From NCBI GenBank assembly GCA_009773185.1, contig WPIF01000011.1:62001-126000 (forward strand): DNA of 64,000 nucleotides, in the 5' to 3' direction. The translations under genes were made by a program, and so were the position numbers. Under the pieces are notes generated by a model that searched no databases, was not told the origin of the DNA, and saw only the letters and a list, made by a program, of their open reading frames with translations. This document shows positions 1-64,000 of the stretch, piece by piece. Every line of letters begins with the position of its first letter. The first letter of the stretch is position 1. The stretch comes from Nitrospirota bacterium. GTDB lineage: Bacteria; Nitrospirota; Thermodesulfovibrionia; Thermodesulfovibrionales; UBA1546.

Positions 1-58
1 CGGTCATCTCTATAAGAGCGTTGAGTTGTTGGAGCTTTTTGTCCTGATATTCAATCAT
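1..58 (-). CDS. 5' end of an unidentified gene (partial)
   Basis: An ATG at 58 opens a reading frame that runs off the left edge, giving MIEYQDKKLQQLNALIEMT. A purine-rich AAGG lies a suitable distance upstream of this ATG on the minus strand. Nineteen residues are too few to name a family; the visible part is hydrophilic and probably helical. It is codirectional with the FAD reductase at 214-1428 but separated by about 155 bp in which I see no gene. It could be a chance frame; the ribosome site makes a real start somewhat more likely. Confidence 0.35.
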   Translation of the reverse strand, partial: MIEYQDKKLQQLNALIEMT

Positions 59-213
59 TGAAACGCCTTTCCGTGCCGCAATAGCTTATAAAAATATACC
101 CCTTTGCGAAAATAATTTCGAGCTGCATCGGTGATATTCAGATTATATCAGAAAAGCTCGTCGGTACGTAAAGCAAACAGTACGAAAATTTGAGGCTGAT
201 AAAGATAGCCCTG

Positions 214-1428
214 TTAAAGCCAGCGGCCTGAAGGATATTTGTTTCGGACCAGGCGTATCAAAGACTGGGAAAGGATTTGTCTGCCCCATCCGTATGGAGC
301 ATATATCTTCATGAACCTGAATATATCGCGTATAACAGCAAGCTGTTCTCTTTTGCTTAGTTTGCGCATACCTGCCTTGAAATCAGCTTCGTGCGGATTG
401 CCGAAAATTATCCGGAAGGGATTCCACTGGTCAGTGCAGCGCTTTGCCTCAGAAGTTATCAGCCTGCGGTAGACCTCCTGAACCGGCCTGTTCCTCTGAA
501 TTGCCCCGACCACTGCCTCTCCGGCTATGGCGCCTGAATGAAGCGCGCAGCTCATCCCCTCGGCCAGCATGTTGAAGAACCCTGCGGCCTGCCCTGTGAT
601 AAGAACATTGCCTTTGCCGAAAACATAACGGTTTATCAAGGAAGGGCCGAAGTTCTGCGCGCAGCCTTCCAGCTCTTCGGCAGGTTCAAGTTTCACCCCG
701 TGTTTATCGCGCAGGTATGTCTCAACATTACGATGATACTCATGAAGATTTCCGCCTGAAGGGAAGCCCACACCAACGATCTGCCTCCTGTTGCGCGCAT
801 GGCTCCATGTATAATGCCCCAGAGCAGGATGGAACCAGAAGTGGAAATAATCCTCGTCGAGCGGGCATTCGATTATTCTCTGAAATTTCTGCCCTACCAT
901 AAACCAGGGAATGCTCTTCATATAATCCGGATAAATAGAATGCCTGACCCGTGATTTCGGGCCGTCGGCCCCGATAACATAACGCGCCGTGTATTTGAGT
1001 TCAATGCCGGCACGCATTGCCCTGACATGCACGACCTTTCCGTCATCTTCAAGGCCCATAAAAGATGTTTCTTCATGTACGTTAAGGCCGCTGCTTTTAA
1101 CAGCCCAGTAATCCGAGAATTTGCGGTTCAGATGCGGTGTCGGCCCGCCTTCAAAATCCATTGAAATGGATATCATGCTCGGGAAGTGGAAGGTGACCCC
1201 TCTGCAGGAAGTAGGTTCGTGCAGGATGTCACGGGGCAGGGGGCCGAAATTTTCTATAAGAAAGCGGTGACCCCTCGGCGAAAGTATTCCGCTGCATACT
1301 TTATTTCTGGGAAGTTTTTTGCGCTCCAGGGCCACAACATCCAGGCCGGCGTCCACCAGCCTTTTTGCCGCTGCAGATGCAGCAAGGCTGGCGCCTACAA
1401 TTAAAACATCATATTTTTCTTCGCTCAT
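214..1428 (-). CDS. FAD-dependent oxidoreductase, geranylgeranyl reductase family
   Basis: A 404-residue flavoprotein. The N-terminus has a beta-alpha-beta dinucleotide-binding fold (YDVLIVGASLAASAAAKRL, about residues 6-25) followed by an acidic-end strand and R-rich loop, and a central IGADGPKSRVR motif; near the C-terminal third GNVLITGQAAGFFNMLAEG is the second FAD motif. This order is typical of the geranylgeranyl reductase/p-hydroxybenzoate hydroxylase superfamily, which reduces isoprenoid double bonds or hydroxylates aromatic rings. The first glycine motif is GxSxxA rather than GxGxxG, as is common in this subgroup. The Fe-S protein and FAD oxidase genes lie upstream on the same strand, separated by a structured repeat, so a shared redox role is possible. 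The substrate cannot be told from sequence. Confidence 0.8.
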   Translation of the reverse strand: MSEEKYDVLIVGASLAASAAAKRLVDAGLDVVALERKKLPRNKVCSGILSPRGHRFLIENFGPLPRDILHEPTSCRGVTFHFPSMISISMDFEGGPTPHLNRKFSDYWAVKSSGLNVHEETSFMGLEDDGKVVHVRAMRAGIELKYTARYVIGADGPKSRVRHSIYPDYMKSIPWFMVGQKFQRIIECPLDEDYFHFWFHPALGHYTWSHARNRRQIVGVGFPSGGNLHEYHRNVETYLRDKHGVKLEPAEELEGCAQNFGPSLINRYVFGKGNVLITGQAAGFFNMLAEGMSCALHSGAIAGEAVVGAIQRNRPVQEVYRRLITSEAKRCTDQWNPFRIIFGNPHEADFKAGMRKLSKREQLAVIRDIFRFMKIYAPYGWGRQILSQSLIRLVRNKYPSGRWL

Positions 1429-1473
1429 TTTTTTAAACCTATCCCGCTTAATTCATAAATTTTCCAGGATGGC

Positions 1474-1599
1474 GAAAGGATATAGCACTTTCGCTCATTC
1501 TCGGTCTTCGACCTCCGAGGAATTTGCCCTCTTTATTTATCAAAATAAATATTTTTTGAATATCGGGCAAATAAAACCGCTCAAATACTATATCCTTTC
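1474..1599. repeat. Structured interspersed element, copy 1 (covarying arms)
   Basis: The outer arms are a 12-bp perfect inverted repeat (GAAAGGATATAG at 1474-1485, CTATATCCTTTC at 1588-1599). Inside lie the conserved strings CGCTCATTCTCGG and CCGCTCAAATAC, a hairpin CTCGGTC/GACCtCCGAG, and a second stem ATTTGCCC/GGGCAAAT with an AT-rich loop. Copies 2 (32318-32439) and 3 (35178-35305) share the conserved strings and architecture but have different, still self-complementary arms. This copy lies between two minus-strand genes and so is antisense to their transcript. Confidence 0.85.
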
Positions 1600-1612
1600 C
1601 CTGTATCATAGC

Positions 1613-2596
1613 TTATGAATTGTCTCCGCTAAACTGGCTTATATGTATTACAGGCACATCGGCAACGCGTTGAAAAACATCGAGATCGGCAATATCTTCA
1701 ACCACTATGCGTTTCATGCTGCGGCCTCTTATTATCCACCTAGCCTGTTCCAGACAACCTGCTGCCTCAACGTCTTTCTTTGCCTGAAGGCTCGACGCGC
1801 CTGTCGGGATTGCTATCCGCTGGAGGTCCAGGTTTGTCTGGCATCCGGTTTCTTTCCGCAGGCGGTCATAAAATTTAACCAGCCTCTCATAATCAGAATG
1901 ATAACCCCTGCATTCAATAATATAGAGGTCTTCCGGGCCAAGGGCCTTTCTGATATGCGCTGAGGATAAAAGAGCTTCTCCTATCCCTATAACCTTTTTG
2001 CCGGAAAGCCATTTTCTGAGGGGAACATGAAGCAATCCCTCCGGCACTACAAGCTTGTCCGCATGCCTCAGAGGCCTTATAAAATTATCTATCCTGTCCT
2101 GAGATACCGGCAGGCCGGCCTCAAGCAAACCGGCTATGTCCCTGCCGTCATCAGCTGCAAGAGATACTTTTTTATTTCCCCCAAGAAGTTTAATTACATT
2201 GCTGTGAGCTTTAATATCAAAACCCGGATATTCACCTGCAATCAGAATTATTGAATTGTGCAGGGCATTGTCTTTAATCCGGGTATTTATACCTGATGGT
2301 TTCGGATACCAGGGCGGATAATTTGTCCTTAACTTATTCAGTTTACTGCGCTGTTCCATATTCATTGATGCAATGCCGATGCCTTCGGGGCAAACCGGTT
2401 CGCACGAACCGCACAGGAGGCAGGCATCTACTGATGCGGCAATATCTTCAATAGTTGCACCGCCCTGCAGGGCCCTTGCGCGGCCCTTGCGCGTATGGGA
2501 CATCGACCCGGTCTTCCTCCAGAGAGGGCAGACCAGAAGACAAATGCCGCAGCCGCTGCAGTGTTCATAACCCTTTTTATTCACATTATGCCCCAT
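1613..2596 (-). CDS. 4Fe-4S dicluster protein, GlcF/heterodisulfide-reductase-like subunit
   Basis: A 327-residue protein with two cysteine motifs at the N-terminus, CSGCGICLLVCP (about residues 14-25) and CLLCGSCEPVCP (about 60-71), spaced as in the ferredoxin domain of GlcF/LldE/HdrC-type iron-sulfur subunits. The remaining ~250 residues do not show the paired CCG repeats of full GlcF, so the C-terminal half is a divergent or different domain. The gene starts 3 bp after the stop of the FAD oxidase (2600-4153), so both are translated from one message and probably form a two-subunit dehydrogenase passing electrons from FAD to the clusters. Substrate unknown. Confidence 0.75.
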   Translation of the reverse strand: MGHNVNKKGYEHCSGCGICLLVCPLWRKTGSMSHTRKGRARALQGGATIEDIAASVDACLLCGSCEPVCPEGIGIASMNMEQRSKLNKLRTNYPPWYPKPSGINTRIKDNALHNSIILIAGEYPGFDIKAHSNVIKLLGGNKKVSLAADDGRDIAGLLEAGLPVSQDRIDNFIRPLRHADKLVVPEGLLHVPLRKWLSGKKVIGIGEALLSSAHIRKALGPEDLYIIECRGYHSDYERLVKFYDRLRKETGCQTNLDLQRIAIPTGASSLQAKKDVEAAGCLEQARWIIRGRSMKRIVVEDIADLDVFQRVADVPVIHISQFSGDNS

Positions 2597-2599
2597 CCA

Positions 2600-4153
2600 T
2601 CAGAATATAACTTCAGCGTTTAGTACCATGGCCGGGTCAGCCGCCTTTTTCATTGCCAGGTGTTTATCAACAAGCTCATCTCCCATGGCGCGGCGGATAT
2701 AACCTTTCATCATCCCTCCGAAACGGTAATAACTGAGGCCCATATCAACCCCGATATCATATATTTCATTTTTAAAGGATTGCAGGTAATCACGGCTGTA
2801 ATTTGTGCCTCTGAGCATCGGCTCAAACTCGCAGCCGTAAGCTATATCTGATGCATCAGGCGGAATACATGACATCTCATAACGGGGGAGCCTCCCCCTG
2901 AGTTTGATGCCTACACAATAAAGGGTGTAATGCCTGAAATACTTCCTGCATACTGCATTGCCGCGTTCAACAGCCTCAACGAATTTTTCTGCTTTTGATG
3001 AAAGGTCAGGGATAACCATCTGAGGCCCTCCCCAGAACTTCCATACGGCCCGTGAGAAAACCACCGTACGGTCGATAATCTTTCCGTGATGCATAAATTC
3101 AGGCCGCCAGAATTCAGGAAACAGTTTAAAACGTCTGCCTATAATGTAAGCCGCCTCCTTAATGCGCCAGGGATGCATTGTATAATGCCCTGCCATGCGC
3201 AGGCCGAACCCTGCTTCGCCGTGTCCTCGCAGACTGCGTTTCCAGCGTGTATTGAACTCGCGTTCCCTTTCATCGCTGTCGAAAGCTACAAGAAGGGTTA
3301 TTGCACGGTCCAGGATCGTAAGTATTCCTGAATAATCCGAGGCATCCTCCCTGGCTATAAACTGCAAATCCTCTATAGCAGTGCGCAAAGAAGAATAATA
3401 AAAATATTGTATGGTAATAGGGGTAAATTTCCGTATTTTAAGTGTGGCCTCAGTGATAACGCCGAATTGCCCGTAACCAAACAGTACACGCTCCATGAGA
3501 TCGGGATTTTCCCGCTCTGAGCAGTTGACGATGTCGCCTGTAGGCGTCACGACCTGAAGAACAACTGCCTGGTCAGCGCTGCAACCGAGGCGCGGGGAGT
3601 TGACATCAATACCGCCCACGCCGAGAGTGCCTCCGACAGAAGCTGTAAGATTGAGAGGTGCCGAAAGATAATCAAGGTTGTCGCGCCTTAGAATTTCAGC
3701 AAGCTGATGCCAGAAAATACCTGCCTGTGTGCGGACCGTCATGGCATCAGAGTTTATTTCAAGGACCCTGTTCATGGAACTCATATCAAGAAGCAGCCCC
3801 CCGAATGCAACTGATTCGCCCTCAGTGGTAAGCCCGCCGCCTCTTGTAGTCACCGGTACTCTGTGTGCTTGGGCAGCCCTGAGAACTTTTGAAATATCTT
3901 CTGCTGAGTTTGGCCTTACAACTCCGTGAGGCAGGCTGTATGCAACTCCGCCTGCGTCTGTCATGAATACAGAGCAGTCAGCCCGGCCTTCGCATACTGT
4001 AACTCCTCTTGACTGTAAATCCCGCACAAAATCCTGCCAGTTATCACCCTGCCACCGGGAAGGATTAGTTTTCTGGCGGGGGATGCCCTTAAGTGAATCA
4101 GGGGCAACCGGATCAGGCGGTATAATGCCGCGTTCAAAAACAGGGATATGCAT
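2600..4153 (-). CDS. FAD-linked oxidase, FAD_binding_4 (GlcD/DprE1-like)
   Basis: A 517-residue protein with the PCMH-type FAD fold: VPVTTRGGGLTTEG is the pyrophosphate-binding loop near residue 100, followed by MNRVLEINSDAMTVRTQAG and SVGGTLGVGGIDVNSPRLG, and FGYGQFGVITEATLKI before the substrate-binding half. The N-terminal ~50 residues precede the fold. Such enzymes oxidise hydroxyacids, sugars or lipid-linked riboses and pass electrons to a partner. Here the next gene, 3 bp away, is a two-cluster Fe-S protein, so a membrane- or quinone-linked dehydrogenase is likely. The C-terminus lacks an obvious berberine-bridge motif. The specific substrate is not deducible. Confidence 0.8.
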   Translation of the reverse strand: MHIPVFERGIIPPDPVAPDSLKGIPRQKTNPSRWQGDNWQDFVRDLQSRGVTVCEGRADCSVFMTDAGGVAYSLPHGVVRPNSAEDISKVLRAAQAHRVPVTTRGGGLTTEGESVAFGGLLLDMSSMNRVLEINSDAMTVRTQAGIFWHQLAEILRRDNLDYLSAPLNLTASVGGTLGVGGIDVNSPRLGCSADQAVVLQVVTPTGDIVNCSERENPDLMERVLFGYGQFGVITEATLKIRKFTPITIQYFYYSSLRTAIEDLQFIAREDASDYSGILTILDRAITLLVAFDSDEREREFNTRWKRSLRGHGEAGFGLRMAGHYTMHPWRIKEAAYIIGRRFKLFPEFWRPEFMHHGKIIDRTVVFSRAVWKFWGGPQMVIPDLSSKAEKFVEAVERGNAVCRKYFRHYTLYCVGIKLRGRLPRYEMSCIPPDASDIAYGCEFEPMLRGTNYSRDYLQSFKNEIYDIGVDMGLSYYRFGGMMKGYIRRAMGDELVDKHLAMKKAADPAMVLNAEVIF

Positions 4154-4295
4154 GATTGCAGTATTATAACAAAACTATTGAAAGTGACAGCGCTTTCCCG
4201 CTTCCCCGCTTACTCGCTTTTTTGCTTGCCTTATTTTAATTCCATAACTAAACTTTAAATATGCAATCTAATTTTAAACCCTGCCTTGAGCTGAC

Positions 4296-4994
4296 GTGAA
4301 TATCCCTCCCTATCTTGTGAACGAACATTATGACGACCGCTATTTTGATGTTGTCAATGCCATCGAAGAAGCGAAGCACATCTTTTTTCAGGGTACCGGC
4401 ATCAGGGATATTCTTTCCGGCGCAGGGCCGGGGAAGAAAGAATTCAGAATAGGTGAAACAGGCTTCGGCGCAGGCCGTCTGCTCATTGCCCTCATGGATT
4501 TTCTGGACAATTCCGGCATCACAGATATAGATATCACCTACAATTCCGTTGAACTGCATCCAATCACTTCTGAGCGAATGGCGTCCATTCTCGGAGGATT
4601 CAGAACAGAGGTTGGCCCGCTCATTGATCTGCTTGTCCGGGCGTACAGCAGCATAGAAATTTTCAGACCGGGATGGCACCAGATACAACTCACACGGCCT
4701 TTTGGCATCCTGACCCTGAATCTCTGGATAGGGGAGGCCCTCGAAATGGTCCGTGCCCTCACAATTCCCTGTGACGTATGGTTTCTGGATGGCCATGGCC
4801 CAAAGAAAAATCCTGACATGTGGCGGCATGAGCTTCTTATGGCGATTGGAGAAAAAACAAAGGCCAACGGGGCCTGTGCTACCTTTACGGTTGCCGGAGC
4901 TGTAAGGCGCGGACTTATTGATGGGGGGTTTTCTGTTGAGCAGCGCCCTGGTTTTGGCGGGAAAAAATCAGTGCTCAGGGGGCTAAAACTGTAG
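4296..4994 (+). CDS. MnmC-like SAM-dependent methyltransferase (DUF752 type)
   Basis: A 232-residue protein with a Rossmann methyltransferase core. GETGFGAGRLLIAL is the SAM-binding loop, ITYNSVELHPIT the strand ending in the acidic residue, and VWFLDGHGPKKNPDMW matches the DxFxPxKNPxMW motif of the N-terminal domain of MnmC, which methylates aminomethyl-uridine at tRNA wobble position 34. The C-terminal FTVAGAVRRGLIDGGFSVEQRPGFGGKKSVLRG also matches that family. The FAD oxidase domain of full MnmC is absent, as in many stand-alone homologues. An in-frame stop at 4287 limits the start to GTG at 4296 or later. It is monocistronic and points away from the minus-strand redox genes. Confidence 0.75.
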   Translation: MNIPPYLVNEHYDDRYFDVVNAIEEAKHIFFQGTGIRDILSGAGPGKKEFRIGETGFGAGRLLIALMDFLDNSGITDIDITYNSVELHPITSERMASILGGFRTEVGPLIDLLVRAYSSIEIFRPGWHQIQLTRPFGILTLNLWIGEALEMVRALTIPCDVWFLDGHGPKKNPDMWRHELLMAIGEKTKANGACATFTVAGAVRRGLIDGGFSVEQRPGFGGKKSVLRGLKL

Positions 4995-5046
4995 TGCAGG
5001 TATTGCCGGGCCCATTGCCGCTCCTCAAATTCCTCGTTTTTTGCCT

Positions 5047-5080
5047 TTCGATGTTTAACTATTAAATGGTATAATATTAT
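5047..5080 (+). promoter_or_regulatory. Extended -10 promoter directly abutting the 5081 start (leaderless)
   Basis: TGGTATAAT at 5067-5075 is an extended -10 element (TGnTATAAT). A weak -35-like TTCGAT lies 17 bp upstream at 5047-5052. The ATG at 5081 begins only five bases after the -10, so transcription should start at or on the start codon and no Shine-Dalgarno is present. The convergent fic gene has the same arrangement. Confidence 0.6.
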
Positions 5081-5287
5081 ATGTTAAAGAAGTCATTAAA
5101 AAAGACGAATCCATACTTAAAAGATCCCTCTCTTAGCAAAGCCCTGCTCTATCAATCTGTCTCTTCCTCAACAGCAGTTGAAGGGGTGATTACAAAATAT
5201 CCCAAGCTCTCCAAATCCATGGAAAAAAAGCTGAAGGAAGTTATTTCTGTCAACGAATCCTCAGCGTCTTACGAATCACAAAAGTAA
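5081..5287 (+). CDS. Small protein with Fic-inhibition motif, candidate antitoxin
   Basis: A 68-residue lysine-rich protein. Residues about 29-36 read SSTAVEGV, which fits the (S/T)xxxE(G/N) inhibitory helix motif that blocks the ATP site in Fic enzymes; it occurs in separate antitoxins of class I Fic pairs and in cis in class II. The gene is convergent with the fic gene and their 3' ends overlap by 38 bp. It starts at an ATG five bases after an extended -10, so the message is probably leaderless. The small size and overlap weaken the call, but the motif beside a Fic gene is unlikely to be chance. Antitoxin function is inference. Confidence 0.6.
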   Translation: MLKKSLKKTNPYLKDPSLSKALLYQSVSSSTAVEGVITKYPKLSKSMEKKLKEVISVNESSASYESQK

Positions 5288-5894
5288 GTACCTTTTCCAT
5301 CGGTTTGTAATCTCTATCCATCCCTGCCTGAACTGCTTTGATATATTCCTTTTTCCCCGCACCTGTCATATCGCTGAAATCAAGTGGCGGCAGACCTGCC
5401 TGAATGGCCATCAATATAGCAAGCATTCTTGCAACCCTTCCATTGGCTTCGCGGAAGGGATGTATGAGCACCAATTCCGTATGGACCACAGCTAATGCCT
5501 CTGCGATATCATCCTGAGCTTTAAAATGACATGGCGTAAACTCATGAAGCTGACCTTTTTCTAGCTCAGCCATGAGTTTGGGAATCTGTTCTGGAAATGC
5601 AAAAGAGAAGTCTCCCTTGCTTATCTTCACCTGACGGTATTTGCCAGCCCATTCGTAGATATTTCCAAGCCATATTTTGTGCATATTACAGATGTCGGCG
5701 GCAGTGAAGCGATGGTCTCTGTCGAAAAGATCGGTTAGTTCATCCATCGCACGCAGCTGTTCTTCTTTTTCGCGTTTGTCCATTTCGGCAGGATTTATTA
5801 TTCCTAACTTGTTTTTAAGTGTCTGTTCGTTTGACCCCGGCTCGAACTGGTCTTCAATAAGATGTGAAGTATCATATCGCCGTGATTTTTTCAT
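5250..5894 (-). CDS. fic: Fic-domain AMP transferase (toxin-type)
   Basis: A 214-residue Fic protein. The catalytic loop reads HPFREANGRVAR (about residues 141-152), with the essential His, Phe, acidic residue, Asn and Arg of the HxFx(D/E)(A/G)NGRxxR motif all present, so it should be active. The N-terminus (YDTSHLIEDQFEPGS) and the FAFPEQIPKLM flap region are usual in this family. Fic enzymes transfer AMP from ATP to hydroxyl side chains and often act as toxins. I see no inhibitory motif inside it, so the (S/T)xxxEG motif of the convergent 68-residue protein is a plausible trans inhibitor. The ATG lies six bases after an extended -10, so the message is probably leaderless. Confidence 0.9.
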   Translation of the reverse strand: MKKSRRYDTSHLIEDQFEPGSNEQTLKNKLGIINPAEMDKREKEEQLRAMDELTDLFDRDHRFTAADICNMHKIWLGNIYEWAGKYRQVKISKGDFSFAFPEQIPKLMAELEKGQLHEFTPCHFKAQDDIAEALAVVHTELVLIHPFREANGRVARMLAILMAIQAGLPPLDFSDMTGAGKKEYIKAVQAGMDRDYKPMEKVLTFVIRKTLRIR

Positions 5895-5909
5895 TGAGGA
5901 ATTATAGCA
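5895..5909 (-). promoter_or_regulatory. Extended -10 promoter of fic (leaderless)
   Basis: On the minus strand TGCTATAAT (5909-5901) is a full extended -10. Six bases separate it from the fic ATG at 5894, leaving no room for a leader or Shine-Dalgarno. I find no good -35, which extended -10 promoters do not need. Confidence 0.6.
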
Positions 5910-6003
5910 TTTTTAAGGATGATGTTTTGAGGAGATTGCCGTCTTTGCATGCGGCCTTTCCCGCTTACAGGCTTCCGAACTTCCGCTCTATTGTTCTCCC
6001 GGG

Positions 6004-6060
6004 CTTGTCGAAGCGCAGCGTAGACTCGCCGAGGCGAGCTATCCTTCCCGCTCACTCGCT
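6004..6060. repeat. Interspersed palindromic repeat
   Basis: The gap between fic and the next gene contains CTCGCCGAGGCGAG (6025-6038), a GC-rich palindrome, preceded by CTTGTCGAAGCGCAGCG. Similar GC-rich palindromic strings (TCGGCGA, GCCTCGGCG) recur in frame in dnaX (about 18750), cbiG (about 52670) and the BPL_N gene (about 54795), so this is a genome-wide repeat family. Confidence 0.5.
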
Positions 6061-6300
6061 TTCCATTTCTTCGATATATTGCTTTACCAACTCCACGACT
6101 ATCCTTGCATCTTTAGTTTCTCTGCTGTAAATACTCCAATACGTCTCCTGCAAATAATAATCAAGCACGTTATCAAGATATTCTTCGTCGTCTTCGTCAG
6201 TTCTGTCTTCTCCGTCCTCTCTGTCTTCCTTAATTTCTTTAATAACACTTTCAGCTATGCCTTTGATATTCCAGTTCTTGTAACTTTTCTTACTGCTCAT
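6052..6300 (-). CDS. Hypothetical acidic protein
   Basis: An 82-residue protein I do not recognise. A central acidic run (EDREDGEDRTDEDDEE) separates a basic N-terminus (MSSKKSYKNWNIKG) from a C-terminal helical part (RIVVELVKQYIEEMES). No signal peptide or membrane segment. It follows the gene at 6306-6572 by 5 bp and is surely in the same transcript, driven by the promoter at 6609-6637. The acidic character would suit a nucleic-acid mimic or antitoxin-like partner, but nothing proves this. Confidence 0.6.
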   Translation of the reverse strand: MSSKKSYKNWNIKGIAESVIKEIKEDREDGEDRTDEDDEEYLDNVLDYYLQETYWSIYSRETKDARIVVELVKQYIEEMESE

Positions 6301-6305
6301 TGTGT

Positions 6306-6572
6306 TTATTCTCCTTTGTAAACAGAATGTATATGACGTTTTTCAAATGTGATTACATCTCCTTGACCGAAAGGATGATCGCATGTCAGGAAATTATCAA
6401 CCGTGCCTGCAATAATATTTCCGAAGATGCCTTTGACGGCAACCCAGAACCTTTCACCATTATGCGAGACCTTCACCCTGTCGCCTGATGAAAGAAGAGA
6501 AAGAGAATCATCCGGCGGAACTTCAAATGTTGCAGGGTATTTCCTGTGCATTTCCTGAGCATCCACAAACAT
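6306..6572 (-). CDS. Conserved small protein, DUF2314-like
   Basis: An 88-residue protein. The pattern GDRVKVSHNGERFWVAVKGIFGNIIAGTVDN followed by HPFGQGDVITFEKRHIHSV looks like the short beta-rich DUF2314-type domain (RFWVxV...GxVxN...HxxGDxIxF). Function unknown; related proteins occur in accessory regions. It has a strong ribosome site (AAAGGAGGT) and a near-consensus sigma-70 promoter upstream, and is followed after 5 bp by the acidic protein. The upstream palindrome over the start site suggests repression, perhaps by the divergent RHH protein. Confidence 0.65.
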   Translation of the reverse strand: MFVDAQEMHRKYPATFEVPPDDSLSLLSSGDRVKVSHNGERFWVAVKGIFGNIIAGTVDNFLTCDHPFGQGDVITFEKRHIHSVYKGE

Positions 6573-6587
6573 AACTACCTCCTTTTG

Positions 6588-6637
6588 TTAATATGTTAAC
6601 TTATTAAGATAATAACATTGGCTTGATTGCTTGTCAA
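6588..6637 (-). promoter_or_regulatory. Sigma-70 promoter with palindromic operator
   Basis: On the minus strand TTGACA (6637-6632), a 17-bp spacer and TATTAT (6614-6609) form a near-perfect promoter for the 6572/6300 gene pair. Just downstream, at 6588-6607, lies a 20-bp imperfect palindrome centred on GTTAAC (TTAATATGTTAACTTATTAA), placed at the expected start site, where a bound repressor would block transcription. The divergent RHH gene at 6703 is the obvious candidate regulator. Confidence 0.65.
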
Positions 6638-6702
6638 TATGTTATTTTGTTGACACGATGTTTTTTTTTAAGGTAACCTAACAAAAAAAGGAGGTCAGCG
6701 GA

Positions 6703-6882
6703 ATGGGCAGAAAAAGTTCTCCCTCAGCCAGTACTTCATCACCCAACAAGGTTTTTGGTGCCAGGATGGACCCTGAGCTGGCAAAGAAGCTGAAAATTCT
6801 TGCGGTGAAGAAGGAAACGCAGGTGTATAAGTTACTGGAGGAAGCGATTACTGATTATTTGAAAAAGAATAAGAAGATTTGA
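6703..6882 (+). CDS. Ribbon-helix-helix (CopG/Arc-type) DNA-binding protein
   Basis: A 59-residue protein. After a Ser-rich N-terminus comes NKVFGARMDPELAKKLKILA followed by VKKETQVYKLLEEAITDYLKKNKK. This is a classical ribbon-helix-helix: one strand (FGARMD), helix A (PELAKKLKILAVKK), a turn with T, and helix B (VYKLLEEAITDYL). It has a perfect Shine-Dalgarno (AAAGGAGGT) eight bases before the ATG. RHH proteins of this size are repressors or antitoxins. The gene is divergent from the 6306-6572 unit and likely binds the palindrome between them. No toxin gene follows on its own strand. Confidence 0.8.
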   Translation: MGRKSSPSASTSSPNKVFGARMDPELAKKLKILAVKKETQVYKLLEEAITDYLKKNKKI

Positions 6883-6939
6883 GGGCTCAGGAATATCTTT
6901 GGACAGCGGGTGCCCGCGATGAAGACTCAAGCGGTATTG

Positions 6940-7242
6940 TCAGTTATTTGTTATGCCGCTAATAACCACAACTTTTCCTGCAACTAAATCAAGCTCATAA
7001 GCAACTCTGGTTTTATTGCAAACAATTTGAAAAGTGGAGATGTCATATCCATCTTCTTCGTCACGCTCACCAGCCTCAATTTCAGTCTGCCAATCATCGA
7101 ACTCTCCTTGTAGCTCTGCAATTGCCTCTTCTATAGAAGTAAAAACATAAGGGCTATCACTGCCATCGTATAGATTATTAATCCATCCCTCGCACAGAGA
7201 ATATTGTAAGATTTCATATCCGCTGTTTGTTATGGTAGACAA
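6940..7242 (-). CDS. Hypothetical acidic protein downstream of the helicase
   Basis: A 100-residue acidic protein I do not recognise. It starts with TTG, eight bases after GGAGA. The middle (FTSIEEAIAELQGEFDDWQTEIEAGERDEEDGYD) is helical and strongly acidic; the ends look beta-stranded (TFQIVCNKTRVAYELDLVAGKVVVISG). It lies 21 bp after the nuclease-helicase gene and is probably co-transcribed. Its role may be accessory to that protein. Confidence 0.6.
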   Translation of the reverse strand: MSTITNSGYEILQYSLCEGWINNLYDGSDSPYVFTSIEEAIAELQGEFDDWQTEIEAGERDEEDGYDISTFQIVCNKTRVAYELDLVAGKVVVISGITNN

Positions 7243-7263
7243 GGTGGTGTCTCCTTTTCCTTT

Positions 7264-9261
7264 CTAAAGTACAGTGAGCCCAATTTCTTTAAGATACGCG
7301 AAGGTCGCATCGTAAAAGAGTGGGTTACGTGTCGGGTCTTCTGAATCACCAGATGGAACTACAATTACCATGCCTTGTCTAGCACGTGTCAGAAGAACGC
7401 GATAGGCATTCTTGAGGTAGTTTTGCCGTCCTGGTTTCTTAATATGATTCCAGCGATCGCCGCAAAAAGACCGATGTTCCCAACCTTTTTTTGAATATCT
7501 GAAATCAGCATCCCATGTTACGCAGGCCCAATCAAGTTCAAGTCCCTGCACAGCAAATTCTGTGGCAACATCCTCAAGATAATACGATGAACGCACATCT
7601 TCTTTTCCATCGAGGAACCAATGAATCGGATCCATCGGTGATTTAACATATATCGCGTGAGATTTTAAACGCTCCGCCTGAGAAGAAACCACAATCCCAT
7701 AACGTTCCGAGCCTCGCGCTTGCTCTTTCAGCCATTGTTTTGCCTTGGAAAGATCACGCGTGATGACAATTGGGTATTTCTTTTCAATGGTGGTAAGTGT
7801 ATTACGCGCTTCATTGGTGTTAAGGTCAAGCAATTGCTTCACCAATAAGGAGACATGCTCAGCTCGAAACGACCGCATTGATACCGCAAGATGTAATTCA
7901 TCTTTATTTACCACATTAGGACGCGATTTTATTTCTTCCAATACCCTTCCTGCACCATACTCGCTGTCGGTAAGCCGAGAAGATATATATATATGCCAAT
8001 CCGGAAATGATCGGGTTAGTGATTCAATCCATTCGCTGATTCCCGCCTCTCCCCTGTTAATCTCCTGGCCACCACCAACCAGACATACAATCACTGCCCA
8101 ATCTGAATGGCGATCAAGACAAGAAATCAGAAATTCTGGCTCGGACTTATTGAAGTTGGGTGTCTTCTTTTTCCGAAGCATGAAACTGGATGTCTCTCCT
8201 ATATTCCATGCACGTTGTGCCTCATCGAATAATACTACATGTTCGATGGGTGGATTTTTTAAATCAACAAGACATGTATCACGGAAATTGTGAACATTCT
8301 GAATAAACATCTTTACTTCGCTCATTGCCTCACCTTTTCTGATCTTAACTTTTCGTTCTTTCTCATGTCGAACCTTATCACGTGCTAATGCTTCTCTCAA
8401 AATCGATACAAGCGGTTTATTACCTGAAAGAAAAACACTATAAAGGTCGTTGGTTTTATCAATGTGCATGGTCGCAATGTTGAGTCCAACCAATGTTTTG
8501 CCAGCGCCCGGCACACCTGTCACAAAACAGATAGATTTGTGCGAGTTATCTTTTGAAGAGCGAATAATATCTGCTATTGCGTTGGATGTTTCACTTAGGT
8601 TGATTGCGCTTGCATCGCTGCGCGAGATGTCACTAACTGAGTGACCGTTATAGAGTGCCATTGCTGCTTCAATGATTGTCGGGGTAGGACAATATCGCCC
8701 CTGTTCCCATTGTGTACGATCAATGTCATTGCCTTCGATGAATTGTAAAACATCGGCAATTACTTTGCCGAGCAATTCCACGTTGCACTTAATAGGAAAA
8801 AGCAGTTTGTCGTTTTGAGGTGTTGCAGCTACAATTGGAGTGACGTTTTTTGCTTTTGTTGCTATAAGAATTGGTGCAATGAACTGTTCGTGGCTCGATT
8901 CGTGGAAGTTCTTTAAATCTAAAGCATAGTCGCAAACCTGATCTGTGGCATACGATGTGAATTCTTTCTCGCCTATTTTGAATTCAAGGACGAAGATTAT
9001 TGGTCCAATAAGTATTACTACGTCAATTCGTTTTCCCATCCGAGGTATCGAATATTCAAAATATATCGATCCCTGAAAACGAGACAGAACATCCTGCAAA
9101 ATGTTTATTTCTTCTATCCATGCATCTCGCTGGGATTGCTCTAGTGGAAAATTATTACTTCGTGCGAGTCTAGCAAGTATCTCGTCTGGTGTAGTATTCA
9201 GAAAATTGGCGATAGAATCAGAGTAATACTCGCGTTTAATTGTTTTTTGTTTATTATTCAC
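7264..9261 (-). CDS. Nuclease-helicase fusion, DUF2075 (Schlafen-like ATPase), candidate defence gene
   Basis: A 665-residue protein. Residues about 60-125 carry a PD-(D/E)xK-like nuclease core ([26 protein letters not shown], then ExK). A superfamily 1 helicase/ATPase of the DUF2075 type follows: Walker [14 protein letters not shown] near residue 250, Walker [13 protein letters not shown] near 345, and late motifs [12 protein letters not shown] and [17 protein letters not shown]. Homologues often lie in defence islands and restriction loci. The start is GTG at 9261, overlapping (GTGA) the stop of a truncated vsr frame, so translation may be coupled. The N-terminal coding sequence is duplicated at 10304-10411. 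Confidence 0.85.
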
Positions 9262-9338
9262 TTTGAGTTAATTGTATCCTTGCCCTTGATCCTCGACATA
9301 TTATAACTTCTGGTTTTTTTATCATGAACATCTGCCAT
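9258..9338 (-). pseudogene. vsr: vsr 5' fragment, copy A
   Basis: Twenty-six codons from ATG at 9338 begin MADVHDKKTRSYNMSRI, which matches the N-terminus of the very-short-patch repair endonuclease Vsr (E. coli: MADVHDKATRSKNMRAI). The frame stops at TGA 9260-9258 before any catalytic residue. The stop overlaps the GTG start of the helicase, so the fragment could act as a coupled leader peptide. Two further copies lie at 9817-9906 and 10408-10488. Confidence 0.85.
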
Positions 9339-9394
9339 TTCAAGTCAATCAATTCCTCTTATTCTCCACGATCTTTCCGGTAAGACTATCTCCA

Positions 9395-9558
9395 TTTCTT
9401 CTCATGTCCACGTCATGGACATATCCCAATAACGTGTCCAAATTATACGACAAAATAGCCATGCTCATCATGTCGACGGCTTCGACGTGTTCCTGTAACG
9501 TGTCGATATAATGGCTCTATTTCGACACGTCTATTTGTAATGTCTATATCGTCGACAC
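9395..9558. repeat. Cluster of ACGTGTC/GACACGT palindromes
   Basis: No gene is visible here. It holds ATGTCCAcgtcaTGGACAT (9399-9423 region), then repeated ACGTGTC and GACACGT strings, including ACGTGTCGA and TCGACACGT about 15 bases apart (near 9495-9530) and another GTCGACACGT next to 9555. They could be hairpins, operators or a degraded repeat array downstream of the winged-helix remnant. Confidence 0.45.
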
Positions 9559-9559
9559 G

Positions 9560-9703
9560 TTACTTTGAACGCAATCTGTATAGCTGAACATTCAGATACA
9601 GGTTTTCTTTGCCGGCTTTATGGATTTTGAGAACGCCGATCTTTTTCAATCCTTTTAAATATTCAGCAGCGGTTTGTCTTTCGGCAATACCGGCATCCGC
9701 GGA
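9560..9703 (-). pseudogene. C-terminal remnant of a Fic-family protein (winged helix)
   Basis: An open stretch of about 47 codons ends at TAA 9562-9560 and is blocked upstream by a stop. It reads AGIAERQTAAEYLKGLKKIG then VLKIHKAGKENLYLN. This is the typical C-terminal winged-helix of long Fic proteins (ERQTAxxYLKxLxxxGxL...GRExLYxN). The catalytic domain is absent. It is distinct from the intact short fic at 5250 and is debris in the vsr-fragment region. Confidence 0.6.
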
Positions 9704-9816
9704 TCACATTTCATATTTGTACTCGCTAAAGTCAATGCCTCTTTTCCCCATCTTTTCCCATAATTATATAGCACTCCCCGATTTTTCCCTCAATAATAAA
9801 ATCTTTCGTCTATGAT

Positions 9817-9906
9817 TTACAAGTCTAACAAACGGGTAATTGTGTCCCTGCTCCTGATCCTCGACATATTATAGCTTCTGGTTTTTTTATCATGAACATC
9901 AGCCAT
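9817..9906 (-). pseudogene. vsr: vsr 5' fragment, copy B
   Basis: From ATG at 9906 the frame reads MADVHDKKTRSYNMSRI, then diverges and ends at TAA 9819-9817 after 29 residues. About 70 bp are shared with copies A and C. It sits just downstream of the ORF6N fragment and upstream of the Fic remnant. No catalytic part of Vsr follows. Confidence 0.8.
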
Positions 9907-9926
9907 AAAAAATATTTCCTGCTGAG

Positions 9927-10307
9927 TTACTTGCTATCATCTTCTCTGTGAAATCCTATCTTCTTTCTCGGTTTCTCCGGAGGTGCCATTAGACTGCGAA
10001 TCGCATCAAAAACAACTTTAAACTGGCTGTCGTACTTTTTCTCCATGTCGGCAAGCTTGCGGGCAAGGTCTTTGTGGGTAGCCATCAGTTCCCTCAATTT
10101 GACAAACGTCCTCATAATAGCAATGTTGACCTGCACTGCCCGTTCGCTATTTAAAACACTGGATAACATAGCGACGCCCTGCTCGCTAAAAACAAAAGGA
10201 AGATACCTGCGTCCGCCATGCTCTGAACTTGAGGTCGCAATTTGCGATCTCAAGTTATCGGCTTCTTTATCTGTCAACTGAAACATGAAATCGGCCGGAG
10301 AATTCAC
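9927..10307 (-). pseudogene. ORF6N-domain protein, N-terminally truncated
   Basis: A 126-codon frame whose first codons [18 protein letters not shown], then [20 protein letters not shown] and [19 protein letters not shown], match the second half of the ORF6N domain and the coiled tail of phage-derived ORF6N proteins. Full proteins have ~45 more residues (start MxxLIPxExIExRI...YG) that are missing: an in-frame TAA lies just before the GTG at 10307. The junction is GTGA, overlapping the stop of the helicase fragment, so a deletion or recombination replaced the 5' end. Probably non-functional. Confidence 0.8.
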
Positions 10308-10411
10308 TGTTTAATGCCAGTCTGCCGGGTATTTCCCCACGGGGATTTCAGAAAATCGGAGATTGAATCAGAGTAATATGCGCATTTAATTATTTTGTGA
10401 TTATTATTCAC
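10304..10411 (-). pseudogene. Duplicated 5' fragment of the nuclease-helicase gene
   Basis: From GTG at 10411 the frame reads MNNNHKIIKCAYYSDSISDF, against [20 protein letters not shown] in the helicase at 9261. After about 22 codons similarity is lost and the frame ends at TGA 10306-10304, overlapping the ORF6N fragment. With the vsr copy upstream, this duplicates roughly 150 bp of the vsr-helicase junction. Confidence 0.8.
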
Positions 10412-10488
10412 TTTGAGTTAATTATTCCCTTGCCCCTGATCCTCGACATATTACAGCTTCTGGTTTTTTTATCATGAACATCTGCCAT
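10408..10488 (-). pseudogene. vsr: vsr 5' fragment, copy C
   Basis: Twenty-six codons beginning MADVHDKKTRSCNMSRI and ending at TGA 10410-10408, nearly identical to copy A in length and in its overlap with a helicase-type GTG start. It precedes the duplicated helicase fragment. Confidence 0.8.
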
Positions 10489-10638
10489 CCAGTGTTAACC
10501 GCAACTAACAATGCTCTCAAATTTCCTCAATCAGCTTACCTATTTTAACAGTGAAAAGACAAGGGAGGAGAAGGGTGCCAAGGGAGTGTCAGTGGAAAAA
10601 GCAACGCCGGAAGGGAACCTCTTTAACCGCAGTATTTG

Positions 10639-11307
10639 CTAATGTTTTTTCCGCGGCGGCTTATACAGGCCTGCCTTATTTGCCCCGAATAATCCGGCCC
10701 GGCATGAGCGCTCATCTGCAAGAGACAGCCCTGCTATCATGCGCCTCGTGAGGAGGGACACTCTCCGGGTCCTGTCTAATCTGTGAGAAATCAGTTCAAG
10801 CGCCTCAGGCTTTGTCAGCCAGTGATGCTTATCAAATGCCTTCAGGTTGACCGGCAATGTGTAGCCGCGGAGTGTTTTTTCTGCTTCGACATTGAAGTAT
10901 AGTTCAAAGTATGACATGACCAGTTCCCGCAGGCTGCGGTAGACAGGCTCGCGAAATCTCAGGCCTGCAAAATTAGACTTTGCTATTGCACCCCAGTGGC
11001 TGTCCATGCGAAACAATGCGAGTATGTGGTCGTCATCCCGGTTATTAGGCAGCAGATTCAAAATCAAGGCAGGCTGTCCGAGGCGGCGCAGCATTGCTGC
11101 TGCGAACAGGGCGCCGTCAAAGCACTGGCAGGTTCTTTCGCGAAGTACATGAAGGGGAGAACGATAGCTGTCCTCAGAACTGTATGCAAGCTTATCAAGA
11201 AAAGCTTGTATCCTGTCCGGAGTGTCCAGCCGTGCAATGGCCCTATGCTCCTGTTTTGTGAGTTTTATGTCAAAGGATTCAACTGCGGATATAGAAGATA
11301 TTCCCAT
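10639..11307 (-). CDS. Transglutaminase-like cysteine protein
   Basis: A 222-residue protein. CQCFDGALFAAAMLRRLGQPALILNL looks like the nucleophile helix and following strand of a transglutaminase/papain-like fold, and NRDDDHILALFRMDSHWGAIAKSNF supplies a His and aromatic/Asn positions consistent with a C-H-(D/N) triad. It has no signal peptide, so it should be cytoplasmic. The C-terminus is basic. It follows ettA by 5 bp on the same strand and is probably co-transcribed. Whether it acts as protease, amidase or something else cannot be decided here. Confidence 0.55.
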   Translation of the reverse strand: MGISSISAVESFDIKLTKQEHRAIARLDTPDRIQAFLDKLAYSSEDSYRSPLHVLRERTCQCFDGALFAAAMLRRLGQPALILNLLPNNRDDDHILALFRMDSHWGAIAKSNFAGLRFREPVYRSLRELVMSYFELYFNVEAEKTLRGYTLPVNLKAFDKHHWLTKPEALELISHRLDRTRRVSLLTRRMIAGLSLADERSCRAGLFGANKAGLYKPPRKKH

Positions 11308-11312
11308 CTGCC

Positions 11313-12998
11313 TTATCCTCTTGACAGATGCCTGTATTTGATGCGGTGGGGCTGGTCTGCGGCAGCGCCGAGGCGCGCTTTTCTGTCAGCCTCATATTCA
11401 GAGTAGTTCCCGTCGAACCATACCACCTTGCTTTCGCCTTCGAATGCGAGTATATGAGTGGCAATGCGGTCAAGGAACCATCTGTCGTGGCTTATGACAA
11501 CCGCGCACCCTGCAAAATTCTCCAATGCCTCTTCCAGAGCGCGCATGGTGTTTACATCAAGGTCATTTGTCGGTTCATCAAGCAAAAGCACATTGGCCTC
11601 TTCTTTAAGCATTCTTGCCAGGTGCACGCGGTTTCTTTCTCCTCCTGAGAGCATCGGAACCTTTTTCTGCTGGTCGCTTCCTGAAAAATTGAAGCGCGCT
11701 ACATAGGCGCGGGAATTTACCTGTTTCTTCCCAAGCTGAATTACATCTTCTCCGTTGGTAATTACCTCCCAGATGGATTTATTTGGGTCAAGGTCATCAC
11801 GGCTCTGGTCAATGTATGCGAGCTTTACGGTCTCTCCTGTTTTGAAAGAGCCTGAATCAGGTTTTTCACTGCCGATTATCATCCTGAAGAGGGTTGTCTT
11901 TCCTGCTCCGTTCGGGCCGATAATGCCGACAATTCCTCCCGGAGGAAGTGAGAAGGTCATGCCTTCCACCAATATATTATCGCCATATGCCTTGGACACG
12001 TTATCAGCTTCAATTACAACGTTGCCCAAACGCGGGCCCGGAGGAATATATATCTCGAGTTCCTTTGACCTTTTTTCAATGTCCTGACTTAAAAGCGCCT
12101 CATAAGAATTGATACGCGCCTTTGCCTTGGCATGACGTCCTTTGGGTGACATCCTTATCCACTCAAGTTCGCGCTGAAGTGTTTTTTGTCTTTCACTCTC
12201 TGTCTTTTCTTCCTGCTCCAGCCGGTTTTTCTTCTGTTCGAGCCATGAGGAATAATTTCCTTTCCACGGGATTCCCTCACCGCGGTCAAGCTCAAGAATC
12301 CAGCCTGCCACATTATCAAGAAAATAACGGTCATGGGTCACAGCAATGATGGTGCCGGGATAGCCTTGCAGATGGTGCTCAAGCCATGCCACTGTCTCGG
12401 CATCGAGATGATTAGTCGGTTCGTCAAGAAGCAGGATGTCGGGCTTCTGAAGCAGGAGCCTGCAAAGGGCCACACGCCGCCTTTCACCTCCGGAAAGGAT
12501 ATTAACAGGCGTGTCGCCGGGAGGACAGCGCAAAGCATCCATTGCCATTTCAAGGCGTGAATCCAGTTCCCATGCATCCAGGGCATCAAGCTTCTCCTGC
12601 ACCTTCCCCTGACGCTCGATAAGCTTTGTCATTTCATCATCAGACATAGGCTCAGCAAATTTTTCATTGATAAGGTTATATTCCTTAAGGGCAGCTGCTG
12701 TTTCCTGCACACCTTCTTCTACAACCTGGCGCACTGTTTTTTTGTCATCCAGCTGCGGCTCCTGTTCAAGGATGCCTACGGTGTGGCCGGGTGCAAGCAC
12801 TGTCTCTCCGTTAAATTCCTTATCTTTCCCTGCAAGGATGCGGAGGAGGGAGCTTTTTCCTGACCCGTTCAGGCCGAGGACTCCTATCTTTGCTCCGTAG
12901 AAATACGAGAGATAGATATTTTTCAGTACAGGTTTTTTATCGTAAAACTTGCTTACCCCTATCATGGAGTAAATTACTTTATTTGGTTCAGCGCTCAT
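11313..12998 (-). CDS. ettA: ABC-F protein EttA, energy-dependent translational throttle
   Basis: A 561-residue ABC-F ATPase (E. coli EttA is about 555). Two nucleotide-binding domains: Walker [10 protein letters not shown] near residue 41, signature [15 protein letters not shown] and Walker [15 protein letters not shown]; then [24 protein letters not shown] and [14 protein letters not shown]. No membrane part. The linker between domains is charged ([21 protein letters not shown]), with the W-RxSPKxRxAKxKARI pattern specific to EttA, and [24 protein letters not shown] matches its N-terminus. EttA binds the ribosomal E site and gates elongation by the ADP/ATP ratio. Confidence 0.92.
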
Positions 12999-13078
12999 CT
13001 TGATTCAAATCCTTTCTTTTCCGTAATTTTAAAAACGCAGAAATAAAAAATAACTGTCAGGGCTGAAGGACATGGGGA

Positions 13079-15076
13079 TTACGAAAGAACCAGCTCCACA
13101 ACATCCTCAATTTTATCTTCGAAAATAATTCTCAGGTCTTTTTGAATATCCTCGGGAATATTTTCAAGTTCCCCCCTGTTTTTTGAGGGCAGGATAACGG
13201 TTTTAAGCCCGGCCCTTCTGGCAGCCAGAATTTTTTCTTTAATCCCTCCTACAGGCAGAAGGCGTCCGCTTAATGTGAGTTCAGCGCTTATTGCAACGTC
13301 CCTTTTGGCAGGCCGTCCTGTAAGCAGGGAAAGAAGCGCCATTGCAATTGCAGCACCGGCAGAGGGCCCGTCTTTGGGTATTGCGCCGGCAGGCACATGA
13401 ATATGTACGTCATGGCCTTCAAAGAAATTTTCCTGGATACCGAATATTCCGGCATTGCTTCTTATATAACTCAGCGCTGCCTGTGCTGATTCTCTCATTA
13501 CATCTCCGAGTGAGCCTGTGAGTATGAGCTTCTGTTTCCCCTGCATCTTTACTGCCTCAATAGAGATAATATCCCCGCCTATCTCTGTCCATACCAGGCC
13601 TGTTGTAATGCCTATCATGTCTTTTTCTTCTGCCACCTCAAAATAGTATTTCCTCGGGCCAAGAAATTTTTCTGTCATATCAGGAGTAATCCTGATGCTG
13701 CCGCTATGCTTATCATGCCGGACCAGGTCTTTTGCAATCTTGCGGCATACAGAGGCGATTTCTCTTTCAAGGTTTCTTATGCCTGCCTCGCGTGTGTATT
13801 TCTGTATTATCTTATATATTGTTTCTTCAGCGAACTCCGGAGGATAATCTGAGAGGCCGGTTTCTTTTATCTGCCTTGGTATCAGGAATTGAGAGGCAAT
13901 CTTTACCTTTTCCTCCTCTGTATAGCCTGAAAACTGGATGACCTCCATCCGGTCCCTGAGGACATCAATGATGTTATCTGCAATGTTTGCCGTGATGATG
14001 AACATAACTCCTGAGAGGTCAAAGGATACGTCAAGGTAGTGGTCTATGAAATCAGAGTTCTGCTCCGGGTCCAGCACTTCAAGCAGGGCCGAGGCAGGGT
14101 CGCCCTTAACGTCATAACCTATCTTATCCATCTCGTCCAGAATAATAACCGGATTAAGTGACTCTGTCCGCCTTATCTCCTCGATTATTCTTCCGGGCAT
14201 TGCGCCTGCATATGTTTTCCTGTGCCCTCGTATCTCAGCCTCGTCTTTTATGCCCCCCAGTGAAATCCGCGCAAATTTTCTTCCGAGCGAGCGGGCAATT
14301 GACCTGCCCAGAGATGTCTTGCCGGTTCCGGGAGGGCCGGCAAAGCACAGGACCGAACCTTTGGATTCTTTCCGAAGGCTTTTTTTATCCAGGGCCTGCG
14401 CAACTATTTCTCTTGCTTCATCCAGCTTGAAAGGTTTGGCTATATAATGGAAGGCGCCTTTTTTCATGGCCTCTACCGCGGTATCTATCGTGGCATAGCC
14501 TGTTATCATGATGACTTCAGTCTCGGGAAACTTTGTCTTTGTCCTTTCGAGGATTTCCATTCCGTCAATCTTTTCCATTTTAAAGTCTGTAAGTATCACA
14601 TCGAACTCAGACTGTGCCATTTTTTTAAGGGCCTCCATGCCGTTGGCTGCGGTCGAGACTGTGTAGTTTTCCTTGCTCAAAATATGCGCCAGATTTTTTC
14701 TTGCCACCTCTTCATCGTCAACTACCAGTATCCTCGGCTTCCTGGCCATCTTCAGCTTCCTGACAGCCAGATGCTCCAGGATTCTTTCTTTTATCTTATG
14801 CAGCCCGTAATGGTCTTCATCGAGAATTTTTTCTACCCTGTCAATATCCAGATTGTCTTCGGTTTTTTTGCCCCATGGCAGTGAAACGAGGTATTCAATA
14901 TATGTAAGGCCTATTGTGTACTCGGATGTGGCAGGGCCTATCCTGTTTAATATCTCCAGCTCTTTGTCTGCTATTTTCCTGGCATCCGCAGGCATCTGCG
15001 CAGTTTCAATCTTCTTCCGCAGTTCTTCCAGTATCGAGTCAGGCTGGCTCTCTTCTGATTTCCTGAAAAATTTCAT
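13079..15076 (-). CDS. Lon-family ATP-dependent protease with internal response-regulator domain
   Basis: A 665-residue fusion. Residues 14-110 match the helical segment just before the AAA+ domain of Lon (EYLVSLPWGKKTEDNLDI); the N-terminal PUA-like substrate domain of normal Lon is missing. A complete receiver domain is inserted at about 114-228 (D120/D121, phospho-acceptor D164 in ILTDFKM, T192, K214 in KPF). The AAA+ part follows: Walker A GPPGTGKT 247-254, Walker B VIILDEMDK 310-318. The protease domain has the Ser/Lys dyad, PKDGPSAGAA (S572) and GGIKEKILAARRAG (K613). All catalytic residues are present, so phosphorylation may control proteolysis. No sensor kinase is adjacent. The gene is monocistronic. 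Confidence 0.9.
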   Translation of the reverse strand: MKFFRKSEESQPDSILEELRKKIETAQMPADARKIADKELEILNRIGPATSEYTIGLTYIEYLVSLPWGKKTEDNLDIDRVEKILDEDHYGLHKIKERILEHLAVRKLKMARKPRILVVDDEEVARKNLAHILSKENYTVSTAANGMEALKKMAQSEFDVILTDFKMEKIDGMEILERTKTKFPETEVIMITGYATIDTAVEAMKKGAFHYIAKPFKLDEAREIVAQALDKKSLRKESKGSVLCFAGPPGTGKTSLGRSIARSLGRKFARISLGGIKDEAEIRGHRKTYAGAMPGRIIEEIRRTESLNPVIILDEMDKIGYDVKGDPASALLEVLDPEQNSDFIDHYLDVSFDLSGVMFIITANIADNIIDVLRDRMEVIQFSGYTEEEKVKIASQFLIPRQIKETGLSDYPPEFAEETIYKIIQKYTREAGIRNLEREIASVCRKIAKDLVRHDKHSGSIRITPDMTEKFLGPRKYYFEVAEEKDMIGITTGLVWTEIGGDIISIEAVKMQGKQKLILTGSLGDVMRESAQAALSYIRSNAGIFGIQENFFEGHDVHIHVPAGAIPKDGPSAGAAIAMALLSLLTGRPAKRDVAISAELTLSGRLLPVGGIKEKILAARRAGLKTVILPSKNRGELENIPEDIQKDLRIIFEDKIEDVVELVLS

Positions 15077-15136
15077 ATAGTTATTTTAAAGGATTATGCC
15101 TACTTAATAAATAAAATAATAAGGCTTGAAGAAGAA

Positions 15137-15183
15137 AAGGAGGGTGAAAATATATTTTGTAGGTTTGAAGCCTAATTGCTTAC
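15137..15183. repeat. Direct repeat flanking vapBC, left copy
   Basis: About 47 bp (GGAGGGTGAAAATATATTTT, then GTAGGTTTGAAGCC and TAATTGCTTACG) recurs imperfectly at 15973-16022, on the other side of the vapB-vapC pair. The copy ends at the vapC stop codon. Confidence 0.65.
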
Positions 15184-15184
15184 G

Positions 15185-15631
15185 TTACAAATATTCTGCT
15201 AAAACCAAAACCTTTATGTCTTCTATCTGCTTCAGTTTTCTGTCATTTGTAAGAAATGCGTCTGCTCCTGCATTAATGGCCGCAGATATCTGTATGGCAT
15301 CAATTGATTTCAGGAAAGTATATCTCCCTCTTAACTTGCCTGCTGACTCTGCAATCCCTTCTGATATCTCAACCATGGTAAGGTTTTTCCCGTGCTTTAG
15401 GAATTCTGCAAATTTTCTAGCGAGCTTTTCGTCTCCCTGTTCAATAGGTTTTGGCAAAACCTCGGTAAGGGTTATGACAGAAGAAAAGGCATTCAACGTT
15501 CCCGACTGAAATGCAGTGACTGCTTCTTTTGCAAGAGGGCCAAACTGGGGGTGTGCTTCTATAAAATAAATAACAGGGGCTGTATCTACAAAGACAGAGC
15601 TTAGCTGCGCGAGTTCTTCAGATAAGGTCAC
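15185..15631 (-). CDS. vapC: PIN-domain toxin, VapC family
   Basis: A 148-residue PIN ribonuclease. The acidic residues of the active site are visible: D in VFVDTAPVIYFIE, E in ITLTEVLPKP, D in FLKSIDAIQISAA and D in FLTNDRKLK. VapC toxins cleave tRNA or rRNA and stop translation. The start overlaps the stop of the upstream antitoxin gene by 4 bp (ATGA), which is the usual antitoxin-first order. The pair lies between two ~47-bp direct repeats. Confidence 0.88.
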   Translation of the reverse strand: MTLSEELAQLSSVFVDTAPVIYFIEAHPQFGPLAKEAVTAFQSGTLNAFSSVITLTEVLPKPIEQGDEKLARKFAEFLKHGKNLTMVEISEGIAESAGKLRGRYTFLKSIDAIQISAAINAGADAFLTNDRKLKQIEDIKVLVLAEYL

Positions 15632-15852
15632 ACCCTGTCCTCTCTTAAACGGTTGATGTATTCCTGAGCGTCCTCACCTTTCCACAATCCTTTTCCGAGA
15701 CCGTAAAGCCCTTTCCAGTCGAGTTCTTTTTTCATGGCAACACCTGTTTTCTTAAGCTGATGGGCAAGTTTTTCCAGCAATTTCAACTGATCCTTGGGCG
15801 TAAGCCTTTCAACTTCTTTTTCTATTTTGCCTAATGTTATTCCTTTTGGCAT
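15628..15852 (-). CDS. vapB: VapB-type antitoxin
   Basis: A 74-residue protein directly upstream of vapC with a 4-bp overlap. The N-terminus (MPKGITLGKIEKEVERLTPK) and DQLKLLEKLAHQLKK helix form a small dimerisation/DNA-binding part; the C-terminal ELDWKGLYGLGKGLWKGEDAQEYINRLREDR resembles the toxin-binding tail of antitoxins for PIN toxins (GxWxGxDAxxYIxxLRxDR). It neutralises VapC and likely represses its own promoter. Confidence 0.82.
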   Translation of the reverse strand: MPKGITLGKIEKEVERLTPKDQLKLLEKLAHQLKKTGVAMKKELDWKGLYGLGKGLWKGEDAQEYINRLREDRV

Positions 15853-15972
15853 ATCTTTGCCCTCCTTGCTGACACTACATTATTAGCATAACACAAAATA
15901 TTTTATCAATTAATATTTTTTGCCGACCATCTTCAAGACATTGTATTTTTTAAAGGAAAAGTCGCAAGAAAA

Positions 15973-16022
15973 AGGGGGTTTGAAAATGTATTTTGTAGAG
16001 TTGAAGCCCAATTGCTTCCGCA
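15973..16022. repeat. Direct repeat flanking vapBC, right copy
   Basis: GGGGGTTTGAAAATGTATTT, then GTAGAGTTGAAGCCC and AATTGCTTCCGC: the partner of 15137-15183, with about 85% identity by eye. The pair brackets the toxin-antitoxin cassette, suggesting duplication at insertion. The rest of the 327-bp gap (15853-16179) holds only an AT-rich stretch and a 20-codon frame. Confidence 0.6.
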
Positions 16023-16035
16023 TGGTTATTTGACT

Positions 16036-16098
16036 TTACACATCAATTTCGTATGATGCCCCACATTGATTGCATGTTTCAGTAATTTTCCAAGTCAT
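16036..16098 (-). CDS. Possible micro-protein or zinc-ribbon fragment
   Basis: A 20-codon frame (MTWKITETCNQCGASYEIDV) with GGAAGG seven bases before its ATG. The CNQCGASYEI string is like half of a zinc ribbon. It lies downstream of the 16180-16539 gene on the same strand. It may be a genuine tiny protein or the truncated start of a larger gene lost next to the vapBC repeat. Confidence 0.25.
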   Translation of the reverse strand: MTWKITETCNQCGASYEIDV

Positions 16099-16179
16099 GT
16101 TTTACCTTCCGTTCTTTTCTTTCAGCACGGGTATTACTATAACACGCACAAAAACTGTTAAATCCATGCAACGGGGCAC

Positions 16180-16539
16180 TTAGTTTTGCTTCAAATATTG
16201 TTTTAAATCATGTTTTGACCAACCACCATAACCTGGCCGTCCCGGTACTCCACCGAAACTAGGTCTTCCGGGTCTTCCTGAGAAACCCTGTATGCTTGGG
16301 GTTTCTGACAGGCCAGGGCGGGAAGGTAGGGGACCTGTTGCATTTCGAGTAAACCCTAGAACATCATTGTCGGAATCATAAATAACGCCACGATCAAACC
16401 AGCCGATGTGATTACCATTAAGAGAATATACATTTTGATCTGATATCCAAGAAATAACATCACCGGAATTAGATCGGACGCAGTCCCGATCGAGAATCGC
16501 TGATGCGTTACCATTTCTGTCAAATAACCATTCAGACAT
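16180..16539 (-). CDS. 4-fold beta-flower type protein
   Basis: A 119-residue protein starting at MSEWLFDRNGNASA; AGGAGA lies five bases before this ATG, so the longer frame to 16596 is not used. The first ~75 residues contain repeated short motifs ending in an aromatic: WLFDRNGNASAIL, WISDQNVYSLNGNHIGWFD, GVIYDSDNDVLGFT. This matches the small 4-fold beta-flower domain seen in many bacteria with no known function. The C-terminal part is Gly/Pro/Arg-rich (FSGRPGRPSFGGVPGRPGYG) and likely disordered. It is in an accessory stretch with vapBC and a HEPN-like gene. Confidence 0.6.
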   Translation of the reverse strand: MSEWLFDRNGNASAILDRDCVRSNSGDVISWISDQNVYSLNGNHIGWFDRGVIYDSDNDVLGFTRNATGPLPSRPGLSETPSIQGFSGRPGRPSFGGVPGRPGYGGWSKHDLKQYLKQN

Positions 16540-16646
16540 ATTGTTCTCCTTTTTGATTATTGGCATAACGCGGAAAATGAGGCGCAGGGGCAACAAACCT
16601 GTGCAAAAACAGCCGAGGCTTATTTACCGTCGCCTTAATTGAATTG

Positions 16647-17138
16647 TTATGAACCGGTGTCTTCAATGCTTTTTAAAATTCCATGCAAATACTTTTTTAC
16701 AAGAACATAGCTCTGAGTGAATTCATGGAGTGCATCCTTTCTCTTGACTTTCTTCAGCTTGCCTGAGTGAAAAGAATCCAAAAGATATGAGACCTCTGAG
16801 AGTGTGACAAGAATAGTAGTGTCAGAATGGGCAAATGAATTTCTAATTCTAAGAATTGTATGAAAATGATTCTCATCAATTTTCTTCCAGTTATTTGTTT
16901 CCACTAAAAATAGAAACGCTTTTATTTTTGCTCCGAGATTTAACATAGAATTATTCAAGATAATGTCCTTTAGAAACGGGAGGCGATCTTTCTGAGGAGA
17001 AATATATTGCACTAGTATTTGTTTTATGAGAGATTCAATAGCAATCGTGCGCCCAATAACAAACGCAGTTTCCATCTTAGTTTGGGTAGGATCGAGTACA
17101 GGTTTCCAGTTAGTCTTTTCTTTTTTAATTTTGTTCAT
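16647..17138 (-). CDS. HEPN-like protein
   Basis: A 163-residue alpha-helical protein. ILRIRNSFAHSDTTI contains RNxFAH, the Rx4H motif of HEPN ribonucleases (usual form RN...H). The upstream half is helical and hydrophobic as in stand-alone HEPN/DUF4145-like proteins. HEPN proteins often act as RNases in toxin-antitoxin or defence settings; no nucleotidyltransferase (MNT) partner is next to it, so it may act alone. The AT-rich sequence and its neighbours suggest an accessory gene. Confidence 0.55.
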   Translation of the reverse strand: MNKIKKEKTNWKPVLDPTQTKMETAFVIGRTIAIESLIKQILVQYISPQKDRLPFLKDIILNNSMLNLGAKIKAFLFLVETNNWKKIDENHFHTILRIRNSFAHSDTTILVTLSEVSYLLDSFHSGKLKKVKRKDALHEFTQSYVLVKKYLHGILKSIEDTGS

Positions 17139-17256
17139 AACATTGTTTTCTATACTGCTGCTGCATTTTCACAAAGAATCATAAGTCGTAAGAGAATAAA
17201 AGTCAACTTTTTATATAAAAATTGTTTTTAAATGGTAAAATTATCAGGAGGATAAA

Positions 17257-17934
17257 ATGACTATAGAAACAGGGCTTCTCATACTTGAATCAATACTGCT
17301 TATTGTTACAATTATACTTCTTATTTACAGTATAAAAGAAGGCAGGGGCAGGAAAGGCCTTCTTCTGGAGGTGGGGAAGGCAACAAAAATACTAACAAGG
17401 CAGGAATACTTTCTTACAGTCACTGACTCCATGATGGATGCAAAAACCGAGGTGATAGGGGCTATTACAGGAAGGCTGCCTGCCGGAGATGACAGGAAAA
17501 GGACCCAGGATGTTACTGCCAATATTGAGCGGCTGGCAAAAAATAATGTGAGCGTTAAATACCTCCTGCCGAAATTTCCTGACAGGCTGCATATCGGCTA
17601 TCTGTATACAAAGGCTGGCGCTGAAGTGAGATACAGCGGATGCGCAGTTGTGCATGATATCCGTTACATAGTAGTGGATGAAAAACTTGTTGTTATCGGC
17701 ATCCCTGAGAGCACAGGCGAGAAAGAGGCAACAAAGAAGGGCTACAGGATACCTTCCGAGGGGCTTGCTGTAATCCTCAAGGAGCATTTCTACGGCTGCT
17801 GGGACAAAAATATCCGTTATGAGGATTATGTCAAAGAAGTAATAAAGCAGACCGGCACAACAACCAAATCGCTTGCAAGAGAGCTTCAGATAGACGAAGA
17901 GGAATTAGAAAAACTTACCAAGCCCTCCGCCTAA
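17257..17934 (+). CDS. Membrane-anchored PLD-like/TrmB-C-like protein
   Basis: A 225-residue protein with CAGGAGG upstream of the ATG. Residues 5-24 ([20 protein letters not shown]) form one N-terminal membrane segment; the rest is soluble. The body ([69 protein letters not shown]) resembles the single degenerate phospholipase-D-like domain also found at the C-terminus of TrmB regulators; the full HxKx4D motif is not complete. The C-terminal helix ([17 protein letters not shown]) looks like a helix-turn-helix piece. Its 3' end overlaps ybaB by 30 bp in convergent orientation. Function unknown. Confidence 0.6.
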
Positions 17935-18243
17935 TCCCGGTATGTTCAGGCCTCCTGTCAGTTTTGACATGTCTTCACTGACCATTTCCTGCGCCCGCCT
18001 CAGAGCCTCGTTGGCTGCTGCGAGGATGAGGTCCTGAAGCATCTCGACATCGTCAGCATTTACAACATCTTTTTCTATTTTTATCGAGATTAACTGTCCT
18101 GCCCCGTTGGCGACGGCAGTGACCATGCCTCCGCCTGCTGCTGCCTCAACTGTTTTAGTCTTGGCCTCTTCCTGCTTTTTCATCATCTCTTCCTGAAGCT
18201 TCTGGGCCTGACGCATAATATCACCGAGCATTTTTTTGGACAT
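17905..18243 (-). CDS. ybaB: YbaB/EbfC nucleoid-associated protein
   Basis: A 112-residue protein. The N-terminal helix ([22 protein letters not shown]), the strand [23 protein letters not shown] and the second helix [23 protein letters not shown] fit YbaB, a DNA-binding dimer. The C-terminus is Gly-rich ([12 protein letters not shown]), as usual. It follows dnaX by 2 bp on the same strand, the common dnaX-ybaB order; recR, often next, is not present. Confidence 0.9.
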
Positions 18244-18245
18244 AT

Positions 18246-19949
18246 CTATACACCTCCGTTTTGTTTTGGTTTAACATCTATAATCCTTGCATCGAAGAGC
18301 TCCATGGCCTCTTTTACCGAGGGGTCAGCTCTGGCTTTATCTTCCAGCTCTTTCCTTGTCACAGTTTTTTTTGCCTTTGCATCTATCTCAACCACTATCT
18401 TTGTGGGATTCTTGCGGATTCCTGTTGCTATCTTTTCTATGAGGACTGAATTTTTCTTTATCGCGTCAGCAAATATCATAGCATCATTGCTGTTGAATGT
18501 GAGTGTCAGGGTGTTGTTGTTAAGCACTGGTTTTGCCTTTTCGAGTTTTGATGTAATCCTCGGGTCTTCAATCTTCTCCAGGATTGCCTGCAACAATGAA
18601 ATATCGTCTATAGGTTCCATAGTTTGGGTGTTAGGTTTTAGGTTTTGGGTGTTAGATTCTGAAACCTGAACGCTGATTTCTGATACCTGTTCTCTGACTG
18701 GCTCCTGATTTCTGACTTCCGGTTTTTGTTCCCTGACCCCTGACTCCTCGACTCGGCGAGCCGCCTGAGGAGACTGACCCCTAACTCCTGCTGAATCGGT
18801 TCCTTGCGGCACTCCCTTCATAAGCGCCTCGATATTCTCTATTGCCTCTTTTACGGGCTTGAGAGTGCTGATAAAGCTTACCCTTATCAATGACATTTCA
18901 AGGCTGAGGCGCGGTGAAAATGAAGACCTTACTTCTGATTCAGCCTTTACCATCTCCGACAGCATAAGGGTGAGGATATCAGCTGAGACCTTTGGCAGTA
19001 TCTGACGGATTGCATTTATTCCGGTTTCATCCATCTCAAGCGTGTCTTCAGGTTTTTTTACAATCTTTGCAACAAGCAGGTTTCTGAAAAACTCTACAAG
19101 GTCTTTTGCAAAAGACTTGAGGTCCGTTCCCCTGTCTACGAGTTCAGCTATCAGCTTAACAATCTTTTCCCGGTCAGAATCAATAATGGCAATTGATATT
19201 CCGGACAGCATGCCTATATCAGCTATGCCGAGGAGGTCTTTAACTTCTGTATCGGTTATTTCGGAAGAAAAAGACGTTACCTGGTCCAGGATTGTGAGGG
19301 AGTCTCTCATGCTTCCGTCAGCAGCCCTTGCAACCATCTCTATTGCTGAATCAGAGATTTTAATACCTTCCGAGTCTTTGATATGTTTCAGCCTTTCTTT
19401 TATCTTCTGTGCGGATATCCTCCTGAACGGCAGGTGCTGGCATCTTGAAAAAATTGTTGCCGGTATCTTTTTGGCAGCTGTTGTTGCGAGCACGAATATG
19501 GCATGAGGAGGCGGTTCTTCAAGGGTCTTTAACAGGGCATTGAATGCGGATGTGGAAAGCATGTGGGCTTCGTCAATAATATATATTTTGTACCTGCCTC
19601 CCAATGGCGTATATTTAACGCCTTCCCTGAGGTCTCTTATGTCATCAACGCTGTTGTTTGATGCGCCGTCAATTTCAAGCACATCAATTGATGAACCGTC
19701 TTTAATTGCTGTGCAGGATGCGCATACGCCGCACGGTGAAGGCGTCGGCCCTTTTTCGCAGTTCAGGGCCTTTGCAAGTATCCTTGCGGTAGATGTCTTG
19801 CCCACGCCCCTTGGCCCTGAGAATATATAGGCATGCGCAATCTTATTCTGAGAGAGGGAATTCTTCAGAATCCTTGTGATGGGTTCCTGACCGACAAGGT
19901 CATCAAACCCCTGGGGGCGCCATTTTCTTGCAAGTACAAGGTAGCTCAT
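18246..19949 (-). CDS. dnaX: DNA polymerase III subunit gamma/tau
   Basis: A 567-residue clamp-loader ATPase. Walker [14 protein letters not shown] near residue 45, the zinc-module cysteines CGVCASC, Walker [11 protein letters not shown] near 125, sensor residues around [12 protein letters not shown], and the RuvB-like lid. Domain III helices follow to ~370. About residues 385-445 are a low-complexity linker rich in E, Q, S, V (for example [19 protein letters not shown]) encoded by short tandem DNA repeats and one GC-rich palindrome. A tau-like C-terminal domain ([28 protein letters not shown]) follows. It lies just after the SRP RNA and before ybaB. Confidence 0.93.
18621..18797. repeat. In-frame short tandem repeats in the dnaX linker
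   Basis: Irregular units such as GGGTGTTAGGTTTTA, CTGATTTCTGA and CCTGACCCCTGACTCCT follow one another, then a palindrome CTCGGCGAGCCGCC near 18752. Together they encode the disordered linker between the ATPase core and tau domain. The same type of unit appears in the cobalamin genes. Confidence 0.6.
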
Positions 19950-20062
19950 ATCATATCTTAACTTATAAGCAGGTCAGGCATTGTGTCCGAGCGGTTTTAT
20001 TTTGCCGAAAATGTTGTGCCATGCCCTGCCTAATACCGTTAGCTCTTTTCATCTTTCTCCAA

Positions 20063-20165
20063 CCAGGGGACAACTTGCTGCGGCACCCAGAGAAAATGCT
20101 TACCATTGCTTCCTTCCGGACCTGGTGGGGTTCACACCACTCTGCTGCGCAGGGCCATCCCCTGG
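20063..20165 (-). ncRNA. ffs: Signal recognition particle RNA, small bacterial type
   Basis: The minus strand has the conserved apical loop GGTCCGGAAGGAAGCA within CCACCAGGTCCGGAAGGAAG, the binding site of Ffh and FtsY. The 5' end CCAGGGG (20165 side) pairs with the 3' end CCCCTGG (20063 side), giving a ~103-nt hairpin RNA. It is immediately upstream of dnaX, a common arrangement. Frames called here on either strand are spurious. Confidence 0.93.
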
Positions 20166-20238
20166 CTGCAGAAAAACAATGAATAAAAATATTCACTGTT
20201 TTTAAGTTATGTATTCTAGCATATCTGCTTGCGTTAAA

Positions 20239-21405
20239 TCAGGCTGCTCTCAGGGCATCAACAATATTCATGCGTGCTGCCCTGAATGCAGGAAGCACTC
20301 CGCCTATAAACCCCATGATGAGTGAAAAGAGCAGGGATTTGTAAACAATCCCGAAGGTCAGTGAAAATGAGAAAGCAAGTTCAGAAAAGGTCTGCCAGTT
20401 CATGGTCGAGATTGTAAGAAACTGCATGAAAGAAGCAAAGAGCAGCCCTGCGCATCCGCCTATAAGGCTGAGGAGCAGAGATTCAATGAGGAATGCCGCA
20501 AGTATATTCCGCCTCTGAAACCCGAGCGCGCGGAGAGTGCCTATTTCATCTGTGCGGTTGGCTACTGCCGCATACATGGTAATCATGGCGCCCACAACAG
20601 CCCCGAGGGAAAAGATTATTGTAAGCGACAGCCCAAGGATGCTTAAAAATGTTGCCATCATCTCTGATTGGTCAGTGTAGTATTTTGTTTCCCTTCTTGC
20701 CTCGAGCGTGAGGCGCGGGTCGCTCTCTATTCTGTCTTTGAATCCCTGGAATTCAGAAGAACTGCGGAGTTTAAATAGTATGGATGAATAGACAGGCCTG
20801 CGGAATGCCTGCATGAACTGGTCTGCATCTCCCCATATCTCGGAGTTGTATCCTGTATTGCCTGCATCAAAAATACCTACAACTGTCCAGTCGCGCATCG
20901 CAAAGCGCAGTGTCTCTCCGAGCCCTCCGCCTTTAAATCTTCTGGCTATGCCTGAAGCTGCAAGGATTTCAGACGAGCCATGCCTCGGCATACGGCCTTT
21001 TATCAATTTAACCTGAGGCCGCAAAGGCAGTGAAGATTCGTCAACCCCCCGTAACTGAATCAGGGAAGGCTTATCGCTTCCCCTTCTGGAGAGGCTTACC
21101 AATATAACTATTTCCTTTGCCAGAAGCCTCTTGCCGTTTTCTCCTATGGCAATCTCAGGCTGGCTCTCTATTACAGAGGCCTGCAACCTGTCTACTCCGC
21201 TCATTACCTCGGAATTCGATGCCTTGCGTATCACAACCACATTATCATAAGAGCCTGTCTCGACAAGTGTCTTGCGGAGGCCTTCAGCCAGCATCAGAAC
21301 AGAGGCAAAGACAAAGACAACCAATGCCATGCCGGAGGCCGTAAGTATTGTCGTGAGCCTTCTTGTCCAGAGGTTACGAAAACTGTATGAAAGAGGTATT
21401 TTCAT
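20239..21405 (-). CDS. ABC exporter permease, FtsX/MacB type
   Basis: A 388-residue permease when started at MKIPLSYSF; that ATG overlaps the previous gene's stop (TAATG), and the longer frame to 21456 is unlikely. It has an N-terminal membrane helix (TTILTASGMALVVFVFASVLML), a large extracytoplasmic MacB_PCD-type domain, and three C-terminal helices with the FtsX signature (MITMYAAVANRTDEIGTLRALGFQRRNILAAFLIESLLLSLIGG). It forms a four-gene unit with another permease, an ATPase and an HlyD-type adaptor, so a tripartite exporter for lipids, peptides or drugs is expected. Confidence 0.85.
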   Translation of the reverse strand: MKIPLSYSFRNLWTRRLTTILTASGMALVVFVFASVLMLAEGLRKTLVETGSYDNVVVIRKASNSEVMSGVDRLQASVIESQPEIAIGENGKRLLAKEIVILVSLSRRGSDKPSLIQLRGVDESSLPLRPQVKLIKGRMPRHGSSEILAASGIARRFKGGGLGETLRFAMRDWTVVGIFDAGNTGYNSEIWGDADQFMQAFRRPVYSSILFKLRSSSEFQGFKDRIESDPRLTLEARRETKYYTDQSEMMATFLSILGLSLTIIFSLGAVVGAMITMYAAVANRTDEIGTLRALGFQRRNILAAFLIESLLLSLIGGCAGLLFASFMQFLTISTMNWQTFSELAFSFSLTFGIVYKSLLFSLIMGFIGGVLPAFRAARMNIVDALRAA

Positions 21406-22562
21406 TACCCTATCCTTCTCAGCCCGTCTGCAATGCTCACTTTGACAGCGCGCCACGCAGGGAACACCGCTGCAACAATACCGACTATAAATGTTGCGGC
21501 GATATCCATATAAATAGTCTCTCTCTGTACATTAAATATAGGGAAATATGTGCTCATTGCATCACCGAATGCATTTGCAGCAGGATATGTTGCCGCAATC
21601 CCAAGTGCACAGCCTATGAAAGAGATTATCAGGGATTCGCCGAATATCAGCCCTGCAATATGCCAGCCGCCGAACCCGAGTGTTTTCATTATCGCATATT
21701 CTCCAATGCGCTCCCTTGCTGTCATTGCCATGGTATTTGCCATAACAGCCATGATGATTACTATAACGACAAATGAGACTATCCGGACGGCAATGACAAT
21801 AGCCTCTGTCATAGAGACAAAGCCCATCTGGAATGCCTTTTCTGTTTCTGTTATGGTTTCTGCCAATGAGTTTTTGAATGTCTTGTCTATCGCAGCTGCT
21901 ACATCAGAGGCAAGGTCAGGATTGGTTACATTTACCGTAAACCAGCCGACATGGTCAGCACGGTTAGTGGCTGTCTTTTTCAGGGATTCATTAAGGTAAT
22001 CCCAGTGGAAGAAAAGCTGTGTTTCATCAGAGCTCTTATATTTGCCTTTGTAAATGCCCCTTAGCACAAAATCCCAGTTGCCGGGGAATATTGTGCCTTT
22101 AAGCGTTATTGTATCTCCTATTTTCCAGCCGTATTTCTGCGCTATTTTCCTTCCGGCAACGCATGACTTTCTGTCGCGGATGAAGGCATTTTTCTGGTCT
22201 TCAGAGAGTACAAATTCAGGCCAGAGGTCAAAGACTGTTTTTACATCAACCGCAAAATTCGGGATGAAATTTTTCTCAGAGATATATACGCCGCCGAACC
22301 ACGTTGCATATGATACATCCTTCACGCCGGGTATCTGCCGTATCTTTTCTTTATATGACAATGGAAGAAAGAATATGATTGATATGGAATTTCTTGTAAC
22401 AAGCCGCGATGCGGACGAAGATTCAACGCCTGCATACCATGCGCTAACAACAGTCCTCAAAAGCCCGAATGCGAGAATTGCAATAGTAATTCCGAAAACT
22501 GTGAGAGAGGTGCGGAGCTTGTGCCTGAAGGAATTTTTAAAGAGAAGTTTGAGTATTTGCAT
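21405..22562 (-). CDS. ABC exporter permease, FtsX/MacB type
   Basis: A 385-residue permease with the same plan: N-terminal helix LRTSLTVFGITIAILAFGLL, a periplasmic domain, and three C-terminal helices (IVIAVRIVSFVVIVIIMAVMANTMAMTARERIGEYAIMKTLGF, then IFGESLIISFIGCALGIAATYP). Its start overlaps the ATPase gene by 26 bp and its stop overlaps the next permease start. Two unlike permeases suggest a heterodimeric transporter. Confidence 0.85.
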   Translation of the reverse strand: MQILKLLFKNSFRHKLRTSLTVFGITIAILAFGLLRTVVSAWYAGVESSSASRLVTRNSISIIFFLPLSYKEKIRQIPGVKDVSYATWFGGVYISEKNFIPNFAVDVKTVFDLWPEFVLSEDQKNAFIRDRKSCVAGRKIAQKYGWKIGDTITLKGTIFPGNWDFVLRGIYKGKYKSSDETQLFFHWDYLNESLKKTATNRADHVGWFTVNVTNPDLASDVAAAIDKTFKNSLAETITETEKAFQMGFVSMTEAIVIAVRIVSFVVIVIIMAVMANTMAMTARERIGEYAIMKTLGFGGWHIAGLIFGESLIISFIGCALGIAATYPAANAFGDAMSTYFPIFNVQRETIYMDIAATFIVGIVAAVFPAWRAVKVSIADGLRRIG

Positions 22563-23238
22563 TTAATATGCCCTTGTCCAGATGCCTGATGATATGCGCC
22601 TTCTCGGCTGCGCGCGGATCATGGGTAACCATGATTATTGTTTTCCCGAGTTCGTGCACGAGCCTCTCCATGAGGTCTAATATCTCCTTTGCTGATGCGC
22701 GGTCAAGGTCTCCTGTAGGCTCATCAGCAACGAGTATTGCAGGGTCAGTTACAAATGCGCGTGCAATGGCAACGCGCTGCTGCTGGCCGCCTGAAAGCTG
22801 AGACGGGTAATGTTTCATGCGGTCAGAAAGGTTGACTATCTGCAAGGCCATTTCTACATGCTCTTTGCGCTCTTTTCTTGAAAGGCCGGTAAGAAGCAGC
22901 GGAAGTTCAGCATTTTCAAATGCCGTAAGCACGGGGATGAGATTATAGAACTGGAATATAAAGCCTATGTGCGAGCTCCGCCATTTTGCAAGTCCGGTCT
23001 CCGAGAGCGAAGTAATGTCAATGCCTTCTATGCTTACGCTCCCTGAGTCAACCTTATCAATGCCTGCTATCAGGTTTAATAATGTGCTTTTGCCTGAGCC
23101 GGAAGGGCCCATCAATGCCATGAATTCATTGTCAGCGATATCAAGGGTGATGTCCTGCAGGACAGGGATTATCTGGTTGCCGCGCTTGTAGGATTTAAAG
23201 AGGTTTTTTATCTGAACAATAGCTGTTTTTGTTTCCAT
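22537..23238 (-). CDS. ABC transporter ATPase, LolD/MacB type
   Basis: A 233-residue ATPase: Walker A MGPSGSGKSTLLNLIAGID, Q-loop FIFQFYNLIPVLTAFENAELPLLL, signature LSGGQQQRVAIARAF, Walker B ILVADEPTGDLD and H-loop MVTHD. The FQFYNLIPVLTAFEN form is typical of the LolD/MacB/FtsE group that works mechanically on periplasmic substrates. It directly follows the adaptor gene (stop to start within 1 bp). Confidence 0.92.
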   Translation of the reverse strand: METKTAIVQIKNLFKSYKRGNQIIPVLQDITLDIADNEFMALMGPSGSGKSTLLNLIAGIDKVDSGSVSIEGIDITSLSETGLAKWRSSHIGFIFQFYNLIPVLTAFENAELPLLLTGLSRKERKEHVEMALQIVNLSDRMKHYPSQLSGGQQQRVAIARAFVTDPAILVADEPTGDLDRASAKEILDLMERLVHELGKTIIMVTHDPRAAEKAHIIRHLDKGILNANTQTSL

Positions 23239-24456
23239 CTATTTTTCAGCTATTTTTATCCTTGAGCCGTTCTTTAATTTATCAGAGGGCCTGGCAATTA
23301 TTCTGTCTCCCGGTTTTATTCCGTCAAGGACTTCTGTCATATCGCCGATTTGTTCGCCTGTTTTTACCGGAGTCTCAACTGCTTTACTCTCTTTTACGAG
23401 AAGCACCATCTTTTTGCTGTTCCTGGTAATAACAGATGCCGGGGTAACAGCAATGCGCGGTTTTTGCTCTTCAGGTGTTACAGGCCTGCTTAAAAAAGCC
23501 ACCTTTGCGCTCATCTCCGGCAATATGCGTTTGTCCTTATCAATGAACCGCACCTTTATGAGGACCGTGGCCTTTGTTCTGTCAGCTGTCGGCACGATCA
23601 TATGCACTTCCCCGCGGAGGCGTGAATCAGGCAATGCATCGAGCTGAATCTCGCAGGGCTGTCCCATCTTCACATTCCGGAGATTGGACTCAGATACATC
23701 AACCTCAACCTGGAGTGAGTTCATGTCAGCAATAGTTACAACAGACGCCTTTGCATTTGCTGCTGCACCCAATGGCGTTACAATATCTCCGATGTCAGCA
23801 TTTTTTGTCAGGACCACTGCATCAAAAGGCGCCCGTATCATTGAATATTCCAGAGACACCTTTGCTCCCTGCAATGCGGCCTGATTCGCCTTAATGGCGC
23901 TTTCAGCGCCTTTGACTGCCGCAATTGCTTTTTTGTACCGTGCCTCTGAAGCGTCATGCTCAGCCTTTGTAACCAGCCCCTGTTCAAACAACTCCTTGTT
24001 GCGGTTAAAAGAAAGTGTTGCTTCATTAATCTCTGCCTTTGCCTGCTCAAGATTCGAATATGCAATATTTAAATTTGCCGCTGCCTGGTCTTTTAATGCA
24101 GCTGCATCATCGCTTTCAAGGCGTGCAATTATGTCTCCTTTTTTTACAACGCTTCCTTCCTCAGCTGATATTGATACAAGGCGGCCTGTAAGTTTGGATG
24201 CAACTGCTGCCTTTCTCTGCGCAACAACATATCCGCTTGCGTTAAGTAATGTAAGAGTCTGGGAAGGATAGACCTGCGAAACAGTTGTGACCTCAACATC
24301 TACGGAAGGGGTAAAGATGCCGGCGGAGTAAAGGGATAAAAGCAGGACAGCTGAAATAGACGGCAATGCCCACCTGAGCCATTTCCTGCGTTTCTTCGCA
24401 TGGAATGCTGATTCAGTCTTGTCTATCCTCAGCTTTGAAAGGTCTTCATTCGCCAT
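23239..24456 (-). CDS. HlyD/MacA-type periplasmic adaptor
   Basis: A 405-residue membrane-fusion protein. A single helix WALPSISAVLLLSLYSAGIF (about 30-49) anchors it; then a lipoyl half (GYVVAQRKAAVASKLTGRLVSISAEEGSVVKKGDIIARLES), a long helical hairpin (DQAAANLNIAYSNLEQAKAEI), the second lipoyl half with YSMIRAPFDAVVLTKNADIG, and a beta-barrel. It is the first gene of the four-gene exporter. The hairpin suggests contact with an outer-membrane channel, not encoded here. Confidence 0.88.
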   Translation of the reverse strand: MANEDLSKLRIDKTESAFHAKKRRKWLRWALPSISAVLLLSLYSAGIFTPSVDVEVTTVSQVYPSQTLTLLNASGYVVAQRKAAVASKLTGRLVSISAEEGSVVKKGDIIARLESDDAAALKDQAAANLNIAYSNLEQAKAEINEATLSFNRNKELFEQGLVTKAEHDASEARYKKAIAAVKGAESAIKANQAALQGAKVSLEYSMIRAPFDAVVLTKNADIGDIVTPLGAAANAKASVVTIADMNSLQVEVDVSESNLRNVKMGQPCEIQLDALPDSRLRGEVHMIVPTADRTKATVLIKVRFIDKDKRILPEMSAKVAFLSRPVTPEEQKPRIAVTPASVITRNSKKMVLLVKESKAVETPVKTGEQIGDMTEVLDGIKPGDRIIARPSDKLKNGSRIKIAEK

Positions 24457-24497
24457 CGGTTTTTACTAACCCCTAAACCCTAATTACTGTCTTTTAA

Positions 24498-24588
24498 TGG
24501 CGGAGAGGCAGGGATTTGAACCCTGGGTGCGGGATTAGCGCACACACGATTTCCAGTCGTGCACCTTCAGCCGCTCGGTCACCTCTCC
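24498..24588 (-). tRNA. tRNA-Ser (GGA)
   Basis: A 91-nt gene on the minus strand with acceptor GGAGAGG/CCTCTCC, discriminator G and encoded CCA. The D-loop GAGCGGCTGAAGG is typical of serine tRNA; the anticodon loop CTGGAAA gives GGA; the long variable arm (TGTGCGCTAATCCCGCA) confirms class II; the T-loop is GGTTCAAATCC. Confidence 0.95.
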
Positions 24589-24685
24589 AATGTAAAAATA
24601 TACCTGAAATTTTAACTGATAAGGCGGGGTTTAATCAACTTCAGCGAGAAATTCAAAGCCATTTTTGAAATAAGGATTCAGCAAA

Positions 24686-25645
24686 TCAGATATGGCATCT
24701 CAGGAGGCGGTGCCATTCATTATCTATGGTCTTGACAAGTTTTCTGAAGGGCGTTGATACGCCGAATTCACAGGTCTTGCATATAAAATCATCAGGGCTT
24801 GGTTTTCCCATAAAAATTTTCCCCAGGATATCTATGGCCTGAGCAGAATTCCAGACTTCCTGCAGAGAGCGCTCTTTTACATTGCCCAGTATTACCTTCC
24901 TTGCCATATCTTCGCAGCACAGCACCGCATCACCGTTAGAAGAAATAACCATATCTCTGAGGGGCAGGGTTTTTTTGCAGCCCTTAAGCTTATTGCCGGG
25001 ATATTTTAAGTTCCATGAGGCGCAGTTATCCAGAAGGCCTGTGCGGGAATTGGGCAGAAATATCTTTACCGAGACATCCCGCTCTTTCCAGTAGCGTTTT
25101 ACCTTGAGGACCTCTCCCAAGGGCCACTCATAGGGGATGGCGCGTATGTGGATCTTCTTTTTAGGGTAGTGTTCGATGAGGTATTCGATATTTTTAATGG
25201 TTATGCCGAAGTCCAGTCCCATTACATGGCGGTAGACATCAGGAGTAATGCCGTGACAGCTTATGTAAATTGGTCCCTTAAAACCGGTTGAGATCAACTT
25301 GTCGGTGCGCTCAGGGGTCAACAGGAAGGCATTGGTCTGGATTATGAAATCGAGGCCTGCATTAAGGACATATGATATTTTTTTGAAGACATTCGGGTCT
25401 ATAAAGAGGTCTCCCATATTGCAAAATATCACATGCCCCCGTATTGCATGGTTTTTTGCAATCGAGGAAAATTCGTCTATAACCTTTGTAAAAAGACTTT
25501 CTTCCATCATCCCCATCGGAAGTTTTTTGGATAATTCGCGGTACGGGCATGTTTTGCATGAGGCATTGCAATAAGAGTGTATGTCAACAATTATATTGGA
25601 TGGGTAGGGCAGGCGTGTAAAGCTGCCTATTTTCGTGCTTTCCAT
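24686..25645 (-). CDS. Radical SAM/SPASM-type protein
   Basis: A 319-residue protein. CNASCKTCPY (about residues 27-36) is the CxxxCxxC cluster motif with DIHSYCNASC context. The C-terminus has CKKTLPL...GDAVLCCEDMARKVILGNV and ICKTCEFG, an abbreviated SPASM region binding an auxiliary cluster. Such enzymes modify peptides, sugars or cofactors; no precursor peptide gene is seen nearby. It is followed by gatB on the same strand, with no overlap. Confidence 0.8.
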   Translation of the reverse strand: MESTKIGSFTRLPYPSNIIVDIHSYCNASCKTCPYRELSKKLPMGMMEESLFTKVIDEFSSIAKNHAIRGHVIFCNMGDLFIDPNVFKKISYVLNAGLDFIIQTNAFLLTPERTDKLISTGFKGPIYISCHGITPDVYRHVMGLDFGITIKNIEYLIEHYPKKKIHIRAIPYEWPLGEVLKVKRYWKERDVSVKIFLPNSRTGLLDNCASWNLKYPGNKLKGCKKTLPLRDMVISSNGDAVLCCEDMARKVILGNVKERSLQEVWNSAQAIDILGKIFMGKPSPDDFICKTCEFGVSTPFRKLVKTIDNEWHRLLRCHI

Positions 25646-25702
25646 GTATTCCTAGTTTAAAAGTTTACGGCAGGCAGAGTCAATTTTATTTAGATGACGC
25701 GG

Positions 25703-27130
25703 CTACGACAGTTTTTTCTTTAAGATCTCGTTCAGTATCTGCGGATTGGCCTTGCCCTTCATTGCCTTCATGACCTGCCCGACAAAAAAACCGAGGAGCT
25801 TTTCATCTCCGCTTTTGTATCTCTCTACCTCTTTGGGGTTCTTTGCAATTATTTCATCAACAGCCTTTTCTATGGCGCCTTCATCGCTGACCTGAACAAG
25901 GCCTTTTTCTTTTACAATTACATCAGCGTCTTTTCCTGTTTTGTACATCTCCTCAAAAATAGTCTTTGCGATCTTTCCGCTTATTGTGCCTTTATCCATA
26001 AGGCTGAGCATTTCTGCAAGCTGTGCTGGCTTGAGTGCGCATTCTTCAAATGTTTTATTCTCTTCATTTAGAAGTTTCATCAGCTCACCCATCATCCAGT
26101 TGGAAACTGCCTTTGCCTGTCCGCCTGCCTTTACAGCTCCTTCGAACCAGTTTGCAATTGATTTTTCAGATGTCAAAAGGTCTGCATCATATTCAGGAAG
26201 GCCGAATTCGGCTACAAAACGTTCTCTTTTCACATCAGGAAGTTCAGGCAAGGATGACTTTATTTCATCAATCCATTTCTGTTCTACAGTCATCGGCACG
26301 AGGTCAGGCTCGGGGAAATAGCGATAGTCATGCGCCTCTTCCTTGCTGCGCATTGATTCTGTGATTCCCCTGTCAGAATCCCACAGCCTTGTCTCCTGAA
26401 TAATTTTTCCGCCTTCTTCGATAACTTTTATCTGCCGCTTAATCTCATATTCAAGAGCCTTTTCAACGAACTTGAATGAGTTTATGTTTTTTACCTCTGC
26501 CCTTGTTCCAAGTTCTTTCTGGCCAACCGGCCTTATCGAGACATTCGCATCGCATCTGAGTGAGCCCTGCTCCATGTTCCCGTCGCATACGCCAAGATAT
26601 CTGAGGATTGTCCTGAGTTTTTTCATATACTCTGCTGCCTCTTTAGGGCTTCTTATGTCAGGCTCTGACACAATCTCCATCAAAGGGACTCCTGTCCTGT
26701 TTAAGTCAACAAAGCTGTAGTTGCCTCCACCCTCGTGTATATTTTTCCCTGCATCTTCTTCCATGTGAATTCTTGTTATCCCGATTTTTTTAACCTCTCC
26801 ATCAACAACAATCTCTAAGAAACCATGCTCGCAGATGGGAAGCTCATACTGGCTTATTTGATAGCCTTTCGGCAGGTCAGGGTAGAAATAATTTTTTCTT
26901 GCAAATCTGCTGTAATTTGAGATTTTGCAGTTAGTTGCAAGCCCGGTTCTTATGGCAAACTCCAATGCCTTTTTATTTAAGACAGGAAGCACTCCGGGCA
27001 TCCCGATGCATATCGGGCAGGTCTGGGTGTTAGGCTCAGAGCCGAATTTTGTGGAGCAGCCGCAGAATATTTTTGTCTCCGTAAGCATCTGCGCATGGAC
27101 TTCAAGGCCTATGACTGCTTCGTATTTCAT
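25703..27130 (-). CDS. gatB: Asp/Glu-tRNA amidotransferase subunit B
   Basis: A 475-residue Gat[21 protein letters not shown], the zinc-related cysteine pair with [34 protein letters not shown] and [18 protein letters not shown] are all present, and the C-terminal YqeY-like tail ends [17 protein letters not shown]. The enzyme converts misacylated Glu-tRNA(Gln) or Asp-tRNA(Asn). The start overlaps the gatA stop by 4 bp. Confidence 0.97.
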
Positions 27131-28581
27131 AGGTTAGGTTTTCTCTTATGCCACTCTGTTGACTGCTCGTATGCGTATGAGACTTTGAGTATCGTCTCTT
27201 CGTCAAAGTGCTTCCCTATAATTTGTAACCCTATCGGAAGATTATTTGAGGTAAAACCGCACGGTATGGATATGCCGGGAATTCCCGCGAGGTTCACTGA
27301 TATCGTGAATATGTCTGAAAGGTACATTTGCAATGGGTCTGAGGATTTTTCTCCTGCCTTGAATGCTGCGGTAGGAGATGTCGGTGTTGCTATAACATCA
27401 ACTTGATTGAATGCCGTTTCAAAGTCCTGTTTTATCAGGGTCCTTGCCTGCTGGCCTTTTTTGTAATATGCGTCATAGTATCCGGAAGACAGAGTAAATG
27501 TGCCGAGCATGATTCTTCTTTTAACCTCTGCGCCAAAACCCTGCGCCCTTGTGTTCATGTACATATCCATGAGGTCTTTACCCTCTGCCCTGAAGCCGTA
27601 TTTAACGCCGTCATATCTTGCCAGGTTTGAACTTGCCTCTGATGTTGCAAGCACGTAATATGTGGCAACAGCATATTCGGTATGAGGGAGTGAGATTTCA
27701 ACAGGAATAGCGCCGAGAGATTCAAGTTTTTTAACAGCATCTCTTGCAGATTTTTCTATTTCTTTATCCATTCCCCTGATGAAATATTCTTTTGGAATCC
27801 CAATCTTGAGGCCTTTGATATCCTGCCCAAGATTTTTTGCGAAATCAGGGACAGCAACAGGCGCTGATGTGGAATCAAAAGGGTCTTTGCCTGAGATTAT
27901 GTTCATGAGGATTGCTGAGTCTTTTACATTTTTTGTTATAGTGCCTATCTGATCAAGTGATGATGCAAATGCAACCAAACCGAATCTTGAAACGCGTCCG
28001 TAGGTAGGCTTTAAACCAACAACACCGCATAAAGAAGCAGGCTGTCTTATCGAGCCTCCGGTGTCAGAACCGAGAGCTGCAATGCACTCATCCGCAGCAA
28101 CAGCAGCAGCAGAGCCTCCGCTTGAACCTCCGGGAATTCTTTCGAGGTCCCAGGGGTTTTTTGTCGTAAAGAATCCAGAGTTTTCTGTTGAAGAGCCCAT
28201 TGCAAATTCATCAAGGTTTGTTTTTCCAATGAGGATATATCCCTGAGCACCGAGTTTTGATGTCACTGTACTTTCATAGGGCGGAATAAAATTCGAAAGT
28301 ATCTTTGATGAACATGTTGTGCGGATGCCCTTTGTGCACATGTTGTCTTTTATGGCGATTGGAATGCCGGAAAGAGATGAGGGTTTCCCTGCATCTATTG
28401 CCTGCCTGGAGGCCTCAGCCATTGCGTATGCCTTTTCTTTAGGTAAGGTGATAAATGCCTTTACCCTGTCTTCGACAGTATCAATTCTTTTATATATTGA
28501 ATCGAGCAGTTCTTGGGCTGAGACTTCTTTTTTATCAAGAAGTTTCTTTGCCTCAGAAATGCCAAGCTTGTATAAATCCAA
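27127..28581 (-). CDS. gatA: Asp/Glu-tRNA amidotransferase subunit A
   Basis: A 484-residue amidase-signature enzyme: catalytic Lys in [11 protein letters not shown], the cis-Ser/Ser pair in [13 protein letters not shown] and [27 protein letters not shown]. It releases ammonia from glutamine for GatB. The 4-bp overlap with gatB couples the two. gatC, usually just before gatA, is not in the 78-bp upstream gap and must be elsewhere. Confidence 0.97.
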
Positions 28582-28659
28582 AATCTTACCTCATGGAAAT
28601 TTGATTTGATAAGTTTAGCATACAAAACAGAAACACATCCAGAATCATTGGGTACAGCC

Positions 28660-31341
28660 TTAGCTCATTCCTGTCAATACTCTATGCAATACCTTGCCTA
28701 AATCCTCAACCTTATAAGGTTTGATGATAAAATCTCTAAACCCGTATTTTTCAAAATCCGCTATAACCGGGTCATTGGAATAGCCGCTTGACACAATTGC
28801 TTTAATGTGAGGGTCTATTTCGATTAATTTTTTGACGGTTTCTTTGCCTCCCATGCCGCCGGGGATTATTAAATCCATGATGACAACATCAAAAGGATTC
28901 CGGGATTCTATGGCTTTTTTGTAGAGTTCTATTGTTTTAATGCCGTTTTCAGCAAGGCTAATCTCGTATCCCAGAAATGTCAGGGCTTCACCTGCGGCTT
29001 CTCTAATATCTGCTTCATCATCCATTATCAGGATTTTCCCATTGCCGGCTATGGGGCCTTCTTCTAAATCCTTTTTTGCCAGGGCTTCTTTCCCTGAAGC
29101 CGGAAGATAGATATGAAAAATTGTTCCGATTCCCAATTTCGATTCAACCATAATATGTCCATTATGGTTTTTTATAATAGAGTAGGTTGTTGCAAGGCCA
29201 AGCCCGCTTCCTTTTTGTTTGGTTGTAAAATAAGGGTCAAATATCCTGGCCAGCTGTTCTTCGGGTATTCCAATCCCATTATCCTCAATGGATATCTTTA
29301 TGTAGTTCCCGCCTTTCAGCAGGAAAGGATTGTCAATATCTGCAGTAATATTTTCAGCCATTACCTTTAGTATTCCGCCTTCAGGCATTGCCTGCTGGGC
29401 ATTTATTGCAAGATTACTGATGACCTGATTTATCTGGCCCTCGTCTATTTCGACAGGCCAGAGGTTTTTGGCAATGGAATAATTGCAGCTGATATTGGAG
29501 CCTTTCAGCGTAAAATCAATTGATTCTTCGAGAAGTTCAGCAATTGAAATTATTTTCTTTATCGGCGCCCCGCCCATCGCAAAGGTAAGCAGCTGATGTG
29601 TCAGTTTCTGTGCCCTCAGCGTTGCTCTTTCTGCGGATGTTAATCGTTTGAAGATTTTATCTTCCGGATCAACAAGCATCTTTGCAAGTGAAATATTTCC
29701 CAGGATTCCTGTCAGGGCATTGTTGAAATCATGGGCAATGCCTCCGGCAAGAAGGCCCACAGATTCAAGTTTCTGTGCCTTCATAAGTTCTTCTTCCATT
29801 TTCCTGCGCTCGGTGATATCTCTGATTACTGCTACTATGCCGGCAGGGTTCCCTTCTGAATCCGCGACTCTCTGTTTGACAACATGGAGCCATCTACGCC
29901 CAACACATTCGTCGGTATGGACAGGTTTTTCTGATTTCATCGCGTCCTCGTCGCTTTTTCTGCACGCCTCGGCAGCTTCTATTGCCATGAAGGAAAAATC
30001 TGTTTTGCCTATAATGTCTTTTATGTCTGCATTAAAAAATTTCGCGCATTCCTCATTAACCACCAAATATCTGAATTCTTTATCCTTAAGGATAATAATG
30101 TCGCTTGAAGAGTTTATAATAGTTTCAAGCCTGCGTGAAAAGTTTATTATCTCCTCTTGCGCCTGTTTGTGTTCCCTGACCTCAATCTGAAGCAGGTCTA
30201 TGCCTATTGCCATGTCAGCAGTACGCTCCTTTACTATCTCCTCAAGGTCTTCGCGGTGCTTCCTCAATTCTTCTTCCAGCCTCTTGCGCATGGTAACATC
30301 CCTGAATACTACAACTGCCCCAACTATCCTGTCATTTTCTTTAAGGGGAGTGCTTATGTATTCTACAGGGAAGCTGGTTCCGTCTTTTCTCCAGAACACC
30401 TCGTCTGTTACATGATGGACGAACCCGTCTTTAAACGCTGCATATATCGGACATTCTTCCCTGGGGTACGGAGTCCCGTCAGGTTTCGAGTGGTGCATGA
30501 TATCGTGTTGAAACTTGCCTATAATCTCCCCGGGTTCCCAACCTATCATTTTTGCCGCTGCAGGATTTGCAAAGGTTGTGTTGCCGTTTAAATCTATGCC
30601 ATAGATGCCTTCTCCTGCGCAATTCAATATAAGCTCGTTTTGATGATAGAGCCTGTTAATCAGTTCTTCGGTGTGTTTGCGTTCAGTGAGATCTCGGACA
30701 ATCTCTATGACCGCGATTATTTTACCCGCGGAGTCTTTTAGCGGTGACGCTGTGATTTCAATATGTGACATTTTTTTGCCCGGCAAAACACATTTTTCTG
30801 TCTTGTGTATTAATCCGTCATTAAATGACATCTCCACAGGACATCTTTCACATATCTTTTCTCTGTCATTATAGGCTTTATAACAGTATTCCCCAACGTG
30901 GCTGCCGGCCATGTCTTTGTGAGTCTGATTCTGATACATAATTTTAAAGTCATTATCCTGTATGCTGATACCATTTCCTATTGCTGCAATGATTGCTTCT
31001 GACCTGGCTTTTTCCTCTGCGATTTTTTTTACGGCCTCCCGCATCTTTTTCTCTGAACTGCTGATGGAGAAAAACAGGGGGGCAAGCCATGCAACTCCTG
31101 CAAACATAAAAACTGATATGCCAAGGCCAACCAGTTCATATGTCATATCAGGCGGAGCAGACAAGTCGTTGGAAATCAGGCGGAGTAATGTTATAAGGCG
31201 GCGGATTGCTATAAGGAAAGCAGATATCGAAATTAATATCCATGCTGTGTGCCACCTTGTGGCCCTTATCAGCCTTAAAGCAAAAGCGGCTGCTGCAAAC
31301 TGAAATACGAGGGCAGCACCTATGACAAATTTGACATCCAT
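28660..31341 (-). CDS. PAS-domain hybrid histidine kinase
   Basis: An 893-residue membrane sensor. Three hydrophobic segments fill the first ~95 residues. PAS domains start near residues 113, 238 and 407; the first has a Cys cluster (YCYKAYNDREKICERCP) that could bind metal or sense redox. The phospho-accepting His is in GGIAHDFNNALTGIL near 535, with ATP-binding motifs NLAINAQQAMPEGG, DNGIGIPEEQ and GSGLGLAT. A receiver domain follows, with the Asp in VVIMDLIIP near 821 and KPY. It is monocistronic and divergent from the cobalamin locus, whose leader begins 130 bp away. Its target is unknown. Confidence 0.9.
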   Translation of the reverse strand: MDVKFVIGAALVFQFAAAAFALRLIRATRWHTAWILISISAFLIAIRRLITLLRLISNDLSAPPDMTYELVGLGISVFMFAGVAWLAPLFFSISSSEKKMREAVKKIAEEKARSEAIIAAIGNGISIQDNDFKIMYQNQTHKDMAGSHVGEYCYKAYNDREKICERCPVEMSFNDGLIHKTEKCVLPGKKMSHIEITASPLKDSAGKIIAVIEIVRDLTERKHTEELINRLYHQNELILNCAGEGIYGIDLNGNTTFANPAAAKMIGWEPGEIIGKFQHDIMHHSKPDGTPYPREECPIYAAFKDGFVHHVTDEVFWRKDGTSFPVEYISTPLKENDRIVGAVVVFRDVTMRKRLEEELRKHREDLEEIVKERTADMAIGIDLLQIEVREHKQAQEEIINFSRRLETIINSSSDIIILKDKEFRYLVVNEECAKFFNADIKDIIGKTDFSFMAIEAAEACRKSDEDAMKSEKPVHTDECVGRRWLHVVKQRVADSEGNPAGIVAVIRDITERRKMEEELMKAQKLESVGLLAGGIAHDFNNALTGILGNISLAKMLVDPEDKIFKRLTSAERATLRAQKLTHQLLTFAMGGAPIKKIISIAELLEESIDFTLKGSNISCNYSIAKNLWPVEIDEGQINQVISNLAINAQQAMPEGGILKVMAENITADIDNPFLLKGGNYIKISIEDNGIGIPEEQLARIFDPYFTTKQKGSGLGLATTYSIIKNHNGHIMVESKLGIGTIFHIYLPASGKEALAKKDLEEGPIAGNGKILIMDDEADIREAAGEALTFLGYEISLAENGIKTIELYKKAIESRNPFDVVIMDLIIPGGMGGKETVKKLIEIDPHIKAIVSSGYSNDPVIADFEKYGFRDFIIKPYKVEDLGKVLHRVLTGMS

Positions 31342-31470
31342 TTCTCCTTATAAGTATAGCGTAATCTCCGGATTTTTGACTATATATCAAAGGGATTTTT
31401 TGCTGGATTGTGCAATATGGAAAATCTTTCTTGCTTTTTAATCTTTTTTCTGTAAAACTATCTGGAGTTT

Positions 31471-31623
31471 CGGGTGCCGAAAGGCTTAATAGGGAATCCT
31501 GTTAAATACAGGAGCGGTCCCGCCGCTGTAAACGTGGACGAAAGCCAACCATGCCACTGTTCCGATGAGTCGGAATGGGAAGGCTGGCGAGTAGGATGAA
31601 GCGTAAGCCAGAAGACCTGCCAT
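31471..31623 (+). promoter_or_regulatory. Cobalamin (B12) riboswitch 1
   Basis: GGTGCCGAAAGGCTTAATAGGGAA opens the element in pieces (GGTGCC, then AATAGGGAA), followed by the conserved GCCGCTGTAAACG core and the B12 box AGCCAGAAGACCTGCC at 31607-31622. The 5' and 3' ends can pair. It precedes a terminator (31745-31788) and cobU, so AdoCbl should switch off the cobU-to-cbiC group. Confidence 0.93.
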
Positions 31624-31629
31624 GAACAC

Positions 31630-31701
31630 AGGGTTTAGGGAGTAGGGTTTAGGGGTTAGTGAAAAAATAATCCCCAAGCTCCAATCCCTAATCCCTAAAG
31701 A
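31630..31701 (+). repeat. Inverted micro-repeat in the riboswitch expression platform
   Basis: TTAGGGAGTAGGGTTTAGGGG is followed by CCAATCCCTAATCCCTAAAG; the two runs are complementary and can form a hairpin between aptamer and terminator. The units resemble the short tandem repeats inside neighbouring genes. Confidence 0.55.
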
Positions 31702-31744
31702 GCCTTTCCGCGGAGAAAGGTGAGGATGAAGTGAAACAGGGTGC

Positions 31745-31788
31745 AATCCTCAGAATCCTTATTTGGGTTCTGAGGATTTTTTATTTTT
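31745..31788 (+). terminator. Intrinsic terminator of riboswitch 1
   Basis: A 14-bp stem, AATCCTCAGAATCC (31745-31758) with GGGTTCTGAGGATT (31765-31778), one G-U pair and a six-base loop, followed by a T-rich run (TTTTTTATTTTT). It sits right before the cobU ribosome site and is the likely off-state of the riboswitch. Confidence 0.85.
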
Positions 31789-31798
31789 AGGAGGGTAA

Positions 31799-32311
31799 TT
31801 GATCACGTTCATTATCGGCGGTGCAAGGAGCGGCAAAAGTTCTTTTGCAATATCTGAGGCATTAAAAACTAAAGGCAAAAAGGCTTATATTGCCACTGCA
31901 CAGGCATTGGATGAAGAGATGAAAAAGAGGATAGAAAAACATAAAAGAGAGCGGACTGCGGAATGGCATGCTATTGAAGAACCATTGCAAATTGCCGGAA
32001 TAATAAAAGATATCTCCGGCAAGTATGATGTAATTCTTTTGGATTGCCTTACCCTCTGGCTTTCGAATCTGATGATGAACAATAAAGGCATCGAAAAAGA
32101 GATTAAACTTTTATGCTCTGCGCTGCACGCTGCACCCTGCACGCTGTTTGTTGTCTCCAACGAGGTTGGTATGGGGATTGTTCCGGAAAATGAGATGGCA
32201 AGGAGGTTCAGGGATATGGCAGGAGCATTGAATCAGAAAGTGGCAGAGATTGCTGATGAGGTTTATATGGTTGTGGCAGGGATACCGGTAAAAATAAAAG
32301 GAAGGATGTAA
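31799..32311 (+). CDS. cobU: Adenosylcobinamide kinase / guanylyltransferase
   Basis: A 170-residue CobU/CobP. It starts with TTG, spaced five bases after AGGAGGG. IIGGARSGKSSFA is the P-loop, YIATAQALDEEMKKRIEKH carries the guanylylated His region, VILLDCLTLWLSNLM the Walker B part, and SNEVGMGIVPENEMARRFRD the conserved end. It phosphorylates and GMP-activates adenosylcobinamide for nucleotide-loop assembly. First gene after riboswitch 1. A tandem unit (CTGCACGCTGCACC) encodes the variable SALHAAPCTLF stretch. Confidence 0.95.
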   Translation: MITFIIGGARSGKSSFAISEALKTKGKKAYIATAQALDEEMKKRIEKHKRERTAEWHAIEEPLQIAGIIKDISGKYDVILLDCLTLWLSNLMMNNKGIEKEIKLLCSALHAAPCTLFVVSNEVGMGIVPENEMARRFRDMAGALNQKVAEIADEVYMVVAGIPVKIKGRM

Positions 32312-32317
32312 GAATGC

Positions 32318-32439
32318 AGGCAAGGCATAGTATTTTCGCTCATTCTCGGGCTAAAGCCCTCCGAGGATTTTGCCTCTTGATAATTCAATTTTTTATTGAA
32401 TATCGGCAAAATAAGCCGCTCAAATACTGTACCTTGCCT
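32318..32439. repeat. Structured interspersed element, copy 2
   Basis: Arms AGGCAAGGCATAGTATTT and AAATACTGTACCTTGCCT pair over ~17 positions with one mismatch and one wobble. Inside are CGCTCATTCTCGG, hairpin CTCGGGCT/AGCCCtCCGAG, stem ATTTTGCC/GGCAAAAT capping ATTCAAT/ATTGAAT, and CCGCTCAAATAC. It fills the cobU-cobT gap and will be transcribed in the operon. Confidence 0.87.
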
Positions 32440-32457
32440 TAAATAAAAAGGAGAAGA

Positions 32458-33543
32458 ATGATGAAAGGACTATTGGGGGAAATTGTATCTGTTAACGGGA
32501 ATTTTTTGGAAAGGGCGCAGAAAAGGCTCGATAGCCTTACAAAACCATTGGGAAGCCTCGGAAGGCTTGAGGAGTTTGCAGGGAGGCTTGTGGCAATAAC
32601 AGAAAACACGATGCCTGTTCTCGATAAAAAAGTGATATTTACTTTTGCAGGCGACCATGGTGTTGCAGATGAAGGGGTCTCTGCATTCCCGAGGGAAGTA
32701 ACAAGGCAGATGGTATTAAATTTTCTTAGCGGCGGGGCAGGCATAAATGTCCTTGCAAGGCACGCAGGTGCAGATGTCATTGTTGTTGATATAGGAGTTG
32801 ATTTTGATTTTAACCCCTCTATGTCCCCCCTTGCCAAGGGGGGAATTAAAGGGGGGTCTTCTTTTGTCTCTAAAAAAATATTAATGGGAACAAAGAATAT
32901 GAGAAAAGGCCCTGCCATGACAAAAGAGGAAGCTGAAAAATGCATTGGAGTCGGGATTGAGCTTGCCAATGAATATTCAAAAAAGGGATATAAAATATTC
33001 GGCACCGGCGAGATGGGGATTGCAAATACAACCCCGTCTTCTGCAATTGTGTCGGTCCTTACCGGCAAATCAGTATCAGAAGTAACCGGCAAAGGCACCG
33101 GCATAGGCGACGATGCACTCAGGAATAAGATTAAGGTTATTGAAGATTCAATAGCTCTTAATAAACCGAATCCAGCAGACCCTCTTGATGTTCTCTCCAA
33201 AGTGGGGGGCGCTGAGATAGGGGGTATTGCAGGATTGATAATTGGTGCAGCCTCAAACAGGATTCCTGTTGTTATTGACGGTTTCATATCAACAGCAGGC
33301 GCTTTGATAGCTTGCTGCATTGAACCAAAAACAAAAGACTATATGTTTGCGGCTCACAATTCTGTTGAGATTGGCCATAAGATTATGCTCGAAAAGATTG
33401 GGTTAAGGCCTATCCTTGATCTGGATCTCAGGCTTGGTGAAGGCACAGGCGCAGCGCTTGCAATGCTCGTTATTGAGGGAGGATTGAAGATATATAAAGA
33501 AATGGCGACATTCGGTGAAGCAGGGGTGTCGAATAACGAATAG
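32458..33543 (+). CDS. cobT: Nicotinate-nucleotide:dimethylbenzimidazole phosphoribosyltransferase
   Basis: A 361-residue CobT that makes alpha-ribazole phosphate. [67 protein letters not shown] and the catalytic Glu in [14 protein letters not shown] are all present. Residues about 118-133 ([19 protein letters not shown]) are an in-frame insertion encoded by a palindromic interspersed repeat; the usual family goes straight into the KI..GT.N loop. GGAGAAG precedes the ATG. Confidence 0.95.
32814..32856 (+). repeat. In-frame palindromic coding repeat in cobT
   Basis: CCCCTCTATGTCCCCCCTTG followed by CCAAGGGGGG and AATTAAAGGGGGG. The core CCCCCCTT/AAGGGGGG is a palindrome. The same element occurs reversed in cbiA at 39644-39689. 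It encodes [11 protein letters not shown] here, a peptide seen in many unrelated bacterial proteins carrying this repeat. Confidence 0.8.
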
Positions 33544-33622
33544 ACAGGTATTTTAAAAAACGATGGATAAGAAAAATATGAATACCGGCAAAATAAAGCC
33601 GCTCAAATACCATATTCTGTCT
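33542..33622. repeat. Structured interspersed element, copy 4 (internally deleted)
   Basis: Arms AGACAGGTATTTT and AAATACcatattCTGTCT remain complementary, and the 3' conserved part GGCAAAATAAAGCCGCTCAA is intact, but the 5' conserved part and hairpin A are replaced by an AT-rich string. It lies between cobT and cobS. Confidence 0.7.
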
Positions 33623-33642
33623 TTTGTGGAGTTTAGGATTCT

Positions 33643-34458
33643 ATGAAAAAAATTTTACTCGCATTTCAGTTTTTAACAATTATCCCTGTGAAGGTGAAGG
33701 GAGATATTTCTGAAAAGGAAATATCGCGGTCTGCAAACTTTTTCTCATTTGTCGGAGCATTGCAGGGACTGTTGGCTGCGGTTTCTGCCTTATTTTTATC
33801 TAAGGTATTCCCCCTGGAAATCGTAAGCGCTCTTGTCGTTTTAATTTTGATATTAAGCAACGGAGGGTTTCACCTTGACGGACTTGCAGATACATTTGAC
33901 GCACTTGCCGTGAAATCAAGCGGAGATGAAAAAGCTGACAGAGAGAGAAGGCTCGCTGTAATGAAGGACAGCTCCACCGGCGCTATCGGAGTAGTTTCAA
34001 TAACACTCACAATCCTTATGAAATATCTTTTCATAAAAAACCTCTTTTTAATAAATGCCCCGCTTCCTGTTGTTTTATCAATCCTGTTTCTGATGCCGGT
34101 ATTTTCGAAATGGGCAATGACCCCTGCAATGTATCATGGAATATCTGCAAGGAGGGATGGCTTAGGCAGAATATTTATAAATAACAGCAGTGTGAACAAC
34201 GTTATTTTTTCATCTGCGGCAGTAATTATCTTTTATATATTAATTGCTGTGCTTTATCTTGGCAGGTCGTATGGGCCAGCCGTCATTGCTTTGTTTTTTG
34301 TGCTCTTTTTTGTGTTGTATGCATTCAGTTTTTTTTCAGCGAAATTCTGTGAAAGAAAGTTCGGCGGCCTTACAGGCGATACATTGGGTGCAATAGGCGA
34401 AATATCAGAAATGCTATTTTTAATGGTGGTATCAGTATGGTTACAACACTCTATTTAA
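33643..34458 (+). CDS. cobS: Cobalamin (5'-phosphate) synthase
   Basis: A 271-residue integral membrane protein that joins adenosyl-GDP-cobinamide and alpha-ribazole. FQFLTIIPVKVK at the start, GGFHLDGLADTFDALAV (the acidic active-site motif), MKDSSTGAIGVVSITL, and FGGLTGDTLGAIGEISEMLFLM at the end are family signatures; about six or seven hydrophobic segments lie between. It overlaps cobC by 22 bp. Confidence 0.95.
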   Translation: MKKILLAFQFLTIIPVKVKGDISEKEISRSANFFSFVGALQGLLAAVSALFLSKVFPLEIVSALVVLILILSNGGFHLDGLADTFDALAVKSSGDEKADRERRLAVMKDSSTGAIGVVSITLTILMKYLFIKNLFLINAPLPVVLSILFLMPVFSKWAMTPAMYHGISARRDGLGRIFINNSSVNNVIFSSAAVIIFYILIAVLYLGRSYGPAVIALFFVLFFVLYAFSFFSAKFCERKFGGLTGDTLGAIGEISEMLFLMVVSVWLQHSI

Positions 34459-35162
34459 TAAGGCACGGGGAGACAGAGGGAAGCGAAACAAAGCGCTACA
34501 AAGGCAGCATTGATGTGCCGTTGTCAGAGAAGGGAATTGAACAGGTTAAAAAAGTGGCAGTATTTATAAGAGAGCATCTCAGATTAGAATCATCCGCAAA
34601 ATACCAGAGCTATTTAAGGGATATACACAAAACAAAAGGGTCGAGGGGTCAAGGGGTAAAGGGGTCAAGGAAGGCCCAAAGACTTGCTGCTGTTTATACA
34701 TCAAATCTGAGCAGGGCAGTGAAGAGCGCTGAGATAATAGCAAGGCCGTACAAATTGAAACCGATACAGATGAAAGAGTTCAGAGAGAGAAGTTTCGGTA
34801 TTTGGGAAGGGATGTCTTTTACGGAAATAAAAGAAAGGTATCCGGAGGAATTCAGTGCATGGGCAGGTAATCCGCTGAAGTACAGCCCTGTTGAAGGAGA
34901 GAGCACTGTTGAAGTGGAGAAAAGGGTTATGAGGGCGGTAAACAGGATATTGAAAAAGCATAGAGGCGGTGAAATTGCGATAGTCTCGCATGGCGGGGTG
35001 AGCAGAATAATACTCTGCAATATTCTCGGTATCCCGCTTGAAAATATATTCAGGATTGAGCAGGACTATGCTGCAGTGAATATTATTGAATTCTGGAATA
35101 AATATCCGGTTGTAAAACTTTTAAATGGACAAGTTGGTTCGAAGGGTTATAAACATGACTGA
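34437..35162 (+). CDS. cobC: Alpha-ribazole phosphatase (histidine phosphatase family)
   Basis: A 241-residue histidine phosphatase: LIRHGETEGSETKRYKG at the N-terminus holds the phospho-accepting His, FRERSFGIWEGMSFTEI the acid, and IVSHGGVSRIILC the second His. Residues ~60-80 (KTKGSRGQGVKGSRK) are a charged insertion encoded by GGGGTCAAG-type tandem units. It removes the phosphate from alpha-ribazole phosphate or cobalamin phosphate. It overlaps cobS by 22 bp. Confidence 0.88.
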   Translation: MVTTLYLIRHGETEGSETKRYKGSIDVPLSEKGIEQVKKVAVFIREHLRLESSAKYQSYLRDIHKTKGSRGQGVKGSRKAQRLAAVYTSNLSRAVKSAEIIARPYKLKPIQMKEFRERSFGIWEGMSFTEIKERYPEEFSAWAGNPLKYSPVEGESTVEVEKRVMRAVNRILKKHRGGEIAIVSHGGVSRIILCNILGIPLENIFRIEQDYAAVNIIEFWNKYPVVKLLNGQVGSKGYKHD

Positions 35163-35177
35163 TTTTCGCTTATTGAG

Positions 35178-35305
35178 AGAGACAGGCCATAATATTTTCG
35201 CTCATTCTCGGGCTGAAGCCCTGCGAGGTTTTTGCCTCTTTAAATCTAATATCTACTGTTGGACTATCGGCAAAAAAAACCGCTCAAATACAATGCCCCG
35301 TCTCT
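35178..35305. repeat. Structured interspersed element, copy 3
   Basis: Arms AGAGACAGGCCATAATATTT and AAATACAATGCCCCGTCTCT pair at 16 of 20 positions. Inside: CGCTCATTCTCGG, hairpin CTCGGGCT/AGCCCtGCGAG, stem TTTTTGCC/GGCAAAAA and CCGCTCAAATAC. It fills the gap between cobC and cbiP. Confidence 0.87.
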
Positions 35306-35320
35306 GTAAAGGAAAATCCA

Positions 35321-36856
35321 ATGTCTAAGGCACTGATGATTCAGGGGACCGGCTCGGGCACAGGTAAAAGCCTCATTGTAACTGCGCTGTGCAGGATTTT
35401 CAGGGATATGGGAATAAATGTGGCGCCTTTTAAAGCGCAGAACATGGCGCTTAATTCATATATAACCGGCGACGGCGGAGAAATAGGAAGGGCACAGGCA
35501 TTGCAGGCGGAAGCAGCGCGGATAGCGCCGGCAGTAGATATGAATCCGATATTGCTTAAGGCTTCCGGAGATATGGGCTCGCAGGTCATTGTTCATGGAA
35601 AAGTTCATGCAACAATGAAGGCAAGAGAATACTATGCATTCAAAAAAAATGCGTGGCAGGCTGTAAAGGCATCGTTTAAAAGGCTTTCCGGCAGATATGA
35701 TCTCATAGTCATGGAGGGCGCAGGAAGTCCTGCTGAGATAAATCTCATGGATGTGGATATAGTGAACATGGCCGCTGCAAAATATGCAAAGGCCCCTGTA
35801 ATTTTAGTGGGTGATATAGACAAGGGAGGCGTCTTTGCATCTCTCTATGGAACAGTTAAATTGCTCGGGAAAGACAGCAGGCACATCAAGGCCTTTATCA
35901 TAAACAAGTTCCGTGGAGATTTCGGGATACTCAAGCCCGGGCTTGAGATGATAAAAGACAAAACAGGGAAGCAGGTAATAGGGGTTTTACCATATATAAA
36001 AAATATAGGCCTGCCTGAAGAGGATGGGTTGGCGCTCCAGCGAATTTCGAATTTCGAATTTCAAATTTCAAATTCTGTAAAGATAAAGATTGTTGTCGTA
36101 AGGCTGCAATACATCGCGAACTTTACAGATTTCGATCCTTTTGTCTGTGAACCGGATGTGGAACTTGTATATTCCGCCAATCCTGCGGACATAGAAAATG
36201 CAGACATTGTAATCATCCCGGGCTCAAAAAACACAATTAAAGATTTTATGCTTTTGAAAGAGGCCTTTCTTGATAAGAGCATAAAACGGGCCTATTCAAA
36301 GGGTGTTCAGATTATAGGCATGTGCGGAGGATACCAGATGCTGGGCAGGAAGATATATGACCTGCATAGTGTAGAAAGCAACCATAAGGAAATTAACGGT
36401 ATCGGGCTTTTAAACATAGAAACAAACTTCGGGAAAAATAAGACGACATGTCAGACAGAGGCGGAACTGATTGAAGGCTCATGGCTCATGGCTCATGGCA
36501 ATAAAAACTATCAGCTATTAAAAGGCTATGAGATTCATATGGGCGAAAGCAGCGGCGATATCGGGCTGTTTAAAATAAATCGTTTTCCCTATTCACCGAT
36601 TGACCGATTGACCGATTCACCGATTTTCGATGGTTCTATAAACGGCAACTGCTGGGGGACTTATCTGCACGGCATTTTTGAAAACGACCTCTTCAGAAGG
36701 GAAGTAATTAATAGCGCGAGAAGAAAGAGGGGTCTTCCCCCTGTTGCTTGCACTGTCAGGTATGCTGAAATAAAAGACAGGGCTATTGACAGCCTTGCAG
36801 GCGTTGTTAGAGAAAATATCGGCCTCAATTATATAAAAAAGGTTATAGGCCTATGA
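35321..36856 (+). CDS. cbiP: Cobyric acid synthase
   Basis: A 511-residue CbiP/CobQ that amidates four side chains. GTGSGTGKSLIVTALCRIF is the P-loop, APFKAQNMALNSYIT the ATPase motif, and the glutaminase part has IIGMCGGYQMLGRKI (nucleophile Cys) and GTYLHGIFEN (catalytic His). Three variable loops are made of tandem units: RISNFEFQISNS (AATTTC units), GSWLMAHGNKN (GGCTCAT units) and SPIDRLTDSPIF (ACCGATTG units). GGAAAA precedes the ATG; the stop overlaps cbiB. Confidence 0.95.
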   Translation: MSKALMIQGTGSGTGKSLIVTALCRIFRDMGINVAPFKAQNMALNSYITGDGGEIGRAQALQAEAARIAPAVDMNPILLKASGDMGSQVIVHGKVHATMKAREYYAFKKNAWQAVKASFKRLSGRYDLIVMEGAGSPAEINLMDVDIVNMAAAKYAKAPVILVGDIDKGGVFASLYGTVKLLGKDSRHIKAFIINKFRGDFGILKPGLEMIKDKTGKQVIGVLPYIKNIGLPEEDGLALQRISNFEFQISNSVKIKIVVVRLQYIANFTDFDPFVCEPDVELVYSANPADIENADIVIIPGSKNTIKDFMLLKEAFLDKSIKRAYSKGVQIIGMCGGYQMLGRKIYDLHSVESNHKEINGIGLLNIETNFGKNKTTCQTEAELIEGSWLMAHGNKNYQLLKGYEIHMGESSGDIGLFKINRFPYSPIDRLTDSPIFDGSINGNCWGTYLHGIFENDLFRREVINSARRKRGLPPVACTVRYAEIKDRAIDSLAGVVRENIGLNYIKKVIGL

Positions 36857-37869
36857 CAGACAATGTTCGTTCAGCCTTCAGCCTTTCGCCTGCGATACTT
36901 GTACTGGCATTCCTGCTCGACCTTGCCATCGGCGATCCGCGATGGCTGCCCCATCCGGTGAGGATTATAGGGAGGGCAATAACGCACGCAGAAAATCTCC
37001 TGAGGAAGCGGGAAGGGAGAATATCGGTGACAATGGAAAGGGGCAAGGGTATTCTTCTTGTAATAATAATTGTTGGCGCTGTCTTTTGTGCTGCATGGCT
37101 TGCCGTTCATTTCTTATTATCCATGGATACTCCTTACTTCTTGTTTATTGCTTCCTGCCTTTTGCTTATTTATCTTACGGCAGCTGCAATTGCTGCCCGT
37201 GAATTAATAAACTCAGCAAGTCTTGTTATAGAATCGGTAAGGGACAAAGATATCGGCAGCGCAAAAAAGAGCCTGAGCATGATTGTAGGGCGCGATACAG
37301 AGAACCTCTCAGAAAAAGGGGCATTGAGGGCAACCATAGAGACCCTGTCTGAAAATTTATCTGACGGTGTTGTCGCCCCGGTTTTTTATCTTGCAGTCGG
37401 CGGGCTTCCCCTTGCCCTGACGTATAAGGCCATAAACACACTCGATTCAATGGTCGGCTATAAGAATGACAAATATAAAAACTTTGGTTGGGCGGCAGCG
37501 CGACTTGACGACATCGCCAATTACATCCCTGCAAGAATAACAGGGATTCTCATTGCTGTCTCATCAGGTGTTGCTTTCCGTTCACTGTCTGCTGTCCATT
37601 ATTCACTGAAAACTATGTTCCGGGACGGCGGAAAACATACAAGCCCTAATGCCGGTATTCCTGAGGCAGCCATGGCAGGCGCGCTTGGCGTCAGGCTCGG
37701 AGGGCCTTCCACATACGGGGGCATTGTTGTAGACAAGCCTTATATAGGAAGAGACACAGCGGTTGATTATCTGACTGCTTCTGAAAAAACAATTACTGTA
37801 GTAAAAACCACTTCATTGCTGGGGACAGGGATAGCAGCGGTTGTTTTATACGCAAGGAGCCTTGTATGA
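36853..37869 (+). CDS. cbiB: Adenosylcobinamide-phosphate synthase
   Basis: A 338-residue membrane protein that attaches aminopropanol (phosphate) to cobyric acid. LDLAIGDPRWLPHPVRIIGRAI, RDTENLSEKGALRATIETLSENLSDGVVAPVFY, KAINTLDSMVGYKNDKYKNFGWAAARLDDIANYIPAR and SPNAGIPEAAMAGALGVRLGG (each quoted in part) are CbiB hallmarks. Four-base overlaps join it to cbiP and cobD. Confidence 0.95.
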   Translation: MTDNVRSAFSLSPAILVLAFLLDLAIGDPRWLPHPVRIIGRAITHAENLLRKREGRISVTMERGKGILLVIIIVGAVFCAAWLAVHFLLSMDTPYFLFIASCLLLIYLTAAAIAARELINSASLVIESVRDKDIGSAKKSLSMIVGRDTENLSEKGALRATIETLSENLSDGVVAPVFYLAVGGLPLALTYKAINTLDSMVGYKNDKYKNFGWAAARLDDIANYIPARITGILIAVSSGVAFRSLSAVHYSLKTMFRDGGKHTSPNAGIPEAAMAGALGVRLGGPSTYGGIVVDKPYIGRDTAVDYLTASEKTITVVKTTSLLGTGIAAVVLYARSLV

Positions 37870-38966
37870 CAGGGAGGAAAAGACTGCCGGAGCTTCACGG
37901 CGGGAATATATACAGGGCAGCCGAGGAAACCGGACTGCCTGAAGGCAGGATAATAGATTTCAGCGCATCCATAAATCCCCTCGGCATCTCAAAAAAAGTA
38001 AAGAGGGCGTTAATCAAGAACATCCGACATCTCATTCATTACCCGGACCCTGATGCAACCGAATTAAGACACCACCTTTCTAATCATCACCATATAAGCG
38101 TTGATTCTGTTTTATGCGGAAATGGAAGCACAGAGCTTATCTATCTTGTCCCGATGGCGCTGAAACCCGAAAAGGTTCTTATCCCTCAACCAACATTTTC
38201 TGAGTATGAAAGGGCAGTTCTTGTCAGCCGGAAGCCGGAAGCCGGAAGCCGGAAGGCAGCCATTAAATATTTTAAGCTTGATAGAGATAAAGATTTTGAA
38301 ACAGATCCCGATGCATTTATTAAGGCCATGAAGGGCTGTGATATGGCTTTTCTCTGCAATCCAAATAATCCGACAGGCCGGCTGCTTAAAAGAGCTGCTA
38401 TGCTGAAAATAGCAGGTGCTGCGAAAAAACTCAGATGCTATCTTGTTGTTGATGAAGCTTTCATTGACTTCTGCCCAAAGGATTCGGTGGTAAATGAGGT
38501 TACTGATAACCCTTATCTGATTGTCATGGGGTCAATGACGAAATTCTATGCCCTTACAGGGCTAAGGATTGGATACGGCGTTTTCCACCAAAGTGTAATT
38601 AAAAAAATAAGCTCATATAAAGAACCGTGGGCAGTAAATACCATTGCGCAGAGGGCCGGAGTTGTTGCAATTAGTGATACCGAATACAGAGATGAGACAT
38701 TCAGCGTCATGAAACAGGAAAAAAAATTTATGGAAGACGGCCTTGGAAAATTAAAAATAGAGTATATCCCTTCAGCTGTGAATTATTACCTGATAAGATT
38801 AAATAACGCAGGAGAAGTGATTAATTCACTTAGGAATAAAGGGATTCTTGTAAGGGACTGCTCCAATTTTGCGGGGCTTAACAGAGCTTATATCAGAATT
38901 GCAGTCAAATCCCGCAGGCATAATGCGCGCTTATTAAAGGAGCTTTCTTTATGGCACAAGGCATAG
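37866..38966 (+). CDS. cobD: L-threonine-O-3-phosphate decarboxylase (HisC-like, PLP)
   Basis: A 366-residue class I/II aminotransferase-fold enzyme. LHGGNIYRAAEETG at the start and IDFSASINPLGISKKV are typical of CobD; CNPNNPTGRLL, VDEAFIDF and the PLP lysine in GSMTKFYALTGLRIGYG follow. It makes aminopropanol phosphate for CbiB. PEAGSRKAA (~122-130) is encoded by AGCCGGA tandem units. It overlaps cbiB by 4 bp and cbiA by 16 bp. Confidence 0.93.
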   Translation: MTGRKRLPELHGGNIYRAAEETGLPEGRIIDFSASINPLGISKKVKRALIKNIRHLIHYPDPDATELRHHLSNHHHISVDSVLCGNGSTELIYLVPMALKPEKVLIPQPTFSEYERAVLVSRKPEAGSRKAAIKYFKLDRDKDFETDPDAFIKAMKGCDMAFLCNPNNPTGRLLKRAAMLKIAGAAKKLRCYLVVDEAFIDFCPKDSVVNEVTDNPYLIVMGSMTKFYALTGLRIGYGVFHQSVIKKISSYKEPWAVNTIAQRAGVVAISDTEYRDETFSVMKQEKKFMEDGLGKLKIEYIPSAVNYYLIRLNNAGEVINSLRNKGILVRDCSNFAGLNRAYIRIAVKSRRHNARLLKELSLWHKA

Positions 38967-40354
38967 TGATAGCCGGCACACACAGCGGAGGCGGAAAGAC
39001 AACCATTACTTTAGGCCTGCTTGCAGCCTTAAAGAAAAAGGGGTTAAAGGTGCAGTCCTTCAAGGCAGGCCCCGATTTCATAGATTCAGGACTTCACAGG
39101 ATTATCACAGGCAGGCCGTCCAGGAATCTTGATATCCGGATGTGCGGAGAGGATTACGTCAGGGATTGTTTTTATAAACATTCGATGGATGCGGATATAT
39201 CAATTGTGGAAGGCGTTATGGGCATGTATGACGGAGAATTCAGCACGGCAAATTTGGCAGAGCAGCTTAACCTGCCTGTAATACTTGTTGTGGATGCCTA
39301 TGGTATGGCCGAAAGCGCAGGAGCGGTAGTAAGAGGCTTCGCCTCGTATGAGGGTCAAAGGGCCAAGGGGTCAAAGGGTCAAAGCAGTAAAAATCCTGAT
39401 GCTTGTCTTGCAGGTGTTATCTTCAACCGAGTAGCATCGGAGAGTCATTACCTCCGGCTTAAAGAGAGCGTTCGGGATGTTGCAGTCATGGGATATCTTC
39501 CGAGAGACTTGGACTTTGAGATACCCCACAGACACTTAGGGCTGACCGTTGCAGAGGAAAATCCGATTGCTGAAGAAAATATTGAAAGGCTTGCAAAAAC
39601 AGTATGGGAACATGTAGATGTTGATGCCATATTAAGCAGCATTCCCCACTTTAATTCCCCCCTTAGTAAGGGGGGACATAGGGGGGTGGACTTATCGTCA
39701 TCCTCCACAAGAATCGCCATCGCCTACGACAAAGCCTTCTGCTTTTATTATGAAGATAATTTTGATTTATTAAAAGATGCCGGCGCAGAAATAATTACAT
39801 TTAGCCTTCTTTCAGATTCTGAAATCCCTGATGGTGTTGATGCAGTGTATATCGGAGGCGGCTACCCTGAACTTTATACAGAAGAGTTATCAAAAAATAA
39901 GGCAATGCTCGCTTCCATAAAAGGCTGGGCAGATTCAGGAAGGCCTGTTTATGCTGAATGCGGAGGATTAATGTATCTGTCGCAGGGGATATATGATTTT
40001 GACGGCAATTTGTTTAAGATGGCCGGCATATTTCCCTTTGAGACTCAGATGAAGAGAGGACGGCCGCATCTCGGTTACAGGGATATCACCCTTAAAGACG
40101 ACTGTATCATCGGCAAAAAAGGAGATAAACTGCGAGGGCACGAGTTTCATTATTCTGAAATAAAGCCATCGGCTATTAGTTGCCAGCTGTCAGCGATTAC
40201 AAACTGTTATGCGCTTAATAATAACAAAGGCGGCGCTGATATTCAGGATGAGGGTTATCGGTTCAGGAATACCATCGCGAGTTACATACACGTGCATTTC
40301 GGCAGTAACCCTGATATAGCAAATAATTTTATAAATTTTACAAGGGAGTATTGA
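38951..40354 (+). CDS. cbiA: Cobyrinate a,c-diamide synthase
   Basis: A 467-residue CbiA/CobB. P-loop AGTHSGGGKTTITLGLL, SFKAGPDFIDSGLH, VEGVMGMYDG, and glutaminase motifs GGGYPELYTEELS and YAECGGLMYLSQGI with the C-terminal HEFHYSE and ASYIHVHF. In-frame insertions: GQRAKGSKGQSSK (GGTCAAAG units), NSPLSKGGHRGV (palindromic repeat, opposite orientation to that in cobT) and SAISCQLSAIT. Confidence 0.95.
   Translation: MAQGIVIAGTHSGGGKTTITLGLLAALKKKGLKVQSFKAGPDFIDSGLHRIITGRPSRNLDIRMCGEDYVRDCFYKHSMDADISIVEGVMGMYDGEFSTANLAEQLNLPVILVVDAYGMAESAGAVVRGFASYEGQRAKGSKGQSSKNPDACLAGVIFNRVASESHYLRLKESVRDVAVMGYLPRDLDFEIPHRHLGLTVAEENPIAEENIERLAKTVWEHVDVDAILSSIPHFNSPLSKGGHRGVDLSSSSTRIAIAYDKAFCFYYEDNFDLLKDAGAEIITFSLLSDSEIPDGVDAVYIGGGYPELYTEELSKNKAMLASIKGWADSGRPVYAECGGLMYLSQGIYDFDGNLFKMAGIFPFETQMKRGRPHLGYRDITLKDDCIIGKKGDKLRGHEFHYSEIKPSAISCQLSAITNCYALNNNKGGADIQDEGYRFRNTIASYIHVHFGSNPDIANNFINFTREY
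39644..39689 (-). repeat. In-frame palindromic coding repeat in cbiA (reversed)
   Basis: CCCCACTTTAATTCCCCCCT then TAGTAAGGGGGGACATAGG. Read on the minus strand it matches the cobT element at 32814-32856, yet it is open in frame in the plus direction too, encoding SPLSKGGHRGV. Confidence 0.8.
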
Positions 40355-41361
40355 TGGAAAACATAATCCTGATAGGACATGGCAGCCCAAAGAAGGATGC
40401 AAATAATGTTGAGATGGTTGGAAGGCTGCTGCATCAGGCCATCCATCCTGGTTGCAGCAAGGGTTGTGTAAAAGTTGCATATCTTCAATTTGCAGAACCT
40501 GATTTGATGGATACCATTAAAAAAAGCATCCTTGGCGGAGCAGAAAGGATAATTGTTCACCCCTTTTTCCTTAGTTCAGGCATGCATGTTACAAAGGACA
40601 TACCTGAGATGATACAGCAGGCTGAGAGGATTTATCCCGATGTTGAATTCGTTTATACGGAACCGCTCGGCATCCACGAAAAGCTTGTGCATGTGGTTTT
40701 GGAAAGAATGGCATCGGCAGGGTTTAAAGCGCCCGGAGATATTGAAAAAAGGAGCTTTGAAATAATCTCTGATAAGATAGACCTGAGCAGTTTTCCTCCT
40801 GAACAGCTGCCTGTGATAAAGCGTGTAATACATGCTACTGCTGATTTCGAATTCAAGGATTCCCTTGTATTCTATGCCGATGCCGTGAGGGCAGGCGTGG
40901 AAGCAATAAGGACAGGCAAGGATATACTGACAGACATCAGGATGGTAAAGGCAGGGATAAACAAGAAACTCTTAAAAAAATGGGGCGGGAAGGTAATCTG
41001 CAAAATACAGGGCAAAGGACAAGGGACAAAGGGCAAAGGGCATAAGACAAAGGCCGAAATCGGGATTGAAGCAGCGTTAAGAGAAAACAATAACATCGGT
41101 ATTATAGTCATTGGCAATGCCCCTACTGCGCTGCTAAAGACAATTGAAATTTTTAATCATGAATCATGCATTGTGCATCGTGAATCTCTGCCACTGCTTG
41201 TCGGTGTTCCCGTGGGTTTTGTTAAGGCGATTGAATCAAAGGCATTACTCTCAACGCAGAAGTTTCCATTTATAACAAATTTAAGCAGAAAGGGCGGCAC
41301 ACCTGTAGCAGTGGCAATTGTGAATGCTCTGCTAAAAATAGCAGAAGGAGGTGATAAATGA
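40354..41361 (+). CDS. Fused sirohydrochlorin cobaltochelatase CbiX(S) - precorrin-8X methylmutase CbiC
   Basis: A 335-residue fusion. Residues 1-120 are short CbiX: LIGHGSPKKDAN (H9) and FFLSSGMHVTKDIPEM (H78) are the metal-inserting histidines. From ~128 it is CbiC/CobH: KRSFEIISDKIDL, IHATADFEFKDSLVF (catalytic His), DIRMVKAGINKKLL, IIVIGNAPTALLKTIEI, PLLVGVPVGFVKAIESK and KGGTPVAVAIVNAL. A Lys/Gly-rich loop (GKGQGTKGKGHKTK) is encoded by tandem units. ATG at 40354 is preferred over the TTG at 40351 because AAGGGAG lies six bases before it. One chain does both the first and a late step of the ring pathway. Confidence 0.93.
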   Translation: MENIILIGHGSPKKDANNVEMVGRLLHQAIHPGCSKGCVKVAYLQFAEPDLMDTIKKSILGGAERIIVHPFFLSSGMHVTKDIPEMIQQAERIYPDVEFVYTEPLGIHEKLVHVVLERMASAGFKAPGDIEKRSFEIISDKIDLSSFPPEQLPVIKRVIHATADFEFKDSLVFYADAVRAGVEAIRTGKDILTDIRMVKAGINKKLLKKWGGKVICKIQGKGQGTKGKGHKTKAEIGIEAALRENNNIGIIVIGNAPTALLKTIEIFNHESCIVHRESLPLLVGVPVGFVKAIESKALLSTQKFPFITNLSRKGGTPVAVAIVNALLKIAEGGDK

Positions 41362-41404
41362 GATAGTAAGAAGCACGAAGCGAGAAGTAAAAAGTATAAA
41401 ACAT

Positions 41405-41550
41405 GGAATGATGAAGCGGAAAGGGGTGAAATCCCCCTGCTGTCCCGCAGCCGTGAAGGGAACGAAAGCCCGATAGAAGTCACTGTTCCGATATATCGGG
41501 ATGGGAAGACAGGTGAGTAGGTTGCCCTGAGCCGGAAGACCTCTCATTCC
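41405..41550 (+). promoter_or_regulatory. Cobalamin (B12) riboswitch 2
   Basis: P1 is GGAATGA (41405-41411) pairing with TCATTCC (41544-41550). The body has GGGTGAAATCCCCCTGCTGT, CCCGCAGCCGTGAAGGGAACGA in pieces, and the B12 box GAGCCGGAAGACCTC. It precedes the outer-membrane protein gene by about 30 bp with no terminator, so translational control is likely. Confidence 0.92.
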
Positions 41551-41580
41551 TAAAAAACTTCGATGGAAAAGGAGAAAGAT

Positions 41581-42396
41581 ATGTTTAAAAGGATTTTTGC
41601 AATAGTGGTCGTGCTGCTGTGGTCCGGATTGGCCTTCGCTGCCCATCCGCTAATTAGTGACGACACAGGCACACAGGGTAAAGGAAAGTTTCAACTCGAG
41701 GTGAACAGCGAATTCACCTACGAAAAAGAACGGCAGTACAAGGCGGACGAGGATAAATGGGAGACAAAGAAAGAGACTGGAGGCGAATTGGCAACAATAC
41801 TCTCTTACGGCATAACCGATAATGTGGATGTTGTTCTCGGTCTTCCGTATCAATGGAAAAAGACAAGGATAGATAATGTTGTCACCACCGATAAAACCGA
41901 ACAGGGGGACGGCATATCTGATATGTCTTTAGAGGTCAAGTGGAGGTTCTATGAAAAGGATGGGCTTAGCTTCGCCATGAAGCCAGGACTCATACTTCCC
42001 ACAGGTAATGAGAATAAAGGGCTCGGTAACGGCAGGGACTCCTATGCCTTTACATTTATAACAACAAAGGAGATGGAACCCTTGGCATTCCATCTTAATC
42101 TTGCCTATGCCCATAGCGAGTATAAACTTCAGGAAGACAAAGAGGCCAATAGAAGAGACATCTGGCATGCCTCTCTTGCTTCAGAGGTAGAGGCAGTAAA
42201 AAATCTCAGGGTAGTCGCAAATATCGGGATGGAGAGAAATCTCGATAAGACATCCAATACACACCCTGCATTTATACTGGGCGGTTTGATTTATTCCATA
42301 CTTGAGAACTTTGATGTAGATTTTGGTATCAAGGGAGGGCTTAATAAACCCGAAACCGATTATTCAATCCTTGCAGGCATTGCATGGAGGTTTTAA
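41581..42396 (+). CDS. Outer-membrane beta-barrel-like protein under B12 control
   Basis: A 271-residue protein starting at MFKRIF (AAAAGGAGA is eight bases before it; the longer frame from 41563 includes the ribosome site itself). Signal peptide MFKRIFAIVVVLLWSGLAFA, cleaved before AHP. The mature part alternates polar and hydrophobic residues and ends in Phe (AGIAWRF), as outer-membrane barrels do; YGITDNVDVVLGLPYQW is like the MetA-pathway/phenol-degradation outer-membrane family. It lies between riboswitch 2 and cbiM, so a role as a cobalt porin or uptake channel is a fair inference. Confidence 0.75.
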   Translation: MFKRIFAIVVVLLWSGLAFAAHPLISDDTGTQGKGKFQLEVNSEFTYEKERQYKADEDKWETKKETGGELATILSYGITDNVDVVLGLPYQWKKTRIDNVVTTDKTEQGDGISDMSLEVKWRFYEKDGLSFAMKPGLILPTGNENKGLGNGRDSYAFTFITTKEMEPLAFHLNLAYAHSEYKLQEDKEANRRDIWHASLASEVEAVKNLRVVANIGMERNLDKTSNTHPAFILGGLIYSILENFDVDFGIKGGLNKPETDYSILAGIAWRF

Positions 42397-43167
42397 ATGA
42401 AATTACAAATTACAAATTACAAATTACAAATTTTCTTTTTACTTTTTACTGTCCACTATTCACTATTCACTGCTTCTAATGCTCATGCCATGCACATTTC
42501 AGAAGGCATACTGCCTTTCAACTGGGCATTGCTCTGGTCTGCTATCGCGGTTCCGTTTGTGGCATGGGGATTATATAAACTCAAGAAACTGTCGGCGATT
42601 GACCTTTCATTCAAACCCCTCGTGGGATTAATGGCTGCTGTTGTATTCATCATCTCATGCATGCCCATCCCTGTGCCCACAGCAGGCACATGCTCGCATC
42701 CATGTGGCACAGGAATATCAGGGATACTTGTTGGTCCGGCCATAAGCATACTGATTACAACAGTGGCTTTATTAATTCAGGCGCTTTTTCTGGCGCATGG
42801 CGGCCTGAGCACATGGGGCGCTGATATAGTATCCATGGGTGTGATAGGCTCCTTTGCGGGTTTCCTGACATTCAAGGCATTGCGCTCGGTAAAAATAAGC
42901 ATGGCAGTTTCAGGATTCATGGCAGGATTGCTGGCAGACTGGGCAACCTACTGTGCAACATCTGCCGAGCTTGCATCAGGCATAAAAGGCGGCTCAGCAT
43001 TCATGCCCCTTTTCTGGAAGATACTTATCGCATTTATTCCGACTCAGCTTCCGCTGGGAATCCTTGAAGGCGCGATGACAGCAGGCATGGTTACCCTGCT
43101 TTACAAGAAGCGGCCCGACCTTCTGGTAAAGATGCGGGTAATAAAGCAGGAGGAGGCAGCAATATGA
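42397..43167 (+). CDS. cbiM: Cobalt ECF transporter substrate component CbiM
   Basis: A 256-residue membrane protein. The mature CbiM begins MHISEGILPFNWAL; the free N-terminal Met-His binds Co(II) in this family. It is preceded by a 31-residue signal peptide (…SLFTASNAHA) whose DNA is built from ATTACAA and CACTATT tandem units. PIPVPTAGTCSHPCGTGISGILVGP, HGGLSTWGADIVSMG and DWATYCATSAELA are family motifs, with about six membrane segments. Confidence 0.95.
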   Translation: MKLQITNYKLQIFFLLFTVHYSLFTASNAHAMHISEGILPFNWALLWSAIAVPFVAWGLYKLKKLSAIDLSFKPLVGLMAAVVFIISCMPIPVPTAGTCSHPCGTGISGILVGPAISILITTVALLIQALFLAHGGLSTWGADIVSMGVIGSFAGFLTFKALRSVKISMAVSGFMAGLLADWATYCATSAELASGIKGGSAFMPLFWKILIAFIPTQLPLGILEGAMTAGMVTLLYKKRPDLLVKMRVIKQEEAAI

Positions 43168-43511
43168 AAATTCAAAATTCAAAATTCAAAATTCAAAGTT
43201 GCGGAATATTTTTACTGGCAATTTTTGCGCTTTTCACTATTCACTATTCACTATTCACTGACACTGACACTGACACTGTCACTGCCTCTGAAAAATGGCA
43301 GGGTGTTGACGAGTCTGTAATAGAAAAGGTTGCGAAGGAGCATGGCAGAGAGGCAAGGGAGCCGTTCATTAATACGGATCAGGGCGACCTGCTTCTTTTT
43401 GTCTTTCTCCTCGCAGGCACAATCGGAGGCTTCGCAGCAGGATATTACTGGAGGGAACTGATAGGGAATAAAAGACAGAAAGTAAAGAATAAAGAATATG
43501 GAAATCTTTAG
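43164..43511 (+). CDS. CbiN-like small membrane component of the cobalt transporter
   Basis: A 115-residue protein in the usual CbiN place between cbiM and cbiQ. The N-terminal hydrophobic part (GIFLLAIFALFTIHYSLFT) comes from tandem units AAAATTC and CACTATT plus CACTGA, ending in DTDTDTVTAS. Then a soluble stretch with EPFINTDQGDLLLFVFLLAG and one membrane helix ending AGYYWRELIG. The topology (two helices and an acidic loop) fits CbiN but the sequence is divergent, so a CbiN symbol is not assigned. It overlaps cbiM and cbiQ. Confidence 0.7.
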   Translation: MKIQNSKFKIQSCGIFLLAIFALFTIHYSLFTDTDTDTVTASEKWQGVDESVIEKVAKEHGREAREPFINTDQGDLLLFVFLLAGTIGGFAAGYYWRELIGNKRQKVKNKEYGNL

Positions 43512-44250
43512 CGAATACTTCAAAAAAGACCACCTGCTTTCGCAGGTTGACGCGAGGTTAAAACTCGGCGTCAGCCTCTTTGTTTTAGCAATGGTATTGA
43601 GCTATAAAGGGCTTGAGTTTCCTTTATTCATACTGGGCATAAGTCTTTGCCTCTGTATAAGGATGAAAATACCTTTTAAGGTATTTCTTCTGAGATTTTC
43701 AGAGCCTGTGTTTATCGCATCTGTTGTGATATTGCTTAAATTCCTGTTTTCAGGACAGGAGACTATGTTCTCAATAAAGGTGTGGGGCATCACAATAACA
43801 GGACACAAAGACGGGCTTATGGACGGACTGCAAATCGGCAGCAGGATTTTGGGGGCCGTTTCCGTTGTTGCTTTATTGGGCTTTTCTACCCTATTTACAG
43901 AGATAATGGCAGGGTTGTCATGGCTTAAAATCCCCAGGGGCCTTATAGAAATATCGCTGTTTGCCTACAGATATATCTTTGTGCTCTTTGAAGATGCGAT
44001 GGTCATATATAACGCACAGAAAAACCGTCTTGGTTATTCCAATGTCAAGCGGGGATTAAGTTCATTCGGAACCTTGACAGGCTCACTGACACTCAAGGCG
44101 TTTGAACACAGCCAGAACACAACAACTGCAATGCTTCAGAGGGGATATGACGGCAACATCCCGATGTTGAAACACAAGCCGTTCAGGTTTTCGGAAGTAG
44201 CAGCCTCAATTTTATTAGTATTTGCAATGGGGTTTGTATGGCAGATTTGA
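43498..44250 (+). CDS. cbiQ: Cobalt ECF transporter transmembrane component
   Basis: A 250-residue EcfT/CbiQ. LLSQVDARLKLGVSLFVLAM at the start, about five membrane segments, GLSWLKIPRGLIEISLFAYRYIFVLFEDA, and the coupling motifs around NRLGYSN and AMLQRGYDG (an A-x-x-x-R-G box). It links CbiO to CbiM/N in the inner membrane. It overlaps cbiO by 13 bp. Confidence 0.93.
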   Translation: MEIFSEYFKKDHLLSQVDARLKLGVSLFVLAMVLSYKGLEFPLFILGISLCLCIRMKIPFKVFLLRFSEPVFIASVVILLKFLFSGQETMFSIKVWGITITGHKDGLMDGLQIGSRILGAVSVVALLGFSTLFTEIMAGLSWLKIPRGLIEISLFAYRYIFVLFEDAMVIYNAQKNRLGYSNVKRGLSSFGTLTGSLTLKAFEHSQNTTTAMLQRGYDGNIPMLKHKPFRFSEVAASILLVFAMGFVWQI

Positions 44251-45083
44251 AGATAAGATTGTCTGTTCAAATAAATTCATTTAAATATCCGGACGGAACA
44301 CAGGCATTGTCTGATATTGCGGTTAATATCTCGCTTGGAGAATTTATCGGCATACTCGGCTCAAACGGCTCGGGGAAAACAACACTGCTTAGAATAATGG
44401 ACGGCTTAATGAAAGATTTTGAAGGCAGCGCTTATCTTGACGGGGCTGACATAAAAAAACTTTCCCCAAAAGAGATTTACAGTAAGGTTGGCCTTGTCTT
44501 TCAAAATCCGGATGACCAGCTTTTCGCTCCTACTGTATTTGAGGATGTGGCATTCGGCCCGATAAACATGGGGTTCAGGGAAGATGAGGTCATCACCCGT
44601 ATAAACAACGCCCTTAAGGATGTTGATATGCAAGGATACGCAAAGAAGTCTATCCATCATCTTAGTTTCGGGCAGAAAAAGAGGGTTTGCATTGCAGGCC
44701 TTCTGGCAATGGGGCATGAGATACTGCTGCTTGATGAGCCTACAGCCGGATTAGATCCCATGGGAGAATATAAAATGATGAATCTGCTGACAAAGCTCAA
44801 CAAGGAGAAGCGCGTAACTGTTGTTATGGCCACACATAGCGTTGACCTTGTCCCCTTGTTTCTTGACAGGCTTTATATATTAAGCAAGGGCCGTATTGTT
44901 AGAAGCGGTATTCCCGAGGAGGTGTTTACAGCGCCTGATGAGATGGCGAATGTGAAGCTGCGTCTTCCCCAGATCGCGGAATTAATATACAAACTAAGGC
45001 ATGAAGACCATGTGCCGTTTGGAAAAATCCCTCTCACCATCGGTGAGGCAAGAAGAGAGATACTGAAAACTCTCAGATCGTGA
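44238..45083 (+). CDS. cbiO: Cobalt ECF transporter ATPase
   Basis: A 281-residue ABC ATPase: Walker A LGSNGSGKTTLLRIMDGL, Q-loop GLVFQNPDDQLFAPTVFEDVAFGP (the specific CbiO/EcfA form), signature LSFGQKKRVCIAGLLAMG (LSFGQ variant, common in CbiO), Walker [16 protein letters not shown] and ATHSVDLV. It powers cobalt import with CbiMNQ. Confidence 0.95.
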   Translation: MADLKIRLSVQINSFKYPDGTQALSDIAVNISLGEFIGILGSNGSGKTTLLRIMDGLMKDFEGSAYLDGADIKKLSPKEIYSKVGLVFQNPDDQLFAPTVFEDVAFGPINMGFREDEVITRINNALKDVDMQGYAKKSIHHLSFGQKKRVCIAGLLAMGHEILLLDEPTAGLDPMGEYKMMNLLTKLNKEKRVTVVMATHSVDLVPLFLDRLYILSKGRIVRSGIPEEVFTAPDEMANVKLRLPQIAELIYKLRHEDHVPFGKIPLTIGEARREILKTLRS

Positions 45084-45103
45084 ATGAAAGGAGGTGGAGA
45101 AAT

Positions 45104-45265
45104 TTGAATAGTCCCAAAAACAGGGCTAAAAAGCCGGAGACCCGGCTCTGTGAGAAGGTAAAGGCCAGCGTCATATCGTACCATCTCAAATGCGCAAAAA
45201 CAGCTAACGGCTTGACCCACTTTGTGATGTACGGAGATGTTCCGAACAAGAAAATGCCGTTGTAG
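45104..45265 (+). CDS. cbpA: Candidate radical-SAM-modified peptide precursor, CbpA type
   Basis: A 53-residue peptide starting at TTG, nine bases after AGGAGG; the longer frame from GTG 45080 would include that ribosome site. Sequence features: a basic leader (NSPKNRAKKPETRL), two cysteines (C16, C30) and a tail LTHFVMYGDVPNKKMPL. It is followed by a SPASM-type radical SAM enzyme (45407-46744) and preceded by cobalt-transport genes. This matches my recollection of the named pair CbpA (precursor) and CbpB (enzyme), whose genes associate with cobalt transport and B12. The modification is unknown. Confidence 0.65.
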   Translation: MNSPKNRAKKPETRLCEKVKASVISYHLKCAKTANGLTHFVMYGDVPNKKMPL

Positions 45266-45275
45266 GATTTTTACC

Positions 45276-45370
45276 GTAGGGGCGTATTGCAATGCGCCCC
45301 TACGTCATTCCCGTGAAAACGGGAATCCAGAAGAAACTGAAAGCTGGTTTCCTGCTTTTGCAGGAATGAC
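45276..45370. repeat. Two interspersed hairpin repeats between cbpA and cbpB
   Basis: GTAGGGGCG (45276-45284) pairs with CGCCCCTAC (45295-45303). Next to it GTCATTCCCGTGAAAACGGG begins a second repeat, closed by CAGGAATGAC at 45361-45370; this is the widespread GTCATTCCCGC-type intergenic repeat. In RNA they would form hairpins between the peptide and enzyme messages. Confidence 0.75.
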
Positions 45371-45406
45371 AATATCCAAATAAACAATAGGAAAAGGAGA
45401 ATACAT

Positions 45407-46744
45407 ATGAAAAACAATAACCGGGGTCTTTCTTTTTCTGATATTAACCCCGACTGGAAGCTTGCCCTCGATGCCGGCAACGTATTCTGGGGGCTTGCGC
45501 CAAAAAACGGCAATGGGGATTTTCTGCTGCCGGAAGACCTGATAACGCTGTACAAAAATAAAAAGGCTCATCTCGACAAAGAGCTTCACGATTTCAGATT
45601 CAATACGGATTTAAACTGCGTATACATAGACCCTACTGATAGATGTAATGCAAACTGCACATACTGTTATATCCCTGCCAAAATAAGAAAACAGGGCACG
45701 CAGATGACAGGGAAGGAACTCAACACTGCATTGGAAAAGATTGCGGTACATTTCAGAAATTCGTCAAAAAAACCTGTGATAGTATTTCACGCTGCTGAAC
45801 CTTTGTTGGTGAAAGACATACTGTTTGACTCCATAAAAAAATTCAGCAGCAAATTCGTTTTCGGCATTCAGACAAATACACTCCTTCTCGAAAAAAGAGA
45901 CGCGGAGTTTATGAAAAAATACAGGGTAGGCGTAGGCATATCGCTTGATGCGCCGGATGCTCATACAAACAATCTCTCACGGGTAACGGCAAAAGACAGG
46001 GGCAATTTTGAGAAAGCTGTTCAGGCATTAGACTGGTTTAAAGGGTATAAAGGGTTGAATGTAATCTCGACTGTCACAAAATTCAATGTCAGGAAGCTTT
46101 CAGAGCATGTAAGATTTCTCCATAAAAAAGGAGTGCCGTGCATACTTTTAAATCCCGTCCGTGTGACACAAAAACAGGCATTGAAACAGAAGCCGGATGA
46201 AAAGGAGTTTGCAAAAGAATTAATAAAGGCCATTGAGACAGCGGTAGAGCTTACAAAAAAATCAGGCAGGCAGATAGTTGTGGGCAACTTTGCAAATGTT
46301 ATTCTTGCAATAATATCGCCTGCTGCCAGGCGCATGATGTGTGACATCTCCCCTTGCGGCGGCGGCAGGACATTTCTTACAATCACTGCAAACGGCGATA
46401 TGGTTCCTTGCGGCGAGTTTATCAGCTTCAAGGAATTTTCAGGAGGAAATATCTTCAAGACATCAATTGAAAAAGCGATGAACTCAAAGCCATTTAAAAC
46501 AATCAGGGCAAGGACTGTGGAGAAGATCGATGAATGCAGCGCCTGCGACTTCAGGCATATATGCGGCTCGCCATGCCCCGCTGAGATGTATGCGAGAGGC
46601 AATATGTACAGAAAGGCTGAGTTTTGCGGGTTTTACAAAGAGATGATAAGATATGCTTTTAAATTGATATCTGAAGATAAGGTCCCATATCTTCTCAGAG
46701 AAGGCTCTCTGCAACAGATGCAGTATGAGTACCGCTATGCGTAA
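45407..46744 (+). CDS. cbpB: Peptide-modifying radical SAM/SPASM enzyme, CbpB type
   Basis: A 445-residue enzyme. The SAM cluster motif is DRCNANCTYCY (C80, C84, C87). The C-terminal auxiliary-cluster region has MCDISPCGGG, GDMVPCGEF, ECSACDFRHICGSPCPAE and AEFCGFYKEM, a full SPASM-like set. VIVFHAAEPLLVKDILFD corresponds to the usual GGEPLL motif, here HAAEPLL. The first ~65 residues precede the barrel and could bind the leader peptide. Genes on each side (cbiO, cobA) tie it to B12. GGAGA precedes the ATG. Confidence 0.85.
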   Translation: MKNNNRGLSFSDINPDWKLALDAGNVFWGLAPKNGNGDFLLPEDLITLYKNKKAHLDKELHDFRFNTDLNCVYIDPTDRCNANCTYCYIPAKIRKQGTQMTGKELNTALEKIAVHFRNSSKKPVIVFHAAEPLLVKDILFDSIKKFSSKFVFGIQTNTLLLEKRDAEFMKKYRVGVGISLDAPDAHTNNLSRVTAKDRGNFEKAVQALDWFKGYKGLNVISTVTKFNVRKLSEHVRFLHKKGVPCILLNPVRVTQKQALKQKPDEKEFAKELIKAIETAVELTKKSGRQIVVGNFANVILAIISPAARRMMCDISPCGGGRTFLTITANGDMVPCGEFISFKEFSGGNIFKTSIEKAMNSKPFKTIRARTVEKIDECSACDFRHICGSPCPAEMYARGNMYRKAEFCGFYKEMIRYAFKLISEDKVPYLLREGSLQQMQYEYRYA

Positions 46745-47255
46745 AGGTTATATACAAGTCTACACAGGCAATGGCAAAGGCAAAACCACTGCATCCCTTG
46801 GTCTTGCCTTAAGGGCGGCAGGAGCAGGACTTAAGGTATTTATCGTACAATTTATTAAAAAAAGAAGATGCAGCGAACATAAGGCGCTTGAAAGATTCGG
46901 GGACCTCATTACTGTCAGACAATATGGAACCGGATTTATAAAGGGCAAAAAACCTGCAAGCTCTGCGATTGCATCCGCAAAAAAGGGGATCAAGGATGTA
47001 AAAAAAGCGCTCTTGTCAGGACATTATGACATGGTGATACTGGATGAGGTAAATATTGCCGTTCATTACGGGCTTATTAGCGCAGATGATGTACTGGAAT
47101 TGCTTGATGAAAAACCTCCCGAGACAGAGGTCATCATAACAGGTAGATATGCGGATGAAAAACTTATTAAAAAGGCAGATCTCGTAACTGAGATGAGAGA
47201 GATCAAACACTATTTTAAAGAAGGCGTTAAAGCAAGGGAAGGCATAGAATACTGA
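46737..47255 (+). CDS. cobA: Cob(I)alamin adenosyltransferase, CobA/CobO type
   Basis: A 172-residue P-loop enzyme: GYIQVYTGNGKGKTTASLGLALRAAGAGLKV at the start (quoted in part: GNGKGKTT), VFIVQFIKK, MVILDEVNIAVHYGLI and EMREIKHYFKEGVKAREGIEY at the end. It transfers adenosyl to cobalt. ATG at 46737 matches the family N-terminus; ATG at 46725 is also open, and both overlap the end of cbpB. Confidence 0.93.
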   Translation: MRKGYIQVYTGNGKGKTTASLGLALRAAGAGLKVFIVQFIKKRRCSEHKALERFGDLITVRQYGTGFIKGKKPASSAIASAKKGIKDVKKALLSGHYDMVILDEVNIAVHYGLISADDVLELLDEKPPETEVIITGRYADEKLIKKADLVTEMREIKHYFKEGVKAREGIEY

Positions 47256-47264
47256 GGTGAAAGA

Positions 47265-48023
47265 ATGAAAAAGATATACCTTATCGGGATTGGTCCTGGC
47301 AGCAGGGATTATCTAACTATTCAGGCGATTGAGACACTAAAAAAGGTTGATGTCTTTTTGCTTCTAGAAAGGGGCGAAAGGAAGGACAGGGACCTATTAG
47401 GCCTCAGAAAAGAGATATTAGAAAGACATCTAAAGCATGGAAGCTATAGAGTTGTAACAAAGAAGATGCCGGTGCGTAAAAGAAGCCGTATGGCATATCA
47501 GGAAGAGGTTGCTAAGTGGCGTGGTGAAGTGGCCACCACTATTGAAGAATTCATAGAAAATGAATTAAAGGATGATCATAGCGGCGGTATTCTTGTCTGG
47601 GGAGACCCTGCATTATACGACGGCCATTTAGAAATGCTGCGAGGGCTTTCAAAGAAGATAGAATTCAGTTACGAGGTGATTCCGGGGATAAGCAGTATTC
47701 AGGTCTTGGCAGCCAAACATAAAATACCCCTGAATCGCATTAGTGAACCAATCTTAATTACAACAGCGAGACACCTAAAAGAATACAATCCGGCAGAGAT
47801 TAAAAATATGATAGTCGTTCTGGACTCGCATGCAAGCTTTAAGGCTGTTGACGATGAGGATATTGATATTTATTGGGGTGGTTATCTTGGCAGCGATGAT
47901 GAAATCTTGCTTTCAGGCAGATTGAAGGATATAAAAGAAGAAATAAAAAAAACCATAATTGAGGCAAAAAGGAGAAAGGGCTGGATAATGGATTCTTACA
48001 TTCTCAGGAGAGCAAGTGAATAA
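47265..48023 (+). CDS. cobF: Precorrin-6A synthase (deacetylating)-type methyltransferase CobF
   Basis: A 252-residue tetrapyrrole methylase. YLIGIGPGSRDYLTIQAIETL is the SAM loop; LVWGDPALYDGHLEML, YEVIPGISSIQVLAAKHKIPLNRI, VVLDSHASFKAVDDEDIDIYWGGYLGSDDEILLSG and KGWIMDSYILRR (each in part) match CobF, which adds the C-1 methyl in the oxygen-dependent pathway. The anaerobic counterpart CbiD is unrelated and not found here. The gene sits in the middle of an otherwise CbiX/CbiG-type cluster and overlaps cbiET by 8 bp. Confidence 0.88.
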   Translation: MKKIYLIGIGPGSRDYLTIQAIETLKKVDVFLLLERGERKDRDLLGLRKEILERHLKHGSYRVVTKKMPVRKRSRMAYQEEVAKWRGEVATTIEEFIENELKDDHSGGILVWGDPALYDGHLEMLRGLSKKIEFSYEVIPGISSIQVLAAKHKIPLNRISEPILITTARHLKEYNPAEIKNMIVVLDSHASFKAVDDEDIDIYWGGYLGSDDEILLSGRLKDIKEEIKKTIIEAKRRKGWIMDSYILRRASE

Positions 48024-49302
48024 ACTTTACATCATGGGAATCGGCTATAAGCCTATTGATAAAAAGTCGCGGGGGATCATTGCCGGCGCTCAGGTGATCC
48101 TTGCGTCAAAAAGGCTCTCGGAGGTCTTTAGGGAATACGAAGAATATGAGGCAGTCAAGGACAAAGTAAAAGTAATTAGTAATGTGGATAAAACCATAGA
48201 ATTTATTCATTCAGCAATCAGCAATCAGCAATCAGCAATTAACAATATCGTCCTTCTCGCTTCCGGAGACCCTTTGTTTTTTGGCATTGGACGAAGGGCT
48301 GTCAAAGAATTCGGAAAAGACATGGTAGAGATATTGCCTGACTTATCAAGCATTCAAATGGCATTTGCGCGGATAAAAGAGGCATGGGACGATGCATTTT
48401 TAATGAGCCTTCACGGAGGTCCTGACCCCGGGAAAAGGAGGAGGCTTTTGTATGAAATAAACGATATTCCTGCCTTGCTTCAAAGACATAATAAAATTGC
48501 AATTCTTACCGATGAAGAAAATAATCCGGCAGAGATTGCAAAAATTCTCTTAAAGCCATCAGCTGTCAGCTATCAGCTATCAGCTGTTAGAATGTTTGTC
48601 TGTGAAAGACTCGCTTATCAGGATGAAAAAGTAACAGAGGGAACACCTGAAGGGATTGCAGGGATGGAATTTTCGGAACCTAACGTAGTAATAATCAGAA
48701 ATTTTCCTCAGCCCTCAGCCCTCAGCCCTCAGCTCTCAGCCTTCGGACTCAAAGAAACCGAAATTACACATTCACGAGGGCTGATAACAAAAGACGAGGC
48801 CAGGGCTGTTGCTATTCATAAATTAAGGTTTCCTCTGAAAGGGGTATTCTGGGATATAGGCGCTGGCTCCGGCTCGATATCCGTAGAAGCAGCAAGGCTA
48901 TGTCCCGGGCTAAGGGTTTTTGCCGTTGAAAAAGATGATGAAGAAATCCGCAACATCAAAGAAAATAAGATTCGGTTCGATGCAAACAATATCGAAATAA
49001 TAAAAGGCAATGCTCCTGAGGCCCTGACAAACCTTCCGTCTCCGGAAAGAGTATTTATCGGAGGCAGCGGGGGGAAACTCAAAGAGATAATAGATTTAAT
49101 CGCTAAAACTCAGGCCTCAATTGCTGTCATAAATGCAGCAACAATAGAAACGCTGAATGAGGCTGTTCAGAATCTGGAAAAGAGCGGGTTTACAGCCGGG
49201 GTATCAGAGATTTCCGTATCGAGGTCTAAAACTGTCGCCGGCAAAAAACATATGAGCGCATTGAATCCGGTGTTTATAATAACAGGAGAAAAACAGACAT
49301 GA
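48016..49302 (+). CDS. cobL: Fused precorrin methylase CbiE-CbiT (CobL-like)
   Basis: A 428-residue fusion that starts with GTG. Residues 1-~225 are CbiE (LYIMGIGYKPIDKKSRGII, LASGDPLFFGIGRR, SSIQMAFARIKEAWDDAFLMSLHG), methylating C-5; from ~240 CbiT (HSRGLITKDEARAVAIHKL, WDIGAGSGSISVEAA, VFIGGSGGKLKEII) methylates C-15 and decarboxylates. Three loops are made of tandem units: SAISNQQSAINN, SAVSYQLSAV and QPSALSPQLSAFG. Confidence 0.94.
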   Translation: MNKLYIMGIGYKPIDKKSRGIIAGAQVILASKRLSEVFREYEEYEAVKDKVKVISNVDKTIEFIHSAISNQQSAINNIVLLASGDPLFFGIGRRAVKEFGKDMVEILPDLSSIQMAFARIKEAWDDAFLMSLHGGPDPGKRRRLLYEINDIPALLQRHNKIAILTDEENNPAEIAKILLKPSAVSYQLSAVRMFVCERLAYQDEKVTEGTPEGIAGMEFSEPNVVIIRNFPQPSALSPQLSAFGLKETEITHSRGLITKDEARAVAIHKLRFPLKGVFWDIGAGSGSISVEAARLCPGLRVFAVEKDDEEIRNIKENKIRFDANNIEIIKGNAPEALTNLPSPERVFIGGSGGKLKEIIDLIAKTQASIAVINAATIETLNEAVQNLEKSGFTAGVSEISVSRSKTVAGKKHMSALNPVFIITGEKQT

Positions 49303-50021
49303 CAGGCAGGCTGTATGTTATAGGTGTTGGCCCCGGAGACCCTGAATTATTGACTCTCAGGGGAGCACGCATTATCAAGGAAGTGAAATGCATCTGCGTT
49401 CCAAAGGGTAAAGAAGAAGGAAGCAGCCTTGCATTGTCCATTATTAAAGGAGCTGTCAACATCAGCGGCAAAGAGATAATGGAAGCCTATTTCCCAATGA
49501 GAAAAACAAAAAGCGTTCAGCGTTCAAAAGATATTGAGCTTGATTCAAAATGGCAGGAGACAATCGAGGCTGTGTACAGCAGATTGAACAAAGGCATTGA
49601 TGTGGCGTTTATCACAATCGGCGACCCTGCAATCTACAGCACATTCTTCTATTTATACGACAAACTCCTCGAACTTAATCCCGGACTTGAGATTGAAATA
49701 ATTCCCGGCGTTTCCTCCATAAACGCCTCTGCCGCGAGAGCAAAAATATCATTGGCCCTTGCAGATGAAAAGATTGCAATACTTCCGGCAAATTATATGG
49801 ATAACCTGAAGGACACACTGGAGAAGTTTGACACTGTTGTCCTTATGAAAGTTTACAGGGTATTTGACGATCTTGTCAGGGCACTGGATGATATGCACCT
49901 TTTGAAAAATGCAGTTTATGTTTCAAGGGCAGGGATGGGCGATGAAAGGATAGTTAGAAATATTCAGGATGTGAAAAGAGAAGACCTTAATTATTTTTCG
50001 ATGGTTATAATAAGAAAATGA
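49299..50021 (+). CDS. cbiL: Precorrin-2/cobalt-factor II C20-methyltransferase
   Basis: A 240-residue tetrapyrrole methylase: LYVIGVGPGDPELLTLRGARII, CVPKGKEEGSSLALSII, AFITIGDPAIYSTFFYLYDKL and IEIIPGVSSINASAARAKISLA match CbiL/CobI. Four-base overlaps on each side (ATGA) put it firmly in the operon. Confidence 0.94.
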   Translation: MTGRLYVIGVGPGDPELLTLRGARIIKEVKCICVPKGKEEGSSLALSIIKGAVNISGKEIMEAYFPMRKTKSVQRSKDIELDSKWQETIEAVYSRLNKGIDVAFITIGDPAIYSTFFYLYDKLLELNPGLEIEIIPGVSSINASAARAKISLALADEKIAILPANYMDNLKDTLEKFDTVVLMKVYRVFDDLVRALDDMHLLKNAVYVSRAGMGDERIVRNIQDVKREDLNYFSMVIIRK

Positions 50022-50773
50022 GCAAGGTCTATTTCATAGGCGCAGGGCCCGGTGACCCGGAATTAATAACCGTTAAAGGCAGGAAGCTGCTTGACAGCGC
50101 TGATGTTGTAATCTATGCAGGCAGTCTCGTTAACCCTGAGCTGTTAAAAGGCATCATGGCAGAGGTGGTTGATTCATCAAAGCTCACTCTCGATGAGATA
50201 TCCGGGCTTATTAAAAGCTCTATTAGTAAAAACAAGGTGGTTGTAAGGCTGCATACAGGCGACACATCATTTTATAGCGCCATATCAGAGCAGATAGAAA
50301 GGCTCCGTGATTTAAACATAGGCTATGCAGTCATCCCCGGTGTTTCATCCGCAATGGCAGGCTCTGCGATACTGGGACAGGAACTTACCATACCGGAGAT
50401 AAGCCAGACAGTTATATTCACGCGGATGGAGGGAAGGACACCTGTACCTGAGACAGAAAGACTGAGCGAACTATCAAAACACAAGGCAACAATGGTGGTC
50501 TTTTTAAGCGCAGGCATCGTCGAAAAAGTCAGGGATGAACTTCTGCAGGGCTATTCTGAAGACACGCCTGTTGTAATCATCGAAAAGGCCTCATGGCCGG
50601 AGCAGAAGGTTGTAAGAGGCGCTTTAAAAAATATTGTGGAGTTAGTTAAGGATGCCGGAATTAAAAAGACAGCGCTAATTTATGTAGGCGAATCATTAAG
50701 GGCGTCAGAAAAATCATTAAGAAAAGAATCCAGGCTTTATCATAAGGATTTCAAACATGGCTACAGGAAATAA
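50018..50773 (+). CDS. cbiF: Precorrin-4/cobalt-precorrin-4 C11-methyltransferase
   Basis: A 251-residue methylase: VYFIGAGPGDPELITVKGRKLLDSADVVIYAGSLVNPELL (in part), RLHTGDTSFYSAISEQIERL, VIPGVSSAMAGSAILGQELTIPEISQTVIFTRMEGRTPVPE and PVVIIEKASWPEQK are CbiF/CobM signatures. After it the operon is interrupted by about 245 bp and the rhuM gene before cbiG-cbiH. Confidence 0.95.
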   Translation: MSKVYFIGAGPGDPELITVKGRKLLDSADVVIYAGSLVNPELLKGIMAEVVDSSKLTLDEISGLIKSSISKNKVVVRLHTGDTSFYSAISEQIERLRDLNIGYAVIPGVSSAMAGSAILGQELTIPEISQTVIFTRMEGRTPVPETERLSELSKHKATMVVFLSAGIVEKVRDELLQGYSEDTPVVIIEKASWPEQKVVRGALKNIVELVKDAGIKKTALIYVGESLRASEKSLRKESRLYHKDFKHGYRK

Positions 50774-50838
50774 AAAATTACTTTTTCCTGATAAAGCAGT
50801 TAAAATAAGCAGAACTAATTGAAGACGAATAGCGTATT

Positions 50839-51024
50839 GCAGATGCGGGAATAGATTTCAAGCCGATATGAGCCAAATTATTAAACCTTCCTATCGGTTT
50901 GCCGGCGCCGGCAAACTGATAGATGGCGTAATAGGAATGAGGATGGGAAGTAAAAGGCGAATGGTGAAAGAAAAGAAAGCCCTGCAAATGCAGGAGCAGG
51001 GATGGATTTTAAGACGATATGAGC
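50839..51024. repeat. 34-bp imperfect direct repeat before rhuM
   Basis: GCAGATGCGGGAATAGATTT at 50839 and GCAGGAGCAGGGATGGATTT at 50991 each continue to GACGATATGAG or GCCGATATGAG. The second copy contains the rhuM start, the first a matching ATG at 50868. The 245-bp gap shows no other gene. The duplication may mark the rhuM insertion edge. Confidence 0.5.
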
Positions 51025-52026
51025 GGTAAAACAAATCCCCAATTTTCGGATATTATCCTTTATTCCTCGCCGGAGGGGAATACTCATGTAGAAGTGCTTT
51101 TTAGCGATGAGACCTTCTGGCTCAGTCAAAAGCGGATGGCTGAATTATTCGGCGTTGAGATCCATACCATCAACTATCACCTCAAAGACATCTTTAAAAC
51201 AGGAGAATTAGTGGAAGATTCAGTTATTCGAAAAATTCGAATAACTGCCGATGATGGAAAGAACTACTTAACAAACCTCTACAACTTGGACGTAATCATT
51301 GCCGTTGGCTACAGGGTAAACAGTCATCAGGCTACAAAATTCCGAATCTGGGCAACTAAGACGCTGAAAGAGTTTATCGTCAAGGGTTTTGTATTGGATG
51401 ATATTCGCCTTAAACAGGGGAAACGGTTTGGGAAAGATTACTTCGATGAACTCCTGGAACGCATACGGGAGATACGGGCAAGCGAAAGGCGTTTCTATCA
51501 GAAAATCACCGACATATATCAGCAATGCAGCATTGACTATGACAAGGATGCGGAAATAACTGAGACCTTTTTTAAGACCGTGCAGAACAAGCTGCATTGG
51601 GCGATCACCGGAAAAACCGCCGCTCAGATAATCGCCGAAAGAGCCGATTCTTTAAAGCCACATATGGGCCTTCAAACATGGAAGAATGCGCCGCAAGGCA
51701 AGATATTGAAGACAGATATTACAGTCGCAAAAAACTATCTTATCGAAAAGGAAATCAAGGAACTGGAGCGCATTGTCTCAATGTACCTGGACTATGCTGA
51801 AAATCAGGCTGCTCGCCAGATTCCGATGAAGATGAAGGAGTGGGTACGAAAGCTGGATGCATTTCTTAAATTCAATGAATACCAGATATTGAAGAACGCG
51901 GGCAAGGTAAGCAACTCTGTGGCTAAGCAACTGGCGGAAGAGGAATACGAAAAATTCAGGGTCGTTCAGGACAGAGAATTTGTAAGTGATTTTGATAGAG
52001 AAGTGAAGAGAATAAAAAAGAAGTGA
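51019..52026 (+). CDS. rhuM: RhuM-family protein (virulence/phage-like)
   Basis: A 335-residue protein. FWLSQKRMAELFGVEIHTINYHLKDIFKTGEL is a winged-helix/KilA-N-like DNA-binding part, and YNLDVIIAVGYRVNSHQATKFRIWATKTLKEFIVKGFVLDDIRLKQG (in part) is the RhuM signature; the C-terminal half is helical with Fic-antitoxin-like charge. RhuM genes travel with mobile and defence regions; the function is unknown. It splits the cobalamin operon between cbiF and cbiG-cbiH on the same strand, so it is probably a later insertion. Confidence 0.88.
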   Translation: MSGKTNPQFSDIILYSSPEGNTHVEVLFSDETFWLSQKRMAELFGVEIHTINYHLKDIFKTGELVEDSVIRKIRITADDGKNYLTNLYNLDVIIAVGYRVNSHQATKFRIWATKTLKEFIVKGFVLDDIRLKQGKRFGKDYFDELLERIREIRASERRFYQKITDIYQQCSIDYDKDAEITETFFKTVQNKLHWAITGKTAAQIIAERADSLKPHMGLQTWKNAPQGKILKTDITVAKNYLIEKEIKELERIVSMYLDYAENQAARQIPMKMKEWVRKLDAFLKFNEYQILKNAGKVSNSVAKQLAEEEYEKFRVVQDREFVSDFDREVKRIKKK

Positions 52027-52090
52027 AACTTCACTTTGACAACAATCAGGAATACCAGGCAGTGGTGTTCAGGGCGGTTACAGCCAAGAT

Positions 52091-53935
52091 ATGAAAAGCA
52101 AAACAATCATATTTTATATAACAAATAATGGTCTGAATATAGCCAACAAACTGAAAACACCTTATCCTGATGCGCAGGTTTTAAAATTTGGACAAAAGGC
52201 TATCCCCGGACTGTGGAAAAAATCCGCAAGCCTCATCTTTATCATGGCTACGGGCATTGTTGTGCGGACTATCGCGCCGCTGATAAAAAATAAAAAAACA
52301 GACCCCGCTGTTGTCGTGCTTGATGAAAAAGGAAGGTTTGCCGTAAGCCTTTTGAGCGGCCATATCGGCGGGGCCAATAATATTGCAAAACAGATTGCTG
52401 ATTTTCTGGGAGGAGAAGCTGTTATAACAACCGCATCGGATGTAAACAATATGCCATCTATTGACTTATGGGCAATGGAGAATAATTTAGTTATAGAGAA
52501 CTGGGAGGCTGTCCCTGAAATATCGGCAAGGTTTTTAAATAAAGGCGAATTGAAAGTTTATTCGGAAGTTGAGGTAAAAATGCCTGAGGGTTTTTTGAGG
52601 GAAGATAAGCTGAATTCCGTTGACGTGCTGATAACCAACAAACAATTTCAAATCTCAAATCTCCCGCCTCGGGCGGGTCGCCGAGGAGACAAATCTCAAA
52701 TCTTTTTGCGCCCCCAAAACCTTATGGTTGGCATTGGATGCAACAGCGGGACAGCAGCAGATGAAATAGAAGATGCCGTTAAAGGGGCATTAAGTAAAAA
52801 TAGGTTATCATTCTTATCTGTACAATCTGTTGCAACCATTGATAAGAAAGGCGCCGAGCCCGGGCTGCTCTCATTTGCCGGCAAATATAATCTTAAGATA
52901 AATACGTTTACGCCTGATGAACTTAATTCGGTGAGTGATGTAGAAAAATCAGAGGCTGCATTTAAGGCAACAGGAGCAAATGCAGTGGCAGAGCCTGCAG
53001 CTATGCTTGCATCAGGCGCAGGCAAATTGCTTGTGCGGAAGCAGAAGATTGGGAATGTGACAGTGTCGGTAGCTGAGCAGAGAGCAAAGAGCAAAGAGCA
53101 AAGACAAGGAAAGCTTTATATCGTCGGAACCGGGCCGGGGACCATTAAACATATAACGCCTTATGCTCAGAATGTCATAAAAGAATCGGATATCATTGTT
53201 GGATACGGGACATATCTCGATTTAATAAAGGAACTGACCAGGGGCAAAGAGGTCATATCTACAGGCATGACAAAGGAAATAGACAGGTGTCAAAAAGCTG
53301 TAGGCCTTGCTATGTCAGGCAGAACGGTTTCAGTAATAAGCGGCGGCGATCCCGGGATATATGCAATGGCAGGGCTGGTGTTTGAGATACTCAGAGCAGC
53401 AGAGCAGCAACTTCATGGTGAATCGGTTAATCGGTTAATCGGTAAATCGCAAAAACAATCTTCCTGTTCACCCATTCACCCATTCACCCATTCACCTATT
53501 CATGTGGAGGTCATTCCCGGCATATCTGCCCTGAACGCCTGCGCGGCGCGGCTTGGCGCGCCATTGATGCACGATTTTGCGGCAATAAGCTTGTCGGACA
53601 GGCTGACCCCCTGGAAATTAATAGAGGAAAGGCTTGAATCTGCTGCAAAGACAGATTTTGTTATCGTTCTTTACAATCCTAAAAGCATGGGAAGGCCGGA
53701 GCATATTAATAAGGCACGGGAAATTATTTTAAAGCACAGAGCGCCTGAAACACCTGTGGGCATAGTAAGGGCTGCGATGAGAGAAAATGAAAGCATTGTT
53801 GTCACAAACCTGAGGGACATGCTTAATTATGATATTGACATGCAGACAACTGTGATAATTGGTAATTCCCGTACCTTTGTGTGGGATAATCGGATGATTA
53901 CACCGCGAGGATATGAAAAGAAATTCAAAATCTAA
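52091..53935 (+). CDS. Fused cobalt-precorrin-5A hydrolase CbiG - C17-methyltransferase CbiH
   Basis: A 614-residue fusion. Residues 1-~335 are CbiG (LIFIMATGIVVRTIAPLIKNKKTDPAVVVLDEKGRFAVSLLSGHIGGAN in part; VGIGCNSGTAADEIEDAV; AEPAAMLASGAGKLLVRKQK), which opens the delta-lactone in the anaerobic route. From ~343 it is CbiH/CobJ (LYIVGTGPGTIKHITPYAQ, VISGGDPGIYAMAGLVFEIL, VEVIPGISALNACAARLGAPLMHDFAAISLSDRLTPW). Loops made of repeats: FQISNLPPRAGRRGDKSQIF, REQRAKSKEQRQ, NRLIGKSQKQ and SPIHPFTHSPIH. Confidence 0.94.
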   Translation: MKSKTIIFYITNNGLNIANKLKTPYPDAQVLKFGQKAIPGLWKKSASLIFIMATGIVVRTIAPLIKNKKTDPAVVVLDEKGRFAVSLLSGHIGGANNIAKQIADFLGGEAVITTASDVNNMPSIDLWAMENNLVIENWEAVPEISARFLNKGELKVYSEVEVKMPEGFLREDKLNSVDVLITNKQFQISNLPPRAGRRGDKSQIFLRPQNLMVGIGCNSGTAADEIEDAVKGALSKNRLSFLSVQSVATIDKKGAEPGLLSFAGKYNLKINTFTPDELNSVSDVEKSEAAFKATGANAVAEPAAMLASGAGKLLVRKQKIGNVTVSVAEQRAKSKEQRQGKLYIVGTGPGTIKHITPYAQNVIKESDIIVGYGTYLDLIKELTRGKEVISTGMTKEIDRCQKAVGLAMSGRTVSVISGGDPGIYAMAGLVFEILRAAEQQLHGESVNRLIGKSQKQSSCSPIHPFTHSPIHVEVIPGISALNACAARLGAPLMHDFAAISLSDRLTPWKLIEERLESAAKTDFVIVLYNPKSMGRPEHINKAREIILKHRAPETPVGIVRAAMRENESIVVTNLRDMLNYDIDMQTTVIIGNSRTFVWDNRMITPRGYEKKFKI

Positions 53936-55295
53936 AATTCAATGCTCAGGATTGAAACCCGCGGCGTTTCTCTGGGATGAATCGTTTTTGTGGGGGTTAA
54001 TGGCATATAAGGCTCTTAATTCTAACCGCCTGCCGTTCGAACTTATCCGCTCGGATGACATAAAGAAAGGACAGCTTAAAAATTACAAAATGCTTTTTGT
54101 GCCGGGGGGCTGGGCCTCAAACAAATTAAAAACGCTTGGGGAATGCGGCACCAACGAGATAAAAAAATTCGTGAATAATGGCGGCAATTATCTGGGATTT
54201 TGCGGCGGCGCAGGCCTCGCGACTCTTGACAGCATGGGGTTATTAAACATAAAAAGAAAACCTACAAAAGAGAGAGTCCCCAGCTTCAGCGGCCGGATTC
54301 ATCTTAATATTAAGGGCCATTCTGTATTCACCCATTCACCTATTTACCCATTCCCTCCAATCTTTAATGCATGGTGGCCTTCACAGTTCTCGGTTGAGGA
54401 CAAAAATATAAAAAAACTCGCAGTTTACGGAGATGCCCTGCCTGACTCCTTCAGTTCGGATTTGAATGTGGGCGATGTTGAAGCTAATGGTGAGTGGGCG
54501 GAATTGGAAAAGGTATACAATATCAATCTCGACCCGAAGCGTCTGCTGAATGAACCTGCAGTAGTAGAAGGAACTTATGGAAAGGGCAAGGCCATCCTAT
54601 CGCTTATTCATTTTGATACGCCTGATGATGCAAACGGAGCAGTGGTTTTAAGGAGATTATGGGAATATCTGGCAGGAAAGGAATCAGCGGCCAGCAATCA
54701 GTGGTCAGCCAAAAGCTCCAAACTATTGATTCATTCAAATATAATGTCCAATAACTGTTGTAATCTTGTCATTCCGGCTTGTCCGGAATCTTTTTTTTCG
54801 CCTCGGCGAACCCGCCTGAGCGCGGGAGAGAAGGACTCCCGGCAAGCGGGAGTGACAGAAGAGAGTTTGACTTCAGATATTGAAGCAGCAGTTAACGATT
54901 TAATCGCCCTCGGCATTCGAAACTTTCTCTGGTTCTGGAGGAACCCTATGCTTTTGCAGTGGAGGAGAGGGGTCAGGGGGCTTGAATACTGCACATTGTA
55001 TGTGATGATAAGAGAGCTGTCAGCTGTCAGCCATCAGTTGTCAGCCGGAGATAAAGAGAAATTACACAAAATAAAAAAACTGCTGATGCCATTCACAGAA
55101 AAGGCAAAACAGCTTCTGATTTTGGAAAGGCATGCAATGCAGAATGGCCACATAACCTATGAAAGGTGCGATGACCCTGAGATACAGAAAATACGGACAG
55201 AACTTTTTGGAAATTCAAAAAGTCACGGAGGATTATTTAAAGAGCTGGTAAATGATGTGGATGATGTGCTGTATTCATTGATAAAACAGAGGTAG
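53913..55295 (+). CDS. BPL_N-domain (class I amidotransferase-like) protein
   Basis: A 460-residue protein. AAFLWDESFLWGLMAYKAL, MLFVPGGWASNKL and NYLGFCGGAGLATLD (GxCxGG nucleophile elbow) match the N-terminal domain of eukaryotic biotin-protein ligase (BPL_N) and bacterial homologues; the ligase domain itself is absent. The C-terminal third is helical. It overlaps cbiG-cbiH by 23 bp, so it belongs to the operon, but its role in B12 metabolism is unknown. Insertions: FTHSPIYPFPP (tandem units), ~30 residues of IPACPESFFSPRRTRLSAGE and following (interspersed repeat 54768-54856), and LSAVSHQLSAG. Confidence 0.75.
   Translation: MKRNSKSKIQCSGLKPAAFLWDESFLWGLMAYKALNSNRLPFELIRSDDIKKGQLKNYKMLFVPGGWASNKLKTLGECGTNEIKKFVNNGGNYLGFCGGAGLATLDSMGLLNIKRKPTKERVPSFSGRIHLNIKGHSVFTHSPIYPFPPIFNAWWPSQFSVEDKNIKKLAVYGDALPDSFSSDLNVGDVEANGEWAELEKVYNINLDPKRLLNEPAVVEGTYGKGKAILSLIHFDTPDDANGAVVLRRLWEYLAGKESAASNQWSAKSSKLLIHSNIMSNNCCNLVIPACPESFFSPRRTRLSAGEKDSRQAGVTEESLTSDIEAAVNDLIALGIRNFLWFWRNPMLLQWRRGVRGLEYCTLYVMIRELSAVSHQLSAGDKEKLHKIKKLLMPFTEKAKQLLILERHAMQNGHITYERCDDPEIQKIRTELFGNSKSHGGLFKELVNDVDDVLYSLIKQR
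54768..54856 (+). repeat. In-frame interspersed repeat in the BPL_N gene
   Basis: GTCATTCCGGCTTGTCCGGA begins and GGGAGTGAC ends this element; GC-rich palindromes CCTCGGCG and CGCCTGAGCGCGGGAGAG lie inside. It is the coding version of the GTCATTCCCGC family seen at 45304. It stays open and adds about 30 residues. Confidence 0.75.
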
Positions 55296-55297
55296 CT

Positions 55298-56311
55298 TTA
55301 CATCATCCCGACTGCCTTTATAATTTTTTTCCTTACGCCCTCATCAAACAATATCGTTGCGTGGTTTAAGTCAAAGTCATGATGCTCTTTACAGTGAAGA
55401 AGAATAGAACTCTTTGCTGATACGAGGCCGTCGCCAAGCCCTTTCTTCAGCTCCTCAGGATAAATCCTTCCGGGGATAATCTTTTCAAGGATGTCCGGGA
55501 TGGAGAAAAGGGTTTCGGGTTCGAGCAGCCATTTATGCGCCCCGCGCCCTGGTATCTCTTTTAGTTTCCACCTGTACAGAGTGAAGAGGTTCGGGTTTGT
55601 GCCTCCGAATGAAAGGCCCTGTATCGTCTTGTGGTCATAATCTTTTAATGACCTGAAGAATTCTGAATCAGGCAGAAGCTCCAGGAGCGCCTTGCTCTTT
55701 ATAAAATCAAGGACACGCTTTATTACATAGGCAATCTTTTTCCTGTCTTCCTCATGTATTAAAGGGCTTATTATTGAGGCAAGCGGTGAGATGTATCCTG
55801 CCAATTTTGCCATGCTGCTTCCATTATGGGGCGATGCCAGTGTTATGAGCCCCGTGACTGACCTGTCCCTGTTTTCCAGATACCTTCTTGCAATCAGCCC
55901 GCCCCTGCTGTGGCCTATGAGGATTATCCCTGCCTTGCTGAATTCTTTTGAAAGTTCCGCTACTTTTTTGAGCTCTGCCGCAGCGATGGCAATCGGCCCC
56001 GCAGGCCTTCTCTGGCTCCATGCAATTACTGTATATCCCAATGACTTCAAATCTGCAAACGATGTCTTTAAATCATTTTCCGCCTCGCCAAAAGAAAACC
56101 TGCTGTGCCTGATTTTTGGTTTTCCTGCAGCTGCGCTGTAATCTACAGGTTCAGGTTTTTTTGCAAGTAAATATCTTATCGGAAAATTCCCTCCGAGCAT
56201 CTTTGCTTCATCAGGATTTACCCATATATTTTTATTCATTCCAAGGCCGTGGATAAATACAATTGCAGGTTTGTCCTGTTGGCCTTTATGGATTGTGATG
56301 TCGAGTTTCAT
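55298..56311 (-). CDS. Alpha/beta hydrolase, lipase-like
   Basis: A 337-residue hydrolase. PAIVFIHGLGMNKNIWVNPDEAK has the HG oxyanion motif; IILIGHSRGGLIARRYLE is the nucleophile elbow GHSRGG; ITLASPHNGSSMAKLAGYISPLAS is PGAP1/lipase-like; the acid is probably in LGDGLVSAKSS and the His in CKEHHDFDLNHATILFDEGV. No signal peptide, so cytoplasmic. The start overlaps the stop of the M23 gene (ATGA). Substrate unknown. Confidence 0.8.
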   Translation of the reverse strand: MKLDITIHKGQQDKPAIVFIHGLGMNKNIWVNPDEAKMLGGNFPIRYLLAKKPEPVDYSAAAGKPKIRHSRFSFGEAENDLKTSFADLKSLGYTVIAWSQRRPAGPIAIAAAELKKVAELSKEFSKAGIILIGHSRGGLIARRYLENRDRSVTGLITLASPHNGSSMAKLAGYISPLASIISPLIHEEDRKKIAYVIKRVLDFIKSKALLELLPDSEFFRSLKDYDHKTIQGLSFGGTNPNLFTLYRWKLKEIPGRGAHKWLLEPETLFSIPDILEKIIPGRIYPEELKKGLGDGLVSAKSSILLHCKEHHDFDLNHATILFDEGVRKKIIKAVGMM

Positions 56312-57198
56312 AACTTTAATCCTGCGACTGAAACAGGGTTTGCGTTTACGCGCATTACCTTCACCCCGAAATGGAGATGCGGCCCGCTTGACCTTCCGGT
56401 TGAGCCGACAAACCCGATAACATCACTTTTCGATACGATATCGCCGGGCTTTACATTAAATCCTGACATATGCATATAGACAGTGAAGATTCCCTGTCCG
56501 TGGTCAAGGATAAGAGTATTCCCTCCAAAGAAAAGCTCTTCTGTAAGCACAACCCTTCCCCTGTTTGAAGCCTGTATTTTTTCGCCCGCCTTTCCCTGCA
56601 TGTCCAGGCCGCGGTGCAGGCTGACTGTTTTTTTGTTGATTATCCTTTTTGTACCGAAAAGGGTCGAGAAAGGATTTGGAAGCGGAAGAATGAAACTCCC
56701 ATCCCAGAGCTTCTCTGACTCTATCTGCCAGATTGAATCCAGCAGGTCGTCCTCTCTGTTTATCCTTACAAGGTCTTCAGGGCTGAATGTCACCTTCTCT
56801 TCAGGCAGGGTAAGATGTGTTGTCTTGAAGCTGCCTTTTAAAACGCGCAGCTGCAGTTTAGTCTTCTGTTTCCCTGTCTTCAGCGAAATCAGGTAAACAC
56901 CTGGTTCGGACTTTATATCAACAGCGCCTATGGCAACAAAGCAGCCTTTCCCGCATTTACTGAAATGCAGGGCCTTTTTCTCAAATGTCGCCGAGGGCTC
57001 TGCTGTGTCCAGTCCTGTAACCCTGAGCATGAAGGCGTCTCCCTGATGAATATTTAAAGGAAGGACCTTTGCCTGAAAGGCCTCTGAATGAGGAGCAAGA
57101 AGAGTTATAAGAAATATCAGCAGCAGGCTAAGCAGGGATGAACCTGATGATGTTGTGATGAGGCTGTTAAAGAATCTATGCCTCATTATTGTTTTCAT
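56308..57198 (-). CDS. M23-family peptidase, cell-wall type
   Basis: A 296-residue protein when started at MKTIMRHRFF; that ATG overlaps the stop of the TrmJ-like gene (ATGA). Signal segment SSLLSLLLIFLITLLAPHSEAF. After ~150 residues of beta-rich sequence comes the LytM/M23 domain: LHRGLDMQGKAGEKIQASNRGRV (H and D ligands), FTVYMHMSGFNVKPGDIVSKSDVIGFVGSTGRSSGPHLHFGV (in part; HLH motif). The metal ligands are complete, so active endopeptidase activity on peptidoglycan is likely. Confidence 0.88.
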   Translation of the reverse strand: MKTIMRHRFFNSLITTSSGSSLLSLLLIFLITLLAPHSEAFQAKVLPLNIHQGDAFMLRVTGLDTAEPSATFEKKALHFSKCGKGCFVAIGAVDIKSEPGVYLISLKTGKQKTKLQLRVLKGSFKTTHLTLPEEKVTFSPEDLVRINREDDLLDSIWQIESEKLWDGSFILPLPNPFSTLFGTKRIINKKTVSLHRGLDMQGKAGEKIQASNRGRVVLTEELFFGGNTLILDHGQGIFTVYMHMSGFNVKPGDIVSKSDVIGFVGSTGRSSGPHLHFGVKVMRVNANPVSVAGLKL

Positions 57199-57923
57199 TG
57201 CTGTATCTTTTTCTCCACCTGCGAGCATATCCCGTAAAGCATCCTTAATTCCCAGTCAGTAAGCCCTGCACGTCCAATCATATGTTTGAGGTTTCTCATT
57301 ATCCTTGCCTCAAGGTCCCTGCTGCCCCTTGGGATATAATCGAGAAGCTTGAGGGTTGATTGAATATGGCTGTAAAGAGTCTCGAGTTCCGCGCGTTTTA
57401 CCAATTCAGGAGATGCTGCTTTATATGCCTTCTGCCCCAGTTCATAGGCCACGAGCAATACGCTCTGTGCAAGATTGAGCGAAGGGGATAAAGGGTCAGC
57501 TGGAATTGTTATCATAAAGCCGCATTCTTCTACTTCTTTATTGGATAACCCCTTGCTCTCCCTGCCGAATAATATGGCAACTTTATTTTTTTTGGCTGCA
57601 ATGATTGCTCTTTTCAGTCCGTCTTTTACCGGGAGGATAAGCCCTCTTCGTTTCCCGAGCCTTCTTGTAGCTCCGATAACAATGCCTTTGTCTTTTATTG
57701 CATCCCCGAGGTTTTTATGGACCTTTGCCTTCTCAAGCACATCAACATCATTGCACGCCATCCGTCTTCCTTCATCATTGAGAAACTCCGCCGGGTTTAT
57801 CAGTTCGAGATTTTTAAACCCCATATTCTTCATGGCCCGCGCAGAGGCGCCTATATTACCGGCCTCTTTCGGTTCAACAAGGATGAAATATATGTTGTCT
57901 TTCCAGTTTTTTGTTCCAGCCAT
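57195..57923 (-). CDS. trmJ: TrmJ-like SPOUT RNA methyltransferase
   Basis: A 242-residue SPOUT methylase starting at MAGTKNWKDNIYFILVEPKEAGNIGASARAMKNMG (in part); the extra 51 codons upstream to 58076 look non-coding. Knot motifs: NIGASARAMKNMGF, IGATRRLGKRRGLILP, VAILFGRESKGLSNKEVEEC and ITIPADPLSPSLNLAQSVLLVAYEL. The C-terminal helix matches TrmJ, which 2'-O-methylates tRNA position 32. It heads a three-gene minus-strand operon with 4-bp overlaps. Confidence 0.9.
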   Translation of the reverse strand: MAGTKNWKDNIYFILVEPKEAGNIGASARAMKNMGFKNLELINPAEFLNDEGRRMACNDVDVLEKAKVHKNLGDAIKDKGIVIGATRRLGKRRGLILPVKDGLKRAIIAAKKNKVAILFGRESKGLSNKEVEECGFMITIPADPLSPSLNLAQSVLLVAYELGQKAYKAASPELVKRAELETLYSHIQSTLKLLDYIPRGSRDLEARIMRNLKHMIGRAGLTDWELRMLYGICSQVEKKIQQ

Positions 57924-58109
57924 GATGAATTTTAACGGAACAGACGAATGAAATACAATTGGATTAACCCGTGGAATACATTGCAGGGACATGGATAGGT
58001 GAAAAATTTTTAAATACCCTATACGGCAATGCAACTTTAGCCTATAATATGACAAAAGAGAAAAAAATCCAGACAAGCCTAAATGATGGAATCAAGGAGG
58101 AGAGACAAG

Positions 58110-58253
58110 ATGAAAAAGGCCTTATTTTTTATATTAGCAGTTTACCTTGCGATGTTAATAGGGTGCGCCACGACAGCTTATAAGAGCGACGGGAAGACGG
58201 AGCCTCCTGCTCCGGAGATGCATCCCGGACATCCAGGGCATGAAGTGCATTGA
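58110..58253 (+). CDS. Small lipoprotein
   Basis: A 47-residue protein too short for most gene finders. MKKALFFILAVYLAMLIGCATT is a lipoprotein signal with lipobox LIGC (Cys 19); the mature part is short and has the tail PPAPEMHPGHPGHEVH, rich in Pro and His. AGGAGGAGA lies nine bases upstream of the ATG. His-rich tails can bind metals. The following 266 bp (to 58519) hold no gene I can support. Confidence 0.65.
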   Translation: MKKALFFILAVYLAMLIGCATTAYKSDGKTEPPAPEMHPGHPGHEVH

Positions 58254-58519
58254 AAAGGCGCATAAGAGATAATTGGATGGACTGTTTGCTCTGGTTTATC
58301 CGGCAAGATTTTTCAGGTGTGTTTCTAGTCCTTTCGTCATTCTAAAGACTTTTCCTCTTTTGAATGTGTTTAGCTCAAGATGGGGAGAAGCGGAAAATTA
58401 TTGCAATAGGGAAAGAGAGGGAGGTGAGGAAGTGTGGAACGAGATGGCTCACCTGCCGGGGCAATCACCTGTGCCAAAATCAAACCTCCTTTAATCCCGG
58501 TCGGCCGTCGAGCCGGTTG

Positions 58520-58939
58520 TTATGTTTCCGCATTATTATCTTCGAAATTATATGTTCCAATTGGATAAATAGTAATGTCTACGGCAATTTTCAGTCGTTC
58601 CAACCTACTGATCAAGTTTGCAGAAAGATGGTAAGTCAAATGATTCGGTTCACTCCCACTTTCGAATGCAATATCCGCCACTCTATTTATGCATCTATCC
58701 CACAGAGCCTTTGAACTCGCCGAAAGCTTTTCTATTTCATCACAAAATTCATTAATTGTTTGTTCAGGGGAGAACCGTAGTTCGGAACCACTTCCTGATA
58801 AAGATACGCGGTACTTTCCATCTACCCACTGATTCAATTGAATGACTATCGAATCACCCAACTCCTGCACAATAGAATCAAGGTTTTCAGCGGATTCGAA
58901 TTCAAGGTCGGTGGTAATATATTGTATTTTGTTATTCAT
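58520..58939 (-). CDS. Hypothetical protein
   Basis: A 139-residue protein I do not recognise. IQYITTDLEFESAENLDSIVQEL, YRVSLSGSGSELRFSPEQTINEFCDEIEKLSASSKALWDRC (in part) and VDITIYPIG suggest an alpha/beta fold. No signal peptide. It resembles small cytosolic proteins found in accessory or immunity-gene regions, without proof. It is alone on its strand, flanked by AT-rich intergenic DNA. Confidence 0.6.
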   Translation of the reverse strand: MNNKIQYITTDLEFESAENLDSIVQELGDSIVIQLNQWVDGKYRVSLSGSGSELRFSPEQTINEFCDEIEKLSASSKALWDRCINRVADIAFESGSEPNHLTYHLSANLISRLERLKIAVDITIYPIGTYNFEDNNAET

Positions 58940-59040
58940 TATTTATTATTCTCAAAACATAACATATAATATACGAAATGTCGTAATTTCCGAAATCCGA
59001 CTAAAATATACTATATCCGCAAGATTTTTTAAATAAAAAA

Positions 59041-59078
59041 ATCAACAAAATCAACGAGCCTGTTTTGTTGATTTTCGC
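59041..59078. terminator. Hairpin terminator
   Basis: AAATCAACAAAA and TTTTGTTGATTT form a 12-bp stem with a loop TCAACGAGCCTG, followed by T/C. It lies between the 58939 promoter region and the convergent lipoprotein unit; it could act on either strand. Confidence 0.55.
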
Positions 59079-59163
59079 CTTTTGCGGTAATACGGACTAA
59101 AAGAGAAAGGTCGTAAAATATGGCAAAAATTGTCCGTTGCAGTCAATGCAGCAGAAAAACTTA

Positions 59164-59385
59164 TTATTTCTTCCTTAATTCAGCCAATCTCTTTTTTGCC
59201 TTTTTTGCCTGCTCGCTTTCTGGATATTTCTTAATAATCTCTTCATACAACTCTGTGGCATGTTCTTTGTTGTTCTGAAGCTCCTCGAACTTTGCGGTCT
59301 CAAACATCTCAGCAGCCTTGTTTGAACACGAGGCGAGCGTGAGGCTGAATATTAAAATCAAGCCCAGGACAAAATATTTCATCAA
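59164..59385 (-). CDS. Small TPR-like lipoprotein
   Basis: A 73-residue protein: signal MMKYFVLGLILIFSLTLASC with lipobox LASC, then KAAEMFETAKFEELQNNKEHATELYEEIIKKYPESEQAKKAKKRLAEL (in part), which is one and a half tetratricopeptide repeats as in YfgC/BamD-like proteins. It is likely an inner- or outer-membrane-attached scaffold. It follows the HU gene by 10 bp. Confidence 0.75.
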   Translation of the reverse strand: MMKYFVLGLILIFSLTLASCSNKAAEMFETAKFEELQNNKEHATELYEEIIKKYPESEQAKKAKKRLAELRKK

Positions 59386-59395
59386 ATGCCGTTTT

Positions 59396-59674
59396 TTACG
59401 GATTCAGGAGTTCCTTGAGTTCTTTGCCCACTTTGAAATGGAGCACCTTCTTGGCAGGGACGTCTACGCTTTCGCCTGTCTTTGGATTTCTTGCCTTCCT
59501 CGGATTTCTTGTCTTGAGCCTGAAATTTCCAAAGCCCCGTATCTCTATCTTCTCTCCTTTTTGAAGGGCCTCCTTTATGCTGTCAAAGACGGTTTCCATG
59601 ACAATTTCCGTCTGTTTCCTTGTTAGTCCCTCAACCTTTTCTGCAACCTTGTCCACAAGCGCTGACCTTGTCAT
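59396..59674 (-). CDS. HU/IHF-family DNA-binding protein
   Basis: A 92-residue HU-family protein. MTRSALVDKVAEKVEGLTRKQTEIVMETVFDSIKEALQ (in part) is the helical dimer part; GEKIEIRGFGNFRLKTRNPRKARNPKTGESVDVPAKKVLHFK (in part) the beta arm with the conserved RNPxTGE and Pro tip. The GFGNF and RKARNP forms resemble IHF. It compacts or bends DNA. Confidence 0.93.
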   Translation of the reverse strand: MTRSALVDKVAEKVEGLTRKQTEIVMETVFDSIKEALQKGEKIEIRGFGNFRLKTRNPRKARNPKTGESVDVPAKKVLHFKVGKELKELLNP

Positions 59675-59744
59675 AAACCCTCCATTATTACTAAAGATTT
59701 AAACAGCCTTAGGTCTTAAATTTATATTGAATGCTCCGGTAAAA

Positions 59745-60056
59745 TCAAGCCCTTTTAGTTCTTTTCTTTCCAACGGCCCGTCCGCCTTTGGAAACCCGAC
59801 CCGGTGCAGACGTAGCGCGAGCAGTTCGCTTTTCATCTTTATTATTATCCGTAATCCAGACCTCTATTGCAAGTTCGGGGCACATCTGGGCACAGAATGC
59901 ACACCCTGTGCACTTGTCCGGGTGCTTTGGGGCTGCCGGGAAATAGCCCATTTTGTTAAACTGTTTTTCTATTGCTATCACTCCCCTGGGACATGACGTC
60001 ACACAATATGTGCACCCCTTGCACAGTTCTTTATTTATTGCGATTTTTCCTTTCAT
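59745..60056 (-). CDS. 2x4Fe-4S ferredoxin with basic tail
   Basis: A 103-residue protein. CKGCTYCVTSCP and CTGCAFCAQMCP bind two cubane clusters; NKELCKGCTYCVTSCPRGVI and the spacing match the delta subunit of 2-oxoacid:acceptor oxidoreductases (KorD/VorD). Residues after ~70 (DEKRTARATSAPGRVSKGG…KKRTKR) are basic and not usual; the DNA there resembles a GC-rich interspersed repeat. No KorAB genes are next to it in this window; they may lie elsewhere. It overlaps recN's stop by 4 bp. Confidence 0.82.
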   Translation of the reverse strand: MKGKIAINKELCKGCTYCVTSCPRGVIAIEKQFNKMGYFPAAPKHPDKCTGCAFCAQMCPELAIEVWITDNNKDEKRTARATSAPGRVSKGGRAVGKKRTKRA

Positions 60057-61696
60057 ACATTCCTTTCCAGTAACTCTCCTGCGTGCCTGAGAGATACATC
60101 TGTTATCTTGCCGCTTAGCATCCTTGCGATCTCAGCCTTTCGTTCATCTTCAGAAAGAGCTTTTATCTTTATAAAGGTACTGTCTTTTTTCTGGAACTTT
60201 TCCGTCATAATATGAAAATCAGCTGCCGAGGCTATCTGCGGGAGATGCGTGATGCAAATGACCTGATGTGCCTTTGCGAGTTTTTTTAATTTCACGCCGA
60301 CACTCTCAGCTGTCCTGCCTCCTATGCCTGCATCAACCTCATCAAATATTAACACAGGTATTTTATCAACGTCAGCAAGTATATTTTTAAGCGCCAGCAT
60401 TATCCGCGAGAGTTCCCCGCCTGAGGCGACCCTTGAAAGAGGTTTCAGCGCTTCGCCGGGGTTGGCTGAAAATAAGAATTCAACAGTATCAATGCCGCTC
60501 GAAGACAGGGGAGCGGGTTTTATTTCAGCCCTGAACCCTGCCTTTTCAAATGCAAGTTCTTTCAGTATTTTTTCAACAGCCTTGCTTATCTCATCTGCTG
60601 TCTTTTTCCTTTTTTCAGAAAGCTGTGTTGCTGCTTTAAGAAGTTTCTCTTCTTTTTCCTTAAGCTGATTTTCCACAGCCCCGGCTTTTTCATCTGCCTG
60701 CCCGAGTGAGGCAAGCTCTTTTTCAGCTTCATCCCTGTATCTGAGTATGGACGCTATATCTTCTCCGTATTTTTTCCCAAGTTTTTTTATGGTCTCAAGC
60801 CTTTCCTCAATATTCTCAAGCCTGTTTGGGTCAAGGTCATATTTTTCCTTGTGCCCCCTGAGAGAGATAGAACCGTCTTCAAGCAGGGGCATTGCTGACT
60901 CAAGAAGGCCCAGGGTTTCGCTTATACTGGAATCTATTGAGGACATTTCTTTAAGTTTGGAGATAACAGTTGAGAGCTTTTCTATGCATGCGCCTTCTGA
61001 TTCATACAGCATTGCATAGGCTGTTTCCGTGAGTTCGTTCAGCCTGTTCAGGTTTGAAAGGATGGACCTTTCGTTTTCCAGCGCCTCTTTTTCCCCCGGC
61101 TTCAGGGACGCGGTATCTATTTCACTTATTTGAAAGCTCAGGAGGTCTATCCTGTGGGCCCTTTCCTTGGCATTGGTCCTGAGTTCAGAGAGTTCTTTCC
61201 TGAGGGATTGCACCTCATGGAACATTGTCTCCACTTCAGCTTTCCTGTCCTGGAGTTTCCCGTAAAAATCCAGCAGGGTCCTCTGGTTGTCGGCAGGAAG
61301 AAGGCTCTGGTGTTCGTGCTGGCCGTGCATGTCAACGAGAGACCTGCCTATTTCGGAGAGGCTCTGTATGTTAACAATGGTATCGTTTATGTAGGCCCTG
61401 CTTTTTCCTGCGGATGATATGCTGCGCCTGAGTATGATTCCGTCTTCAGAGATTATTCCCATCTGCTCAAGCAGCGGGTGGCCTGCTACCTCAAAGAGCG
61501 CCTCGACTGAGGCATCTTTTTCCCCTGTTTTTATCATGTCAGTCTGCGCCCTTTCCCCCAGAGCAAGGCCGAGGGCGTCAACGATGATTGATTTTCCGGC
61601 CCCTGTTTCCCCTGTTAAAACATTCAGCCCTGTTTCGAACCGGATTGTAAGGTCGTCTATTATTGCAAGATTCTTTATCCTGAGTTCTTTAAGCAT
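60053..61696 (-). CDS. recN: DNA repair protein RecN
   Basis: A 547-residue SMC-like ATPase starting at MLKELRIKNLAIIDDLTIRF; the longer frame adds six unlikely residues. Walker A TGETGAGKSIIVDAL; LVDMHGQHEHQSLL; a central coiled coil (~150-350); signature VASGGELSRIMLALK; Walker B IPVLIFDEVDAGIGGRTAESVG; and ITHLPQIASAADFHIM. It acts in double-strand-break repair with RecA. It is followed by the ferredoxin gene with a 4-bp overlap. Confidence 0.95.
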   Translation of the reverse strand: MLKELRIKNLAIIDDLTIRFETGLNVLTGETGAGKSIIVDALGLALGERAQTDMIKTGEKDASVEALFEVAGHPLLEQMGIISEDGIILRRSISSAGKSRAYINDTIVNIQSLSEIGRSLVDMHGQHEHQSLLPADNQRTLLDFYGKLQDRKAEVETMFHEVQSLRKELSELRTNAKERAHRIDLLSFQISEIDTASLKPGEKEALENERSILSNLNRLNELTETAYAMLYESEGACIEKLSTVISKLKEMSSIDSSISETLGLLESAMPLLEDGSISLRGHKEKYDLDPNRLENIEERLETIKKLGKKYGEDIASILRYRDEAEKELASLGQADEKAGAVENQLKEKEEKLLKAATQLSEKRKKTADEISKAVEKILKELAFEKAGFRAEIKPAPLSSSGIDTVEFLFSANPGEALKPLSRVASGGELSRIMLALKNILADVDKIPVLIFDEVDAGIGGRTAESVGVKLKKLAKAHQVICITHLPQIASAADFHIMTEKFQKKDSTFIKIKALSEDERKAEIARMLSGKITDVSLRHAGELLERNV

Positions 61697-61799
61697 TGCA
61701 TGAAGATAATACAATAAAAATTAAAAATCAAATTAAAAATTGCGGAATTCATTTAACTTTAAGGTTTTAATTTTTTACGGCTGCAACAACGGCCTCTGG

Positions 61800-62528
61800 T
61801 TATTTCTTCAGGATGTTTCTGAGTTCTATTGCGTTCTTCGGCGCATTGCCAAGGGCATCATTATTGAAATACATAAAAACATCCTTGCCCTGCTTTATGA
61901 ACTTGTTTACCAGCTTTGCATCAATTTTAAGCTGTTCCTTGTTATAGCAGGAGACATATTTCCCGTCAGCGCTGTGCCTTCTGATGTATACAAAATCAGC
62001 GGTAGCCGGCAGGTCGCACAGGAAGTCAGGCTGGTCAGCTATGCACATGCTGATATTATTCTTTCCGAGCAATGAAATTATCTTTTTATTTATCCAGCTT
62101 TTATCTCTGAACTCAAAGGTGTTTTTTGCCTTATATTGATTGAGCACCTCAATGAATTTTCTCAGTTTTTCCGCATCAGCCTTAAAATCAGGAGGGAATT
62201 GCCAGAGGATAACCCCGAGTTTTTCTTTCAGCGCCTTGGCCCTTGAAAAAAATACATCCAGAGGTTCTATGGGAGATTTTAGTTTTTTGACATGAGTTAT
62301 AAACCTGCTTCCTTTCAGGGAAAGGGTAAAATTCGCAGGTGTTTCGCTGTACCATCTTGAGAAGGTCTCTTTTTCAGGGACCCTGTGAAAGGTGACGTTC
62401 AGCTCGACTGTCGAAAATTTTTTGCAATAATATGGAAGCCACAATTTTCTCGAAAGTTCATCGGGATAAAAAGAGCCCTTCCAATCGTCATACTGAAAAC
62501 CACTGCATCCTATCTTCACACAAGGCAT
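61800..62528 (-). CDS. DUF72-family protein
   Basis: A 242-residue protein starting at MPCVKIGCSGFQYDDWKGSFYP; the upstream frame is not used. FSTVELNVTFHRVPEKETFSRW, KGSRFITHVKKL, FEFRDKSWINK, CIADQPDF and VYIRRHSADGKY (each in part) are DUF72 motifs (TIM-barrel, function unknown). It is divergent from pgk with a short shared promoter region. The usual Y-W and R-D pairs are kept. Confidence 0.88.
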   Translation of the reverse strand: MPCVKIGCSGFQYDDWKGSFYPDELSRKLWLPYYCKKFSTVELNVTFHRVPEKETFSRWYSETPANFTLSLKGSRFITHVKKLKSPIEPLDVFFSRAKALKEKLGVILWQFPPDFKADAEKLRKFIEVLNQYKAKNTFEFRDKSWINKKIISLLGKNNISMCIADQPDFLCDLPATADFVYIRRHSADGKYVSCYNKEQLKIDAKLVNKFIKQGKDVFMYFNNDALGNAPKNAIELRNILKK

Positions 62529-62597
62529 ATAATAGTATATCATATTATTGCCTTGCGTGCCGTAAGGAAAAGGCTTTTTGCCTTCAGGAGGTGCAAT

Positions 62598-63896
62598 ATG
62601 GATAAAAAGGGTTTGGATTCAAGGCTGCGTTTGATTCAGGATGCAGACCTCAACGGCAAGGTCGTGCTTGTCAGGTTCGACCATAATGTTGTAAAAGACG
62701 GCGAGATAAAAGACCCCTACAGGATTGACCGGACATTCGGAACTCTCTATAACATAGTAGAGCGGGGCGGAAGGCCGATACTCATGACCCATGTCGGAAG
62801 GCCTAAAGACAAAAAAACAGGAGATATCACGTGCAGGCCCGGTGAATCCGTAGAACCGATTGTTGAGTACCTTGCTATGAAACTGCACACAAGGTTTCAT
62901 ATACCAAAATTCGATATAGACCCAAAGCGAGGGATTACAGGCATTGATACGTCCATAAATCTTGCAATCCGCAGCCTGCGTGAGAGAAAGGTCGGAGGCA
63001 TCTATCTTCCAAACACACGCTGGTTTGCAGGAGAAGAGGCAGAAGGCAAGGTAAGGGAAAACTTTGTGCTCCAGCTTGCGGGTTTGGCAGATATTTTTAT
63101 AAATGATGCATTTGGCTCATGGCAGCCCCACGCATCAACCTATGACATTGCAAGGCTCCTTCCTTCCTATGCAGGATTCCTTATGCAGCAGGAGATAGTG
63201 AATCTTCACTCTGTCATGAACCCTGAAAGGCCTTTTGTAGCTGTTGTTGCAGGCGCAAAATACGATACAAAGATAAAGCCCCTGTATGCCATATATGACA
63301 AAGTGGATAAGCTCATACTCGGGGGCGTGCTCTATAACACATTCCTCTGCGCAAAATACGCGGTGAAGATAGCCGGCGTTTCAGAGAGCGATATCGAGGC
63401 GGCAAAAGACCTTGTTGAAAAGGACAGGAAAAACCAGAAGATTGTGGAGCTTCCGTATATTGTTGAGTCAGATACACTTGAAGGAAGGGTTGAAGGGAAA
63501 TACAGGACCATATCAGCAAGAGATTTCAAGCAGGGCAATAAATACAATTACATCCTTGATATTGACCCGAAAGCATTTGAGGATAAATTTGTCTATGAGA
63601 GCATCTCAAATGCAAAGACAATATTTGTTAACGCGGTTATGGGATTTACGCCTCATTTTTCAGCGGGTTCCGCAGCATTGGACAGCACCATTGACCATAA
63701 CAGGACTGCAATAAAGATGTACGGGGGCGGAGATACTCTTCAGGAATTCAAAAACCTCTGCCCGGGTCTTTATCTTTCGGTCCTTGATAATACCCAGTAT
63801 TATTTCTTCACAGGCGGAGGGACAGTGCTCACTGCAATAGAGCAGGGAAGCCCCTATGGCTTAATGCCGGTAAAGGCATTGATGGAAAATAAGTAG
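62598..63896 (+). CDS. pgk: Divergent phosphoglycerate kinase
   Basis: A 432-residue protein (typical PGK ~395). GGAGG lies seven bases before the ATG at 62598; the upstream frame from 62385 is spurious. VVLVRFDHNVVKDG replaces RVDFNVP, MTHVGRPKDKKTG is near SHLGRPKG, ADIFINDAFGSWQPHASTYDIARLLPSYAGFLMQ (in part) and GAKYDTKIKPLYAIYDKVDKLILGGVLYNTFLCAK follow the family, and GGGDTLQEF and FFTGGGTVLTAIEQGSPYGLMPV end it. Loops are changed in the triose and nucleotide sites, so it may be a special PGK form rather than the main enzyme. pfkA starts 52 bp later. Confidence 0.85.
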   Translation: MDKKGLDSRLRLIQDADLNGKVVLVRFDHNVVKDGEIKDPYRIDRTFGTLYNIVERGGRPILMTHVGRPKDKKTGDITCRPGESVEPIVEYLAMKLHTRFHIPKFDIDPKRGITGIDTSINLAIRSLRERKVGGIYLPNTRWFAGEEAEGKVRENFVLQLAGLADIFINDAFGSWQPHASTYDIARLLPSYAGFLMQQEIVNLHSVMNPERPFVAVVAGAKYDTKIKPLYAIYDKVDKLILGGVLYNTFLCAKYAVKIAGVSESDIEAAKDLVEKDRKNQKIVELPYIVESDTLEGRVEGKYRTISARDFKQGNKYNYILDIDPKAFEDKFVYESISNAKTIFVNAVMGFTPHFSAGSAALDSTIDHNRTAIKMYGGGDTLQEFKNLCPGLYLSVLDNTQYYFFTGGGTVLTAIEQGSPYGLMPVKALMENK

Positions 63897-63948
63897 GCAT
63901 ATTTCTATAATATACGCAAATTAAATTAATCACCTTTCAGGAGGGTTT

Positions 63949-64000
63949 ATGGCTGACATCAAAAGAATCGGGGTAATCACAAGCGGCGGTGACTGCGGAG
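63949..64000 (+). CDS. pfkA: 6-phosphofructokinase, N-terminus (partial)
   Basis: The last 52 bases encode MADIKRIGVITSGGDCG and run off the edge. KRIGVITSGGDxxG is the conserved start of PFK with the ATP-binding glycine loop. AGGAGGG lies upstream of the ATG. Codirectional with pgk, giving a glycolytic pair. Confidence 0.8.
   Translation, partial: MADIKRIGVITSGGDCG

Follow-up and report, generated by a model that had tools for sequence, protein, structure and literature searches.

What does a gene for a 53-residue peptide, followed by the gene of a radical SAM enzyme, contribute to a vitamin B12 operon? The question is raised by a 64,000-nucleotide stretch of a Nitrospirota genome (contig WPIF01000011.1, positions 62,001 to 126,000; hereafter the window). 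Intracellular handling of cobamides, that is their protection, carriage and reduction before adenosylation, still has missing players. A sequence-only reading of the window had assigned peptide and enzyme to the CbpA/CbpB type, had suggested a cobalt carrier or a regulator of uptake as the product and had added that the chemistry is not known to have been described. Both families are already in NCBIfam, and this kind of gene pair is known; in line with this, we found no description of the families, their chemistry or their function in openly licensed papers. Our tentative first choice among the possible explanations is that cbpAB is a self-sufficient cassette of the cobalamin regulon, which makes a radical-modified cytosolic peptide for the cobamide economy and is not primarily a cobalt carrier for corrin synthesis. 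The features on which the analysis is based are listed in Table 1.

Table 1. Features of the cbpAB operon in the window (nucleotide positions) and cobalamin riboswitches lying directly before cbpA in other genomes.
Feature	Position or genome (locus)	Strand	Remarks
Cobalamin riboswitch aptamer, RF00174	41418..41540	+	68.3 bits, gathering threshold 31.5; partial, model positions 47-167; upstream of omp-cbiMNQO-cbpAB-cobO
cbiM, cbiN-like, cbiQ, cbiO (ECF cobalt uptake genes)	42397..45083	+	NCBIfam/Pfam CbiM, CbiQ, CbiO
Shine-Dalgarno sequence of cbpA	45088..45097	+	AAAGGAGGTG; strong; close relatives have AAAGGAGGTGA
cbpA-like precursor	45104..45265	+	53 aa, TTG start; MNSPKNRAKKPETRLCEKVKASVISYHLKCAKTANGLTHFVMYGDVPNKKMPL; stop 45263-45265
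In-frame leader insertion of cbpA	45134..45160	+	approximate extent, relative to L010; contains non-conserved Cys16
Conserved CbpA core, V23-L53	45170..45262	+	C30, G36, L37 and H39 invariant in all family members
Intercistronic hairpin region	45266..45406	+	141 nt; MFE -54.5 kcal/mol, z -6.6 versus shuffles
15-bp hairpin in cbpA-cbpB gap	45275-45304	+	part of the intercistronic region
27-nt-arm hairpin in cbpA-cbpB gap	45304-45370	+	dispersed repeat CATTCCCGTGAAAACGGGAATCC..., found at 16 places of this genome
cbpB, radical SAM/SPASM peptide maturase	45407..46744	+	445 aa; TIGR04163, 496.9 bits
cobO/cobA corrinoid adenosyltransferase	46725..47255	+	TIGR00708, 190 bits, cut-off 168; start overlaps cbpB end
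Standalone riboswitch-cbpAB	G172 (L104)		82 bits
Standalone riboswitch-cbpAB	G021 (L103)		81 bits
Standalone riboswitch-cbpAB	G310 (L107)		74 bits
Riboswitch and cbpA at contig end	G132 (L121)		88 bits; CbpB past contig end

The pair had been placed between cbiO and cobA, downstream of a B12 riboswitch, and this is right, the order being cbiM-cbiN-cbiQ-cbiO-cbpA-cbpB-cobO. The cbiN-like ORF (43164-43511, 115 aa) is named by its position; it is conserved in relatives and has no Pfam or NCBIfam match. The first gene past the riboswitch (41563-42396) encodes an outer-membrane-type protein (Phenol_MetA_deg, PF13557), which several relatives likewise have ahead of cbiM and which is possibly a metal or corrinoid porin. 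Further downstream, a CobF-type precorrin-6A synthase (47265-48023; TIGR02434, 297 bits) is found in a B12 cluster that is otherwise of the anaerobic type, with CbiX-CbiC and CbiG-CbiH fusions. The window genome has no CbiD, which in many relatives is encoded after cbpB, and CobF may stand in for it. Foreign to the cluster is an ORF of 335 aa between cobM and cbiGH (51019-52026), RhuM-like by eye and without an NCBIfam match.

The extent and the TTG start proposed for the peptide proved correct. The sequence-only reading had named two results that would speak against it, absence of a conserved peptide from homologous loci and lack of translation of 45104-45265. Regarding the first, we compared 71 CbpB loci (64 from public genomes and those of the 37 CbpB-positive genomes in a sample of 396 genomes of the phylum, after removal of duplicates). 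A CbpA peptide is encoded upstream of CbpB in 63 of them, in Nitrospirota, Omnitrophota, Planctomycetota and archaea; the remaining loci lie at contig ends (L013, L040, L056, L065, L066), adjoin masked DNA (L053, L108) or come from one genome with the two genes on different contigs (L043/L123). A profile of the CbpA core matches 38 of the 396 sampled genomes, one more than CbpB, and the few genomes with a single partner are at contig ends (CbpA only: G132, G054) or contain masked DNA (CbpB only: G296). In G316 (L123:2047 and L124), cbpA and cbpB are on separate contigs with unrelated sequence past cbpA, a rearranged cassette. Regarding translation, the Shine-Dalgarno sequence and the position of the ATG or TTG start are maintained in relatives. 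Pairwise differences among 47 distinct DNA cores fall mainly on third codon positions (13728, versus 2395 and 1454 at first and second positions), and pN/pS of the core is 0.076. Such purifying selection indicates that CbpA is translated and selected, and rules out that cbpA is an untranslated or chance ORF. Hence cbpA is what is expected of the precursor in a RiPP precursor/maturase pair: short, genetically linked to the enzyme and under selection.

The assignment of the pair to CbpA/CbpB was to be verified with the family models, which gave a divided answer. CbpB falls squarely within TIGR04163 (rSAM_cobopep), scoring far above the cut-off of 375 bits and covering profile positions 9-424 of 428, which bears out the SPASM enzyme of CbpB type proposed earlier. 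The window peptide is undetected by TIGR04164 (cobo_pep; cut-off 35 bits), even at E = 10. Canonical CbpAs pass this model with 46-49 bits, and archaeal forms remain below its cut-off with 30.3 and 20.3 bits. Nevertheless the peptide is homologous to CbpA: in an alignment of window, archaeal and canonical sequences (A2), C8, G14, L15 and H17 are invariant and join the three forms by a shared core. These forms differ in their ends. The window form carries the tail YGDVPxKKMPL and occurs in Nitrospirota, Omnitrophota, Nitrospinota and one archaeal locus (L058); the short archaeal form (L060, L061) ends in SDESPF, and the canonical form ends near MDKK. TIGR04164 thus overlooks the commonest Nitrospirota/Omnitrophota form of CbpA. 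A search of the CbpA profile against the PDB returned antibody chains only, with poor E-values, which we treat as chance.

Aligning the precursor tails across genomes, as had been advised, yielded the four invariant residues of Table 1 within the pattern C-x3-[AGS]-x-G-L-[STA]-H-[FY]-[VIL]. Among the 47 distinct cores, position 38 is T, S or A, position 40 F or Y and position 41 V, I or L; within the Nitrospirota/Omnitrophota type nearly the whole 30-residue core is conserved. Two cysteines had been pointed out in the peptide. Both are present in the window, but only C30 is conserved, whereas C16 lies in the leader insertion; each of the 47 cores contains exactly one cysteine, which together with the position of C16 rules out two functional cysteines in CbpA. 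Among the loci compared for this insertion (L010, L011, L012), a comparable one occurs elsewhere only in L012, where it is longer and has Tyr at the Cys16 position. The L012 leader contains an in-frame palindromic insertion, CCCGTTAGAAGC...GCTTCTAACGGG (about 3200-3330, upstream of CbpB), a repeat that entered coding sequence without breaking the reading frame. The leader is usually basic (median net charge +6), as had been noted for the window, but it is variable and in some archaeal homologues not basic. A variable leader next to a conserved core suggests a double role for the C-terminal 30 residues, as the part recognised by the enzyme and as the functional part. Judged from this conservation pattern, recognition by CbpB probably uses the core of CbpA, with a leader that is variable and tolerates insertions.

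In CbpB, the radical SAM cysteines C80, C84 and C87 (CX3CX2C) and the SPASM cysteines C312, C317, C335, C377, C380, C386, C390 and C407 are invariant in an alignment (A1) of 31 homologues. An AlphaFold2 model (pLDDT 88.4, pTM 0.89) has CteB, anSME, ChlB, TigE, SkfB and SuiB as nearest solved folds in Foldseek. By analogy, three [4Fe-4S] clusters and the formation of an oxidative cross-link would be expected of CbpB. Since CbpA has a lone conserved cysteine, a thioether is the leading guess for this link; the alternative is an aromatic one at H39 or F40. The N-terminal 66 residues of CbpB fold into a beta-beta-beta-alpha unit in which F27, W28 and R64 are invariant; Pfam gives no match for it, PqqD/RRE included, and the PDB no significant one, and an RRE domain in CbpB is accordingly unsupported.

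The gap between cbpA and cbpB folds strongly. In the clade of the window, 32 of 33 loci have a cbpA-cbpB gap with z below -3, as compared to 12 of 40 control same-strand gaps from the same loci (Fisher p about 1e-9, the loci being not fully independent). No terminator-like T-run follows the hairpins of the window. Together with the strong Shine-Dalgarno sequence of cbpA, the hairpin gap suggests that more CbpA than CbpB is made, as for a product needed in stoichiometric amounts.

Where cbpAB lies among B12 genes varies from locus to locus, yet its neighbours nearly always belong to this pathway. In 31 loci the pair directly follows cbiO; elsewhere the gene just before it is cbiB, cbiG/H, an amidotransferase-like cluster gene, cobD, cbiX, cbiL, cobC, cobT, cbiA or btuB. 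Downstream are cbiD, cobO, cbiA, cbiX, cobS and others. Comparison of the neighbourhoods revealed no partner gene common to all cbpAB loci, and neither an exporter nor a protease is a consistent neighbour. In five loci of one family of the class (L031, L039, L048, L094, L095), an HD-domain protein is encoded after cbpB, directly or past cbiX/cbiE-like genes.

The 31 loci with cbiO directly upstream favour a cobalt carrier, one of the products suggested by the sequence-only reading. In this explanation, mature CbpA would chelate Co(II) delivered by CbiMNQO and supply with it the CbiX/CbiK chelatase of corrin synthesis. Moreover, cbiX adjoins cbpAB in four loci (L031, L094, L095, L067), and the potential Cys and His ligands of CbpA are conserved. 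A carrier of this kind should occur in corrin-making genomes only. Eight genomes with the cassette have neither CbiC nor CbiD (G160, G328, G209, G244, G132, G378, G401, G260). One of them, G260, does not qualify as a genome without corrin synthesis: cbiL, cbiF and cbiG/H are present, and CbiC and CbiD were probably lost at contig ends. G030, a 79%-complete genome in which CbiC is missing and CbiD present, was left uncounted. The other seven also have no CbiG, and they possess one or two tetrapyrrole methylases as compared to five to seven in ring-making controls. Five (G160, G328, G209, G244, G132) are at least 96% complete; two are independent assemblies of one genus. The absences are read from metagenome-assembled genomes, in which one lost contig could remove a whole cluster, as in G260, and G132 shows cbpA only, cbpB being past the contig end. 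The cassette therefore appears to serve corrinoid salvagers as well. At least five near-complete genomes thus retain CbpA or CbpAB although corrin-ring genes are missing, and G160 and G328 among them have no CbiM either, which weakens the cobalt carrier. Against it are also neighbours that often belong to the late pathway or to salvage, such as the order cobT-cbpA-cbpB-cobS-cobC (L084) and a locus (L105) with cobD, cbiZ, btuFCD, cobO and cobU. A cobalt role is still conceivable in G160, G328 and G378, where cbiX is retained beside cbpAB. On balance we consider a carrier for corrin synthesis unlikely. A different connection, to the corrinoid protein of the Wood-Ljungdahl pathway, was rejected: CdhD is encoded in 34 of 37 genomes with CbpB versus 147 of 359 others of the phylum, but this is a lineage effect that vanishes within the class of the window (32 of 35 versus about 126 of 132; Fisher p = 0.40, counts from listed rows).

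Regulation ties the cassette to B12 more directly. In three genomes, cbpAB has no other B12 gene around it and is directly preceded by a cobalamin riboswitch; in a fourth, the contig breaks off past riboswitch and cbpA (Table 1). These standalone two-gene operons speak for a cassette that works without additional dedicated genes. No cobalamin riboswitch was found at the archaeal cbpAB loci, nor before cbpA in the Planctomycetota locus L062. In two archaea (L058, 6842-7651; L060, 6100-6891), the sole DUF7839 winged-helix regulator (PF25211) of the genome is encoded divergently to cbpA; in a third archaeon, the single DUF7839 protein (L128:15805-16647) is beside btuFCD, cbiMNQO and corrin genes. 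The DUF7839 protein is a candidate archaeal regulator of B12 or cobalt genes. Two unrelated control devices, a riboswitch in bacteria and a DUF7839 regulator in archaea, hence link the cassette to B12. In the openly licensed literature we came across no description of cbpAB operons standing alone behind a riboswitch, of the archaeal regulator link, of the cassette in genomes that lack corrin synthesis or of the conserved hairpin.

This riboswitch linkage gives direct regulatory support to a B12-linked role, which may include the regulation of uptake proposed earlier; a regulatory role of the peptide itself is one candidate among several. Mature CbpA might bind a transporter, a riboswitch-controlled enzyme or a regulator and so adjust the uptake of corrinoids or cobalt in B12-starved cells. 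The riboswitch linkage and the predicted excess of peptide over enzyme would fit, as would the near-complete conservation of the core in the Nitrospirota/Omnitrophota type, which resembles that of a binding surface. Nonetheless we regard this role as improbable, in view of the missing common partner gene and of a three-cluster radical enzyme that a purely regulatory role does not obviously need. Riboswitch control and gene neighbourhood speak to the timing of CbpA synthesis rather than to its binding partner. Chance association, or a decayed and presently functionless cassette, is almost certainly wrong. The rearranged cassette of G316 could be taken for decay, but the low pN/pS already contradicts this, active-site and cluster residues are invariant, and the pair is present in both Archaea and Bacteria, linked to a riboswitch or a regulator.

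The gene orders also bear on whether CbpA is trimmed, like PqqA, to a small cofactor or a precursor of the lower ligand of cobamides. The flanking cobT and cobS-cobC of L084 and the position among nucleotide-loop genes in L031 point in this direction, and PqqE and MftC provide a precedent (PMC5682303). However, the pair is not accompanied by a protease or any other biosynthetic gene, standalone operons consist of cbpA and cbpB only, and conservation reaches the C-terminal KKKMPL, residues that would be lost from such a product. A peptide-derived small molecule is accordingly very unlikely.

For the preferred cytosolic peptide of the cobamide economy, we propose the following course of events. 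When B12 is low, the riboswitch would permit transcription of the operon, and CbpA would be made in excess over CbpB. CbpB, as a three-cluster radical SAM/SPASM enzyme, would then install a radical-made modification on the C-terminal core; a single cross-link within the peptide, with the only invariant cysteine taking part, is its most plausible form. Mature CbpA presumably stays in the cytosol, since no signal peptide is apparent by eye and no exporter or protease is a consistent neighbour. There it would act on cobamides under B12 scarcity, probably as a ligand for corrinoid cobalt or for another partner; Cys30, if free, and His39 would be the simplest ligands. In a narrower and rather doubtful version, mature CbpA would be an intracellular, ribosomally made corrinoid-handling peptide of Bacteria and Archaea, a ligand built by radical SAM chemistry for the cobalt of cobamides that are taken up or freshly synthesised. 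It would be made when the B12 riboswitch is unoccupied and would hold the cobalt for uptake, remodelling or reductive adenosylation. If this holds, cobamide handling would gain a novel type of participant, a radical-SAM peptide under the direct control of the B12 riboswitch. A substrate of 53 aa, four defined residues (C30, G36, L37, H39) and standalone two-gene operons are concrete handles that make the question testable.

Usual RiPP precursors have a conserved leader and a variable core; CbpA shows the reverse. With the thioether-forming SCIFF system CteA-CteB (ranthipeptides), the window pair shares the fold, CteB being the nearest solved structure and a profile match of CbpB. It differs in that CbpA has one conserved cysteine, not six, so that a precursor with multiple cysteines is not found in any of the cores, and in that CbpB has no recognisable RRE. 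PapA-type ranthipeptides have the motif CX3D, whereas position +4 is A, G or S in all 47 CbpA cores. The sulfatase motif is of the CxPxR type; the CbpA sequence after the cysteine does not fit it, unlike the substrates of anSME, and the substrate of CbpB would be a short peptide and no sulfatase. Common to both enzymes are a close fold and the spacing of the eight SPASM cysteines, which matches the eight listed cysteine ligands of the auxiliary clusters of anSME (PMC5682303). PqqA/PqqE and MftA/MftC likewise combine a single conserved precursor with a SPASM enzyme for intracellular cofactor metabolism; in the window pair, by contrast, protease and follow-up enzymes are lacking, the pathway is that of cobamides and the whole core is conserved. 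Closest are the NCBIfam types themselves. CbpB has the full-length match to TIGR04163, the motifs and SPASM cysteines, the short peptide upstream and the B12 gene context, but in a tree it belongs to a second deep clade, with about 40-45% identity to the canonical one (660-708 bits). CbpA shares with TIGR04164 members the core C-x3-[AG]-x-G-L-[ST]-H-[FY]-[VI]-[LM] and the position upstream of CbpB; it differs by the extra tail YGDVPxKKMPL and by ANG in place of GTG, and the window cassette by its longer, hairpin-containing gap before cbpB.
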